From Amylostereum areolatum (Eukaryota; Basidiomycota; Agaricomycetes; Russulales; Stereaceae), in the NCBI GenBank assembly GCA_012932865.1, contig SAXG01000128.1, forward strand, positions 1-64,000: a stretch of 64,000 nucleotides of DNA, in the 5' to 3' direction. The notes under the pieces are model-generated. The model was not told the origin of the DNA. It did not search any database and worked only from the letters and a program-made list of their open reading frames with translations. A program made the translations under genes and the position numbers. Position 1 is the first letter of the stretch, and each line of letters opens with the position of its first letter. Shown in pieces: positions 1-64,000 of the stretch.

Positions 1-495
1 GGCAAGAGTCATATGCCACAATGATACGAGAGTGCTCTAAGAGCCATACCTAGCAGTCTATCCCCCTCGGGGACTGCAGCCAAACATTGGGCACTCACCA
101 ATAACTATATACCGCCGTCCAAGCACTGAAGCCTTTGCCCCTTTCAGCATTGCGCCATAGAAGGCTCGGTTTGCCGCGGTCCAGAAAGAACCGTCAGAAG
201 GTTAAACTTGTCCGTCTAACGGGAGGGTCGCATGGGACTGGTGTTATTTTCAGGCGTTTAATGAGCTGGCAACGTTTAATGAGTAGGTCGGTCGGTTGGG
301 AGGTTGAAGGGAGAGGGAACAATTTGGTTAAAGTTCAACGTTGAACATTGAGTTGGCGACGGGACGGACAGCACGGCGCGTAGCCCGGGTTGATGCACCA
401 CCCACTCCCGCGATAAGGGAATCGTGACAAATTGAAAGCAAGACTTCAGGTCAATTCGAATAATACCACGAACAAGATATAAAGTCAGCTCTCCG
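1..495. other. No recognisable gene
   Basis: Only short ORFs are present and I recognise none. I see no repeat that recurs elsewhere in the window. Confidence 0.4.
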
Positions 496-1263
496 TTAGA
501 GAGCTTGTCCGAGTCTATTCCGACCTACAACCAATCCATAGTATTGCCCCGCACCTACTACCAGCCGACCGAGACTTGAATTTGGTTGAGGGTCACGCTG
601 AGTGACATAAGTTAAATAAACATGAAGATGATAAGGAGCAAGACGAGAAGTCGTACCGATGCCTTGGGAAAATGTGCATATGGTCCTCGATGGCAGTATC
701 GTATGCACATTTCTCCCCCTGGGGGGGGGGGCCATTACAAAGCTCCAAATCTTGAACATTATCCCGCGCGCGACGACGAGCGTGTTGAATGTCTTCTTCG
801 ACGAGAACATCCTAAAGGCCTCAGCGATCATACCTTGGACCACGCGGACGGCCATATGATCGAGCCAAGTGTGGGATTGTTGAGGCCTTTCAGCTGCGCT
901 GTTGGCAAGAACTTGCAGCTCTTGAAAGCACATATCCTCCTCGTGGATTATTCTCCTCTGACCGTGTGGGCTCGGGTCCGTCCAATTCACCCAGGTCAAG
1001 GAGCTCTGAGTAGTATTTACTGAGTATCTATTGTCAGCGATGTCGAAACGAAACAACTGAGGAAGGAAACAACTGTACGCTCGTGGCCAAAGAACTTCGA
1101 CTGACGCCGAAGCTTTTGTAGCATCGTCATCTCTTCTTTTCCCATTTTGACGGTGGCCCACATTGTTCTGATACGGTAGATCTGCTGCTGTGCCTTTTCT
1201 CTCTCTTTCGGTCTGAACGCGGGGGAGGAACCATAGTGGAGATGATCGGGGGGAATAACCCAA
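496..1263 (-). CDS. Hypothetical ORF, 255 codons
   Basis: An uninterrupted minus-strand frame of 255 codons with ordinary amino-acid composition (Trp, His and Met throughout). I recognise no domain. It contains a run of 11-12 G on the plus strand near 720-731, which reads as prolines on this strand and weakens the case for a conserved protein. A second minus-strand frame (1017-1274) overlaps it and also looks protein-like, so a frameshifted or spliced gene is possible. It could equally be a chance ORF; no neighbour supports a function. Confidence 0.22.
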   Translation of the reverse strand: MGYSPRSSPLWFLPRVQTERERKGTAADLPYQNNVGHRQNGKRRDDDATKASASVEVLWPRAYSCFLPQLFRFDIADNRYSVNTTQSSLTWVNWTDPSPHGQRRIIHEEDMCFQELQVLANSAAERPQQSHTWLDHMAVRVVQGMIAEAFRMFSSKKTFNTLVVARGIMFKIWSFVMAPPPRGRNVHTILPSRTICTFSQGIGTTSRLAPYHLHVYLTYVTQRDPQPNSSLGRLVVGAGQYYGLVVGRNRLGQAL

Positions 1264-2145
1264 ATGGCAGACAACCTATAAGAGGAGAGCGGGCAACACC
1301 TTTCATTAGCTCATGGTTCTTCTGCCTCTCGTTCGATACTAGTAGAGACTTGTAGGATTTTTAATGGAGCCCATGTTTGAATCGAGGAAGGAGTATGGAG
1401 GTTGATGAAGGAATCGAGGGAGAGGACAAGCTTGTATGCGATTGGGAGTAAGACGTGAAACGAGTTGCGATGTGACCAGACGCGGCGGCATCATGCACCA
1501 CTCGAGTTCAGTCCGCGCGACGCGAAGACTGGTAGCAAAATGAACATATATCGCCACTTACTACCCATCCCACATTCACGACTCCAACAAATCTATCTGT
1601 GTGTACTACCATGCTGCCCCAATCGTTGTGATACATTTCATGGAGATTGTTCCATTTAGTGTCACTCTCCAAATATTAATTTTATTGCTTGTTTCATGCA
1701 TGTTGTGTGCCAACAAACTAATGGGAATTATGATCGTACACGAGGGGAAAGCACTACTACAAATACACAAGATGATGTGGGCAAGGGGGGATACTATGTA
1801 CAACTACACAGAAATGGTGGATGTCAATGTCGAGAACGAACACGGTAAGAGCAGCGGCGAGGGGGAGGACGAGACGATGTGGTTAGACAAGAAAGAAGTG
1901 GGGCAGTCCCGACACCAAAAGCAAGCAGATATTCCATACCCTAACAACAACACAAGCCAAGACCTCTATTTGCCACAGAATAGCGGAGGTTGGGGAACAC
2001 CGTACTAACGCCAACCGGACACGTCTCCAGCTGCGTTCTTAGCACGAAGTAAGATAACAGCCAAAGCGTCGCGTACGGTGTCGAAACCGAAAGCCAATAC
2101 CCGCTATTATGCGCGCATGATGTCTCCCTGCTGAGAGTAAGTTAG
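1264..2145. other. No supported gene
   Basis: Moderately AT-rich. A 135-codon plus-strand ORF (1601-2008) has a hydrophobic start followed by a polar tail, but it matches nothing I know. No repeats seen. Confidence 0.35.
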
Positions 2146-3240
2146 TCAACATATCACGGACACACCTTGATCACTTACCAGCCTTTGAAGATCCCCGGCG
2201 CTGTTGCCTTGACAAGGACATACCACGCACTGAGGCGCGGCCTGCCGCGAGGAGCATCTGCAGGGAGGTGTGTCCCGGGCAGAAGCTGGGTTGTTGTGCC
2301 CCGCACTGGGGGTCCACGGCGTTGGCGGGGGGACGCAGCTGCACACTCGCGGAATGACAGACAGTTGGCTGGAATCCCGGCAAGGGGCGGCAAGATCTTC
2401 GGGGACATTGTGAGTGCCGTTTAGCGGAGTTAGGGTCGATGGTCCTTGGGCGTATACAAAGGAAGGGAGTGGGCCGCGTGCGGGAAAGAGTGCCGTGCTG
2501 GGCCTTGCAAAACTGTGGGACTGCGATGGCGGATAGAGCGGCTTGAACATGCTGGAGGAAGCGCAGCATGGCTTGGTTGGGCGTTTGTGGCGGAGAGCGG
2601 AGGGGGACAATGATGGAATGACTGGGGGTCTGCAAAACAGACGTCACCTGGTTCGACCGAAGGCCGTAAGGGCGCGTTGGCGGCGTCTTGAGGGCTGTGA
2701 AGGTGGAGGGGGACCTGTTGAGCTCAGATACGAGCAAAGTGTGTTCGCGCATTAAGAAAAAACATGCGTGGCGCCGCGTGAGAATATTAATACGAGGGCG
2801 AGAGCACTTACGTCCGCAAATGGAACCCCTTGCCCAAGGCGTACACCTGGCCCCGCTGGATGGCGTGCCAGAAGAGTCCTGGCCTGGCGAACTCGTTCCA
2901 CCTTTTTCTGACGAGCACGGCGTGGTGGAGCCAAAGCCCGCAATGCGCCCATGCCATCGCTCTAGAAGATCGTTATTACGGATGTCGCGAGTGTATGAGG
3001 AATGAACCTACTTGCCGCAAGGACCAGTCTCGAAGCCCCTCAGGACGCGTTGTAGACCTCGGATCATCGTCCTCGTCCTCCTTATCCGACCAGCTGAACT
3101 CTTCCTCTGAGACTCTCGTCGTCCGGGCCTGTTGAGGCGGCGTGGGCGCAGGTGCGCTCGCCTCTTCTTGCCGACAAAGAGATTCAATAAGAAACTGGCG
3201 GAAGCAATTGCCTCCGTTCTCATTTCTCGACAGGGGCAGC
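2146..3240 (-). other. Possible decayed spliced gene, minus strand
   Basis: Three minus-strand segments look coding but do not join in one frame. One is acidic (near 3020-3200, with a run of Ser, Asp and Glu). One is aromatic-rich (near 2820-2960). One is long and open (2171-2752). Plausible splice signals on the minus strand are a GTAAGT donor near 2811 and a GTAGGT donor near 3015, each followed by an AG. The phases do not agree, so I regard this as a decayed gene or the 3' flank of the KDZ element. I recognise no family. Confidence 0.2.
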
Positions 3241-3241
3241 C

Positions 3242-3584
3242 TTGCCGGTGTCTTTAAACTGCATTGGGGCTAGCGAGGGGCGGCGGGAGGGGGAGTTCAG
3301 GGGGAAGTGGGGCGAGAGCGAGGGCGAGCGAGGGCGAGGGGGGCCTGCGAGGTTCTTATTGATCGGGACCCATGTTCAGAGATGTTCACACGCTGGGGGC
3401 ACAAGGTTGATAAACGACATCATAGAAGATACAGCAGTAGATAAAGAACAGATAAGTACATTAGATAGTCGCCGCCCTCAAGCGCATCGCTAAGTGAAAC
3501 CTATGCTCGTAGAACTCCTCGTGGCCAAGTCCCCCCTCATCGCCTGCGTCCGCCTCCACGATACTCATTGTCGACTACCCGAAC
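3242..3584. other. Purine-rich low-complexity stretch and flank
   Basis: GAGGGCGAGCGAGGGCG-like repeats lie around 3290-3345. No gene is supported. The sequence lies just 3' of the last recognisable KDZ-like segment. Confidence 0.35.
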
Positions 3585-6268
3585 ATTCACAGGCTGCCAA
3601 CCAGTGAATCCTGGAAGCTTGTGAGCTTCTTGAGTTGGGTTCGGTGTTGGTCGTTGAGAATCCGACAACGGACGGCGTGAGGTGAAGGTTGTCCTGCTAG
3701 GAAAGGATCCGTGGCAAACAAGGTGTTCGCTCGCTTAATGAGCCCGCATCCGTAGTCGATCTATGCTTGAAGACGACGCGCCTCAAGTTGCAACGTACGA
3801 GCTCTCCTTGGCGTGGAGAAGCTTGAAGTATTTGTTGGCCGTGTCGCGATTGACGAGTGATGCCCACTCTTGTTGAGGATATCATGGCGTGACTCTTTGA
3901 GAAACAACCTCCCCCAGCACTGTAGCTCGTATAGCTGATCGTAGCGGAGCGGTTCGCGAGGGGGGGTTTGTAGCGGTGCAAGTTTGTTGTACTTGTCCAG
4001 TGCGCTGGATGCTGCGGATCGTTAATGATAGCGGATGCGATGTGCTTGCGTTGCTTATAGCTGGTAATAAAGAAATAAGACAGACTGTAAAGAAAATGAA
4101 GCACTAACTCACAAGTCGCCGCAAGGTTGGCCTTGGATAACTCGAAGAACTCTGGACATAACCTCTCACCTCTTCAAGCACGCGGATGTACGCCCGCCTC
4201 TGTTTGTACTATTCTATCTCCTTGTACTCCGGAGTTGAGGGTCCAATGTTCTCTCCAGACCGAGGCGCCGTCAAGATCATCCGTGACGGATTTGCGATTT
4301 GAGCTGTTGAGCGTGGCCTTGCGTTCGTGTTCGGCAAGCGCCACTTTGCGGCTCGCTCGATTAGCTGTGGGGTCGTGGCGAAGTCCGAGAGACGTTGAGG
4401 TTGAGGACTTGAACAGAAGATATTTGGTTGAAGTCAGCCCTGTAAATTGATCAATAAACAAGTTGTGAAAGGCTGTGGGGATGGAACATACTTTGCATCG
4501 CTAAGACTTGGAGGGCCTCGACGTAGGACGCACGAGAGGCGTCGACTTCAGGCTCAGCCTTGAGAGACTGGAGGTATGATTTCTCGCCATGCCATGTTTG
4601 AAGTCCTTCTCGTCAAAATTGTGAGACATCTTGAGAGGACTCGAGCTCTGCCGGGTTCTCCATTACGACTTCAGGGCAGCGCGGGTAGTTGTCAAATATA
4701 AAAATGCCTGGATCTCAGTTGTCAGATAATGAGTAAACACGAAGGCAGAGGGCTTACTAAGTTCGCGTAATTATCTTCATCCCACTGCTGAGATGAAGGT
4801 GGATGGCTTGATGCCAGTGAAAGTAGCTGGCGTGTCGGACGCCCCCGCGCTACACGATTGAGACTTGCATATTGACGTTCGCAGCCCTCGAAGTCTTCAT
4901 CCCGACGCCGGGCTGGAAGACGGGGTGGTACGAGAGGATGCACTCGCGCTTGTGCTGGTATCATGGAAAGCATGACATTGAGTTGGAGGTGGAGTTGGTC
5001 CGCGCGCTCAGCGAGGGGTGGTATGAACTGTGGCGTCCATAGAGCACCCGATATGTAGCCGATTGCTTGGTGCTCCCCGAGGTCGTCCATGATCTTGTCA
5101 ACAATGGTGAGTGCGTACTTAGCCCTGGTACACATAATTAGTGCAAGATCAGAGCATGCATGCCAGAGAATACTCACTGTTCCCCGTTTGGACCATCTCC
5201 TCTGCATTTCGCACATGCCGTGTCGGCAGATGCAGTAAAGATAACCGTCTGGTCGAACATCTCTGTTGCTGGTGGTGTTGTGTGTCTGCATTCGTCATTG
5301 TCCACGTATCGTAAATGGCCAAATGCGCTGTTCGCCGTCGGGTTGCTGGGGCGTGGGCTTTTCTTCGCGTGACTGTGAACCTGTCGGCAAATCGGTTGAC
5401 GTCGGTAGGGTCGATAAAGTAATGGCTTTGAAAAGTTTGGGGCTCGTTCTTGCCTACGGAGAGAAGGCGCGCTTCTGGGAATTATTGCCGTCCATTGTGT
5501 GTGCATACGCGCAGGTATTAGCGGAGGCTCGTCCTCCTGCTGTGGTGTTCGTTAGGATTAGTCCGCTGAACGAGGCAAGCACGTACCTCGAAAGCCAACA
5601 GCAGGGGCAGCCGTACTTGACGCGCCATTCCGGGCCTCGTTCCAGGACCTGGTTAAGCTTTTTTGTCAAGGTGGTTCTGCATGGGACATAGGCATCGAAC
5701 GCGCGGGAGAGGTTCTGAATGGTGGATACATATCTTATCTATTTAGTGTTAGAATCATCCTATAGATAATTGAGAATACTTACTGAGTGCATAGCACAAA
5801 GGGACTTCGCAAGCTTTGGATGCGTTCGAGGCTGCCGCCGTCGAGATTGATAAACGATGTTCGGCGCTGTCGGGGTAACGCCAGTAGCCCGACGCGTGCA
5901 AGGGACACAATGGCCTCTTCTTCCGGAGCTTGAACAATGATTTGGGGGCAAATCTCTACCGGTCGTGTGAGCGAGCATTCAACCGTAAGCTAGTAGCAAT
6001 GACATACAGGTAAGTCCTATTTCTAGGATCGTGAATGTCGAGCCAGCGGAAGGGCGCGCGCTTGCAGCCGCGTCGGTCGCTATGTCCTCTTCGGCGCTGG
6101 GAGTGTCGTCGGAATACCTCCACCGTAAGTATGCTTGCACGATTTTCGGGGTGAGTATGATCTACTCAGACGCCATGCGCAGCTGCCACTGAGGACGCGG
6201 GTTGCGATGGTTGACTGAGCGAACATCCCCTCCGAAAAGCCTGCATGAAATGTGTGTGAGGAAGGCAT
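3585..6268 (-). pseudogene. KDZ transposase pseudogene, main catalytic part (segment 3 of 3)
   Basis: Minus-strand pieces follow the order of basidiomycete Kyakuja-Dileera-Zisupton (KDZ) transposases with CxC domains. First is a 'FRWLDIHDP'-like patch near 6030. Next is an N-terminal helical region (5760-5940) and a Trp-Arg/Cys-Pro-x-Cys patch ending in 'MDGNNSQKR' (5460-5690). Then come 'KYALTIVDKIMDDLG' (~5090), 'EDFEGCERQYASLNRVARG' (~4850) and, towards the C terminus, 'PEFFELSKANLAATC' (~4115) and 'KYNKLAPLQTPPREPLRYD' (~3970). Short introns with good signals are visible, for example 5125-5177 (GTGAGT...CAG), which splices the frame to give G-E-Q-A-K-Y-A. Frames switch several times: a CA dinucleotide slip precedes 'MDGNN', and there are in-frame TAG codons near 4215 and 3740. 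No intact protein is therefore possible. Its N-terminal exons lie beyond two LTR insertions, at 13363-13499 and 18665-18988. Confidence 0.85.
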
Positions 6269-6688
6269 TGTCAGAAACGCAGTTTATGAGACCGATGAAC
6301 CGCCTAAGTCGCGACGATGGGAGGAGCGAGAAGAAAATAGATTCGAGAGTGCCGGGGTCTAGGGTAGTGCAACATGCGCTGCAGTACCGTATGACGAGAT
6401 GGACAGTCTGAGGAAAAGGGAAAAGGGATACTGTCCTTATATACAAGTGGGAACGATGGTGCGATGCGATGCGATAGTGGTGCGAGCGGGGGGAACAATA
6501 AGAAAGGAGTCATGGGGAGGAGGACGGAAGTCCGGAGCAATGATGTCATAGATAAGGATGCGGAACACCGTTCGGAAGTCCGGGCAATGACGTCTTTGGA
6601 GCATGTGATGCAAAGGAAAGTCATGTGCCGTGATGCGTCGCGTGTACAAGGTCTGCAAACAAAGAAAGAAATGGAGCGATCCGTGACA
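6269..6688 (-). repeat. 3' LTR of gypsy copy 1
   Basis: 420 bp, TGTCAGAAAC...CCGTGACA on the plus strand, about 98% identical to 12943-13362. The pol reading frame runs into it and stops at 6621. Confidence 0.95.
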
Positions 6689-9600
6689 TTACCCCCCCTT
6701 TAAGACGTGCTTTCGCCTGGAGCGCGATGTCATCTGCAAGGGTGGATGCGAGAAAATCGTCAAAGGAGATGCCGAGGGAACGCACAGGGCAGGGCGCATT
6801 TGGATGGCGCTTGTGGAAAGCGTCAATCATGTCGGTAACCTTTGAGAGCGACGAACGTGGGAGCCAGGTGTTTTCGGAGTCAGGATAGCCGGCCCACTTG
6901 ACGAGGTACTGAATACCTTTCTTGTTACGAGTTGGTTTAGAGTCGACAATGTCTTCAACGTCGTATTCTTCTTCATCGTCAATGAGGTCTGGTGGCGGCT
7001 GTTCATAATTTGGCCCGTGAGCGGCTGTCTCCTTGTACGCGGTGAGCAGCGAGGCATGGAAGACTGGATGGATTCGCCACGTCTTCGGCAGCTTCAAGCG
7101 GTAGTTGACTGGGCTGATGACGTCAATGATTTCGAAGGGTCCAAATCGTTTGGCAGCAAGCTTAGCTTTCGGTCTCGTCGTCTTCAGATTTTTGCCTTCT
7201 AGCCATACTTTGTCTCCGACGGCAAACTGCGTTGATTCGCTGACCGTGTCGCCATTGTAGTGCTTCATCAAGTCTGATGTGAGGGCAAGGCTGGCCTTGA
7301 TCTCCTGTCGGACTTCTTCAAGTTGACGGAGGCGTTCTTCAACTGCGGGGACCTTTGAGGACGGGTTTACGGATGGGTACATTTTCGGGAGGAAGCCGTA
7401 GAGGACTTCAACGGGAGCCTTTCCAGTAGCTGCATGGGTGCGAGAGTTGTGAGAAAACTCGAAGAAGGGCAACCACTTCACCCAGTCGTCTTGACGGTAG
7501 TTGCAGAATACTCGCAGAAACTGCTCGAGGTTCTGGTTCTCGCGTTCGGTTTGGCCGTCTGTCTGTGGGTGATACGCTGTGCTGAGGGCGGACTTGATCC
7601 CGAGCTTCTTGTTGAGTGTACGCATCACCTGTCCAGCAAATTGGGGTCCGCGATCCGAGATGATCTTGTCTGCTAAGCCGTAGTGTCGGTATACCTTATC
7701 GAAGAGAATGTCGGCCGTGCCATCGCTGGTGATCTTCGTTGTACATGGGGTGGTAACCACCATCTTGGTGAGGCGATCGACCACGACATTGACGGCGTTA
7801 TAGCCTTCGCAGTCAGGGAGTTCGACAATGAAGTCGGTGGAGATGACGCCAAATGGTCAATCGGGTACTTCGTTTGGGATCATGTCGACGTGGGGTCGGC
7901 TGCTCTGTGTCTTCGTCGACTGGCAGGTTGCGCATCCTGCTACAAAGTCGCGGACAAAGACAGACATGCCAGGCCACCAATATTCACGACTCACAAGCTC
8001 GTAAGTCTTGAAGCGACCGGGGTGTCCAGCCAGGGGCGATTCATGGTACATTTTGACAATGTCGCGTCGCAACTCATCATCTGTAGGGACATATACCTTT
8101 CCTCTGAACAGGACCAGGCCTTCTTCGTAGTTCCACTCTTGAAGGTTCTTGACGAGTGTACGTGGTCCGTTTCGTAAGATGGCGTCCAGGGCTTGAACGC
8201 CCTCGATGTCCTTGGTTTTGCAGTCGCGGATACGTCGTCGGAGTTCGACATCACCGAGGGAGGTTACCGCTCCTGGCCTTGTTGCGCGTACTTGGAAGTA
8301 CTTGGGGTCAAGCAAGACGCGCTCCTTGTTGTCGTTTTCAACACCATCCTTGTGATCGGGTTGTCGAGACATTGGATCCGGGCGGTGGGAAATTCCTGGT
8401 TTATGAACGAGCGAGAAGTCAAATCGAGTGAGGAATAGAGCCCAACGTGCCTGTCGGCGGCTCAGCTTCTGTGCCGTCTTGAAGTGCTCCAGGTTCTTGT
8501 GATCTGTCCGGATTTCGACGGTGTCGGGGGCGCCTTCGAGGTAGTGGCGCCAGGCTTCAAGCGCACGGATGATCGCAAGTAGCTCCTTGTCGTAGATGTC
8601 GTAGATGTGTTCCGGTTCCGATAGGGCCTTGGACAGATACGCCACCGGATGCCAGTGGTCGTCGTCGCTTTTCTGCGAGAGTATACCTCCGGTAGCAAAG
8701 TCCGAGGCATCGACTTCAACGAGGTAAGGTTTCTTCCGGTCAGGCATGACCAGGACGGGGGAGGAGGTAAACACAGCTTTTAGTGCGTCAAACACAGTTT
8801 GGCAGTCTGTCGACCAGTTCCACGTACAGTCCTTCTTTGTCAGGTCAAACAGGGGTTGTGCGACCTTGGAGAAGTCCTTGATGAAATGTCGGTAGAAGTT
8901 GCCAAAGCCGAGGAAGGATTGCACGTCTTTGACCGTTCGTGGTGTTGGCCAGTCCTGAATACCTGCTACCTTGACGGGGTCCATAGCGATCTTGTCGTGC
9001 GAGATGATGAGTCCAAGGTATTCAACGGAGTCTTGCTCGAAGACACATTTCTCCGGTTTGGGGAAGAGGTCGTTGTCTTGCAAATGTTGCAGAACCTGCC
9101 GCACTATGGCACGGTGTTCGTCCATGGTGCAAGTGAACACCAAGATGTCGTCCATGTAGATAATGACCTTGCCCAAGTTGATGAGATCCTTGAACAGTTC
9201 ATTCATCATTGCCTGAAACGTTGCAGGGGAGTTCATAAGCCCGAAAAACATCACCGTAGGTTCAAAGAGACCATGATTCGTCTTGAACGCAGCCTTCCAC
9301 TTGTTGCCTTCCTTGATGCGGACATTGTTGTAGCCCCAGCGAACATCCATCTTGGAGAAGATCTTTGCACCTTTGAGACGGTCGACAATTTCAGAGATCA
9401 GTGGCAAGGGGTATTCATTCTTGACAGTGCCCTTGTTTAATTCTCGATAGTCCTGTACGGGACGCAGCTTTCCATCTTTTTTCTTCACAAAGAAGAACGG
9501 ACTCGCCTGAGGTGACTTCGATGGGCGGATATAGCCCTTCTTCAGGTGGTCGTCGAGGAAGGTGTCGAGTTCGATCTGCTCGGAAGGTGAGAGGGGGTAG

Positions 9601-10595
9601 ATTTTGCACGGTTTGGGTTCAAAGCCGTCTTTCATGTCGATAGCATGGTCCCATGGTCGTCGGTCAGGCAGTCGCTCGGAGGTTTTTTTGTCGAATACAG
9701 GCGCGAAGTCGCGGTACGGTGGGGGGACTAAGTCTTCAAAGGTTTGCGGGTGTGCGTTCTCTTTTGAATGCTCTGCAAGCTCTTGCGCTTTTGTAAAGCC
9801 CGCGCGGATGGGTATTGCATCTGGATTAGGACCACCGGTTTCAGGGAGAATTCCGGCGCGGCGTAGTTCATTGATCTCCCAGTCTCGGAATACCATGGGC
9901 CGCTCGTCGTCGTCTTCAGTGAAGAGTCGTGCGGGTAGAGGGGAGCGATGGACCGTACGGACGCGAACACCTTTGACTCTGCGTGCAGGAATAACATAAG
10001 TGGGGACTGGGGTCCAGGACACATATGTCGGCTCTGGGAAGGGATCGTCCAGAACGAGAGGTGTCCTCGGGGTTTTACCTGCTTCAACCTTACACTGTGA
10101 TTGGGCCAATGATGGTCTCCGTAGCTTGGTTGCGAGGTTTGTCACAGGAGGTTTGGACAGAGTGCATGAGGGGGGGCAGCGGAGCATGTCAACACGGTCT
10201 CGTTGCCAGTCTATGGTGGGGTTGTGCTCATCGAGCCAGTCTGTTCCAAGGATCATGTCATGATCGCCGATGTCGGTGATGAAGAACTCAGCTTCTTCCT
10301 CATGGTACGCCTTTGAATCTTGCGAGTATATCCGGATCCGCTGGGTCGTTGTGTCGCGTACCCAGCCCATGATGTTCTCGGTGCCGTCCACATTACGCAT
10401 GGGGAACGGGTTTTCTAGTTTTCTTGTGGTGAGCTTCTTGCGTTCGGCGAAGCTTCGGTTCAGGATAATTCCTTCTGCGCCGCTATCAAGCAGCGCTTCT
10501 GCGTCGATTTCTCTTTTGGTAACTCGTCCGATCAGCTTGACTTTGAGCGTGATCGATGGTGTTTGCCTGTTCTTGGTGACAGTAGACAGATACAA
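6621..10595 (-). pseudogene. Gypsy copy 1 pol: protease, RT, RNase H, integrase, chromodomain
   Basis: A polyprotein frame broken once, by TGA at 7857-7859. The first part (912 codons, 10595-7857) has a retropepsin-like 'LLDSGAEG'. RT follows with '[15 protein letters not shown]' and the catalytic YMDD (about 9147-9158). RNase H has 'DASDFATGG', and the HHCC zinc module of integrase ends with 'CATCQ'. After the TGA the frame resumes in the integrase core (D from 'STDF', 'SDRGPQF', E from 'QTERENQN') and the GPY/F module ('FGPFEIIDVI'). A C-terminal chromodomain follows ('QYLVKWAGYPDSENTWLP'). The homologous position in gypsy copy 2 (39385) reads CGA, so this stop is a single C-to-T change at a CpG. 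The family inserts cDNA into chromatin, and chromodomains of chromoviruses are thought to direct targeting. The last codons lie inside the 3' LTR. Non-functional in cis as it stands. Confidence 0.95.
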
Positions 10596-10708
10596 ACACG
10601 GGGGATACGACTACTCACAGGTATGCATGGATGATAATACAGCGAAACGATTCGACGATGATACCAAAAGTCCTTTGCCTCCACCAGATGACACGACTGG
10701 GGGGCATT

Positions 10709-11734
10709 TCAAAAATCCTGCGATTCCAGGATGTCCTTCAACAGCGCTACTGCCTGCTCCTTGCCTTCCGTGTCCAGATCCTTCAGCTGGCGAGTGATCG
10801 CCGCAATGGTTTTGGATGGGTTGGGAGCTGCTTTTGCAGTGGACGGAGCCGTGTTCGTCGGCAGGGGAGGGGCCTTGGACCCAGTCTCTACTGCGCCCAC
10901 CTGTCGCGCGCTCGAGTCGCGGTTGGGGAAGTCGCGAGAGACGTGACCGGCTTGTCGACACATGAAGCACTTGCCTTCGCGCATCATCTTTGCGCGCTCG
11001 TCGTCCGTCAGCTTTGCAGGGCGGGTCGAGGTGTTGGTGAAGGCGCCGACTCGGCGCGACGAGGAGTCGTTGGTCGAACTGTTCGAGGTGAGCGCGACAG
11101 CCCCCTTGGACTGACTGCTCTTCCTCTCCGGGTTCTCTTCGAGCCACTGGTGGTTGATGCGGCGGGCGCGCTCCTTCCACTCCGCGAGCTTGGTGGGGAA
11201 TGGGTACGACCGGGCCACCTGCTTGCCGAGGTCACGCTGAAGTCCCTTCTTGAAAAAGTGGATTAGCGCCTCGTCGTCGTACGCTGACATGGTTGCCAGC
11301 ATCTCAAACTCGGTGATAAAGTCAGTGACGTCCCGGGTAGTCATTGCGAGCTCGTTGATCTTACGCTGAGCCTCTATCTTCGGATCGACGGGCATGAAGT
11401 CTTTGCCAAACCTCTCGAAGAGCTCTTTGTAGGAGCTATAGTGGAGTGTTGGGGGCGTGGGGTCGAGGGTTTCGGCGTCTTCCTTCTCGTCTTCGTCGGC
11501 GAAGAGTTCCATGCGGTGATGCGTGGCCCAGGCTTTCGCCGTGTCGTCCTCCATCAGGCTGAGGAGGAGCATCATCTTGGCGTCATCTGTGGCATAAACA
11601 TCCTTGTTAACGCGCAGGAACATGCGGAGCTCGAGGGAGAACCGGAGGGTGTCGCGTCTATCGCCTTTGAATGGCTTTGGCTTGGGGCCGATCTCCCGCT
11701 TGGAGACGGCAGGTTTGGATTCGGCGTCGGACAT
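10709..11734 (-). CDS. Gypsy copy 1 Gag
   Basis: 341 codons from the ATG at 11734. The N-terminal half has the Ty3/gypsy Gag pattern ('PKPFKGDRRDTLRFSLELR', 'WATHHRMELF'). A CCHC-type knuckle follows near residue 256, 'CFMCRQAGHVSRDF', in which the fourth ligand (Cys) is replaced by Phe; copy 2 keeps the Cys. Gag would package the RNA in cytoplasmic particles, and this change should weaken nucleic-acid binding. The same frame is open upstream to a TAG at 12221-12223 without any Met, so the start could lie further upstream or translation may be continuous with the leader ORF. The pol frame begins about 110 nt downstream in another frame. Confidence 0.85.
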   Translation of the reverse strand: MSDAESKPAVSKREIGPKPKPFKGDRRDTLRFSLELRMFLRVNKDVYATDDAKMMLLLSLMEDDTAKAWATHHRMELFADEDEKEDAETLDPTPPTLHYSSYKELFERFGKDFMPVDPKIEAQRKINELAMTTRDVTDFITEFEMLATMSAYDDEALIHFFKKGLQRDLGKQVARSYPFPTKLAEWKERARRINHQWLEENPERKSSQSKGAVALTSNSSTNDSSSRRVGAFTNTSTRPAKLTDDERAKMMREGKCFMCRQAGHVSRDFPNRDSSARQVGAVETGSKAPPLPTNTAPSTAKAAPNPSKTIAAITRQLKDLDTEGKEQAVALLKDILESQDF

Positions 11735-12942
11735 CTTGTCGAAGGGGAGGGGGACGGTGAGGGATTGGGCGAGTTCTTGATCAAGGCGGCGTAGGGTTTC
11801 TCGTCGGCGTTCTTCTGCTTCTTCAACTTTGTCCTCAACTTGTTTTGCGACAAGGAAGTCGGCGGGGGTGAGGAATTGCTGGTTATGATGCCACGACCAG
11901 TGATCTTGGACGGGACTGAACGAAGTGGGCTGCCACTCAACTACTGATCGTCCTGGGGTTCCGTTCTTGTTCCATCTATAGGCGTACCACTTCCCAGTTG
12001 TGTCGTTGTGGTTGATCCCTTCTGGGACTTCGATTACAGTACGTCGACGGGGTGGGGGCGAGTTGGTCGGAGGGGGGTTCAGGAAGCGCTGTAGAATGTC
12101 CGCAGCGGTGGCAAAATCCGATTCTTCGACGTAGGGTTGTTCGTCGCGGTCGTCGAAGTACCAGTCTCGACGTTGCCAGTTTGGTTCGTCGTGCAGCCAA
12201 CGTACGGATTCCTTAGTCTGCTACGAGGTGAGGATATAGTATTCTTCGGGACAGTAGTCTCGAAAAACGCCTGGGGGGAGGTTCGGAGTGGGGGGACGAG
12301 GGGCTGTGGAGGACGTGATGATGGTCTAGAAGAAGTCCGCCGCGATGGGGCGACGGCCGAGGAGTTTCTTGGTGAGGTAGCCAGCTTTTACTGCCTGGCG
12401 GATCTTATGTTCGTGGTGGCGGCGACGAAGGGTCTTACCCTTGATGGTGGGACGGAGGACTGGTGGCGGGGTGGATTCGGGGGTCCGGCGGTTAAACTGG
12501 GAGACGGAGGTGAAACTGGTTTGGAGGATCGGGTTGGGGGCGTCCTGGATGAGGTATGTGTGGTAGGTGGGGGCGTGGAGGGTGAATTCAAGGCGTTCGA
12601 GATCTACGTTGATGCACGTAGTGATCCAGACGTATAGGGCGAGGACAACAGTACCGTGATCCTTGTGCCACCTCCACTCGAAGATGCGGAAGTTGAGGCC
12701 GTGCGCGGTCCAGGGATCTTTCTTGCAGAGGTTCTGTACGGGGATGAGGCAGTTGACGGTGACGGCGTCGGACCAAGGGTAGGGGAGTGGTGCGTCGTCG
12801 CGGGGGGTGCTCGGCTTTCCGTTGAACGGGAGGAAAACCGGTGCATTCGGGAGGTCCGTGGTGGGAGTTTTTAACGTCGTAGAGACGGCAGAGGTAGATG
12901 GAGAGAGGGGTGCGAGGTAGGCGTAGGGGTAGACTGTCCAGG
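11735..12942 (-). pseudogene. Gag leader ORF (ORF0), same frame as gag
   Basis: Between the 5' LTR and gag the gag frame stays open except for two TAG codons. The upstream piece (12942 to 12329, entered from the LTR) ends in 'PIAADFF' and the TAG at 12326-12328. That TAG is conserved in gypsy copy 2 (43750-43752). The downstream piece is aromatic-rich ('DWYFDDRDEQPYVEES', 'GKWYAYRWNKNG', 'QDHWSWHHNQQFL') and runs into Gag. It is broken by TAG at 12221-12223, where copy 2 has CAG. I recognise no domain; it may be an extended Gag N terminus. The conserved TAG raises the possibility of a separate leader protein or stop-codon readthrough. Confidence 0.6.
12931..12940 (-). promoter_or_regulatory. 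Self-complementary primer-binding site of gypsy copy 1
   Basis: On the minus strand the 10 nt TGGACAGTCT start 2 nt inside the 5' LTR. They are the exact complement of AGACTGTCCA in the same LTR (13074-13083), which lies at the predicted mRNA 5' end. This is the Tf1/sushi self-priming layout rather than tRNA priming. Confidence 0.75.
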
Positions 12943-13362
12943 TGTCAGAAACGCAGTTTATGAGACCGATGAACCGCCTAAGTCGCAACAATGGGAGGAG
13001 CGAGAAGAAAATAGATTCGAGAGTGCCGGGGTCTAGGGTAGTGCAACATGCGCTACAGTACCGTATGACAAGATGGACAGTCTGAGGAAAAGGGAAAAGG
13101 GATACTGTCCTTATATACAAGTGGGAACGATGGTGCGATGCGATGCAATAGTGGTGCGAGCGGGGGGAACAATAAGAAAGGAGTCATGGGGAGGAGGATG
13201 GAAGTCCGGAGCAATGATGTCATAGATAAGGATGCGGAACACCATTCGGAAGTCCGGGCAATGACGTCTTTGGAGCATGTGATGCGAAGGAAAGTCATGT
13301 GCCGTGATGCGTCGCGTGTACAAGGTCTGCAAACGAAGAAAGAAATGGAGCGATCCGTGACA
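12943..13362 (-). repeat. 5' LTR of gypsy copy 1
   Basis: 420 bp. Contains the promoter: a minus-strand TATATAAGG (13109-13117) whose first base is 34 nt upstream of AGACTGTCCA (13083). The U3/R boundary is inferred to lie there. Confidence 0.93.
13109..13117 (-). promoter_or_regulatory. TATA box in gypsy LTR
   Basis: TATATAAGG on the minus strand, correctly placed for transcription starting near 13083. The equivalent box occurs in the solo LTR at 35582-35590 (plus strand) with the same 34-nt spacing. Confidence 0.65.
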
Positions 13363-13499
13363 GGCATAAACAAACACAATTGTGGCATACATGATCATCT
13401 CCGTGATATGTTCGTCCTGAAGGTGAATGTCTTCAAATACTTGCTCGCTGTAGTCTTCGTCCATCGGGTCGGGCGGAGGGGGACTGTACAGACACCCAG
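13363..13499 (-). pseudogene. KDZ transposase gene, segment 2 of 3
   Basis: About 45 codons on the minus strand ('CLYSPPPPDPMDEDYSEQVF', then 'MIMYATIVFVYA'), caught between the two LTR insertions. Its right end carries the CCCAG duplication shared with 18665-18669. Its left end carries the GGCAT duplication shared with 6264-6268. Removing both elements and one copy of each duplication joins it in frame to segments 1 and 3. The acidic region followed by a hydrophobic helix fits the poorly conserved N-terminal part of KDZ proteins. Confidence 0.75.
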
Positions 13500-14049
13500 T
13501 GTTAAGAACGGTCCTTATCACGTGACAAGCGGCTCAGGCTACAGTACTCTTACGTGTGAGAAGTGGGATCAGGTGATCCAGACGTCTCGGTTATGCGGAG
13601 GTTAGAGTCAATAAGCGAAGCAGTAAGTATTCGCGGAATATTTAGGCGAGCTTTCAATGGTAATTGCTTAGGTTCTCTTTAGTATGCTTTAAGAGGAGGT
13701 TCTTATTAGAACAGTCCTGTATTTACGAAGAGAACGAGCTGGGGAATAGCTCGTTCGTTGAGCCTCCTTTTATAAGAAAGGAGACCTAGTAAATAAGTGT
13801 ACATTCGGTGACGGTTGTATCAGGTATCTACGGGGACGCGCCTGGGGCATAGTCGTGGCTGCGTCGTTGAGACGGTGACGAGCTGTGGCACCGTTGTGGC
13901 TGTGTTGTTGAGACGGTGACGAGCTGTGACACCGTCATGGCTGCGTCGTCGAGACGGTTACGAGCTGGGGCACATTCGTAACCTGTCGTTTAGCGACGTC
14001 CTTCCTAATGAGGAAGTGGGAAATGGAATACATTGATCGAGTTGTAACA
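13500..14049 (-). repeat. 3' LTR of the chromodomain LARD-like element
   Basis: 550 bp, TGTTAAGAACGG...GTTGTAACA on the plus strand. Contains three degenerate copies of a ~50-bp tandem unit (GAGACGGTGACGAGCTGTG-like, ~13850-13970) and a palindrome GAACGAGCT...AGCTCGTTC next to the promoter. Confidence 0.93.
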
Positions 14050-14282
14050 CTAGCCCCCTCTCTAGAATTGATGTCCCGTTGATTCACGAATTGGATTACT
14101 GTTAAAGGGATTTCTTGAACAGGTTCTTGGTCGTTTGCTCGTCGCCATCGTTGGAGGAATACGATTGATGCGAGAAGGGTGAAGATCGTGAGTCCTACGA
14201 TGACGCTCAGGATGATGGTAAGCCAGCGAGGGGTGGTTGCGGCGAGGATCGTAAGGTCGGGTGATTGTGTGGGTTGCATCAC
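13935..14282 (-). CDS. Small ORF with one transmembrane segment, LARD-like element
   Basis: 115 codons from an ATG at 14282. A short polar N terminus is followed by a strongly hydrophobic helix ('WLTIILSVIVGLTIFTLLAS', residues ~19-40), then a basic stop-transfer motif ('RWRRAN') and a soluble tail that runs into the 3' LTR. The topology suggests a single-pass membrane protein. Position, directly before the 3' LTR, is where env-like genes sit, but it is far shorter than any known envelope protein and I see no fusion or signal-peptidase features. It could be a chance ORF. Confidence 0.4.
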   Translation of the reverse strand: MMQPTQSPDLTILAATTPRWLTIILSVIVGLTIFTLLASIVFLQRWRRANDQEPVQEIPLTVIQFVNQRDINSREGASVTTRSMYSISHFLIRKDVAKRQVTNVPQLVTVSTTQP

Positions 14283-14357
14283 ACTTCTGAGTCTTCATTT
14301 TTTTTTTGATGTTCACTCTTTTTATCCTTATCCGGAATCAAGCGATAGAATTCTATT

Positions 14358-14741
14358 CTAACGCTTCAGCAACACCTCCACTACTTTGACATCCTCCCCG
14401 TCTATCGTGGGAGACCCTAACTGATCCCCTATCCTGGCCGTCATTGCGTGGTCCGGGCTTCTGAACCGGGGCCCGTGTTTCTTGAAGAGCCCTTTGATGC
14501 CGCATCTTCTCTTCGATTCCCGCATGGCTTCTTCGTCGAGGCTTCTCGGCCTCTTCATGGCACGAGTGATGTCCGGACGGTTTAGGAGTTCCGTGACTCG
14601 TTTGAGATGACGGAGGAGTTCTTCGTCGCGTGGGTCGGGTGTGGGAGTACGCGAAGGGACGGGCGAGGGAGGAGGAGTGGTAGGAGGAGTGGAGTCGGTG
14701 GTCGAGAGGTTGCGCGAGGAGGAGGCGAGGGTAGAAGACAT
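14358..14741 (-). CDS. Small basic ORF, LARD-like element
   Basis: 127 codons from an ATG at 14741. The N terminus is Ser/Thr/Pro-rich and probably disordered. A helical patch with heptad-like leucines follows ('ELLRHLKRVTELLNR'). Next comes a run of basic residues ('KRPRSLDEEAMRESKRR') that could be a bipartite nuclear signal, and a charged tail. I recognise no family. It lies between two small membrane-type ORFs on the same strand; a subgenomic or spliced message would be needed to express it. Confidence 0.4.
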   Translation of the reverse strand: MSSTLASSSRNLSTTDSTPPTTPPPSPVPSRTPTPDPRDEELLRHLKRVTELLNRPDITRAMKRPRSLDEEAMRESKRRCGIKGLFKKHGPRFRSPDHAMTARIGDQLGSPTIDGEDVKVVEVLLKR

Positions 14742-14888
14742 ATTGGTGGGTTCGGGTAGTGCGTGTTAGTTGTTTAGACGATGTCCGAGGATGTGGTCGT
14801 CTTCGTGGCTTTCCCTTTTATCCTTACGATGCGGGGAGGGCAGTGATGTAATCATTGTCGTCAATCGTAAGCGGGAACTCGTACATAA

Positions 14889-15137
14889 TCAGATAGTAGT
14901 CGTAAGTAAGCGACACGTCCAGCGCGTCGCGGGGAGAATACCAAGTGCTTCGCCTTCCTCATAGCGATAGGAGTCTGTACAATAGAGAAGTCCGAGGAAA
15001 ATATGCGTACAAATGAGGGCGCAGTCCGTGATCAGTCCCAGAAGTATCGTAACGATGGATACCGAAACATGCTGAGGGGGAGAGCGAGAAAGTACGAGTG
15101 CGTATGGTGGGTAAAAGTTTGTCCATGCGTTTACCAA
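14889..15137 (-). CDS. Small hydrophobic ORF, LARD-like element
   Basis: 82 codons. Central hydrophobic stretch 'VSIVTILLGLITDCALIC' followed by 'FLGLLY', compatible with one long or two short membrane helices. It starts at the 3' end of the zinc-knuckle ORF (overlap of a few nt at 15131-15137, different frame). No known family; may be chance. Confidence 0.3.
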   Translation of the reverse strand: MVNAWTNFYPPYALVLSRSPPQHVSVSIVTILLGLITDCALICTHIFLGLLYCTDSYRYEEGEALGILPATRWTCRLLTTTI

Positions 15138-16822
15138 GGCTCCGGCCAGTGATCCTTCGACTCCTCAGCTTCCTGCAGGTCCCAATCTTCTTCCTTCCAG
15201 AAGAGATCGTTGACGCGCCAGGAGTGATTGAAGCGCGAGGGGGGTTCTCGCCGGGTGCGGAGTACCGCATCTTCCCAGTACAGCCACTGTTCGGTGGCGT
15301 GTTGGGCGGCTTCGTGCGTTAGACTTTCACGTCGCGCGAGGAATCCCAGGAGCTGCCTGTGGGCGCGGGCGGTGGCGTCGGTACGTTGGGAGCGGGGGTG
15401 GGACATCAGTGTTCCTGGACCGTAACTGATATCCGGACAGCTCAGGGGAGGGCGAGGAAGAGGAGTCCGTGGTTGGAGAGGGTAGCAGGACCGTGATTGG
15501 GGGAAGTGAGGGGGATCGTTCTTGCGACGGGGGCAGTCTCGGCGGAGATGGCCTCGTTCGCCGCATTTCCAGCAGTGTTTCCGCGGCTTTGCGGGAATCA
15601 CGTCCCACTTCTCTTGCGTCCATGTGGTTGGCTCGTTGTTCCATTGGTCCGAGGGATTCTCGGCTGCTTTCTCCGTCTTGTCTTCCATCGGATTGTCCGA
15701 TTCTTCCGCCGAATTGTCCGACTCGTCCGTTGACTCGTGCTCTCGTCTCCCGCGTGTGCGGATCTCCATCATTCGCTCGATTATCTCTTGGATCTTGTTG
15801 CAGTTCCTCATCGCCCGACTTATCGGGGAAGTCGATGTCTCTGATCCGCTTGAGCGGTCTTCCGTCGGGGTCAACAGAATCATGTTTACGTCGCTGTGGG
15901 GTGATTCGGGGATCTTGGGCGATGGGATCTCTAGCGTGGTCGGAGTACGAGCGTAGGAATGAGGGATAAGCAGGGGGACCTCCGTGCCACGGCATGGGAG
16001 TGTCGTCAGCAGAAACTGGGAATGGAGTTGGCGGTCTAGGCATCGCTGGCAGTGAAGAAGATGTCCGAGGTACATGTTGCGGACTTTCCGCTGTGGATCC
16101 TCCAGTTGGTTGTCCGGGCTTTGTGGAAACCAGGGGCTGTCCGGCGTACTCTCCGGGTACGTCGTTTCTAGCGACGGGAGGCTGGACGGGGTTAATCTGG
16201 GTGATTCCGGAGGTGGGTAGGGATCCCGGTGGTGTGGGAGCGGTGACGGGTCGCGGAGGGGTGTTAGGAAGGAACGGGGGTCTGGTGAGGGTGGACGCGA
16301 TGGGATCGGGTCGAACAGTATAGCCCGGGGAGATGTGATATCCATGGAAGATGAGGTCGATGTCGGGGCCGTCGCGTGGCGACATATGGGGAACTCCGGT
16401 AGTTTCCATTCGCCTTCGGAGGATTTCTCCTTCGTAGGCGGCACGGAAGGTGTGTCTTTCCCAATTGAGCCAGTTGACCCTGTGTCCGACTTCAGTGAGG
16501 AATCTTCGGAGTTCTGCGACGTTGAGTATAGCCGCTGCGCTAGCTTCCGGAATCGTCAAAGCAGTTTGACTTCCCGTTCTTCCATCTCGGTCGAGAGCGT
16601 TAGGTACCTCGAGTCTAATTGGAGGAGTTCTCCGTTGAGCATCTTGATGTGATCTTGCAGGATGTTCTGGACGTCGGCCGACTCCCTCTTGAGGTCGTCG
16701 ATCCGTTCTCTGGCTTGTTCGATTGCTACTCCGGCTATCATGCGGGCTATCTGGCTTTCTAGTATCGGGGAATCGGGCGTTTGGACTTCCGTTGCTCCGG
16801 GCCACGGGGATTGCATTAGCAT
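15131..16822 (-). pseudogene. Gag-like protein with coiled coil and CCHC zinc knuckle, LARD-like element
   Basis: One minus-strand frame open from 16822 to 15131 except for a TGA at about 16556-16558. The N-terminal piece (88 codons, 16822-16556) is a clear coiled coil ('ERIDDLKRESADVQNILQ'). After the stop a Ser/Pro-rich linker leads to the 437-codon ORF starting at the ATG at 16444. This has an acidic stretch, a zinc knuckle 'CWKCGERGHLRRDC' (CX2CX4HX4C, all four ligands present) and a Trp-rich tail. A probable earlier piece of the same protein, in another frame, starts at the ATG at 17097 ('VDRLRLVCNKVHHTQQERAL'). So the gene has at least one frameshift and one stop. Role inferred: structural nucleic-acid-binding protein. 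Confidence 0.65.
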
Positions 16823-17036
16823 CTGTGAGGAATTCGGGTTTTTTAGTCTGGGTTCCTTTGTGTGCTTCTAATCGGCTTACCCCCTGTTCTTCCGTCTGGT
16901 CCTGACCTAGACGGAGGAGGTACTGACTTAATTGCGAGGATTGCTGCCGATCGAGCGATGAAGCAGTCTCCGCAGAGGGCGCGTTCCTGCTGAGTGTGGT
17001 GTACTTTGTTGCAGACGAGGCGGAGGCGGTCAACAT
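15327..17036 (-). CDS. Overlapping 569-codon ORF, LARD-like element
   Basis: A second minus-strand frame open for 1.7 kb, overlapping the zinc-knuckle frame for more than 1.1 kb. It has protein-like stretches ('VGHRVNWLNWERHTFRAAYE', 'GRPLKRIRDIDFPDKSGDE') inside Pro/Ser/Arg-rich sequence. I recognise no domain. Either this is true overprinting, or the gene switches frame by decay, or the low TA content makes long chance ORFs likely. Composition alone cannot decide. Confidence 0.35.
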   Translation of the reverse strand: MLTASASSATKYTTLSRNAPSAETASSLDRQQSSQLSQYLLRLGQDQTEEQGVSRLEAHKGTQTKKPEFLTDANAIPVARSNGSPNARFPDTRKPDSPHDSRSSNRTSQRTDRRPQEGVGRRPEHPARSHQDAQRRTPPIRLEVPNALDRDGRTGSQTALTIPEASAAAILNVAELRRFLTEVGHRVNWLNWERHTFRAAYEGEILRRRMETTGVPHMSPRDGPDIDLIFHGYHISPGYTVRPDPIASTLTRPPFLPNTPPRPVTAPTPPGSLPTSGITQINPVQPPVARNDVPGEYAGQPLVSTKPGQPTGGSTAESPQHVPRTSSSLPAMPRPPTPFPVSADDTPMPWHGGPPAYPSFLRSYSDHARDPIAQDPRITPQRRKHDSVDPDGRPLKRIRDIDFPDKSGDEELQQDPRDNRANDGDPHTRETRARVNGRVGQFGGRIGQSDGRQDGESSRESLGPMEQRANHMDAREVGRDSRKAAETLLEMRRTRPSPPRLPPSQERSPSLPPITVLLPSPTTDSSSSPSPELSGYQLRSRNTDVPPPLPTYRRHRPRPQAAPGIPRAT

Positions 17037-17176
17037 TGTTGGGTGAGACGATTGGATTGGTAGAGGAAGTGTTGGCTGCGTTTGGGGTGGTGGACATTGG
17101 TGACCTGTCTTGTTGAACCCATAGGGTTTTTATCCCCCCCTTGTTGGCAGTGCATTCGCCTGAATGGCGTTGAGTT

Positions 17177-18001
17177 TCACCAATGTTTTGCTTTCGTCTT
17201 GCGTTTCCTTCGTCTTGTTGGCCTTCGCTTTTGCTGTGTTGCAGCGATCTTGTCACGATCAGTAGCTTCTGTGTTGGTATCTCTGATTGGCTGTGGTGGT
17301 AACTTCGGTGCCTTGGGGTTGTTCCGGTGGAATTCTGCGATTGCATCTTTCGATCCTTCGAGATTAGATGCTGGTTCCCATGTGTTGCCGGAGTCTGGGT
17401 ATCCTTTCCACTTTACGAAGTAATGTAACGGTTCGGAATACTGTTTGTCTAGTTTTGAGGCTATTATCATTTCTAGTTCATATAATTCTTCGTCGTTTAC
17501 TAGTTCTGGAGGTGGTTTTCTCTGGAGGCGGTGCAGTTGTTGCGGGTTCTTGAGGATGCTGAAGTTCGGTTTGAGGGTTCTGTGGTTCGGTTGTTGTATC
17601 GGCTGTGTCGGTATCTGGATCAAATTCCCAGTAGTCCTTAATATTCCCGGTGTAAGGCTTCTCTTCGACTTTCTGTGTGTCCAGGTGTTTCCAGAGTTCT
17701 TCTGATGAGAGGGGCCCGATATGAGGTCTTGAATAATCTGGGCGCTTCCAATGTGAGTTGTCGTAGCTTCCGTCTTCTTTTTCTCTTTTGGATCTATCTT
17801 TGTAGTATTCTGCTGCTGGGGGAAGGTTGTATCTGTATATGGGTGGGTTCCACTGATATATGTATGTCCCTTTGCTTTCTTTCGCGATGAGGGCTCCGTC
17901 GTAGTAAAAAAGGAGATGATAGGGGTCAAATGTCCAGCGATGATCTTCGTTTCCGTTGGGGAAGTCTCGACTGCAGTTTGATTGGAGCTGAGGGATCTCA
18001 A
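17177..18001 (-). CDS. Chromodomain ORF next to the 5' LTR, LARD-like element
   Basis: 274 codons from an ATG at 18001. The C-terminal half holds a clear chromodomain ('LYELEMIIASKLDKQ', then 'YFVKWKGYPDSGNTWEPASN', then 'AIAEFHRNNP') followed by a basic tail. Chromodomains bind methylated histone H3 tails and in chromoviruses sit at the end of integrase. Here no integrase core precedes it and it lies at the 5' end of the element. The N-terminal ~175 codons are Thr/Ser/Pro-rich, whereas the +1 frame over the same bases (about 18110-17470) is also open, lacks Met and is more protein-like ('RWTFDPYHLLFYYDGALIAK'). The chromodomain may therefore originally have been joined to that frame. Confidence 0.7.
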   Translation of the reverse strand: MRSLSSNQTAVETSPTETKIIAGHLTPIISFFTTTEPSSRKKAKGHTYISGTHPYTDTTFPQQQNTTKIDPKEKKKTEATTTHIGSAQIIQDLISGPSHQKNSGNTWTHRKSKRSLTPGILRTTGNLIQIPTQPIQQPNHRTLKPNFSILKNPQQLHRLQRKPPPELVNDEELYELEMIIASKLDKQYSEPLHYFVKWKGYPDSGNTWEPASNLEGSKDAIAEFHRNNPKAPKLPPQPIRDTNTEATDRDKIAATQQKRRPTRRRKRKTKAKHW

Positions 18002-18102
18002 AATCTGATGGTCTTTTTTCAGCGGGTTGTTCTGCTGACTCCGTGGTGGGTGTTTCGTTTGACGCTCTGCGCCAAACTGTAGGGTGAGCTAGTGTAGAGG
18101 AG

Positions 18103-18112
18103 AGCTCGTTCT
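18103..18112 (-). promoter_or_regulatory. Self-complementary primer-binding site, LARD-like element
   Basis: Minus-strand AGAACGAGCT starts 2 nt inside the 5' LTR. It is the exact complement of AGCTCGTTCT in that LTR (18346-18355), at the predicted RNA 5' end. No tRNA-type TGG site is present. Confidence 0.65.
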
Positions 18113-18114
18113 AG

Positions 18115-18664
18115 TGTTAAGGACGGTCCTTATCACGTGACAAGCAGCTTAGGCTACAGTACTCTTACGTGTGAGAAGTGGGATCAGGTGATCCAGACGT
18201 CTCGGTTATGCGGAGGTTAGAGTCGATAAGTGAAGCAGTAAGTATTCGCGGAATATTTAGGTGAGCTTTCGATGGTAATTGCTTAGGTTCTCTTTAGTAT
18301 GCTTTAAGAGGAGGTTCTTATTAGAACAGTCCTGTATTTACGAAGAGAACGAGCTGGGGAATAGCTCGTTCGTTGAGCCTCCTTTTATAAGAAAGGAGAC
18401 CTAGTAAATAAGTGTACATTCGGTGACGGTTGTATCAGGTATCTACGGGGACGCGCCTGGGGCATAGTCGTGGCTGCGTCGTTGAGACGGTGACGAGCTG
18501 TGGCACCGTTGTGGCTGTGTTGTTGAGACGGTGACGAGCTGTGACACCGTCGTGGCTGCGTCGTCGAGACGGTTACGAGCTGGGGCACATTCGTAACCTG
18601 TCGTTTAGCGATATCCTTCCTAATGAGGAAGTGGGAAATGGAATACATTGATCGAGTTGTAACA
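18115..18664 (-). repeat. 5' LTR of the chromodomain LARD-like element
   Basis: 550 bp. Minus-strand TATAAAAGG at 18381-18389; its first base is 34 nt before AGCTCGTTCT (18355), the same spacing as in the gypsy LTR. Confidence 0.9.
18381..18389 (-). promoter_or_regulatory. TATA box in LARD-like LTR
   Basis: TATAAAAGG on the minus strand inside an imperfect palindrome (CTCCTTTCTTATAAAAGGAG). Confidence 0.6.
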
Positions 18665-18988
18665 CCCAGAGTTATCGAGCATGTTGTTGAGCAGGTCGTT
18701 GGCTTTATGCAGCCCGACTGTGAGCGCTGCTTCCGCAAGAACTCCAACGCGTGAGAGCGAGTAGCGTTCTAGCAGCCATGAATTCATGTATGATTAAAAA
18801 ACATATGATCAACACTCACCTTGAGCCTCAAGCTTCCGTTTTGTCTCCAAATCCTTCGCAATGCGTTCGATGTCTGTAGCCTTGAGCTTCTTGCGTCGTT
18901 GAGGCCGATTGAGAGCGAAATCCCAGTCTTCGTCGATATTCACTTGCTGGGAGGGTCCGCCTGCACGTTTTTTTGAGGAGCGAGTCAT
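18665..18988 (-). pseudogene. KDZ transposase gene, N-terminal exons (segment 1 of 3)
   Basis: Starts at the ATG at 18988 (Thr-Arg-Ser-Ser-Lys-Lys-Arg). Exon 1 ends at 18820 with a GTGAGT donor. The intron runs to the TAG at 18769-18771 and exon 2 starts at 18768. Splicing keeps the frame through Ala-Gln-Glu-Arg-Tyr and gives 'GVLAEAALTVGLHKANDLLN'. Exon 2 runs into the CCCAG duplication, where the LARD-like element is inserted, and continues at 13494. The basic, disordered N terminus with a bipartite nuclear signal is typical of KDZ transposases. This segment itself is intact; the gene is dead because of the two insertions and the decay further 3'. Confidence 0.75.
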
Positions 18989-19947
18989 GACGAAGGGAGA
19001 CAAGGGGTGGAATGCAGCTGGGAGAGAGGGAAGGGGCGGAAGACAGTGGACACTGGCACACTGCTGGCAGACGCGTCGCGGAACGAACACGTGACTTTGT
19101 TGAACGTGTTGGAAACGGAATCGCGCGCCGGACTGATTAACCCGTTCGGTCCCTCTAGCATTGGGGACAAACAGCGAGGAGGTAACAGCTTGGGCGACAC
19201 GAGGCAGAAGGGGGAGGGGGAAGGGGAGGGGGAGGGGGAGGGACCGTCAACGCGCGCACTGACCCTGGGCCTGATTGCTAATCCTACCGCGTGGGTAGTT
19301 AGTTTGTTCATAATCTGCTCCTCAAAATGATAAGATTAATATATACATATGTATGTGCTTGGGGCGGACGAGGAAGGAGGAACAGCGGCGGTGGGGGATG
19401 GCGGGCGGGACGCCCGACGCGGCGGCGGCGTGGCGTCGGTGTTAGATTGTGATGGCTGTGTGGTGACGTAGGACGGGGTGACGTAGCCGCTCAGCTGATG
19501 ATGCTCATTGATTCTTTGATCGTTCTGTTGATCAGTGCACGTGATGTTCAAATTGGGTACGGTCGAGGACATTACATCGGATTCAATATGTATATTATTG
19601 GTATATATATTCGTAATCTACGTGTTAATGCGATCTCCTACATATATATATGTATGGGGCAGGGAGGAGGAGGGAGGGAGGCGGGGGGAGGGCGGCGGGA
19701 ACGGGAGGGACGGCCATCAAGACGTTGGCGCGTGGGTGGGATGATGGCGCGGATCGCGGGAAGGCTTACGGAAGCGCGTAAGGCTCGGGACAGAGGGGAA
19801 GCGCCGCCCAGGCACGGCGGGGACGGATGCCGAGGGCTTCTCCAGCATTGTCGGGCCCGACTACAGGTGTATTTACCACTGTAGTGAGGAGGGAATGGTT
19901 TCCCTTCCTCGTTAGCATAAGGGAAGCTATCCCTGTATCGTATCTAA
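18989..19947. other. Gene-free spacer with simple repeats
   Basis: Holds a purine-rich run (GGGGAGGGGG-like, 19205-19245), TATATA/ATATAC microsatellites (19338-19350, 19590-19655) and a second GGAGG-rich run (19660-19710). Nothing recognisable as coding. Confidence 0.5.
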
Positions 19948-20772
19948 TTAGAAGGTATATATATAGCGATCAGGTGCTAGGGGGATAGTTTCCTCTGGTG
20001 GCATATTGATATGAAGGTGCAGGCACACGGGGCAGCGCACCACGAGCGCACCATTGGGTACATGTTCCAGCCCATTTTGGTGATGAGCTCGACCACTCCG
20101 CTTTCCAAGCTGGATATGACTGTACTCTCGAGCCATAAGTTGTAACAACTTAAGACGATCCTAAAGAACTGTAGTGAGTTAAGTGGCATCCAGCAGCTAA
20201 TCATGGAACTCACCGGTACTGCGCGGATGCCTGAGCCATCCGTAAGCTGCTCCCAGAAGTCGTGGGCGGTCAGCCGACCTTGAACATTGAGACGATTGTA
20301 TAAATCAAGCAGGCGGAACATGGCGCCTGATTCTGGACAGATGGGGGTCGCTGGCCACCAACGTGCTCGAAAAAGCTGCAGGTGTCGCGGTGTTGAGCAG
20401 CACCCGCAATAGAGAATGGATACGGTATGGACTCTGTTCACGTCCAGGAGAACAAAGTCAAAGGGACCCTCTGGAACAGGACGCAAGATGCCGGGAAGAT
20501 GACCGAGCTGTACCGTCTAGTTGAGGTCCTTCAGCCAAATGCGCTCGAAGAAAGTGCCGTTCCAGCCCTACAAAACAGCCGTCAGTCCGCATATGGAGGT
20601 GGGGGTCGTGAGCAGACGTACCTGTAGTTCATGGGTGGGTGTTCTTCAATGCCGTCAAATTGCACACGTGGGGCAAACCAAATTGCCTCCAAAGCAATCC
20701 AAGCAGCGCACATGTGCACGTGAGGTGGGGTGTTTATCTGGATCCATCCGGCAGTCGGGGCAGCGGTTGTTT
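19948..20772 (-). pseudogene. KDZ transposase fragment, CxC2 region
   Basis: Minus strand. A Cys cluster ('CPDCRMDP', then 'CLDCFGGNLVCPTC') is followed by an intron 20568-20621 (GTACGT...TAG) and 'GWNGTFFERIWLKDL', 'FDFVLLDVNRVH', 'YCGCCSTPRHLQLFRARWW' and 'TAHDFWEQLTDGSG'. A second intron (20161-20213, GTGAGT...TAG) is followed by 'QLMAREYSHIQLGKRSGRAH' and a CPVC pair. This is the CxC2-like domain that precedes the KDZ transposase core. Stop codons interrupt it (two in the first exon after the Cys cluster, one TAG after 'LKDLN'), and it ends abruptly before the catalytic core, so it is a truncated pseudogene. Its 5' end abuts the left arm of the long inverted repeat. Confidence 0.85.
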
Positions 20773-20775
20773 GTG

Positions 20776-22440
20776 ACCCCATGGTGTACCAAGCCATGTG
20801 GTCCACATGGAGCGGACACGCGGAAGTGCTATCAGTCACATGCGAGCGGACGTCGGCCAACGGGCTCCTGCTGGGACAGGGCCCCATGGCACCCCATGGG
20901 CTGATATGTAACCAGCATAGGGGCATTGGCGGGCAGTTTGGGCTCTCTTTGGCTGGGTCACAGGTGCTTGGTGACCATATTCCGGGAGTTGGGTAGGCAC
21001 ACCGGCGGTGGAACTGGTGATGAGCACCTGCCCTCGGAGAGTGGTGTAGCTAGAATCCGGCCGGGCAGTGCGCAAAAATTATGATTTTCACCGCCCCTGG
21101 CCACTATATTTTGGCAAAATAAATCTCCGGGTCCAGGATCCAGCTGGGCAGTACACAAAAACTATGATTTGTACCCTCCGGCCACTTTGGTTCGCTGAAA
21201 CAGAGCGGTCAGGATTTGTGAATTGTTACAATTGATTCCAATGCAAATATAGGTCCGGCGGTGACATAGGGGCTCGCTGAGGTGTACTGGACACCGCCGA
21301 GACTTAGCCCAGGACACAGGGACTGCTCAGCGAATATGTAGAACCCGCCAGAGCATGACACGAGTTGATCTGCAGATATCCGCCGGTTTTTTTGACAGGT
21401 ACCTGTGGTCTCAAAATCAATACCTCAATCCTTACAGGTATCAGGCACACAGGTATCTGTACCCATGGGTGTGCCTGGAGGGTACCTAAACAGGTACCCA
21501 CAGGTATCACAGCTCATGTCCACCTTGGTCACTTTAAATGGTCATATAGGGAACAAATATGGTAGTTGGATAGGTTATCAAGGGTATACTAGACCATAGG
21601 GGTGGTGGAAGATGCATTCTGTAGAGTTTAGGAGGGTAGAAGCTCGTTAAAAGAGCAAAAATGATGGCTCAGGCATCAATTTTAGGCCCACAGGTTTCTC
21701 ACAGGTACCTTTGCAGGTTACCTGTTGTCTTAGAATCAATACCTCAATCCTTACAGGTATCAGGCACACAGGTACCTGTATCTATGGGTTGGATACCTGC
21801 AGGTGTGCCTGAAGGGTACCCAAACAGGTACCTGCAGATATAGCAACTCGTGTCATGCTCTGGAACCCGCTCCGGCGAACTACCTGGCAGGACACCTTGA
21901 CAGGATCTGTGGATTGTTTAAGTAGATTCCAGTGCAAAGGCAGGTCCGGCGGGAATGTAGGGGCTCGCCGAGGTGTCCTGGACACCGCCAAGATTTATCC
22001 CGGGACACAGGAGCTGCTCAGCAGACATGTAGAGCCTGTTCCGGAGAGACATCTGATAGGACACCACCAACAGGATTTGTGAATTGTTTAAGTGGATTCC
22101 AATGCAAAGGAAGGTCCGGCGGTGACACAGGATCTCACTGAGATATCTAGGACACCGCTGAGACCTAGCCTATTACACAGGGATCACTCAGCAGACACGT
22201 AGAATTCCTTCCGGATAGATACCTGGTAGGACACCGCCGACAGGATTTGTGAATTGTTTAGCGTCATTCCAATCCAAAGTCAAGTCCTGTGGTAGCACAG
22301 AGACATTATAAGGACTCCTAGATACCACCAAGATATAGTGTAATGTGGAAGGACTACTTTGTAGATATGTAGAGCCTATGTCGGGGACAACCCTTGTAGA
22401 GCACTCCGTATAAACTGGTAAGTTGTTTGTATTTATTCCT
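20776..22440 (+). repeat. Left arm of a long inverted repeat with ~170-bp tandem units
   Basis: Begins TGACCCCATGGTG and is closely matched, inverted, by 28030-29318. The inner part is a tandem array of ~170-bp units, recognisable by ATTCCAATGCAAAG at about 21234, 21925, 22095 and 22266 and a recurring CAGGATTTGTGAATTGTT. A 514-bp hAT MITE (21349-21862) interrupts the array. This is the structure of terminal inverted repeats with subterminal arrays of a large DNA transposon, but no transposase of matching type lies between the arms. Confidence 0.8.
21349..21862. mobile_element. hAT-type MITE
   Basis: 514 bp. Terminal inverted repeats CAGAGCATGACACGAGTTG / CAACTCGTGTCATGCTCTG and a perfect 8-bp duplication GAACCCGC (21341-21348, 21863-21870), both typical of hAT elements. 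The interior repeats ACAGGTACCTG-like motifs and codes for nothing. Confidence 0.9.
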
Positions 22441-23040
22441 ACATGTATGCACATTTGGTAGTGTCACATACATTGCATGAGCTTCTTGCCTCAAATATCT
22501 AGAATAGGATACAAGATTTCTGAAAGGACACCTAGAGTCATTGCTAGTAGATATCCCTGATGGAATGGCAAATTGTTCAAGTTGATTCCACTAACACAAC
22601 ATGTACAGTTGTCTTATATAACGATGCCACAAGCTCCTATCCACAACTGAGATTTGGTTGTTTTGTAGCATCCTCACTGGTAAAGCTTCTGATAGGGCAC
22701 TGTGACCATGCAATATTCATTATGGTTCCTCTAGGGATGTTTATTATGTCATCTATTTTGGGAGAGGCACGACAATTTGTGATGCTCAGATGGTTAAGGT
22801 TAGGGTTAGAATGGCACAATCTGTTTTCTAATCATTTGTACACTTCTGTACAATGTTCATTTCACTTCTCATCAAACCTTTCTACAAAAATTTGTACAAC
22901 TGTCGACAAGGTAGGTCTCGTAACCATCCCATCCTATGTGGTTTCCTCCCTCATCATCCTGTATGACCTCTATGAAAGAATCTGAGTAGGTAGGAGTATT
23001 TTCATTGTTTCATTCTTCTAACCTACACCCTTTGTTGATT
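22441..23040. other. AT-rich spacer; end of a repeat shared with 30140
   Basis: No gene. The stretch 22735-22815 (TTTATTATGTCATC..., ending in GGTTAAGGTTAGGGTTA) recurs at 30147-30215 on the same strand, beside the Tc1-like transposase. It may be the terminal region of that element family. Confidence 0.4.
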
Positions 23041-24179
23041 TTTTTTTGCCTTACACACAAACCTCGCTCATATCGGTGCTCTCCTCAAACGCCTTCTCGG
23101 CATCTGCTGATTTTTGGACAGTGCGTGGTTTTATTTTGTTTTCCTCTTCCTCCTGCTCACATCGTATGTGCAGGACGCCCAGGTGAGCACACACGCACCC
23201 CCTTGTACCCAGCTACGCTCTCCTCCCCCTGCCTGCCCACAAACACACGCGCAACGCACCCGACCTTTATCCCGCCCTCTTTGCTCCGTCCCCACCACAA
23301 CCCCTCGCCCTTCCACCTCGTGCCCTTCCACCCCACACCCAATGCACCTGTCTCCACCCCTTAATCCCCGCCCCTCTCTCCTGCGCAGTACACGATGAAC
23401 GCGGTGCACCCGTGCGTCACACAAGGCAACAACGTCCATCGTGTGGACACGCGCAAGAGCATACTTTGAGCGGCCGAGCGCGGGTGGGCTTGCGTGTTGC
23501 GGGGACAAGCTTGGCATGGGTGCGGTTTGGGTGTGGGTGTGGGTGTTGAGGACAGCGTGGAGCGTGCGCGCGTTCCTGCAGCCCAAGGGCAGGGGACCGT
23601 GCATGGCAAGGGTGTGAGTGCGTTGCTGGCGTGGGTGTTGAGGGCAGCCGAGCTTGCATGTTGCAGGCGCGAGGGGGCGAGGGATGTGTGGGACATGTGG
23701 GGCAAGGGGTGTACGGGTGCCCACGCATCGCGGGTGGTGGCGTGGGCATGCACATTGAGCGTGAGGGGTGCGTGCGTTGCATGCGGGCGGGTTGCGGGCA
23801 TGCGTGCCCATTGCAGGCGGGTGCGTTGAGCGCTGGCGGTCAGGCATGGGGGTGTGCGCGCATGGGCATTGCACGTGGATTTGTGGAGCCCAGGTGGGTG
23901 CATTGCGCGCGGGTGCATTGTAGACGGGTGCGTTGTGGACGGGTGTGCGCATTGCGGGCGGGTGTGTTGCGGACGCGTGGGCGTGCGGGTGTTTGTGCGT
24001 GGTGCGTGCGGGTTGTGGGCTGGCTGATGCGCACAACGCGTGCATTGCAGGTGTGGGTGTGGGGTGTAGGGTGCGGGTGTGCGGGTGTGTTGGCGTGATA
24101 TAGGCGGGTGTGCGGGCTCGTGCTGCGGGTGTGCGGGTTGCGGGTGTGCGTGCGGGGGCAGTGGATGCATACATGCACA

Positions 24180-24238
24180 TGCTATGACATTTTTCAGAGC
24201 CCATTTTCATTAAATGGGCTCTGGAAAATGTCATAGCA
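24180..24238. repeat. 27-bp-stem hairpin, copy A
   Basis: Arms TGCTATGACATTTT... and ...AAAATGTCATAGCA with a 5-nt loop and one T.G pair. The homologous hairpin is at 31146-31203. Confidence 0.85.
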
Positions 24239-24244
24239 CATGGA

Positions 24245-24292
24245 GGCAAGAATGCCATCAAATCACGTGCAGCAATTGATGGCATACTCGCC
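24245..24292. repeat. Second hairpin, copy A
   Basis: Arms contain ATGCCATCAA and TTGATGGCAT with two mismatches and a 13-nt loop. Counterpart at 31210-31247. Confidence 0.75.
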
Positions 24293-24605
24293 TGAGCGTG
24301 CTTAATGGCGGGGAGCAGAGGGTAGGTAGTAAACGAGGGCAGTGAGCGAGGGCGGTGGGCGAGGGCAATGGTGAAGGCAAGGGCAAGGGCAAGGGCAAGG
24401 GAGAGGGCGGACTCACCAGCCTGCATGCAGAAGGTCGTTCGGCGCGTGGGAGCGGCTGAGCGCGAGTTCGGGCGTGGGCGTGCACTTCCAGCCTTCGAGT
24501 GGGCGAGTGTGCAGGCGGGCAAGCGGGTAAGACGGGGGAAGGAGGGGGAAAGGGTGAGGGAGAAGAAGGGGGAAAGGGTGAGAGAGAGGAAGGGAAAGCT
24601 GCTAA

Positions 24606-24663
24606 GATCATGACATATTTTCCGCTCGCATTTTGAAATGCAAGCAGAAAATATGTCATGATC
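24606..24663. repeat. Third hairpin, copy A
   Basis: GATCATGACATATTTTC paired with GAAAATATGTCATGATC, continuing inward to a 2-nt loop with two or three mismatches. Confidence 0.8.
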
Positions 24664-25234
24664 TCACCAAGCCACGTGCGCTCGCAACCTGGCACCTCGG
24701 CAACTGCCGTGCCGAGACGTGACACGTCAACGGTCGTCCACTTGTCTTCCTCTGCCTTTCCCTTGTTTCCTCGTCATCTGTTTGTCAACGCACCCGCACG
24801 CCTGCAACACCCGCGTGTCCTGGCCATCAGCACCTGCGCGTCCATGCCCTCGACTCCCAGGTGCACCCATCTCCATTGACGCGCTTGCCCACGTCTGCAC
24901 CCTCCGCGCCCACACCGACACCTGCGCCCGCCCTTGCGCCTTCAACAGCCCTTGCCGACGTGCCTGCGCCTTCGACGCCCTCACCCGCGCCGTCAGTGCC
25001 GACACCGACACCCTCGATGCCGGTGCTCGCACCCTCAAACCGCCCCTGCCCGCTCCCTCAAGCTGCATGCACCCGATGCCCGTGCCCGTGCCCGTGCTCA
25101 ATGCGCCCACCCACCCGCGCCCTCAGTGTCCGTGCCCTCAGTGTCTGCACCCTTAGTGTCCACACCTGCGTGCCCTCAAGCTGCATGTGGCCACCCTCCC
25201 TTGTCGCTTATCCCTGTGCACCCTCAATGCCTGC
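24664..25234. other. C-rich low-complexity DNA
   Basis: GCGCCCTCA/CACCCGCGCC-type repeats on the plus strand. No credible gene. Interrupted by the solo LTR at 25235. Confidence 0.55.
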
Positions 25235-25738
25235 TGTCATGAACGCCTCCTAAATATATACATCGGACCTTACTTTTAGTATAGTTTTACCACCGGACCT
25301 CGCATGGGACACTTACTATAGTTGTTATTCTTCGCCGCCTTTGCCTCGCGTCTGGCCCTTCGGGCATACCGGTCTTCTCGGCTTCCTCGGTCATGGTCTA
25401 GACTTTGGAGTCATACTTACATCGCCTCGTGGTTGAGACCCACTTCGTACTCCGTGCGCAGTCCGTGCGCAGTCGTGGTGACCCACTCTCCTCCGGCTTT
25501 GTTTGTCCTTGTTTGGGGCTCTTCTGTCATGTATATAAGGGCTCCCTAATCTATACGGAAAGGGTCATCTCGACCTTTCTTCATTCTCCGGCTACCTGGG
25601 GTATCCTACCTCGTGCAGTAAGGCTTGATACATACGTTCGTTATACCTCGTACCCCCTCCTTCCTCACCTCGCCTTCCCTCGTCTTCCCTCTTGTCGCGA
25701 CGCCCTGAACCTGCTTCGCAGGTAGACCGTGCGTGACA
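25235..25738 (+). mobile_element. Solo LTR, unidentified family (TGTCATGAACG)
   Basis: 504 bp, TGTCATGAACG...GCGTGACA, flanked by a perfect 5-bp duplication CCTGC (25230-25234, 25739-25743). Has a plus-strand TATATAAGG promoter box near 25537. A second, diverged copy lies at 44479-44975. No internal region is present, so the family cannot be assigned. Confidence 0.88.
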
Positions 25739-26460
25739 CCTGCGCTCTCAAGCCGCCTGCACCCGTTGCCTACGCCCATGCATGCGCCCGTGCACACACC
25801 CGTGCACACACCCGTACATGCGCCCACGCCCACACCCATCCACGTGTGCTCAACAACTGCACCCGGGCACCCTCCACGCCCATGCCCTTGCACCCGCGCC
25901 CTCCACGCACGCACCCTCCACACGCACACACCCTCCACACGCACGCGCCCTCCATACGCACGTGCCTGCACACCTGCCCGCCTTCAATGCACTCGCCCAC
26001 GCACCCGTGTGCTCAACACCCATGCACCAGCGCCCGCAACACGTGCATCCCCATTGCAACAGGCATGCCCCACTCTCAGCGCCCACACCCACGTCCTCAG
26101 CACTCGCACTCACCCTCAACACCCACGCACCCCACCCTTGATGTGCCCCCTCCCCTGTGCATCTCCTGCACGCCCTCCACACCCACTCCCATGCGCCCGC
26201 GCACTCCACACCCGTGCCCGTGCCCACGCCTCCAATGCCTGTGCCCGCCAACCCTCGACACCCACCCTCGACACTCACCCTCGACACCCACGCCCGCGCG
26301 CTCAACGCCCGTGCTACTCCGCACTCGATGCCCGTGCCCGCATGCCCTCAATGCCTGGCTCTCACCCTCGCCCTACGTGCCCGCGGCCCCGCCCTTGTTG
26401 CGTGCACGTCCCCTCCCGCATCCCCACCCTACCTCCCTGTGCTTTTGCATGCTTGCGGGT
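25739..26460. other. C-rich low-complexity DNA
   Basis: Continuation of the repeats interrupted by the solo LTR. The ~250-codon plus-strand ORFs are Pro/Thr/His/Arg repeats and not credible proteins. Confidence 0.55.
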
Positions 26461-27170
26461 GAATTAAATGTAAATGAGATAGAAATGAAATAAAATAAGC
26501 ATGAGATAAAGTAAGAGGAAATGAGACACATGAATTCCATGGATTACCTTATGAGGAATGAGCTAGGTTTCTCCAGCCCGTAATTTGTTGCAGCAAAATT
26601 ATAAGAGACACGTGCTTCGCCCTCTTTTGTATTACTTCATCATCATGCGGCATCTCACACTGCCCGCCTCATTCCCTCTCCCTGAGTCCTGCTCATGCGC
26701 ACACTTCATTGATGTATCAATACTGTACATACACATGCACAGAGCCGTAAAGAACGGTATGGACCATTCTTTGTATATATATATGTACTTATCGCAAGGA
26801 ATACAGCTTCAAGGAATTCACACTTCCTTCATATTGATGCAGATGCAATGGCATGGCTGTAAATGAAATAGCACGGGATGATGCCCGCCGAGTAAGATGA
26901 AGGCCACCCCCGTGCGGTGCTTGTGGAGTAAGAAAAGAGAAGCTGTATGTTGGCTTCAAAACCATTTGTAGGTTGAGATTTGAACAAATGTACATTGAGA
27001 TCACGTGATGACCACTAGAAAACATGTCACATGATTGCATAAAATGAAAGTTGCACATAGACAGATTAAACCAGTGACTGGTACACCATCACACAAATTG
27101 CATTACACCAATAGACTACAACTACTTAGAGGGAGAGCAATATGTAATGTATCTATACCACCCTTACCTT
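26461..27170. other. AT-rich spacer without gene
   Basis: No supported ORF. The stretch 27000-27080 (GATGACCACTAGAAAACATGT...) recurs at 31757-31840, where it again precedes a minisatellite start, so both are part of one dispersed repeat. Confidence 0.4.
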
Positions 27171-27184
27171 GCAAGTCCATGTGA

Positions 27185-27690
27185 GTGCTCCCGCATCCCG
27201 GCGCAAAATGGTGTGAGCACTTGCGCACTCCCACCCCCAACACAAAATAGCATGAGCACTTGCACACTCCTGCATCCCAGCGCAAAATGGTGTGAGCGCT
27301 TGCACACTCCCACCCCCAACACAAAATAGTGTGAGCACTTGCATGCTCCCACATCCTGGCGCAAAATGGTGTGAGCACTTGCGCGCTCCCACCCCCAACA
27401 CAAAATGGTGTGAGCACTTGCGCACTCCCACATCCCGGCACAAGATGGTATGAGTGCTTGCGCGCTCACACCCCAATACAAAATAGTGTGAGTGCTTGTG
27501 CACTCCCACCCCCAACACAAAACAGTATGAGCACTTGCGCGCTCCCGCATCCTGGCACAAAATGGTGTGAGCACTTGCGCGCTCCCACCCCCAACACAGA
27601 ATAGTTAAGCACTTGCGTGCACCTGCATCCCAGCACAAAATGGTGAGAGTGCTGGTATGCTCCCACACTCAACACAAATGGCATGAGCAT
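27185..27690. repeat. Minisatellite, ~40-bp unit
   Basis: About 12 units of CACAAAATGGTGTGAGCACT + TGCGCACTCCC..., alternating between a CACCCCCAA and a GCATCCCGG junction, so the higher-order period is about 80 bp. A shorter array of the same family is at 34590-34870. All long ORFs here are products of the repeat. Confidence 0.85.
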
Positions 27691-28029
27691 TGAACTCTGT
27701 CTACAAAAATGTGAACACCTGAGTTCAAAGAATTTGAACTCTGCCTACAAAAGACTTGAACACTAGCGTTCAAAAAATTGACCTTGGGATCTAAAATTGT
27801 GGGGAACCGTACTGCCATGCTCGCAATGGCTCACTCCCCACCAAGTACCAATGTAAGCATAGCTGACTACATCAAACCAACAAAGTAAACAGCTGTCCAA
27901 ATTGTGTAACCAACGACATAAAAACCATATCCAAAGCGATGCTGGTGACTTGACAAGAAGGTCAGAAAGTCAGTTTCTCCTTTTGAGATGTTGTTTAGTG
28001 TGTAGATAAGACCTTGTGAATATGTAACA
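27691..28029. other. Spacer without gene
   Basis: Contains imperfect GTTCAAA/TTTGAACTCTG repeats at 27690-27790. Nothing else recognised. Confidence 0.4.
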
Positions 28030-29318
28030 CATAAGGGAGTGCTCTATAAGAGTTGTCCCCGACATAGGCCCTTCATATCTACTAAGTAGTCCTTCTACAT
28101 TACACTATATTTCGGAGGTATCTAGGGGTCCTTATAATGTCCCTGTGTTACCACCAGACTTGCCTTTAGATCAGAATGATGCTAAACAATTCACAAATCC
28201 TGTTGGTGGTGTTGTACCAGATATCGCACTGGGGAGAGCTCTACGTATTCACAGAGTGGTCTATGTATCTTGGGCTGAGTCTCGGCGGTGTTCAGGACAC
28301 CTCGGAGAGACCCTGTGTCACTGCCAGAGCTGCCTTTGCATTGGAATCACCCCAAATAATTCACAAACCCTGTCAGCGGTGTCTTACTAGCTGTCTCGCC
28401 GGAACAGGTTCTGCATGTTTGCCAAGCAGCTCCTGTGTCCTGGGATAAATCTCGGTGGTATCTGGGACACCTTGGCAAGCCCTTATATTACCGCCGGAGC
28501 CGCCTTTGCATTGTAATCACCCCAAATAATTCACAAACCCTGTCAGCGGTGTCTTACTAGCTATCTCGCCGAAACAGGCTCTGCATGTTCACCGACAGGT
28601 CCCTGTGTCCTGGGCCATGTCTCGGCAGTGTCCAGGACAACTCGGCGAACCCCTAGATTCCTGCCGGACCTGCCTCTGCACTGGAATCTACTTAAACAAT
28701 CCACAAATCCTGTCACGGTGTCCTGCCAGGTAGTTTGCCGGAGCGGGTTCTACATGTTCGCCAAGCAGTCCCTGTGTCCTGGGCTAAGTCTCGGCGGTGT
28801 CCAGTACACCTCAGCGAGCCCCTATGTCACCGCCGGACCTATATTTGCATTGGAATCAATTGTAACAATTCACAAATCCTGACCGCTCTGTTTCAGCGAA
28901 CCAAAGTGGCCGGAGGGTACAAATCATAGTTTTTGTGTACTGCCCAGCTGGATCCTGGACCCGGAGATCTATTTTGCCAAAATATAGTGGCCAGGGGCGG
29001 TGAAAATCATAATTTTTGTGCGCTGCCTGGCCGGATTCTAGCTGCACCACTCTCCGAGGGCAGGTGCTTATCACCGGTTCCACCGCCGGTGTGCCTACCC
29101 AACTCCCGGAATATGGTCACCAAGCACCTGTGACCCAGCCAAAGAGAGCCCACACTGCCCGCCAATGCCCCTATGCTGGTTACATATCAGCCCATGGGGT
29201 GCCATGGGGCCCTGTCCCAGCAGGAGCCCGTTGGCCGACGTCCGCTCGCATGTGACTGATAGCACTTCCGCGTGTCCGCTCCATGTGGACCACATGGCCT
29301 GGTGCACCATGGGGTCAT
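28030..29318 (-). repeat. Right arm of the long inverted repeat
   Basis: Inverted counterpart of 20776-22440. Five ~172-bp units are recognisable on the plus strand at the TTGGAATCA-like motif (about 28150, 28335, 28508, 28681, 28852). The outer 460 bp (28861-29318) match the left arm at roughly 95% or better by eye. The outer end is CACCATGGGGTCA. It sits within a Tc1-like transposase gene, immediately after the codons for 'LDNCAIHD'. Confidence 0.8.
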
Positions 29319-30094
29319 GAATGGCACAATTGTCAAGGATGAGGACACTCCGGTCTTGTGGAAATGGATTCATTTTGGGGAGCTAGACAATTGAGTGATG
29401 TTAGTACATATTCAAAAACATATAAGCCACACGTACAACATCCTCTACTATGAAGTCGAAGAACTCATCTCCATCAACAGACCCTTTGACAATATGAGTT
29501 GCGATGTATCCTGTGATATCAATCCCTGCAACCATGCTGTATTGTTCCCCTCATACAAAGTTGGCATCAATTTCAGGGGTTTGACCTCTGGGGGCCGGAC
29601 CATGATGGTGGTATATCATCCGATCGTCCTTGCTCGTTTCATCAACACATATGGCCATGCTAGCTAGGATATTGTTCTTGATAAATGCTGCATGCTCTGC
29701 CCTTGCCACCTCATCTCTCTCTGCAGCGGCCCTCCAAACAGTCTTGTACGTGAATGCGCAGTCCTGAATGATCCGGTGTAGTGCAGTGCGAGACATACTG
29801 ATGTCATAAGATATGAGGGGCCAGTCCTAGATCTCATCCAGAAGGAGAGTAGGATCATCCTCCAGTGCTTCAAGGACACCTTGAACTTGCTCCCCTGAGA
29901 GAATGGGAGGCCGCCCACGGAGGGGATTGAGAGGGGGGGATAACATTACCATGCTCCTCTAAATTGTCTCTCCATCTCCGGATGCTCCATTCAGAGACAT
30001 CAAAGAGATCTGCCAGATCTTCTGTGAGATGACCATGAGCATTCAGCCAGAGTATACACTCTTTTATATCACAACTGATATGGCGGGAGGGCAT
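29319..30094 (-). pseudogene. Tc1/mariner-like transposase, truncated
   Basis: Minus strand from an ATG at 30094. An N-terminal helix-turn-helix ('LTEDLADLFDVSEWSIRRWR') is followed by a C7-run frameshift near 29935 and an in-frame TAG (~29830). The DDE-type core follows: 'CVDETSKDDRMIYHH' (first Asp) and 'SVDGDEFFDFIVEDVV'. A 54-bp intron comes next (29383-29436, GTACGT donor, TACTAAC branch point, TAG acceptor), then 'DRSVLILDNCAIH' (second Asp). The third catalytic acid and C terminus are missing because the long inverted repeat begins there. A dead cut-and-paste transposase of the IS630/Tc1 superfamily. Confidence 0.85.
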
Positions 30095-30559
30095 TGTGGA
30101 CTGAAGGAGAGTGGGAGGAAGTGTTACGGTTCCAAGTAGGAACATTTATTATGTCATCATTTTTTGGGAGAGGCGCGACGATTTGTGATGCTCAGACGGT
30201 TAAGGTTAGGGTTAATCTGATACAGTCCATTTTCTATTCAGTAGTACACCTTCATACAATCTCTGATACATGTTCCGTGAAGGCTCCCTACAATTCTTTA
30301 TACTACCATTCCCAATAGGTCTCGCAACCATCCCAGGTTCTTCTCTCTACATCCCATACAATCTCAATACCGAGGTTTGAACAGACAGAGATATTTCTAT
30401 TCTTCTATTCTCCTACACTACACTCTCGGTCGGTTTTTTTTTGCAAACTAATTAATCGCACTTGTGTCGACGGTCTCCTCGAACCGGAAACTGCCAAGTT
30501 TTGTTCTGTGCCCCTGCTCCCGCCCGCTCCCACCTCCTCACAGGTGTGTAACCCCTCAC
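30095..30559. other. Repeat terminus and AT-rich spacer
   Basis: 30147-30215 matches 22735-22815. Otherwise no gene. Confidence 0.4.
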
Positions 30560-31145
30560 ATGGCGTATACACGCCCAGCCCACGTACTCGGGCAACACGC
30601 AAGCAATGCTGACTGGGCGTGAAGCCAAGGGGTGCGTCCAGCGCGGGGGTCGTGCACATCGAGCGCGAGGGGGGTGCGCATGTGGCGGGGGCACATGTGC
30701 GGGTCAAGGGGCGGGCGGGCATGTTGCAGGTGCAGGTGTGGGCGTGCTGAGGACAAGGGGGGCGTGTGCAGCGAGGGTGGGGCAGAGGGTGCGCGTTGAC
30801 GGCGGGTGCATGCGCATCGAGGGCCAGGCGGGTGGGCGTGTGAGTGTGCATTGCTTGCGGGTGGGTGGGCATGTTGAGCACGGGCGTGCAGGCGTACATT
30901 GCAGGCGTCTGGAACCGCACGTGTGTGTGTGCATTGTGGGTATCCTGCTTGCGGGCGTGTGGGAAGGCATGCGTGCGGCTTGCGGGTGTGCGGGAAGGCG
31001 TGCGCGGGGCGTGCGTGTGGGCAGGCAGGTGCGTTGCAGGAGGGTGCATTGCGGGCGGGTCGTTCGTTGCGGGCGGGTGTGCGCATTGCGTGTGGGCGGG
31101 CGTGGGCGTTGCGTATGGACAAAGTGTCACCAGCACATGAGCACG
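30560..31145. other. G-rich low-complexity DNA, copy B
   Basis: GCGGGTGTGCG-like repeats resembling 23460-24170. Long ORFs are compositional artefacts. Confidence 0.55.
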
Positions 31146-31203
31146 TGGTATGACAATTTTCGGAGTCCATTTCTGAGAATGGACTCCGGAAATCGTCATA
31201 CCA
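31146..31203. repeat. 26-bp-stem hairpin, copy B
   Basis: TGGTATGACAATTTTCGGAG... paired with ...CTCCGGAAATCGTCATACCA, 6-nt loop, one T.G pair and one mismatch. Occupies the same place as 24180-24238 with compensating base changes in the stem. Confidence 0.85.
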
Positions 31204-31209
31204 TATGCA

Positions 31210-31247
31210 GGGGAGGATGCCATCACGCTAGTGATAGCATCCTCGCC
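31210..31247. repeat. Second hairpin, copy B
   Basis: GAGGATGCCATCAC paired with GTGATAGCATCCTC around a short loop; counterpart of 24245-24292. Confidence 0.75.
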
Positions 31248-31697
31248 CAACCGCGGGAGACGACAACGGGCGGGTGGCGGCGAGGGTAGGTTACAGCGAG
31301 GGTGAGGGCAAGTTACAGCGAGGGCGAGGGTGAGGGCGAGGGCGGATGGCGGCGAGGGCGCGGGTGGATGGCAGCGAGGGGCAGTGCAGAGTGGAAAGGA
31401 GAGGAAGATCGCACCTGCTTGTCCGCTAGCTCTCCAAAAAGGCGTCGTTGGACGCGGGGCAGCGAGGCAAAGGGCAACGGTGGCGGCGGTGCTGGCGATT
31501 GGGAGCGTCGTTGGACGCGTTGAGGAGGGACGGGGGTGGAGGAAAGGAGAGGGAGACAGGGACGAGGTGGAGGTTGGTGATGAGGAAGATGCGACTTCCT
31601 CCTTGGAAGCGCGTTTCAGCAAATCCCGAGACATGCTCCCAAAGAGGAAGTTGCGTCGTTTGCACCAGCTCAACCACCACCACCACCACCACCAGCA
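31248..31697. other. GAGGGCGAGGG-type repeats
   Basis: Purine-rich low-complexity DNA between hairpins, as in copy A. A further stem GATGCGACTTCCTC / GAGGAAGTTGCGTC lies at about 31587-31656. Confidence 0.5.
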
Positions 31698-31744
31698 GAA
31701 ATGACGTAGTTGGTGTGCAGACTGCACACCGACTACGTCATTTC
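31698..31744. repeat. 23-bp near-perfect palindrome
   Basis: GAAATGACGTAGTTGGTGTG... and its complement with a single central base and one T.G pair. Confidence 0.85.
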
Positions 31745-31935
31745 CGCTCTCTGGTCATGTGATGACCATTGGAAAACATGTCACATATTGAATAAAATAA
31801 AATTGGCACGGTCAGCAATTGAACCAGTAACTAGTAGTAACTGACACAGTATCTATACCACCTTTATCTTGCAACTCCATATGAGTGCTCCTGTGTCCTA
31901 GCACAAAACAGCATGAGCGCTTCATCAGCAACTTC

Positions 31936-33469
31936 CAGAGCTCTTCATGAGTACCAAAACCCGTGAGTACCCATTCAAGTACTCGTCAGGCACATCCACG
32001 GGTATCGGCATCCGCGGATACGAGTATCCGTCGCCAAAATACCCGTGAGAGTACGAGTAGGCCATTTCGGACAACGTGTAACCCGTGAAGGTACCCGTTG
32101 AATACCCGTGGCCGGCCGGTGTGCCGGTCCGGGTACTCTGATTGGTTGCCACGTCATCAGACCCGTGGGATACCTGGGTTCTGGTGACTCGTCACCTTTC
32201 TTTTCTTCCTCATCCTCATCCTCATCGTCCGCTGCCGTCGCCACCACCGCCTCCACCACCTCCACCGCCTTCCTCGCCCGCCTTCCTCGCTTTGGCGGCG
32301 GCATCGTCACTCATAGTGACGACACCATCGCCGCTCCTGCCCTCACTCTCGCCCACGCCCACACACCCAATGCACCTCTGTGCCCACCCATCTCTCCCCT
32401 TCGCACACCCTCCTTGCACGCCCTCCACCGCCTCTGCCACCTCCGCCGGCCTACGTGCCCACTCACCCACACGCCGCCCACCCTGCCTCCACGCCCGCCT
32501 TCCTCCCCCCTCAACGTCTGCGCCCGCGCCCGCTCAAGCCATCCGCGCCCGCGCCCGCTCAAGCCATCCGCGCCCGCGCCCGCTCAAGCCATCCGCGCCC
32601 GCACACGCTCAAGCCATCCGCGCCCACGCGCTCAAGCCACCCGTGGCTGCGGCCGCACCCTCGAACCGTCCACGCCTGTGCTCTCAAGCCGTTTGCGCCC
32701 TCAACGACCGCACCCGCACGTCCTCAAGCCGTCCGCGCCCACACCCTCGAGCCCTTCACGCCCGCACCCTCGAGCCCCCCATGCCCAAACCCTCAAGCTC
32801 TCCACGCCCTCAAGCCTTCCACGCCCTCGAGCCACCCACGCCCATGCCCTCGAGCTGCCCGCACCTCGCGTATCCTCGCCACTAACTTCTGTGCACGCCC
32901 GCGCCCTCAAGCTGCGCTCCCGTGCGCCCCCCCTTCTTTCCCCATCCCCCTTCTATCACGCCAATCCGCCGCCTCTGCCACCGCCGCCTCTGCCGCCTCT
33001 GCCCCCTCTGCCGCCTCTGCCGCCTCTGCCCCCTCTGCCGCCGTTGCCTCTGTCGCCGCTGCCCCTGCCACCGCCACCCAGCCGTCGCACGATCGCGCGC
33101 CAGGCACACCCTTCCGAAGCCCCTACATACATAGTGATCACGCGTGTAGTATTTACGATATATTACCTACTTGAATCTATTTCTATGTTGAACTGTATAT
33201 TATGTGAGCCTGAGTAAAAGCAAAAGAAAAGAAAAGAAAAGAGGGTAGATTGAGGATTACCATAAATGGTAAGTAAGATCGTTTGTACCTAAGCTCGGTC
33301 AGCGCAGACGAGTACTCACGATACCCGTATCTGCACGGGTTTCAACATCCACGGATACGAGTATCTGCATGCCTAAAACCCGTGTGGATGCGGGTAGTGG
33401 TCTGGGACGTCACGGGTACCTGTCCCACGGATACGGGTATATCCGCGGATATACTGGTGAAGAGCTCTG
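31936..33469. mobile_element. hAT-like non-autonomous element, 1.5 kb
   Basis: Terminal inverted repeats CAGAGCTCTTCA / TGAAGAGCTCTG and a perfect 8-bp duplication GCAACTTC (31928-31935, 33470-33477), the hAT hallmark. Subterminal regions repeat ACCCGTG/CGGATACGGGTA-like motifs on both sides, probably transposase-binding sites. The interior (32210-33130) is C-rich low-complexity DNA with CGCCCGCTCAAGCCATCCG and GCCGCCTCTGCC repeats; no transposase is encoded. Confidence 0.9.
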
Positions 33470-33639
33470 GCAACTTCACACATTAGGTTGGGGAGTTTCC
33501 ACGGGTTTGATGCCTGGTTGACTTCTTGTGAGGTTCTGCCGAGTTGTCCCATTAAGGAAGTCCTCATGAAACTCGGCAACTTTCCGCGCGCGCGTCGGGA
33601 TTTGCCCAAAGGCTCTGTTAGGCCTGCCCTAAAGACATT

Positions 33640-34265
33640 TGACCATGAGACAGTTCACAGGGCACTTCTGCCGCGCGCACCAGCTCTCACTCTTGTATCC
33701 AACCACCATCACCCTCTTCTGTTGTCCCTCCCACCCCCGTCACCCTCAACGCCCTCAACACCCGTGTCACCCTCAACGCCCTCAACACTGCTGTCATCTG
33801 CGTCAGCCGCGATGCCCCCGTCATCCTTGACACCCCCGTCATACTCGACGCTCCCATCGCCCCCGTCACCCACAATGCCCTTGCCGCCCCCGTTGCCCTC
33901 ACCGCCCCCGTTGCCCTTGCCGCCCCTGTCACCCGCAACACCCCCGCAATGCCCCCATTGCCCGCAACACCCGCGTTGCTCACAATGCCTGTGTTGCCCG
34001 CGTCACCCTCGTCGCCCGTGTCACCCGCAACGCCCTCGCTGCCCGTGTCGCCCCTGTTACCTGCAATGTCCCCGTCACCTGTGTCACCCGCAACGCCCCC
34101 GTCACCCTCGACACCCTCGCTGTTCCGACCACCTTGCCACCCCTCCACCTCCGGCACCCCTTCATCCTCGCCTCGCTCCTGCTGCCCCGCCTCACTCCCG
34201 TCGCCCTGGCTGCCCCACTCTTGCCGTGCCTCATCTTGCCCTTGTTGTCTCACTCTTGCTGCCTG
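33640..34265. repeat. C-rich minisatellite-like DNA
   Basis: Degenerate CCCGTCACCCTCGACGCC-type repeats. The 284-codon plus-strand ORF reads Pro/Ser/Val/Thr repeats and is not credible. Confidence 0.6.
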
Positions 34266-34585
34266 TTGTTGTAGATTACATTAGTTATATTTTGCTATAC
34301 TGTATAGTTGATAATATAAAAAGTGTTATAATGTCCTTATAAATGAGTGATTCTGGTATACAAGCAAAATAATACTAGAAGTACCCTGGGTTAGGTATGT
34401 ATTGTACAGAAGTTTAGTATCAGTTAGCTCTGGTTGAGCCTTGATTTTCCCAACTCCCCCAATAGACCCAGATTTCAGATAAGTTTTGGAGTTTGGCTGT
34501 TTTGGGAGTTTTGTTGGTTGCTCAACTCAGCAACTCATCAAAACAGACCCCAACTCAGTGTGTTATTTTGCTGATGTTGCGCCCT
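34266..34585. other. AT-rich spacer, nothing recognised
   Basis: No gene or repeat supported. Confidence 0.4.
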
Positions 34586-34589
34586 CCCA

Positions 34590-34870
34590 CAGCCAACATA
34601 ACTGTGTGAGCACTTGTGCACTCCCAGACCCCAACACAAATGGGATGAGTGCTTGTATGCTCCAGCACCCAACACAAATAGTGTGAACACTTGCACACTC
34701 CCACACCCTAGCACAAAATGGTGGGAGCGTGCAAGCACTCCCGCACCCAACACAAATGACGTGAGCGCTTGCACGCTCCCGCACCTCAACACAAATGGCG
34801 TGAGCACTTGTGCGCTCACGCACCCTAACAAAAATGGTGTGAGTGCTTGCATGCTCTCTTAATTCAACAT
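34590..34870. repeat. Minisatellite, ~40-bp unit (same family as 27185)
   Basis: About seven units of AACACAAATGGTGTGAGCAC + TTGCACGCTCCC. Confidence 0.8.
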
Positions 34871-35249
34871 AGAAATATATGGATATGTGTACACTCACAC
34901 ATCAGAGGCAAGGGGAAGTGTGGACATTTACATAGTTCCGTATCTTATACCAAGAAATAAATATATGTCTATACGGGGAGACTGTAGATGATGCATTGTA
35001 GAGGGAGAGAAAAGGAGGAACTGTACTGCCATGTACGCAATGGCCCACTCCCCACCAAGTAAAGAACCCAGCAGACATGCACGAGCCACGACAATTTTCA
35101 TTATGTAATCAATTCTGGAGCTCCCAGATGGCGGTTGCCTAGGATGAGTCGTGACAACTTTCATTATGTAATCAACCCGGAGCTCCCGTTTGCTGGTTTC
35201 GGTCCGGTCCCTAGAAGCGCCCGAGAAGGGAAAAAAAACTTGATTTGTA
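34871..35249. other. Spacer with a short tandem duplication
   Basis: TTTCATTATGTAATCAA with its flanks is duplicated (35096-35113, 35158-35175). No gene. Confidence 0.4.
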
Positions 35250-36040
35250 CACATTGCCCTCATGGTACTCCGTCGTATACGGTGAGCAGACACACGGATT
35301 CGCCGGGTGAGCGGACATCGGCCGACACCGCCTAGTGTCACGGATCGCTCCATTTCTCTCTTTGTTTGCAGACCTCGTACACGCAATGCGTCACGGAACA
35401 TGACTTCCTCTTGCATCACATGCTCTGACGACGTCATTGCCCGGACTTCTGAGCGGGGCTCTACCTCCTTATCTATGACATCACTGCTCCAGACTTCCGT
35501 CTTCGGCCCCATGACACCTCCCTTATTGTTTCTTCCCGCTCGCACCACCATCGCACTGTATTGCATCATTGTTCTCACCTGTATATAAGGACAGTGTTTC
35601 CTTTCCCTTTTCCCTAGACTGTCCATCTCGTCATATGGTACTGTAGCTTGCGTTGCACTACCCTAGACCTGGCACTCTCGAATCTAGTTGTTTTCCCTCG
35701 CTCCTCCCATCGTCGTGATTTAGGCAGTTCCTTTGGTCTCATAAACTGTGTTTCTGACACCTAGGTCTTAGACAAGACCCCAGGCAGTGTGGGGTCAGCT
35801 GATGCATGGCCTCTCGGTGAGAGCATCCCACCTCGCTTAGCATCGGCCAACACCTGCAACGTATTGGGTAGGCCCATATGCTGGGGGTAGGGGTGTTCGC
35901 CGTGCCATTGGGGAAAATTTGCCATTTTTTATGATGTATACGGCCAGATTTTGCACTGAAATATCTCACCAAGCATGGGTCCCCGCTCACCGGGCAGGAT
36001 TCCCCGCTCCAGCAGAGGAATTTTTGTCCCTGTGGTAGTG
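35250..36040 (-). repeat. Dispersed repeat, also at 53385-53745
   Basis: Excluding the solo LTR inside it (35336-35759), this stretch matches the reverse complement of 53385-53745, including GTGGGGTCAGCTGATGCAT and ACATCATAAAAA-like segments. No coding capacity seen. Confidence 0.7.
35336..35759 (+). mobile_element. Solo gypsy LTR, plus orientation
   Basis: 424 bp, TGTCACGGATC...GTTTCTGACA, the same family as the LTRs at 6269 and 37795. Perfect 5-bp duplication CCTAG (35331-35335, 35760-35764). TATATAAGG at 35582-35590 and AGACTGTCCA at 35616-35625 keep the 34-nt spacing. Confidence 0.92.
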
Positions 36041-36510
36041 TCCACAAGTCTCCTCGTAGACTTCCCAGGATATGGTTATTACGTACCAACACCTCTTGTT
36101 CCCCTCTGTGTACCTACATTTTGCTCCCCGTTCCCGTTCTCCGCATTTCGGACTTAGCAGCCTCGGCCTCGTATGCGCGCGTCCCACGTGACTCGTCCGA
36201 GCCTCGTGTGGATTGGCGCACGCGTCCTCGTCCGCACTTACTTCTGCATCCCTCACATCCCACTCCCCTCTCCCACAAACCAATATACCAGAATCCTGCA
36301 CCCGCACTCAAGCCACGCCGCGTCCGGCTCGCAACCGCCGTTGACCGCATGTCAAGGCCCGCTCATGCCAGTGGTCGAGTCGGAAGGACGGGTTGGGGCA
36401 TCAAAGGATTTGCTTCTGTCGCCGGTTTCATTCATTCCATAACTGTACGCTTTCTCTCTCGTTTCTTCCCCCCTCTATCACACTCGTCGGCAGCCCTCGC
36501 CATTCTCTTT
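36041..36510. other. No supported gene
   Basis: A 189-codon plus-strand ORF (36121-36690) crosses into the foldback and has no recognisable features. Confidence 0.35.
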
Positions 36511-37100
36511 AAGATAGCGGACACCAGGAACCGGCATGGGTTATGTAAGCAGCCCAACCTCCACCTCCCTCCCGCTACTCCTCTCTGGCATGTTACTCTT
36601 TCCTCTATTGGGGCTCTAGGAAATGTAGATGCATGCAGTATCTTCCGAATGTATTGCCCCTTTCGAAAAAATATTGTGAGAGCACAGTAGACCTTGCAAG
36701 GTTTTTTCCGTATCTAGGTCCCAAATATGTTTTTAATGCTTTCTGAGCCCGGATATGCAATTTTCAGAATTTTGACCCTCAAGATTTGTCCCAAGTGCCC
36801 AGGGTTAGGGTTAGATCACGTGACCGGACTGGCGACTACCCAGCCCCCAAAGTAGGCTCCCTTGCCCATACAGCAGAGCTATTTTGATAATTACTGTTCT
36901 CATATGTATAGAAGGTGTAGATTTATAAAGCTCATATAGTATCACCATCATGGTATGTATCCTCTGCCTCAGAACACCCCTCTTGAACAAGGTTGGGTCA
37001 GCCGGGTCGGGAACCTCCCCAGATTTGGCCAGTCACGTGATCTAAACCCTAGGGTTAGCCGCTTACATAACATGTGCCGGTTCCTAGTGTCCGCTATCTT
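36511..37100. repeat. Foldback (inverted repeat), ~590 bp
   Basis: Outer arms 36511-36550 and 37061-37100 are near-perfect complements (AAGATAGCGGACACCAGGAA...). An inner pair (about 36797-36840 and 37015-37055) also pairs and includes TTAGGGTTA beside ATCACGTGAC. Possibly a MITE; I could not define a target duplication. Confidence 0.65.
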
Positions 37101-37794
37101 ATACTCGAACTTTCTGCATATCTCTCGCTTTCCTCCCCAAATCTCCACCCTGCACCCTATCCTCCGCCTTACCCTCGATTGACATCCCCGACCCAATTGC
37201 CAAGCACGTAGTGCCTTGGGAGCAAGGGGCGCAGACCGCTGTGCTGCGCAATGCCTGACGAGCAAGAGTGGAAACCTCCCTCCGTCTTCTGTCTGGGCCA
37301 CGGAACGGCTCGCACGCGCGGACGACTTGCCAATAGTCTCGATGCCCCTACCTTCGGAGCCTGCGGCCTTGACGAGAGCCAATGGTGTCTCTTCCGTACC
37401 GTACTGTGAACTATTGCGCACCCAATCCCCTCATTCTGAATTGCCTACTTTTACTTCTGTTGATCTCCATGTGACTTTGGCGACCATCTGCACCTCTCCT
37501 TCCATCTCTTTCATTCTTCCTAGGCCCGGACGGTGTACGAGCACACGCACGTCTGATTGGCAGGCTCTCTGTATATCTTCCCAACACCTCGAAGGCGAAA
37601 GATGCTTTTTCTCCCCCCGAACTTTCCCCCTGAAAAGACCAGCCCCGCTTGCCCATCCTCGCTCCCATTTGTCCTCGCACGCGCATCCTCGCCTTACAAA
37701 AACCCCCTAAAAACAGCTTTCTATTCCCCTTTAATCCCCTCCTGATTCGCAGCCCCAAAATGCCCAACGGTCGACTACCGAAAGGCTCCCGAAC
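37101..37794. other. No supported gene
   Basis: Short ORFs only; none recognised. Confidence 0.35.
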
Positions 37795-38218
37795 TGTCAG
37801 AAATGCAGTTTATGAGACCAAGTGAACCACCTAAGTCGCGACGATGGGAGGAGCAGGAGGAAGCAAATGGATTCGAGAGTGTCAGGTCTAGGGTAGTGCA
37901 ACACAGGCTACAGTACCGTACGACAAGATAGACAGTCTGAGAGAAAGGGAAGAGAAACACTGTCCTTATATACAAGTGGGAACAATGGTGCGATGCGATG
38001 TGATAGTGGTGCAAGCAGGGGGAGACAATAGGAAAGGAGTCATGGGGCGGAGGATGGAAGTCTGGAGCAATGATGTCATAGATAAGGGGATGGAGTTCCG
38101 CTCGGAAGTCCGGGCAGTGATGTCGTCAGAGCATGTGATGTGGAGGAAAGTCATATGCCGTGACGCATTGCATGCACGAGGTCTGCAAACAAAGAGAGAA
38201 AAGGAGTGATCCGTGACA
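37795..38218 (-). repeat. 3' LTR of gypsy copy 2
   Basis: 424 bp, closer to the solo LTR at 35336 than to copy 1 (for example AGCAGGAGGAAGCAAATGG). Confidence 0.9.
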
Positions 38219-41200
38219 TCACTCCCCCTTTAAGACGCGCTTTCACCTGGAGCACAATGTCATCTGCAAGGGTGGATGCGAGAAAATCATTGAAGGAGAT
38301 GCCAAGGGAACGTACGGGGCGGGGCACATTTGGATGGTGCTTGTGAAAGGCGTCAATCATATTGGTGACCTTTGAGAGCCAGGAGCGAGGGAGCCAGGTA
38401 TCCTCGGAGTCAGGATAGCCTGCCCACTTGACGAGGTATTGAATGCCTTTCTTGTTGCGGGTCGGCTTCAAATCGATGATGTCTTCAACATTGTATTCTT
38501 CTTTGTCGTCAATGAGGTCGGGTGGCGGTTGTTCATAGTTCGGACCATGTGCCGTCGTCTCCTTGTATGCGGTGAGCAGTGAAGCATGGAAGACTGGGTG
38601 GATTCTCCACGTCTTCGGCAGCTTCAGGCGGTAGTTTACTGGGCTAACAATGTTAATGATCTCGAAGGGTCCAAATTGTTTGGCAGCTAGCTTAGCTTTC
38701 AGCCTCGTCGTCTTCAGGTTTTTTCTAGCCAGACTCTGTCTCTGACAGCGAACTGTGTTGACTCATTGACTGTATTGCCATTGTAGCGCTTCATCAGGTC
38801 TGATGCGAGGGCGAGGCTGGCTTTGATCTCCTGTCGTACTTCTTCAAGTTGACGAAGGCATTCTTCGACTGCAGGGACCTTCGAGGACGGGTTCATGGAA
38901 GGGTACATCTTGGGGAGGAAGCCGTAAAGGACTTCAAAGGGAGCCTTCCCAGTAGCTGCATGGGTGCGAGAGTTGTGAGAAAACTCGAAGAAAGGCAGCC
39001 ACTTTACCCAGCTGTCTTAGCGGTAGTTACAGAACACTTGCAGGAACTGTTTGAGATTCTGGTTCTCATGTTTGGTTTTGGCCGTCCGTCTGTGGGTGGT
39101 ACGCCGTACTGAGGTTGGACTTGATCCCAAGCTTCTCATTGAGCGTGCGCATCACCTGTCCAGCAAATTGGGCTCCTCGGTCCGAGATGATCTTGTCTGC
39201 TAGGCCGTAGTGTCGATACACCTTGTCAAAAAGGATGTTGGCCGTGCCATCACTGGTGATTTTTGTCGTGCATGGGGTGGTAACCACCATCTTGGTGAGG
39301 TGATTGACCACGACATTGATGGCATTATAGCCTTCGCAGTCGGGGAGCTCGACAATGAAGTCGGTGGAGATGACGCCAAATGGTCGATCGGGTACTTCGT
39401 TCGGGATCATGTCAATGTGGGGCCGGCTGCTCTGCATCTTTGTCAATTGGCAGGTTGCGCATCCTGCTACAAAGTCGCGAACAAAGACAGACATGCCAGG
39501 CCACCAGTATTTGGGACTCACAAGTTCGTAGGTTTTAAAACGACCAGGGTGTCCAGCCAGGGGCGATTCATGGTACATTTTGACGATGTTGCGTTGCAAC
39601 TGGTCATCTGCAGGGATATATACCTTTCCTCTGAACAGGACCAGGCCTTCTTCGTAATTCCACTCCTGAAGGTTCTTGACAAGTGTACGCGGTCCATTTT
39701 GTAAGATGGCGTCCAGGGCTTGAACAACCTCGATGTCCTTGGTCTTGCAATCATGAATCCGTCGTCGGAGTTCGACATCACTGAGGGAGGTTACTGCTCC
39801 AGGTCTTGTTGCGTGTACCTGGAAGTACTTGGGGTCGAGCAAGACGCGCTCCTTGTTGTCATTTTCAATACCGTGTTTGTGATCAGGTCGTTGGGACATT
39901 GGGTCTGGGCGGTGGGATACTCCTGGTTTGTGAACGAGCGAAAAGTCAAATCAAGTGAGGAAAAGAGCCCAACGTGCCTGTCAGCGGCTCAGCTTCTGCA
40001 CCATCTTGAAGTGTTCCAGGTTCTTGTGATCTGTCCAGATTTCAACTGTGTCGGGGGCTCCTTCGAGATAGTGGTGCCATGCTTCAAGTGCACGAATGAT
40101 CGCCAGCAGTTCCTTGTTGTAGATGTTGTAGTTCCATTCGGGCTTTGAGAGGGCCTTGGAGAGGTACACCACTGGGTGACAGGGGACGAGGTGAACACAG
40201 CTTTCAGTGCGTCAAATGCCGTCTGGCAGTCTGCCGACCAATTCCACGTGCAGTCCTTCTTCGTCAAGTCAAACAGAGGTCGTGCAATTTTGGAGAAGTC
40301 CTTGATGAAGTGTCGGTAGAAGTTGCCAAACCCAAGGAAGGACTGTACATCCTTGACTGTCTGGGGTGTGGGCCAGTCCTAGATACCAGCTACCTTGACA
40401 GGGTCCATGGCAATCTTGTTGTGCGAGATAATGAGTCCCAGGTATTCAACGGAGTCCTGCTCAAAGACACATTTCTCCGGCTTGAGAAACAGGTCGTTGT
40501 CTAGGCGCTGGAGAACCTGTTGCACTATGGCGCGATGTTCTTCCATGGTTTGAGTGAATACAAGGATGTCATCCATGTAGATGATGACCTTGCCCGAGTT
40601 GATAAGATCCTTGAAAAGCTTGTTCATCATAGTCTGGAACGTCGCGGGGGAGTTCATAAGTCTGAAAAACATCACCGTAGGTTCAAAGAGGCCGCAATTT
40701 GTTTTGAATGCAGCCTTCCACTCGTCGCCTTCCTTGATGCGGACATTGTTGTATCCCCAGCGGACGTCCATCTTGGAGAAGATCTTTGCACCCTTGAGGG
40801 GGTCGATGATCTCTGAGATCAGTGGCAAGGGGTATTCATTCTTGATGGTGCCCTTGTTCAGCTCTCAATAGTCCTGTACGGGTCGCAGCTTTCCATCCTT
40901 CTTTTTGACAAAGAAGAACGGACTCGCCTGCAGTGACTTCGACGGATGGATGCAGCCCTTCTTCAGGTGGTCATCGAGGAAGATATCGAGCTTGATCTGC
41001 TCAGAGGGGGAGAGCGGGTAGATTTTGCATGGCTTGGGTTCAAAGCCGTCCTTCATATTGATGGCATAATCCCATGGTCGTTGGTTGGGTAGCCGTTCAG
41101 AGGTCTTCTTGTCGAACACGGGTGCAAAGTCACGGTACTGAGGGGGAACCAAGTCTTCAAAGGTTTGCGGATGTGCATTTTCCTTTGAGCACTCTGCAAG

Positions 41201-42037
41201 TTCTTGCATTTTGGTGAAGCCTGCGCAGATTGGCACCGCCTCTGGGTTGGGGTCGTCAGTTTCAGGGAGGATCCCAGCGCGGCGTAGGCCATTGATCTCC
41301 CAGTCTCGGAAGACTATAGGTCGTTCATTGTCGTCCTCCGTGAAAAGCCGGGCGGGTAGGGGTGAGCGATAGAATGTGCGGATGCGAACACCTTGGACTC
41401 TGCGCGCGGGATTAACATACGTAGGGATCGGAGCCCAGGAGACATAGGTTGGTTCTGGGAAGGGGTCGTCCGGGACTAGAGGCGCCTTAGGGGCTTCATT
41501 GATTCAAACCTTTCATTGTGGTCGGGTCGATGATAGCTTGCGCGGCTTTGTTGCAAGGTTCGTCACGGTCGGTTTGGAGAGAGTGTAGGAGGGAGGGCAG
41601 CGGAGCATGTCAACGCAATCTTCCTGCCAGTCTATGGTGGGGTTGTGCTCATCGAGCCAGTCTGTTCCAAAGATCATGTCATGGTTACCAATGTTGGTGA
41701 TGAAGAACTCAGCTTCTTCCTCATGATAGGCCTTCGAGTCTTGCGAGTATATCCGGATTTGCTGGGTTGTCGTATCACGTACCCAGCCCATGATGTTCTC
41801 AGTGCCATCCACATTACGCACGGGGAACGGGGTTTCTAGGTTTCTTGTGGTCAGCTTCTTGCGTTCAGCAAAGCTCCAGTTGACGATGATTCCTTCTGCA
41901 CCACTGTCAAGCAGTGCATCTGCGTCAATTTGTCGGCCTGTCGCTCGTCCAATCATCTTGACTTTGAGCGTTATCGAGGGTGTTTGCCTGCTCTTCGTGA
42001 CAGTAGAGAGGTGCACACAATGGATATGATTGCTCAC
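38151..42037 (-). pseudogene. Gypsy copy 2 pol remnant
   Basis: Colinear with copy 1 pol. Retropepsin ('DALLDSGAEG') is in the 42037-41513 piece. RT with '[14 protein letters not shown]' is in 40828-40379. An RNase H piece lies at 40267-39981, integrase at 39899-39066 with the HHCC module and 'SDRGAQFAG', and the chromodomain at 38471-38151. TGA or TAG stands where copy 1 has CGA or CAG (near 40867, 40380, 39951), and TAA where copy 1 has CAA (near 39018). The region coding for 'DASDFATGG' in RNase H is deleted. Confidence 0.92.
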
Positions 42038-42325
42038 ATGAAGTCATAGATGATAGTACAGAAAAGTGATTGTAAGATGCCAACAATATAAGTCCTTTGC
42101 CTCCGCTAGACGACGCGACTGGGGGGTGTTTCAAAAATCCTGCGACTCCAGAATGTCCTTCAACAACGCTACTGCCTGCTCCTTGCCTTCCGCATCCAGA
42201 TCCTTCAGTTAGAGAGTGATCGCTGCGATGGTCTTGGACAGGTCAGGAGCTGCTTTTGCAGTGGGCGGAGCCGTGCTTGCCAGCGGGGGAGGGGCCTTGG
42301 ATCCAGTCTCCACTGCACCCACCCG

Positions 42326-43158
42326 TCACGCGCTCAAGTCGCGGTTAGGGCAGTCGCGGGAGATGTGACCGGCTTGTTGACACATGAAGCACTTGCCTTC
42401 GCACATCATCTTTGCGCGCTCATCATCTGTCAGCTTTGCAGGATGGGTCGAGGTGTTGGTGAAGGCGCCAACTCGGCGCAACGAGGAGTTGTTGGCAGAA
42501 CCATTCGAGGTGAGCGCGACAGCCCCTTGGACTGACTGCTCTTCCTCTCCAGGTTCTCTTTGAGCCATTGGTGGTTGATGCGGCAGGTGCGCTCCTTCCA
42601 CTCCGCCAAGTTGGTGGGGAACGGGTACAAACGGGCTACCTGCTTGCCAAGATCTTGCTGTAGTCCTTTCTTGAAGAAGTGGACCAGTGCTTCTTCGTCA
42701 TATTCTGACATGGTCGCCAGCAGCTCAAACTCGGTGATGAAGTCAGTGACGTCCCGCGTGGTCATCGTGAGCTCGTTGATCTTACGCTGGGCCTCCATCT
42801 TCAGTTTGATGGGTACGAAATCTCGACCAAACCTATCTGAAAGCTCCTTGTAGGTGCTGTAATGGAGTGTTAGGGGCGTTTCGCCGGACTTCTCGGCTTC
42901 TTCCTTCTTGTCCTCGTCAACAAAGAGCTCCATGCGGCGGTGCGTGGCCCAGGGGTTCGCCGTGTCTCCCTCCATCAGGCTGAGGAGGAGCATTATCTTG
43001 GCATCATCTGTGGCGTAAACATCCTTGTTAACACAAAGGAACATACGGAGCTCTAGGGCAAATCGGAGGGTGTTGCGTCTGTCGCCCTTGAAGGGCTTCG
43101 GCTTGGGGCCAAGCTCGTGCTTGGAGGCAGTCGAGGGTTTGGTTTCTTTGTCAGACAT
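42326..43158 (-). pseudogene. Gypsy copy 2 gag remnant
   Basis: ATG at 43158; 242 codons follow copy 1 Gag, then a one-base deletion near 42530 shifts the frame. The zinc knuckle in the shifted frame, 'CFMCQQAGHISRDC', is complete, unlike that of copy 1. Ends in TGA near 42326. Confidence 0.88.
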
Positions 43159-44370
43159 TTTGTCAGCGGGGAGGGGGATGGTGAGGGATCAAGCGAGTTC
43201 TTGATCGAGGCAATGTAGGGTTTCTCGTCGACATTCTTCTGCTTCTTCAACTTCGTCCTCAACTTGTTTTGCAACGAGGAAGTCGGCCGGGGTGAGGAAC
43301 TGCTGGTTATGGTGCCATGACCAGTGATCTTGGACGGGACTGAACAAAGTGGGCTGCCACTCAACTACTGATCGTCCTGGGATTCCGTTCTTGTTCCATT
43401 TATAGGCGTACCACTTCCTAGTTGTGTCGTTGTAGTTGATACCCTCTGGGGTCTCGACTATAGCACGTCGACGGGGTGGGGGCAAGTCGGTAGGGGGAGG
43501 GTTCAGGAAGCGTTGTAGAACGTCCGCAGCAGTTGCAAAGTGCGATTCTTCAACGTAGGGTTGTTCGTTGCGGTCGTCGAAGTACCAGTCTTGACATTGT
43601 AGGTTCGGTTCGTTGTGTTGCCAATGTACGGATTCCTTAGTTTGCTGTGAGGTGAGGATATAGTATTCTCCGGGACAGTAGTCTCGAAAAACACCAGAGG
43701 GGAAGTTCGGAGTGGGGAGTCGAGGGGCTGTGGAGGACGTGATGGTGGTCTAGAAAAAGTCGGCCGCGACGGGGCGACAACCGAGAAGTTTCTTGGTGAG
43801 GTAGCTAGCTTTTACAGCCTGGCGGATCTTGTGTTCGAGGTGACGGTGGCGGAGGGTCTTGCCCTTGATGGTGGGATGGAGTTCGGGGGGCGGTGTGGAT
43901 TCAGGTGTGGGGATTGCAAAATTGTAGACGGTGGGGAAGCTGTGTCGGATGATTGATGGAGGTAGATGGGTATTGGAGCAGGTGTGCCAGGTGGGGGAGT
44001 GAATCGAGAGCTCAAACCAGTTCCGATCTATATCAAAGCGCGCAACGACACAAGCGTAGAGGCAGAGGATTGTCTGCCTACCGTGACCGTGATTCCAGCG
44101 CCACTCGTATACGCGGCAGTTGACTCCGTGGACCTTCCAAGTGTGTTCTCTACAGAGGAGTTCGAGAGCTCGTATGTGATCGATGGTGGCCGCGTTTTCT
44201 CGGGGCTAAGGGAAGGGGGCGTTGCGATCGGGGTTGAACACTTGAAGATCAAAGGTGAGGAAGATTGGTTTGGCGGTGGGTTCCAGGGTGAGGGTTTTAA
44301 CGTCGTAGAGATGGCGAGGGAGATATAAGAGAAGAGGGTGCGAGGCAGGCGTAAGGGTACACTGTCCAGG
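43159..44370 (-). pseudogene. Gypsy copy 2 gag leader ORF remnant
   Basis: Counterpart of 11735-12942. The in-frame TAG after 'DFF' is at 43750-43752, as in copy 1. The following frame is open through 'KWYAYKWNKNG' and 'DHWSWHHNQQFL' to a TGA just upstream of gag. The primer-binding site (44360-44369) matches the LTR at only 8 of 10 bases. Confidence 0.7.
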
Positions 44371-45296
44371 TGTCAGAAACGTAGTTTATGAGACCGAGGG
44401 AACCGCCTAAGTCGCAACAATAGGAGGAGCAGGAGGAAGCAAATGGATTCGAGAGTGTCAGGTCTAGGGTAGTGCGACTGTCATGAACGCCTCCTAAATA
44501 TATACATCAGACCTACTTTACTATAGTTTACCATTGGACCTCGCATCGGACTTCGCCTCGCTTTACTTCGCCTCGCTTTGCCTCGCATCCGGCCCTTCGG
44601 GCATACCGGTCTCCTCGACTTCCTCGGTCATGATCTAGACCTTGGAGTCATACTTACCTTGCCTTGTGTTGTGACCCACTTCGTACTCCGTGGTGACCCA
44701 CTTCGTAGTCCATTCTGACCCACTCCTGCTCCGGCTTTGTTTGTCCTTGTTTGGGCTCTTATTCTCATGTATATAAGAGCTCTCTAATCTATGAGGAGAG
44801 GGTCATCTCGACCTTTTCTATTCTCCGGCTACCTAGGGTATCCTCCTAAGTACTGTAGGGATAGATACATACTCTTGTTTATCACTCGCCCCCCTTGTTC
44901 CTATCCTCGTCTCCTCTCGCCTTGTACCTCGTCATGACGTCCTGAACCTGCATCACAGGTAGACCGTTGCTGATAGCAACACAGGCTACAGTACCGTACG
45001 ACGAGATGGACAGTCTAGGGAAAAGGGAGAGGAGACACTGTCCTTATATACAAGTGAGAGCAATGGTGCGATACGATGCAATGGTGGTGCGAGCGGGAGG
45101 AAACAATAAGGGAGGAGTCATGGGGTGGAGGATGGAAGTCTGGAGCAATGATGTCATAGATAAGGAGGCGGAGCCCCACTCGGGAGTCCGGGCAATGATG
45201 TCGTCAGAGCATGTGATGCGAGGGAAAGTCATGTGCCGTGACGTGTTGCGTGTACGAGGTCTGCAAACGAAGAGAGAAATGGAGCAATCCGTGACA
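44371..45296 (-). repeat. 5' LTR of gypsy copy 2, interrupted
   Basis: LTR sequence at 44371-44478 and 44976-45296, with a 497-bp solo LTR in between. Confidence 0.88.
44479..44975 (+). mobile_element. Solo LTR inside the gypsy LTR
   Basis: Begins TGTCATGAACG and ends TGCTGATA (the ancestral TGACA mutated). Same family as 25235-25738. Flanks GCGAC / GCAAC differ at one position. Nested, so younger than gypsy copy 2. Confidence 0.82.
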
Positions 45297-46040
45297 ACCG
45301 GCCCTTGCCACCGGTCAGCCAATGGGCAGAAAGAATGAATTGTTTCAGCTGTTTCCAATACCAAGGCACATCCGGCGAGGTGTTATTATGATGTATATGA
45401 CTGTCTGGTCTCGCCGAGATTTTGCCCAGTTCAGATACTTGACCTTGGCGAGCTGGGGAGCTCTCACCGACACCTGCCACCGGTGAGCCAATGGGCAGAA
45501 AGAGTACATTGTTTCAGCTGTTTCTAATGCAAAGGCAGGTCTGGATAGGTGATATTATGTTGTCTGTACCCTTTCGTATCCACCAAGATTCAGCCCAGTT
45601 GAAGTAGTAGATCTTACCGAGCTGACAAGTTCTTGCTAGTATATGCCACTTGTAAGCCAAGAGGCAGCAGTAATAAACTATTTTAGTGGTTTCCACTGTA
45701 AAAAATGGTCTGATGAGGTGATACAATGTTGATATTTGTATATTGACTTTGCCATGATTCAGCCTAGTGTACATGGTAGAACTCACCAAGCTGAGAATCT
45801 CTAGCTAGTGCATATCATGTCTAAGCTCATAGCTGAAAATGATGAATTGTATTAGTGGTCTCTAATGCAAAGGCAGCTTCAGTGAGGTGGTAGAGCATTT
45901 TCTGAGGTCATGTCCATAGAGATACTAGACTAGTAAAACTATCCAGTCCTGCTACCATATCATGGAACTTACAAGAGTTCTGTTGGAAATAAATCATGGA
46001 ACTTGGACATAGGGTAGAGCACACTGATATTATGGATTAT
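45297..46040 (+). repeat. Tandem ~170-bp units, left array
   Basis: Units recognised by TTTCTAATGCAAAGGCAG at about 45352, 45521, 45690 and 45866, each with GAGCTGGGGAGCTCTC- and GAGATTTTGCCCAG-like parts. Inverted counterparts are at 48820-49095 and 53170-53290. The unit motif resembles ATTCCAATGCAAAGGCAGG of the array at 20776-22440, so the two arrays may belong to related elements. Confidence 0.75.
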
Positions 46041-46323
46041 TACTGCACAGTTTTAGTGTTGCTGATACTCCATACATATCTCACAATACCAGGTCTAGTA
46101 GAGTATGAGACAGGTACAACCAGGCCCCATGAAGCTTCCCTAGACGTATGTCCACCAGATTGCATTTTTTGAGCCAAAAATTAGCAAAATCCCTCTCCCG
46201 GAATAGCATTTTTTGAGGCCCATTTGGCCACTGGGGGCACATTTTTGTGATGAACCTGGGCCTTAGGCCCCCCCCTGAAAACAAACTTTTGCACTGCTCT
46301 TCCACATTTATTTTCCCACCATC

Positions 46324-46770
46324 ATGTCCGCCACCACAGAGAAGCTTCTTGACTGCGAAGAGGCTTCTAAACTCGTCATTGATCAACACCTTTGCCGAAT
46401 TTGGAACATTGAGTTCAACCATGTCAACATCGCGCCCCTTGTCGACCATGCACAGAATAAGCTCAAGCTGTCTAGCACTCCGATCAACGTCTACAACGCT
46501 CTCCTCCAAAACAAACACGAGCTGAATGCTAATTTTCTCATGTTTTTGTCGTGGCGTGGTCCTCTTGCCTGCGAGAAGATGAAAAATACAGCAGGAGTGG
46601 GTTCATTGGAAAAAAATGTTCTTGCAGCGGTAACAACTATGTTCCTTGAGCTCGACAAACAGTCCTCTGATCACCCTGACAGTGTCCAAGCGGTGCACTT
46701 ATGGAGATTCACGCATGGCGGTTCTGGTGTATCCCCTTATATGGAGGACGTCCATTTCACCAGAGCATGA
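46324..46770 (+). CDS. Unknown ORF inside the inverted-array element, truncated
   Basis: 148 codons from an ATG at 46324; the last codons are in the hAT-like element that starts at 46761, so the gene is cut there. Composition is ordinary and helix-rich ('CEEASKLVIDQHLCRIWNIE', 'STPINVYNALLQNKHELNAN'), unlike the low-complexity ORFs nearby. It lies between inverted ~170-bp arrays, so it is probably a gene of that DNA transposon. I recognise no domain and no catalytic motif. An ORF on the opposite strand (46081-46518) overlaps it but looks like a shadow. Confidence 0.45.
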   Translation: MSATTEKLLDCEEASKLVIDQHLCRIWNIEFNHVNIAPLVDHAQNKLKLSSTPINVYNALLQNKHELNANFLMFLSWRGPLACEKMKNTAGVGSLEKNVLAAVTTMFLELDKQSSDHPDSVQAVHLWRFTHGGSGVSPYMEDVHFTRA

Positions 46771-48164
46771 CACAAGTGGCTGAACCTGTGGGTAACCGTT
46801 CGGGTACCTGCCAGGCACACCTGCAGGTGTCGAACCCGCGGATACGGGTACCTTCGTGCCTGGAACCCACGCGGATGGAGGTGTCGATTCCGAGTAGCCG
46901 GGTAACCCGCAAAGGTACCCATGCATACCCGTGACCGAGCGGCCCATTGGCCCGGCCACTGTGATTGGCTGCAGCGTCAAGGTGACGTGTCGCCCCACTC
47001 ATCTTTCTGTTTCTCTTTCACTTCCCTCTTCCTCCTCCTCCTTCATATCCTCCTCCTCGCTTGCCGTCGCCGTCGCCGCTACCGCCGCCACTGCTGCCGC
47101 CGTCACCCCTACCGTTGCCACTGCTGCCACCGCTACCACTGCCGCTGCCGCCGCTCGCACATTGCTGCCGCTGCCACTGCCGCCGCCCTCAACCGTTGCC
47201 AACACTCCCGACACCCCCAACACCCCCATGCCCCCGACGCTCCCAATGCCCCCGACACCCCCACGCCCTTCACGCTCCCACGCCCTTCACGCCCACGCAC
47301 CTGACACTCCCAACGCCCCCACGCCCTTCATGTCCCCATGCCCTCGACGCCCTCATGCCCTTGACCGCCCCCTCCGCGCTCGATGGCACACCCCGCCCCG
47401 CCCCCAATGTGCACACCCCGCGCTCCACTCGATGGGAGTGCACCTGCACTCGATAGGCATGGGCCCGTGCTCGAAAGGCAAGCACCCACACTCGACAGCC
47501 TCGCACCCGCACCCGTGCCCCTCGCGCTCGCCCCAATGTACATCCCCCACTCCTCGCTCACCCTCTCGTGCTGAACGCCCCCACCCCTGCGCTCAGCTGC
47601 CTCTCCCCCACTTCCGCGCTCAGCCACCTCGCCCCTCAACATGCACGCACCCGCCCCGCACACACACACACACTCTCTCTCTCAGTGCACGCATGTGCGC
47701 CTACGTGCCTCCGTGCCTACGCGCCTCCCCCCACTGACTTGCCCATGTGCCCCCCGCCAACCTGACTGCACGCGTAGTTACCGCGCCCGCCATTGCGAGT
47801 CAGGCACACCCTCCTGTGTCCCCAACGTGTTCGACGCCTGCGCGTGTACTACTTACCGTAACATAGCTACTAAAATATATATATTCCTTGCTATCTACAC
47901 CACGTGAGCATGAGTAAGAGTAAAAGAAAAATAAGAGAGCATGAGAAAGTTACCTTAAATGGTAAGTAAGAACGTCGGATCAACGTCATCAATCTCAGGC
48001 ACCGTAGGTACCTTCAAAACCCGTATCCGTGCGGGTTTGGGTATCCGTCGACGGGTATATCCGGTGCCTGATACCTGCGCGGATGCAGGTGTCGGTCCGG
48101 GATACCATGGGTACCCGTGCCGTGGATACGGGTAGATCCACTGATCAACTCGTGTCATGCTCTG
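46761..48164. mobile_element. hAT-like element, 1.4 kb
   Basis: Ends CAGAGCATGACACAAGT / ACTCGTGTCATGCTCTG match the MITE at 21349-21862. Subterminal GGGTACC and CGGATACGGGTA motifs occur at both ends. The interior is C-rich low complexity (47060-47800). The 8-bp flanks (CATTTCAC, GCCTGTGC) do not match, so one flank has changed. No transposase encoded. Confidence 0.78.
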
Positions 48165-48819
48165 GCCTGTGCAACCACCATCTCAATATTGCTAAGATTG
48201 AGTCTGGATTATTTGAATAGCTCTGTATAGTTTTAGTGATCTTGCTCATGTTAAATACACGCAAGTATGTGGTATAGAATACAGTATGTTCTTACATGTG
48301 TTGTTGTATACTGAGTGTTCTATGCAACTGTATACAACTCTAAGCATCATAATAGAGATAAAAGCTTAAGTGAAGAAAATATTAGAACACAAAGGCTGTA
48401 AACCAAGTTATGGGTTTGAGAGTAATTTGACCACTATTCCTACCAAGAATCATCTCAATATCCCAGACTGGATTGTAGTAGGTCCTAGAAGTAGTGAAAT
48501 AACATCATTGAATCAGACTTGCATTGAACTGTGGTCAAATGATGTTAAGAACTTACACTGACCTCTGACAGCACCCTTACCTATGCTCAATCTGTGCAAT
48601 GTATACTGCATACACCAGACAGAATCAAGACAGCATCAAGAGGGTAGTAGTAATACTCAACCATCTTTGCAGAGTTCATACTATGCTAAAAACCAGTGAA
48701 ATAGTTCCATATCTCCAGCTGGTACTAGCTCTGGGGTAGTATACACTGATAAGATTTTCTTAGCTTAGTCTGAATTGTGGTAAGATCAATTGATCAATAC
48801 TGATGTAACACCATCTCAC
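48165..48819. other. AT-rich flank of the array element
   Basis: No gene recognised. Confidence 0.4.
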
Positions 48820-49095
48820 ACAACCTTGCTTTGCATTAGAAACTGGTGAAACACTCTATTCTTTCTACCTATTAGCTTGCCAGCAGCAAGGGGTGATGAG
48901 AGCTCCTGAGCTTGCCAAGATCTAGTAGTGGAGCTGGGTGAAATCTTGGCGAGACCAAACGGCCATATACAACATACAATCATCTCTCCGGACCTACCTT
49001 TGCATTAGAAACAGCTGAAACAATACACTCTTTCTGCCCATTGGCTCACCGGTGGCAAGGGTCAGTGAGAGCTCCCCAGCTTGCTGAGGTCTTCA
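48820..49095 (-). repeat. Tandem ~170-bp units, right array (first part)
   Basis: Two units with TTTGCATTAGAAAC at about 48831 and 49000, inverted relative to 45297-46040. The array is broken here by the tyrosine-recombinase element and resumes at 53170. Confidence 0.72.
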
Positions 49096-49209
49096 ATGCT
49101 GCTCTGCTGCTAGGCAGGAATGGATGACAAGACATCACACGGTAAGCATTGCGGTGCAAAGGATAAGATTGCGGTCAAGGGAGCGTAATCGGCGGCCATG
49201 GGGACCACC

Positions 49210-50188
49210 TCAGGCCAAGTGGGAGGGTGCGAGAGAGCCTAGCGGGTCGTAAGGCGTGCCCCGAGGATGGACCCAATGGAGCGCATGGGAGAGGTGCAGA
49301 TGCCGTGTGTTGTCGAGGTCGATGTAGAGGTGGTAAGCGTCGCTCCGCCAGCGGCCAAGGAGCTGAATTTTGTAGTCGCTGAATCCAGCCTGAGCGGCGG
49401 AAGAGGCGGCGCCACGGCGGAAGCTGTGGCTGGAATAGCCATTGGGGTCGATGCCAGCGGCGGCGAGGGCGAAGTGGACCTCCTTGATGAACACGGGAGA
49501 GGCACTGGCCATTTTCCATCTGGAAGAGGGGAGCGTTGTGGTCATCGTCGGGCTGCAGGATGGCGCATAGGGCGGCGACGGGGTCAGAGGCCAGGCTGGG
49601 CGCGCTGGCGAGTTTGATAGTGACGCCTTTGCGAAAGGTGTCGGTCTTCGAAGCGGGGAGGTTGACGACGACGAAGGAGTCGTTGCCAGCACCCTCAATG
49701 GAGATGTGGCCGCGGGCGAGCTTGAAGTCGGGGGCGAAGGCTTCTTTTTTGGTCGAGTCGACCGTGAATTCACCACATCGAAGGAGTCCTGCGTATGCGA
49801 GGACACAGGCGGCATAGATGGTGTTGTAGAGGGGGCTGGGGCGGATGTTAGGGAGGATGCGGAGGAGGACGTCGAGGGTAACGGGAAGGCGCAGCTTACA
49901 ATCCTTCTCCCCATGTACTTGCTTAATCCCTTGGATGAGCCGCTGGAGGCGTGGGGACTCCATAACACTGAAGGGGAGGTCTTGCTCGACGTGGGCAGAT
50001 TGGACGTGCATAATGTACTGCTTGATTGTCTTCGGCTGGACTTTTCTGGTGAGGCTAGCGCACCAATCCATGATGACGTTGATTGGGGCAGGGAGCATGT
50101 TTCCGTTGGGGTTAAAATGGCCATGGAGGCAGCAGAAGGTGAAGAAGGACTTTTGGCCGGTGCTGTAGGTAGTCCGGGTAGAGGACAC
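49210..50188 (-). pseudogene. Tyrosine recombinase of the Ngaro/DIRS-like element
   Basis: The N-terminal part is in the frame starting at the ATG at 50188, with a SAM-like DNA-binding domain ('FCCLHGHFNPNGNMLPAP', 'IKQYIMHVQSAH') and the first catalytic Arg in 'AYAGLLRCGEF'. Near 49500 the sense switches to the other frame, which carries 'YSSHSFRRGAA' (His-x-x-Arg), 'LLGRWRSDAYHLYI' (Trp/His position and the Tyr nucleophile) and ends at 49210. The catalytic residues are thus split across a frameshift, so the enzyme is inactive as it stands. It would resolve circular cDNA into the genome without duplication. Confidence 0.85.
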
Positions 50189-51654
50189 GAGTCCATGCCA
50201 AAGGTAAAAGGCGGCGGCGGCAGAGACGTCTTGGTTTCGCGTGTACCATGAACGGAGAGGCGTCGCGAAGAGGGCTGTCGGTCGAGGTAGGGGGCAAGTT
50301 CGAACAGCCGGGCATATGCAAAATGGGAGGCAGTGTCAGCGAGCGCGTTTATTTTAGAGGAGAGCCAGATGGCAGAGAAAAGGAAATCAAGGGTGCCTGC
50401 CATCCGAAGGAAGCACCGCAACAGCTCCATGACAGGTGTCGACCGGTTCGTAAGGTTCTGCAGCGCGAGGGCAATGGCTTGGTTGTTGATATGGAAGATG
50501 ACAGATTTGCCACGGAGGTCCTCTCCCCAGCAGGAGACGGCATGGAGAACCACGTATAGTTCTTTGTACTGAATGTCGTGTCCGCGGAGCCACCGTGGGA
50601 GGCGACACACGAACCAATGCGAACTGAAGATGCCGCCGATGCCCTTCGAGCCACTGGCATCAGTGTAGAGGTCGTGTTTGACAGATGCCGGGATGTGTCT
50701 GCGTGCGCGAGTCGATTGGAATGAGCCGGAGAATTTGTAGAGGTTGTGAAGGAAGGCCCATGATGTGGGGATGACTTGTGAGAAAAACTGCAGGTAACCT
50801 GTGAGCTCCTGCAGCTCGAGCAATGTGCAGTGTCCGCGGTCGACCCAAGCAGCTAGGAGGTCCTGAAGTGTATCGAGCTTAGCTTCAGGTAGATGTGCCT
50901 CTATTTTTTCCGAATCAAGGATGAGACCGAGGAACTCGATGACTGTATCGGGTCCGTCGACTTTTTCGGGCTGGAAACGGAGTCCGAGTTCTTGGCCGAG
51001 TGCCAGGATCCACTCGAGTGCTTTGGCGACGCGGTCGTGTGGCATGTCTGGATGGAAGATGCCGAGGAAGTTGTCGAGGTAGTGACGAAGGCGAGCGGGG
51101 ATGTGCCTGGCGATGATCCAGTGCAGAGCCTCAGCAAAGAGGTTGAAAATGTACGGTGCCGAGCGCAAGCCGAACGCGAGGACAATGTCGTGATAAAGCT
51201 TCTCCATCCAGGAGTAGCCGAGGAGGTGCCAGTCGGCGGGATGGACTGGGATCTGGCGGAATGCGGAGTCGAGGTCGAGTTTGATCATGAGGGAGCCGGG
51301 ACCTGATCTGGTGAGGTCATCGACCGCGGAGCGGAACTTGTCATAGTGTATGGCGGCCTCCTTGTCGGGGATGCCGTCATTGACGGAGCTGCCTGGAGGC
51401 CATGATAGATGATGGATCCGTCGAACCTTTGAAGAGTGCTTGCGCGTGACAGCGCCAAGTGGAGAACAACGGAAGTTGGGGAATGGGGGGTGCTGAAAAG
51501 GGCCGTGGGAGCACCCATTGGCAAGCTGCTTCTTGATGTCGTGCGAGACGGCGTCAGGGTTGTCAAGGGCGGACTTCAGGTTGAAGCTGGTTTGCGAAGC
51601 TGTGCGATCACCCGAGAAACCAACTGATGCGCCGAACTGAATGATATTAAGCAA
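50189..51654 (-). pseudogene. RT-RNase H of the Ngaro/DIRS-like element, catalytic residues mutated
   Basis: ATG at 51654; the frame stays open into the recombinase region. RT motifs are present: 'MIKLDLDSAFRQIPVHP' (first Asp), 'AFGLRSAPYIFN', and the box normally YxDD, which reads 'YLDNF'. RNase H has 'LYTDASGSKGIGGIF', 'YKELYVVLHAV', and 'FHINNQAIALALQ' where an Asp is expected. Both substitutions are GAC to AAC. About 50 residues seem missing between 'IPASVKHDL' and 'YTDASG'. The frame is long, but the enzyme should be dead. Confidence 0.85.
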
Positions 51655-51893
51655 GGTTTGTACAAAAACCGGGGTTGGGATAGGCTTCTAAATAGCGGGA
51701 CCATGCAGAGAGGCGGAGGGAAGTAGATATGCGAGGGGGGGGGGGAAAGGGTGGGGTGGTTGGCACGAGGGTCGGTGTTAGGACGAGGGGGTGGGGTCTG
51801 AAATGTGGGGAAGGAGTCCAAAAGTGGGGAACCAGAGATGGGGGGAAAACCGTGGCGGGCATTGGTGATGCTCAAATTCACCGGCCCGGCAAC

Positions 51894-52832
51894 CTAGGCA
51901 GAGGTCCACCGAGTGTCGTGCTTGACAGCGCCGTGGTCAGTGGAGCTGCATTGTGCGCATTGATGGATGTGACCAAACTGGCAGGGAGTGTCGCAACGGC
52001 CGGCTTGGAACTTGAAGCACATGGTTTTTGTGTTGATGTCGCGAGACTGGGGGCTCAGGTCTCGCTTCTTAAACGTCTTGGTGCCGGATGGTGCAGCGGC
52101 CTGGCCAGTGTTTGTTCCAAAAGATCGTGCCGGTTTCGTGAGGAGGCGACCAAAAAGGCAGGAAGCCTGGAGTTGCATGCCAATGTTGCTCCACATGCTG
52201 TACTCCCCTTGGGCCATTTCCGCGACGCGGGAGTCAAAGAATTGGCTGTGGTACTCGCGAACCGCTGTCCACTCGTAGTCGGAGGAGAGTTCGAGAAGCC
52301 GCTGCTGATAGCGCATGAAGCCGGAGAATACTTGGCTGAGCTTGCGCGAGTTGGTGTAGGAGGTAGCGAGTGCACGGACTAGGATGTTGAAGTAGGTGGC
52401 GAGAGGGACTGCAATAGAGGAGAGAGAGATGTAGTCGGAGATGGAAGGCTGAATTTCGATGCTGTCGCCGGACACAGCTAGGGTGCGGCGCTGCTTCTTC
52501 TCGCGGCATTTGGGATCCAGTTTGTGAAGGTTGACAGCGCGGAATTCGTGAGCCATGATCGTGTTGAGGATGGACGGCGGCACCCAAGATGGAATATCAT
52601 ACAATGATAGAGACAACACACCGGGCGAGTTTTGCGCCACGAGGAGGGGTGGGGCAGGGCTGTTGCCGCGGTCGGAATCCTCCCGAGACTGGTGACGGGG
52701 CGAGTGGCCATATTCCGTGGGTTCGCCCTATTTGTCGAGGAAGGCGTCGAGGCGACCAATCATCTGCTGCATGGACGTGAGTTCCTCGCGCATTTTGTTG
52801 AATTCGAGGGAATTGAATGTGTCAGACATCAT
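51894..52832 (-). pseudogene. Gag-like ORF1 of the Ngaro/DIRS-like element
   Basis: From ATG 52832 (or 52829) with a short coiled coil ('MREELTSMQQMIGRLDAF'), then an in-frame TAG (52728-52730), then open to 51894. The body has 'SLYDIPSWVPPSILNTI' and a Cys/His cluster 'CFKFQAGRCDTPCQFGHIHQ' near the C terminus, a CCCH-like finger as in Gag-like proteins of YR retroelements. It precedes RT on the same strand by about 240 nt. Confidence 0.75.
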
Positions 52833-53170
52833 GTTTGTGGAGGCAGAGTCTTGGGTTCAGGATTGACAGGTGGAGCAGGTGGCTTAGCAAACTTGCTGTT
52901 GATGCGAAATGGAGCGGGCTTTGGTCTAAAGCCAGCGGGCATGCACAGGACTGCGAAAAGAAAAGGCGCTGCGAGATGCACGTAAGAGACGAGGATGGGG
53001 GGGCGAGTATCGTAAGAGTCGAAGTATATATAGTGGACGAGATGAGGCCATCGTGGCCAGGGAAAGCGAGAGGCAAGAAAAGAGACGGTGGCAAAGGCCA
53101 CCGGAGACGGGGAAAGGTGGTGGCAGGTTGCCGCCTCATTGACCACAAGCAATCAAAGATTGCCTGTCTC

Positions 53171-53290
53171 AATTATCTGAACTGGGCGAAATCTTGGCGA
53201 GACCAGAAGGTCATATACATCATAATAACACCTCGCTGGACCTGCCTTTGCATTAGAAACAGTTGATAAATTCACCACTGCTAGCTGTGG
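53171..53290 (-). repeat. Tandem ~170-bp unit, right array (continuation)
   Basis: GAAATCTTGGCGAGACCAGA... and TTTGCATTAGAAACAGTTG continue the array interrupted at 49095. Confidence 0.7.
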
Positions 53291-53384
53291 TCTCACCAAG
53301 TGTGCTTCGGCAAGAGCTCCTGACACCCCGAGGCGGGAGGACACTCAATGTGGCCAAATTTGGCCATATATATCATGAAAAGGG

Positions 53385-53745
53385 ACAAAAATTCCTCCGC
53401 TAGAGCGGGGAATCCTGCCCAGTGAGCGGGGACCCATGCTCGGTGAGATATTTCAGCACAAAATCTGGCCGTATACATCATGAAAAATGGCAAATTTTTC
53501 CCTGCTGGCGCGGCGAACCCCCCTACCCCCATCATATAGGCCTACCCAATATGTTGCAGATATTGGCCAATGCTAAGCGAGGTGGGATGCTCTCACCAGG
53601 AGGCTATGCATCAGCTGACCCCACACCGCCTGGGGTCTCGCCTAAGACCTAGGTGGTGTTGGCCGACGTCCACTCGCTCGTCACCATCGGTGAATCCGCG
53701 CATCCGCTCACCGTGTACGATGGACTTCGGTGCACCATGGGGTCA
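53385..53745 (+). repeat. Dispersed repeat, second copy
   Basis: Inverted match to 35250-36040 (without its LTR). Ends GGTGCACCATGGGGTCA, the same terminus as the long inverted repeat at 20776/29318, so these may be one superfamily. Confidence 0.7.
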
Positions 53746-54385
53746 GTTCTGGGTTCCCGTTCGACATTGGTGGCAATGTTGTACGAGGTCGGTCGGGGCC
53801 TCGAGCGGCGATGTTCTCGTCATGCTTGGTTCGAGAATCCGGTGTGTTCGCGTTCTTTGCTTTTTGTTCGAGATTAACGTTGGGAGGACCCTTAGGGATC
53901 CTCGCGTCTGCGATAAGCATGGGACGGGGCCCATTCGGACGGTGTGGTGGCCATTCGCCTTTCCACTGCGTCACCGGTTCGTGTTCGGTGGTCCTCTCTG
54001 TGGTGGTGGTATCCTGACCTCGCCTTTTTTTGTAGATTCTTGGCTGATGCCACGCGCATTTGCGCTCGCTGGTGCTGCATGTCAAGGAGCCCGGGTCATT
54101 TTGTCTCGTTGGTACAGTTTTTCCTGGTCGCTCCCCGGCCTCGTCATGCTGACCCAGATGATTCTCGCTAGGTTCGGAGTGATTCCGCACATGACTTTGT
54201 TCGCTGCGGTCGTTGCAGGCTGCTATCATGCCGGACTTGTGCTCCGAGCTTTCGCATTCGGGCTGCTTGTTGTCGACTCGAAATCTGGGATTCTGCTCAC
54301 GCGCGTGTTTGCTTGTGCGGGTGCTGTTTTGCTCAATTAACATGTCATCTGTTCGGGACCCGATGGTATTTTGCCTGTTCCCCAT
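53746..54385 (-). CDS. Hypothetical hydrophilic ORF
   Basis: ATG at 54385; about 213 codons up to the repeat end at 53745, rich in Arg, Glu, Asn, Thr and Pro, probably disordered. The complementary strand is also open (53570-54340) but very hydrophobic, as expected for the shadow of a polar frame. No domain recognised. Confidence 0.25.
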
Positions 54386-54631
54386 GCCACTGTCCGTTGA
54401 GTGGGCGGCTTGCTTGCTTGTCTCTGGGGATTCCTCGCCATGTGCGCGTTTATCGATCTTGGTTGGCGAACGGATGTCAGCAACCTCGAATATTCAGCTT
54501 GACTCTGGTGTCAGCATGTTTTGATGAGCCATTGAATCCTGTCTCGAAATATTTGGTGATCGGGTGCTTGGTAGAGAAACCACATATTTTGGGTGAATGC
54601 TTGAGCCCCTGTTCACCATACCCATAACATC

Positions 54632-55082
54632 TGTTGAAGATATTCGTTTATGTCTGATTTCTACGCCTTTATTCTGTTCTATCTCCCTTCTATTCGCGTC
54701 TATTCCGCTCCATTCACCCTATTATCATCTAATTCCGCGTCTATACCCTCACATGCCCTCTCCACTTCACCCACTGTTCGCTATTGTACTGTACTTACTG
54801 TAGTTCAGCCTGAGCTAGCTTCCCTAGCTTCAGTTTCGAGTTAGTTACCGCTTTAGGTCGATTCTCGGCTTATTCCGAGTTTCCTCCCACGCTCCATGGC
54901 CTCTACCTGCAGCCACACGCGTCTGCTCCTCCTCAGTCGCTCATTCTGTGCTGCAGGTATGCCCTTTGCTCGTTTCTGTCTTGTTTCTCAGTCGCTCATT
55001 CTGTGCTGCAGCAATCCACTGTTTGTGTCAGTTCTGAGCGTCCCTAGCTAGTTGGCTAGCCCCTTCAACTGCGACTTCAACA
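54632..55082 (+). repeat. 5' LTR of copia element
   Basis: TGTTGAAGATATT...GCGACTTCAACA, 451 bp. Contains an internal repeat of CAGTCGCTCATTCTGTGCTG (54935 and 54990). Confidence 0.96.
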
Positions 55083-55094
55083 GGTTATGGGCCC
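55083..55094 (+). promoter_or_regulatory. Copia primer-binding site (internal initiator tRNA-Met type)
   Basis: GGTTATGGGCCC directly follows the LTR. It is complementary to the anticodon-loop region of initiator tRNA-Met, as in Drosophila copia, which primes from a half-tRNA. Confidence 0.8.
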
Positions 55095-55789
55095 TGCGCT
55101 CTAGCCAACATCCATCGCTTTTATCTCGCCTCACAGCACCCCCCTCGCCTCGTCCTTCTACACACCTCTCCTACCATCCCTAGAGGCCCCAGCCCTCGAG
55201 TTTCAAGTCGAACGACCCATCCGTCGCCTCCCAACGCCATCCCCATCCTCCAGGGCGCGCATTTCGCAACATCAAGCGCGCACGCAACGCCCCTTCATCC
55301 GTTCGCCTCGCCCTTGCATATTCCGCATCTACTACTCCCTATCCAACTTCGTGCCAAGCCCCAAGGCCGTCGCTTTTGTCGCTGCGCGTCCACAGCCTGT
55401 GACGCTTCCTCCTCCTCCTCCCACAAACATCAAAGGCGCCCTCAGCGCCCCTTCAACCGTTTGCTACCTCGCTTCGCGTCAGCCCTCCCTACCACCCTAC
55501 CTACCCCCTCGCCAAACGCGGTAGCCGTCGCTGAAGCCGTTCGCCCTCAGGAGCTCGTTGTTTGCAGGAGGCTGTTTCGAGAAATTTTCACCTTGGGATC
55601 GGACGAGTGTAGCTTCCCATCGCGTTGTGCTATCGGTACGCGCTCTTCAGGCCTCCATCTAGACCATCCACCCTCCCCATCGCCGTCGTACCCGCCCCCA
55701 TCGCCCTATCCCATCGCCCTCGGCGCCCCCTCGAACCTCTGCTCGTCCAAATCGTCGCTTTTTGCGTATATCCTCTCCAATTCCTCATT

Positions 55790-57702
55790 ATGTCCGACTC
55801 TATCCCCAAAATCGACGCTCTCACCGGCCAAAACTACAAGGACTGGTCGAACGAGGTTCTGGCCTGGCTCCAGACCAAGGGCTGGGACGCTGTAGTGCTG
55901 GGGGAGACGTCCAAGCCGGCGGATACTGCTGCTGCCGCCCTCAAGGAGTACACCTCGATCTGCTCCAAGGCTGGGGGTGCCATCTACCTCCTCATCTCCA
56001 AGGACCAGCGAGGTCCTGTGGACGACCTTAGGCGCGACGCCCCTGCTATGTGGACGAAGCTCGAGGCGCTGCACGTCAAGAAGGCGCCTGGCGCGCGCTT
56101 CAACGCGTATGACGACCTCTTCAATGTCCGCAAGAAGGAGGACGAGTCCCTGCTCGCTATGGCGACGCGAGTCGACGATGCTATGCGTCGCATTCGTTCC
56201 CTTCGCCCTGCGTCTCTCACCCTCGAGGAGCTCGACAAGGAGCTCACCACCATGGCGTACATCCGCGCCCTCCCCTCGGAGTACTCCTCCTTCGTCTCCT
56301 CCCTCCTCCTGCTCGAGAAGCTCGACCCCGACAGCGTCAAGGACGCGTTTGTGCGCGAGGAGACCAACAGGGAGCGCAACCCCGAGTTCTTCAAGCCGGA
56401 CGCTTCGTCTGCGCTCAGTGCGTCGTCGTCTGGCGCATCTGGCAAGGCCAAGGGGCAGTCCTCGCGTCCACGTCTCACTTGCGCGTTCTGCAAGAAGAGC
56501 GGGCACGAGGAGAAGACCTGCTATCAGAAGCAGATCAAGGACCTGCGTTCTCGCCTTGGGGACAAGGCCAACGCCGCTTCGTCGTCGTCTGACGGCTTCA
56601 ATCCTGCTGGCGAACACGCTGGCAGCGCTGCATCCGCAAGTGTCGCTCCTTCCGACCCCCTCTCGCCGCTGCAGCTCGATGCTGACGTCGATTGGAATGC
56701 AGACACCGGCGCCACGTCTCATATGACCCCGCATCGCCACTTCTTCGCCTCCTACCGTCCCCTTCGCACGCCCATTCGCCTCGCAGACGGAAAGACGGTG
56801 TACAGTGCAGGAGTCGGTTCAGTGGTGTTCAATCCGGTTGTAGCAGGAAAGGCGCAGGGTGCCGTCGAGTTTACTAGAGTCCTCCATGTTCCCCATCTTC
56901 GCAATAATCTCCTCTCTGTCCTCTACCTTGCGAAGCATAAGGCGTTCGTCGTCACCATCAAGGGGAGCCGCGTCTCCTTCGCTAAGGACGGCGCTGTGTG
57001 GTTCACTGCAACGATCAACGATGCGAACACCGCCTATCTCGATGGTTCCACCTCTACAGCGTCGCACTACGCCCTATCCGCCGCGCTCGCCGCCTCTACG
57101 CCGCTCGACGCGTCCCTATGGCACCGCCGCCTGGCTCACTTCAACCACGCTGGTCTCCAGCGCATAGTGCGCGAGAATCTCGTCACCGGTCTCGTCTTCA
57201 ACTCGTTAGAGAAGCCCGACCCTATCTGCGAGCCCTGCCTCGCTGGCAAGATGCATGCCGACCCGTTCCCCTCCTCTGCCACCGTCTACACAAAGCGCCT
57301 CGCCCTCGTCCACTCTGACCTGCACGGTCCGCTTCCAGTCCGCACCGCCTCTGGCTATCGCTACTGGGTCCTCTACATCGACGCCGCCTCGCGTTTCTAC
57401 GCCGTCTACCTGCTTCGCAAGAAGTCGGACCAGTACGAGGCGTTCAAGGACTTCAAAGCGTGGGCCGAGAAGCAGACAGGCGAGAAGCTGCTCGCGCTGC
57501 AGGACGACAAGGGGGGCGAGTACATGGGGCGCAACATGGACGAGTTCTGTTCGCTGCACGGGATCGAGCGCCGTCATACGACGCGCAATCGCCCTCAGCA
57601 GAACGGCGTGGCGGAGCGTGCAAATCGCACCATTGAGGAGGGTGTCACCGCGATGCTTGCGGAGTCCGGCCTGCCTGCGTCTTTCTGGGGAGAAGCGCTC
57701 AG
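55790..57702 (+). CDS. Copia Gag-protease-integrase (part 1 of polyprotein)
   Basis: I choose the ATG at 55790 (Met-Ser-Asp-Ser-Ile-Pro-Lys), which starts the conserved Gag; the frame is open upstream to 55625 but those codons look non-coding. Gag has 'LTGQNYKDWSNEVLAWL'. The zinc knuckle is 'CAFCKKSGHEEKTC' (residues 231-244). Protease has Asp-Thr-Gly-Ala at about residue 305. Integrase has the HHCC module from His445 ('LWHRRLAHFNHAGL' to 'CEPCLAG'), then 'LVHSDLHGPLP', 'LQDDKGGEY' and 'NGVAERANR'. The frame is cut by the TRIM at 57703 and would otherwise run into 58215. Joined, the ORF is 1,436 codons with no stop. Confidence 0.95.
57698..57702. repeat. TRIM target duplication, left copy (CTCAG)
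   Basis: CTCAG repeated at 58210-58214; perfect 5-bp duplication as made by LTR-element integrases. Confidence 0.95.
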
Positions 57703-57791
57703 TGTTGAAATAAGGCTAAGCCCTGGCCTGTTGCACACAATCAGAGCTCGGTGATATTCTCTATATCAACTACCAACCTGTTCCCACTATC

Positions 57792-57865
57792 GGACAGGTA
57801 GCTCAGTTGGTTAGAGCACCCTTCTAGAATATGGGAGGTCCTGGGTTCAATCCCCGGCCAGTCCA
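57792..57865 (+). tRNA. tRNA-like sequence in TRIM 5' LTR
   Basis: 74 nt folding as a tRNA: acceptor GGACAGG/CCAGTCC (one A-A mismatch), D stem GCTC/GAGC, anticodon stem CCCTT/ATGGG (one mismatch), 7-nt loop CTAGAAT, 5-nt variable loop, T stem CTGGG/CCCGG with loop TTCAATC. A box TAGCTCAGTTGG and B box GGTTCAATCC both match the Pol III consensus. The anticodon position reads AGA (serine), yet the short variable loop is not that of a serine tRNA, so it is unlikely to be a working decoder. Confidence 0.85.
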
Positions 57866-57911
57866 CTTTGTGTTTCACTTTATGACTGAAGGTCCCTCTG
57901 TGTTTTCAACA

Positions 57912-57924
57912 TGGTAGCAGCACC
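57912..57924 (+). promoter_or_regulatory. TRIM primer-binding site
   Basis: TGGTAGCAGCACC directly after the LTR; the TGGTAGC start is typical of sites complementary to the 3' end of initiator tRNA-Met. Differs from the internal priming site of the copia element. Confidence 0.75.
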
Positions 57925-57987
57925 CGCCTTCATGATTACTGTTGGGCACAAGTGGCGAGTGCCTAAGATCACATCAGGCCTGGTCTT

Positions 57988-57996
57988 ACGGGGGTG
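57988..57996 (+). promoter_or_regulatory. TRIM polypurine tract
   Basis: ACGGGGGTG abuts the 3' LTR; nearly the same as the copia tract CACGGGGGAG at 60622-60631. Confidence 0.75.
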
Positions 57997-58085
57997 TGTT
58001 GAAATAAGGCTAAGCCCTGGCCTGTTGCACACAATCAGAGCTCGGTGATATTCTCTATATCAACTACCAACCTGTTCCCACTATC

Positions 58086-58163
58086 GGACAGGTAGCTCAG
58101 TTGGTTAGAGCACCCTTCTAGAATATGGGAGGTCCTGGGTTCAATCCCCCCCCGGCCAGTCCA
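58086..58163 (+). tRNA. tRNA-like sequence in TRIM 3' LTR
   Basis: As 57792-57865 but with four extra C in the T stem (CAATCCCCCCCC), which disrupts its 3' half; A and B boxes are intact. Confidence 0.8.
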
Positions 58164-58214
58164 CTTTGTGTTTCACTTTATGACTGAAGGTCCCTCTGTG
58201 TTTTCAACACTCAG

Positions 58215-60612
58215 TGCCTACATCCACGTCCGCAACCGCCTGCCCACCGCCGCCATCAAGGCGCACACCACGCCCTTCGAGGTCTGGCACGGGTCCAAGC
58301 CGGATGTGAGTCGTCTGCGCGTGTGGGGATGCACCGCATACGTCCATATCCAGCGCGACAAGCGCAAGGGCCTGCAGCCGCACATGGTGAAGGCCGCCTT
58401 CATCGGGTATCCGGAGGGGTACAAAGGCTGGAAGTTCTGGGACCCTATAGCGAAGAAGGTCATCATTTGCGAGCGCGCCGACTTTGATGAGCGCGATTTC
58501 CCTCGCTCCAGGCTCAACAAGCCGCTCCTGCCCTCGCCTTCCGCTCCCCTCTTCCCTCCTCCGCCTCCATCGGAGCCTGCTCCCTCTCAGCCGGTGCTGG
58601 ATGCCGGGGGAGACGACGACTCGTCCTCTGCTGAGCAAGACGAGCCTGATCTGCCTCCAGCTCCGCCTGCTGATGAGCATGATCAGGATGCGGCCGATCC
58701 CGCTCCTGCGCCGCCTGCAGCCGATCCTGCACCTCCCTCTCCACATGCGGGTCCTTCGCGGCCTGCTCCTCGAGGGAGGAAGCGCGCCGCCTCGCCCACC
58801 GGTCCTCTGCGCCGTAGCACGCGCGACGCCGTGGTCAAGGCGCGATCGAACAGCTGGCAGCCTCAACCAGTGCCCTCCAAGGCGAAAGTGCGCGAGCCGC
58901 TTCCTGCAGTCGAATCCGACGAGGAGGACGATGCTCACAGCGACTCTCCTGAGCCGTGGGCGAATGACGACGTCTACTCTGCGCAGGAGACGCCTGAGGC
59001 CGCCTTTGCCATCCACACCGCGTTGGAGACTGCCCTTCTATCCGCAGACGGCGAGCCGCTCTCCTACAGGCAGGCTATGCAGCGTCCAGACGCGGAGATG
59101 TGGCTTGCAGCGTGCAGAGAGGAGCTCGACGCGCATGCAGCCAATGGCACCTGGTCTATCGCTTCCCTTCCCCCTGGCGCGCACGCCGTCGCATCGCGCT
59201 GGGTCTTCAAGGTCAAGCGCAAGGAGGACGGCTCCATCGAGCGCTACAAGGCGCGCGTCGTCGCGAAGGGCTTTTCCCAGCGTCCTGGCTTCGACTACTT
59301 CGAGACCTTCGCTCCCACTGCCAAGTTCCAGGCCATCCGCACTGTCCTCGCCCTCGCCGCCGTCGAGGATCTCCACCTGCGCTCCATCGACATCTCCCAT
59401 GCCTTCATCAATGGCGACCTCGATGCGGAGGTCTACATGAAGCAGCCTGAAGGCTTCGAGGAGGGTCCTCCTGGCGCGGTCTGCAAGCTGCAGAAGTCGA
59501 TCTACGGCCTCAAGCAGGCCGCTCGCCTGTGGAAGATCAAGCTGATGGAGGTCCTGTGCGACAAGATGGGATTCCGCTGCATCTACAGCGACGCGTCAAT
59601 CTACGTGCTCCAGCGCGACGCTGTGCGCGTTCTCCTCCCTGTCTTCGTCGACGACGGCACCCTGGCGTCGAATTCGGAGCCTGTTCTCGACGAGATCATC
59701 GCCACTCTTCGCACGCACTTCAAGCTGCGAGACCTCGGCCCCACCTCCTTCCTCCTTGGCATCCACATCACTCGAGACCGCTCCCTTCGCACCCTCTTCC
59801 TCTCCCAGCGCCAGTACATCATCGACACGCTTGCGCGCTACAATCACGCCGACTGCCACCCTGTCACCACGCCTATGCTTCCTGGCTCGCGTCTGACGAA
59901 GGCCATGTCGCCCCAGAACGCTTCTGAGCGCGAATTCATGCAAAAGGTGCCCTATGGCAGCGCCGTCGGCTCCCTGCTCTACATCGCGACTGCGACCCGT
60001 CCAGACATCGCCTACACTGTCTCCAATCTCTGCCGCTTCATTTCGGACCCAGGTCCTCAGCATTGGCGCGCCGTCCAGCATCTGTTCAAGTACCTCCAGG
60101 GCACGAAGGACTTGAAGCTCGTGTACAGGCCGACCGACGACTCCGAGCTGTTCACCACCTTCACAGACTCGGACCACGGCGGAAACGTCGACAATGGCCG
60201 CTCCACAGGCGGGTATCTCGTCCGCATTGGTTCTGGCGCTGTCAGCTGGAGCTCTCGCCTCCAATCGCTCGTCGCACAGTCGACGACCGAGGCGGAGTAC
60301 ATTGCTGCCGTCGAGGCTGGCAAGGAGATCGTCTGGATGCGCAACCTGCTCTCTGAGTTTGGCTACACAGTCGAGGGCGCTTCGCTCCTGTACTCGGACA
60401 ATCAGTCGTCTATCAACGTCTCAAAGAATCCCGAGCATCATGGACGCATGAAGCACCTCGACCTGCGCTTCTACTGGCTGCGAGACGAAGTGGAGGCCGG
60501 CCGGATTGTTCTCAAGTTTGTGGGGACAAACGAGATGCCGGCCGACATCCTGACGAAGGCGCTGCCTCGTGAGCGCGTTGTGCGCTGCAGGGAGATGATG
60601 GGACTCGAGTAG
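58215..60612 (+). CDS. Copia RT-RNase H (part 2 of polyprotein)
   Basis: Continues part 1 in frame (Leu-Ser-Ala-Tyr-Ile-His) once the TRIM and one CTCAG copy are removed. Starts in the integrase C terminus ('RVWGCTAYVHI'), then a Pro/Asp-rich linker, then RT. RT has 'ASRWVFKVKRKEDGSIERYK', 'FAPTAKFQAIRTVLALAA', 'KSIYGLKQAARLW' and the catalytic FVDD (59644-59655). RNase H has 'FTDSDHGGN', 'QSTTEAEYIAA', 'LLYSDNQSSI' and 'HLDLRFYWLRDEV'. All catalytic acids are present. Stop TAG at 60610-60612, then the polypurine tract and LTR. Without the TRIM this would be a full-length polyprotein. Confidence 0.95.
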
Positions 60613-60631
60613 GCGTCTCATCACGGGGGAG

Positions 60632-61082
60632 TGTTGAAGATATTCGTTTATGTCTGATTTCTACGCCTTTATTCTGTTCTATCTCCCTTCTATTCGCGTC
60701 TATTCCGCTCCATTCACCCTATTATCATCTAATTCCGCGTCTATACCCTCACATGCCCTCTCCACTTCACCCACTGTTCGCTATTGTACTGTACTTACTG
60801 TAGTTCAGCCTGAGCTAGCTTCCCTAGCTTCAGTTTCGAGTTAGTTACCGCTTTAGGTCGATTCTCGGCTTATTCCGAGTTTCCTCCCACGCTCCATGGC
60901 CTCTACCTGCAGCCACACGCGTCTGCTCCTCCTCAGTCGCTCATTCTGTGCTGCAGGTATGCCCTTTGCTCGTTTCTGTCTTGTTTCTCAGTCGCTCATT
61001 CTGTGCTGCAGCAATCCACTGTTTGTGTCAGTTCTGAGCGTCCCTAGCTAGTTGGCTAGCCCCTTCAACTGCGACTTCAACA
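60632..61082 (+). repeat. 3' LTR of copia element
   Basis: Identical by eye to 54632-55082. Confidence 0.96.
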
Positions 61083-62080
61083 CCATCGCGACAGATCTGC
61101 ACCATGGTTAGCCTTCCTAATAAGACGGTACAATGTCTATGAGCCTTACCTTGACATTACGAGCGATTCAGATTCGCGACAACGGCTTCAACTTCTCCTT
61201 CCAAGCTGACCTGGGTTTGAGACCGTTCGGGAGCTGTAGGCGGGCCCAACGCATCACAGATGGCACCCATGTATCCATGAACTCTCCTCCTACCTCCCGC
61301 ACATAGCGAGGGATGCTCCCCACCTCGCATGGTCGGACATCGCGAGAACAGGTATCCTTAGCGTGTAGGAGAACATATCCGTCGCCGATGGCCACAGCCC
61401 CTCGAGGAAGCCCAGTTGGTGATGGTTCTGGTGCAATGTCCGGAGCCATGACTTTGAGGGCATTCACCTGAGCTCGTCGGAGACCACGCTGGGATAAGTT
61501 TGCATATGGGTTTGAAGGCTGCTTAACTTCCTGTCCAAGGTTCCCAATCGTTCGTTCCATCGGCCACTATGATAACAGGCCCAGAGGCCCACAACGCATT
61601 GTCTTGGGAGCTGCATGAGGGGTTTGGTGTACGCTTGGACGGCAAAAGTGGAGACAGTCCGCCCGGCGCTAGTAATACAGGGTCTCGAAATCCTCCGAGA
61701 ATTGAATGAGTGCCTTGTGTGCCGCAACAAGTTCCACCTTCGTGATTTTTTCCAGATAGAGTAGACGGATGCCGAAGACCAACTGACAGAAGTTTTTCCA
61801 GTACATCTCAGGGAGGATGGCCTCCAAGAGAGCGGGGAAGCATCCAAATACGAGGAGAAGGAACTCCCAAGCTTTATAACCACTGTTTATTTTTTTATGC
61901 AGGATTGTGCGGGGGTCGATCGAAACAGCCAGGGAGGTAAGCCGCTGCTAGCTGTATAAAACGACCAAGGTCCTTCCATATGTCTCCAGTCAAAATGAAC
62001 CATGGCCAATCTGCTTTGCTGTCGGTCGGCTTGCACTCGATGGTTCCACGAAACAGACCGATCATGAGATCAGTCAGGTT

Positions 62081-62289
62081 TGTTGAAAACACAGAGGGAC
62101 CTTCAGTCATAAAGTGAAACACAAAGTGGACTGGCCGGGGATTGAACCCAGGACCTCCCATATTCTAGAAGGGTGCTCTAACCAACTGAGCTACCTGTCC
62201 GATAGTGGGAACAGGTTGGTAGTTGATATAGAGAATATCACCGAGCTCTGATTGTGTGCAACAGGCCAGGGCTTAGCCTTATTTCAACA
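62081..62289 (-). mobile_element. Solo TRIM LTR
   Basis: 209 bp, minus orientation, ends TGTTGAAAA/TTTCAACA, perfect duplication AGGTT (62076-62080, 62290-62294). Arises from LTR-LTR recombination of a full TRIM. Confidence 0.93.
62127..62200 (-). tRNA. tRNA-like sequence in solo TRIM LTR
   Basis: Same 74-nt sequence as 57792-57865, minus strand. Confidence 0.83.
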
Positions 62290-62714
62290 AGGTTTAGTGA
62301 GACAAGGTGCATGAGATCGGCTGGAAAGGCGGCTGGGATCCCAAGAAAACGTGGTAGACCAGTGAAGATACTTGATTTTGCTATTCCGGTTGCAAGTTGG
62401 CATTGCCTGTATTCAGCTGGAGTGCGTGATGCAGCAACATACGCGACATTGGCCTTATACCTGAGAATGTACACCCGTCAGTTTCATCAACCCCGGCAAA
62501 TCCTGAGTACATCGCACCTGCTAGTACACTTGTCCGACAATATTGAAGGTAGTGCACGCAACAATATATCATCATGATCAGACCCAGGTACCGCATAGTT
62601 CTCTGGCTTCAGACAGGCAGGATAATGTTGAAATAAGGCTAAGCCCTGGCCTGTTGCACACAATCAGAGCTCGGTGATATTCTCTATATCAACTACCAAC
62701 CTGTTCCCACTATC

Positions 62715-62788
62715 GGACAGGTAGCTCAGTTGGTTAGAGCACCCTTCTAGAATATGGGAGGTCCTGGGTTCAATCCCCGGCCAGTCCA
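62715..62788 (+). tRNA. tRNA-like sequence, array LTR 1
   Basis: As 57792-57865; A and B boxes intact. Confidence 0.83.
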
Positions 62789-63008
62789 CTTTGTGTTTCA
62801 CTTTATGACTGAAGGTCCCTCTGTGTTTTCAACATGGTAGCAGCACCCGCCTTCATGATTACTGTTGGGCACAAGTGGCGAGTGCCTAAGATCACATCAG
62901 GCCTGGTCTTACGGGGGTGTGTTGAAATAAGGCTAAGCCCTGGCCTGTTGCACACAATCAGAGCTCGGTGATATTCTCTATATCAACTACCAACCTGTTC
63001 CCACTATC

Positions 63009-63082
63009 GGACAGGTAGCTCAGTTGGTTAGAGCACCCTTCTAGAATATGGGAGGTCCTGGGTTCAATCCCCGGCCAGTCCA
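63009..63082 (+). tRNA. tRNA-like sequence, array LTR 2
   Basis: As 57792-57865; A and B boxes intact. Confidence 0.83.
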
Positions 63083-63212
63083 CTTTGTGTTTCACTTTAT
63101 GACTGAAGGTCCCTCTGTGTTTTTGTTGAAATAAGGCTAAGCCCTGGCCTGTTGCACACAATCAGAGCTCGGTGATATTCTCTATATCAACTACCAACCT
63201 GTTCCCACTATC

Positions 63213-63286
63213 GGACAGGTAGCTCAGTTGGTTAGAGCACCCTTCTAGAATATGGGAGGTCCTGGGTTCAATCCCCGGCCAGTCCA
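63213..63286 (+). tRNA. tRNA-like sequence, array LTR 3
   Basis: As 57792-57865; A and B boxes intact. Confidence 0.83.
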
Positions 63287-63506
63287 CTTTGTGTTTCACT
63301 TTATGACTGAAGGTCCCTCTGTGTTTTCAACATGGTAGCAGCACCCGCCTTCATGATTACTGTTGGGCACAAGTGGCGAGTGCCTAAGATCACATCAGGC
63401 CTGGTCTTACGGGGGTGTGTTGAAATAAGGCTAAGCCCTGGCCTGTTGCACACAATCAGAGCTCGGTGATATTCTCTATATCAACTACCAACCTGTTCCC
63501 ACTATC

Positions 63507-63580
63507 GGACAGGTAGCTCAGTTGGTTAGAGCACCCTTCTAGAATATGGGAGGTCCTGGGTTCAATCCCCGGCCAGTCCA
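63507..63580 (+). tRNA. tRNA-like sequence, array LTR 4
   Basis: As 57792-57865; A and B boxes intact. Confidence 0.83.
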
Positions 63581-64000
63581 CTTTGTGTTTCACTTTATGA
63601 CTGAAGGTCCCTCTGTGTTTTCAACAGTTTTCAACAGATAATACTGCGGTTGCCCGTCTTTGTGACATCCAGGCACAAGACAGTAGAAGCGGCATCCGTA
63701 TTGACCGCTGTGGCCAACCATGCCATCGAGCAGAGCCATTGCGGGAGTGTCGGCTGTCGCAAACATCAAAAGGGGACGGTCCGTAATCACTGTGTCCCGA
63801 GCAGCGTCCCGTGGTGGCTGCAGGTGGCAGTTGCCCAAATGGGTTGGTGGCGCCGCAGTGGCTGTTGTTTATCAATGTTTTGTGCCAGCTATCTCTGAGA
63901 GGGTCACATTCAAACTTTCAAAATCTAAACAGGCTCAAAAAGGAAAATCGAGATAAGACAAAGATAAGACAAAGATAACTGTCTAATCTAATCTTCATAT

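Follow-up and report, generated by a model that had tools for sequence, protein, structure and literature searches.

Helenus elements, as described by Kojima in 2024, are TRIMs that combine tRNA-derived sequence in the LTRs with a primer-binding site (PBS), a polypurine tract (PPT) and target site duplications (TSDs), which are 5 bp long in the fungal members; the group TRIMp3 was proposed for them (PMC10886601). The fungal members are probably mobilised by Copia elements. Kojima lists rusts and three Agaricomycetes as fungal hosts, and among the latter is Amylostereum areolatum, a species that appears in the text of that paper but is missing from its Table 1. In many Helenus elements the anticodon conflicts with the body of the tRNA part, which is probably not a working tRNA. 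Most fungal families are primed by a tRNA anticodon loop, and some are reported to use initiator tRNA-Met by its 3' end (PMC10886601). Two comparable systems carry 5S rRNA sequence: Cassandra, a plant TRIM with this Pol III gene sequence in its LTRs, and Ajax of nemerteans, a TRIM with part of a 5S rRNA as presumed Pol III promoter in the LTR and with a 5-bp TSD (PMC10886601).

The element studied here is located in A. areolatum, a wood-decay fungus of the Russulales, within a 64-kb stretch of DNA that is called the window throughout. It resembles Helenus in being a small LTR element without genes, with tRNA-derived A and B boxes in the LTR, a PBS and a PPT; as in Helenus, it also has 5-bp TSDs and solo LTRs, its anticodon conflicts with the tRNA body, and its host is a fungus. 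Its predicted primer is the 3' end of initiator tRNA-Met, in contrast to the anticodon loop of most fungal Helenus. From Cassandra and Ajax it differs by the tRNA-like rather than 5S-derived sequence in its LTRs, and from Ajax also by its host, which is not an animal. The element is thus a Helenus, a known kind of TRIM, and Kojima had listed this species among the hosts. It very probably belongs to the family already reported from A. areolatum, judging from the species and not from a comparison of sequences. The initial annotation, which had recognised a fungal analogue of Cassandra from the paired LTRs, PBS, PPT, TSD and tRNA-like A and B boxes in the LTRs, was right; its suggestion that a fungal family of this kind might not yet be described fails, since Kojima had described Helenus in fungi (PMC10886601). 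The comparison with other basidiomycetes that it called for rests here on published accounts. Taken as a whole, we hold with high confidence that this is a Helenus TRIM, probably already reported, that would be transcribed by Pol III, primed by initiator tRNA-Met and mobilised by enzymes acting in trans, most likely those of a Copia family here named Copia-A.

Structure of the window element and of its tRNA-like part

The TRIM at 57703-58209 is 507 bp long, with two LTRs around an 85-bp interior and CTCAG on both sides (Table 1). It has the features of a TRIM, being non-coding and shorter than ~1 kb with two LTRs, and its PBS adjoins the 5' LTR and its PPT the 3' LTR. The TG...CA ends, interior length, primer site, PPT and perfect TSD of the initial annotation are all found in the sequence at 57698-58214. 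The LTR length of 209 bp given there applies to the 5' LTR; in the 3' LTR, the T-arm of the tRNA-like part contains four additional C, which bring this LTR to 213 bp. On the sense strand, runs of four or more T are confined in this copy to the TTTT near each LTR end, at 57903-57906 and 58201-58204.

Table 1. Positions in the window of the Helenus element, its parts, further copies of its family and the surrounding Copia-A element
Feature	Position	Strand	Basis
TSD CTCAG, 5' copy	57698..57702	.	sequence
5' LTR, 209 bp, TGTTGAA...TTCAACA	57703..57911	+	sequence; commonest LTR form
TATAT motif 26-30 nt before tRNA-like nt 1; may serve as TATA element for Pol III or Pol II	57762..57766	+	inferred, sequence only
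tRNA-like part of 5' LTR, 74 nt, anticodon AGA	57792..57865	+	Rfam tRNA 56.1 bits (E 2e-9)
A box TAGCTCAGTTGG	57799..57810	+	sequence
B box GGTTCAATCCC	57844..57854	+	sequence
TTTT, possible weak Pol III terminator	57903..57906	+	inferred; sole sense-strand T run >=4 in 5' LTR
PBS TGGTAGCAGCACC, complementary to 3' 13 nt (CCA included) of host initiator tRNA-Met	57912..57924	+	
Interior, 85 bp, too short for transposition proteins	57912..57996	+	
PPT ACGGGGGTG	57988..57996	+	
3' LTR, 213 bp, four extra C in T-arm of tRNA-like part	57997..58209	+	
tRNA-like part of 3' LTR, T-arm disturbed	58086..58158 (ARAGORN and Rfam coordinates)	+	Rfam 38.4 bits
TSD CTCAG, 3' copy	58210..58214	.	sequence
Solo LTR, same family, TSD AGGTT (62076-62080 / 62290-62294)	62081..62289	-	
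Copy A, 3' LTR interrupted by copy B; TSD GATAA (62621-62625 / 63637-63641)	62626..63636	+	
Copy B, 503 bp, inside 3' LTR of copy A; TSD GTTTT (63119-63123 / 63627-63631)	63124..63626	+	
Copia-A element interrupted by the window Helenus copy; LTRs 54632-55082 and 60632-61082; PBS GTTATGGGCCC; PPT ACGGGGGAG (60623-60631); candidate helper	54632..61082	+	

The window contains seven LTRs of this family, one of them split by a nested insertion. Its GC content is 0.52-0.56. At 6269-13362 of the window is a Gypsy element whose LTRs are 97.9% identical and which has reverse transcriptase and integrase domains and a chromodomain.

A tRNA-like fold had been noted in every LTR, and both programs agree with it: Rfam RF00005 was found in 7/7 LTRs above the gathering threshold (E 2e-9 to 2e-4), and ARAGORN likewise called seven tRNAs, as tRNA-Ser(AGA). 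The match in the 3' LTR of the 507-bp copy is weaker than that in its 5' LTR. Tract and boxes lie in both LTRs, as in Helenus. The tRNA-like part fits the cloverleaf with 19 of 21 canonical stem pairs, the mismatches being A-A in the acceptor and T-T in the anticodon stem. The best RNAfold structure has four arms and a shifted register of the anticodon stem (-25.8 kcal/mol), and the standard cloverleaf register has -18.6 kcal/mol.

The description of this tract as a complete tRNA-like gene therefore holds for its fold, but probably not in the sense of a working tRNA. The anticodon AGA is that of Ser, while the variable loop AGGTC belongs to a class I body, and this conflict between a Ser anticodon and a body lacking the long variable arm makes a working tRNA unlikely. 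A functional tRNA-Ser gene does not fit, since the long variable arm of the host Ser tRNAs is missing; the host Ser-AGA genes are longer and quite different. The closest of seven host tRNA sequences compared was Ile-AAT, with 55 identities in 79 aligned columns.

Comparison of 130 near-full LTRs showed no lower variation within the tRNA-like part, where 25 variants fall on 74 nt, the 135 nt outside it having 42. The recent copies therefore show no selection on this part.

The family in the A. areolatum genome

The A. areolatum assembly (57,130,172 bp, 57.1 Mb, in 182 contigs) was searched with patterns and profiles that scored the best candidates only. A pattern for the LTR start (21 bases, up to two mismatches) had 168 matches, and the reversed pattern had none, which excludes chance. 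The exact 13-base PBS is present at 56 places, and elements of this family account for 55 of these; at the other, C117:151468, there is no LTR of the family. Near matches to the PBS were covered by a junction pattern, found at 57 places: 52 are exact and five have one mismatch, C94:408201 and C143:112919 being known from the pattern match only.

Ninety-one element rows were examined, 80 of them distinct by their 12-base flanks; the LTR places covered number 100 of the 168, so that solo LTRs are under-sampled. Exactly 503 bp is the length of 42 of the 55 two-LTR rows. Exact 5-bp TSDs, as described for the fungal members of Helenus, flank 36 of the 49 distinct two-LTR copies and 14 of the 27 distinct solo LTRs, and base counts revealed no obvious motif in these 50 TSD sequences. 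Eight of the 13 two-LTR copies without an exact TSD are shorter than 503 bp, through truncation, rearrangement or the edge of the stretch examined. One more is the nested copy A, which has GATAA outside the nest, and the remaining four are 503 bp long, three of them sharing a flank with another copy.

The tRNA-like promoter and the ARAGORN call of tRNA-Ser(AGA) could also be expected of a tRNA-derived SINE, or of tandem tRNA genes mistaken for a TRIM. This reading has a negligible probability, given the paired LTRs with TG/CA ends, the PBS to initiator tRNA-Met, the PPT, the solo LTRs with TSDs, and the 5-bp TSDs of most distinct two-LTR copies, which end in no A-rich tail. The initial annotation had stated that its proposal would fall if genome copies lacked paired LTRs, primer site and 5-bp duplications or ended in tails like those of SINEs, and among the 91 element rows this was not found as a rule. 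In these rows there is no A-rich or simple-repeat tail, the exact TSDs are 5 bp long and LTRs are present, so that a SINE is refuted.

The family appears to have been active until very recently, since 35 copies that differ in their flanks each measure 503 bp and have two LTRs that do not deviate from the reference, an identity that assembly polishing can increase by making near-identical repeats more alike. Thirty distinct LTR sequences were found among the 130 near-full LTRs, the commonest accounting for 86 of them (duplicated segments counted).

Three full-length copies without TSD (C56:506669-507171, C134:74414-74916 and C139:1154663-1155165) have one flank or both in common with other copies, which is the pattern expected of ectopic recombination between elements. 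At C1:1627942-1651333, Copia reverse transcriptase (RT) matches repeat at steps of 11,327 bp (three times), and the Helenus copies between them repeat at an equal step (twice); this repeat is either a tandem duplication or an assembly artefact.

Both the recurrent 11,327-bp unit and the shared flanks of the three 503-bp copies are of the kind that would be left if the copies had spread by ectopic recombination and segmental duplication in repeat blocks, and not by retrotransposition. As an account of the family this is very improbable: 50 insertions with distinct flanks have exact 5-bp TSDs, including one into an LTR of the family itself.

Primer and transcription

A T-arm pattern had seven matches in the genome, six of which ARAGORN called initiator tRNA-Met genes. 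The surroundings are alike or nearly so in two pairs of these genes, leaving about four contexts. The genes begin AGCAGCATGG, and the six matches (some contexts duplicated) end GTGCTGCTA. Four end GAGGTGCTGCTA, which with the added CCA pairs with the PBS over 13 nt, and the remaining two end GGAGTGCTGCTA, with a PBS match of 12 nt. From this pairing, the primer would most simply be the 3' end of initiator tRNA-Met, which is a primer type seen in fungal Helenus, where it is reported for some families.

The arrangement of these sequences suggests a course of transcription by Pol III. The A and B boxes would recruit TFIIIC and Pol III, and the start would lie just upstream of the tRNA-like part of the 5' LTR. 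The polymerase would sometimes pass the weak TTTT at the end of this LTR and stop at the TTTT of the 3' LTR, producing an RNA of ~0.4 kb in which the tRNA-like stretch would be placed within the repeated R region. First-strand synthesis would then be primed by the 3' end of initiator tRNA-Met.

Some of the observations could be accommodated differently, with a genomic RNA of this Helenus TRIM made by Pol II and a tRNA-like part that is a passenger, or whose sole role is to bind TFIIIC or to mark a chromatin boundary. The TATAT upstream of the tRNA-like part would agree with this, as would the copy-to-copy variation, which is no lower inside that part, and the fact that a Pol III RNA must pass the TTTT of the 5' LTR before it reaches the interior. 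We regard transcription by Pol II as possible but less likely, since a strict A box is retained in 28 and a strict B box in 25 of the 30 distinct LTR sequences, and the short element, with its T runs confined to the vicinity of the LTR ends, fits Pol III. Cassandra, moreover, is described as transcribed by Pol III (PMC10886601).

Copia-A as candidate helper and the distribution of the copies

The window Helenus copy is inserted in the coding region of a Copia-A element, whose two LTRs are 451 bp each and identical. The genome has many Copia-A reading frames that run for 1495 aa uninterrupted by a stop. Copia-A and the Helenus copies have the LTR tips TGTTGAA/TTCAACA in common, and their PPTs match at eight of nine bases (ACGGGGGAG versus ACGGGGGTG). 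The Copia-A PBS, GTTATGGGCCC, corresponds to the anticodon arm of initiator tRNA-Met and differs from that of Helenus; it was found in three Copia elements that were read, the one in the window and two more. No LTR pair was detected around a fourth Copia RT region examined. The search for an autonomous partner by a common exact 13-base PBS found none among the 56 genome places.

The distance of retrotransposon matches to full Helenus copies (the 55 primer-site places, with copies in duplicated segments counted separately) differs sharply between groups. Copia groups A, B and C, which were set by RVT_2 bit score and not by a tree, comprise 70 of the 130 Copia RT matches (45, 19 and 6); a full copy is found within 20 kb for 33 of the 45 Copia-A matches, but for 0/19 and 0/6 in the other two groups (0/25 together). 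The other 60 matches, mostly partial, are evenly divided between 30 inside this distance and 30 beyond it. Only two of 150 Gypsy matches, the best 150 of 935 candidates, lie within this distance.

The full copies are also close to each other: 49 of 55 have another within 20 kb, whereas 2000 random draws gave 2.0 on average and 10 at most (duplicated segments counted). Flanks were read for 46 of the 80 distinct insertions; 17 of these have Copia-A sequence on either side and one is placed within Copia-B, so that nesting accounts for part of the clustering.

Helenus and Copia-A copies are gathered in roughly one block per scaffold (C1, C34, C56, C94, C96, C98, C100, C139, C148 and others; 54632-63636 in the window). 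On C1, which is 3.10 Mb long, the block occupies 1.63-1.65 Mb. The pattern is less simple on some scaffolds: on C76 two places are separated by 221 kb, and there are gaps of 61-84 kb on C2, C94 and C165. This block-wise distribution of Helenus and Copia-A is possibly new, judging from a limited literature search and from its absence from the main text of PMC10886601.

A parallel is provided by Agaricus bisporus, which is a Helenus host too. A passage of PMC7473861 describes a Copia family of this species that is found nowhere but in the one large repeat cluster that each chromosome has, and this cluster is regarded there as the likely centromere. This family, Copia-28, is like Copia-A in forming one repeat cluster per chromosome and in its frequent nested insertion; it comes from another species and is likened to Copia-A by its distribution only, and Helenus is absent from section 8 of that paper (PMC7473861). 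One block per scaffold with Copia-A, together with the A. bisporus parallel, suggests that the blocks are candidate centromeres and that Copia-A is the likely helper of the window Helenus family.

The LTR tips, the eight matching PPT bases and the restricted distribution in common all point to Copia-A as the most likely source of reverse transcriptase and integrase, which would act on the Helenus RNA in trans. As a helper Copia-A is a candidate and not a proven one, because its PBS differs from that of Helenus and the exact 13-base PBS turned up in no other element.

These features can be combined into a broader model. At fission-yeast centromeres, tRNA genes serve as chromatin boundaries. In A. 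areolatum, the TRIM and a single Copia family would be confined to one block per chromosome, the centromere, with the Copia integrase inserting both. The TRIM would seed more than 100 TFIIIC-binding, tRNA-like sites in centromeric chromatin, where they might act as boundaries, and it would be primed from the end of the initiator tRNA opposite to that used by its helper. We offer this model tentatively, as one that is more probably wrong than right in its entirety. If the block distribution holds in a chromosome-level assembly, Helenus and Copia-A together would be a centromere marker for A. areolatum, and the distribution would make it possible to identify the helper of a Pol III TRIM. That of Cassandra is still unknown, according to Kojima (PMC10886601).

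Copia RT matches at constant spacing were observed at C41:4367-20016 (~3.73 kb), C148:185243-197992 (~4.00 kb) and C85:71284-84856 (~4.28 kb), which suggests tandem Copia arrays or an assembly artefact.

The family also has a consequence for annotation, since tRNA finders count Helenus LTRs as tRNA-Ser(AGA) genes. A passage of the A. areolatum genome paper gives 457 tRNA genes by tRNAscan-SE (PMC7227769). Set against the 168 LTR starts, and judging from these counts and not from the gene list, a large share of this number may therefore be Helenus LTRs.

The same series of tRNA matches was observed on several contigs (C85:835002-862536, C150:1378707-1400408, C151:237930-250954 and C87:328-5580). 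Two of these stretches, those on C87 and C85, were read and are A+T-rich. The recurring series may come from mitochondrial DNA, either lying in nuclear contigs or present as duplicated mitochondrial contigs.
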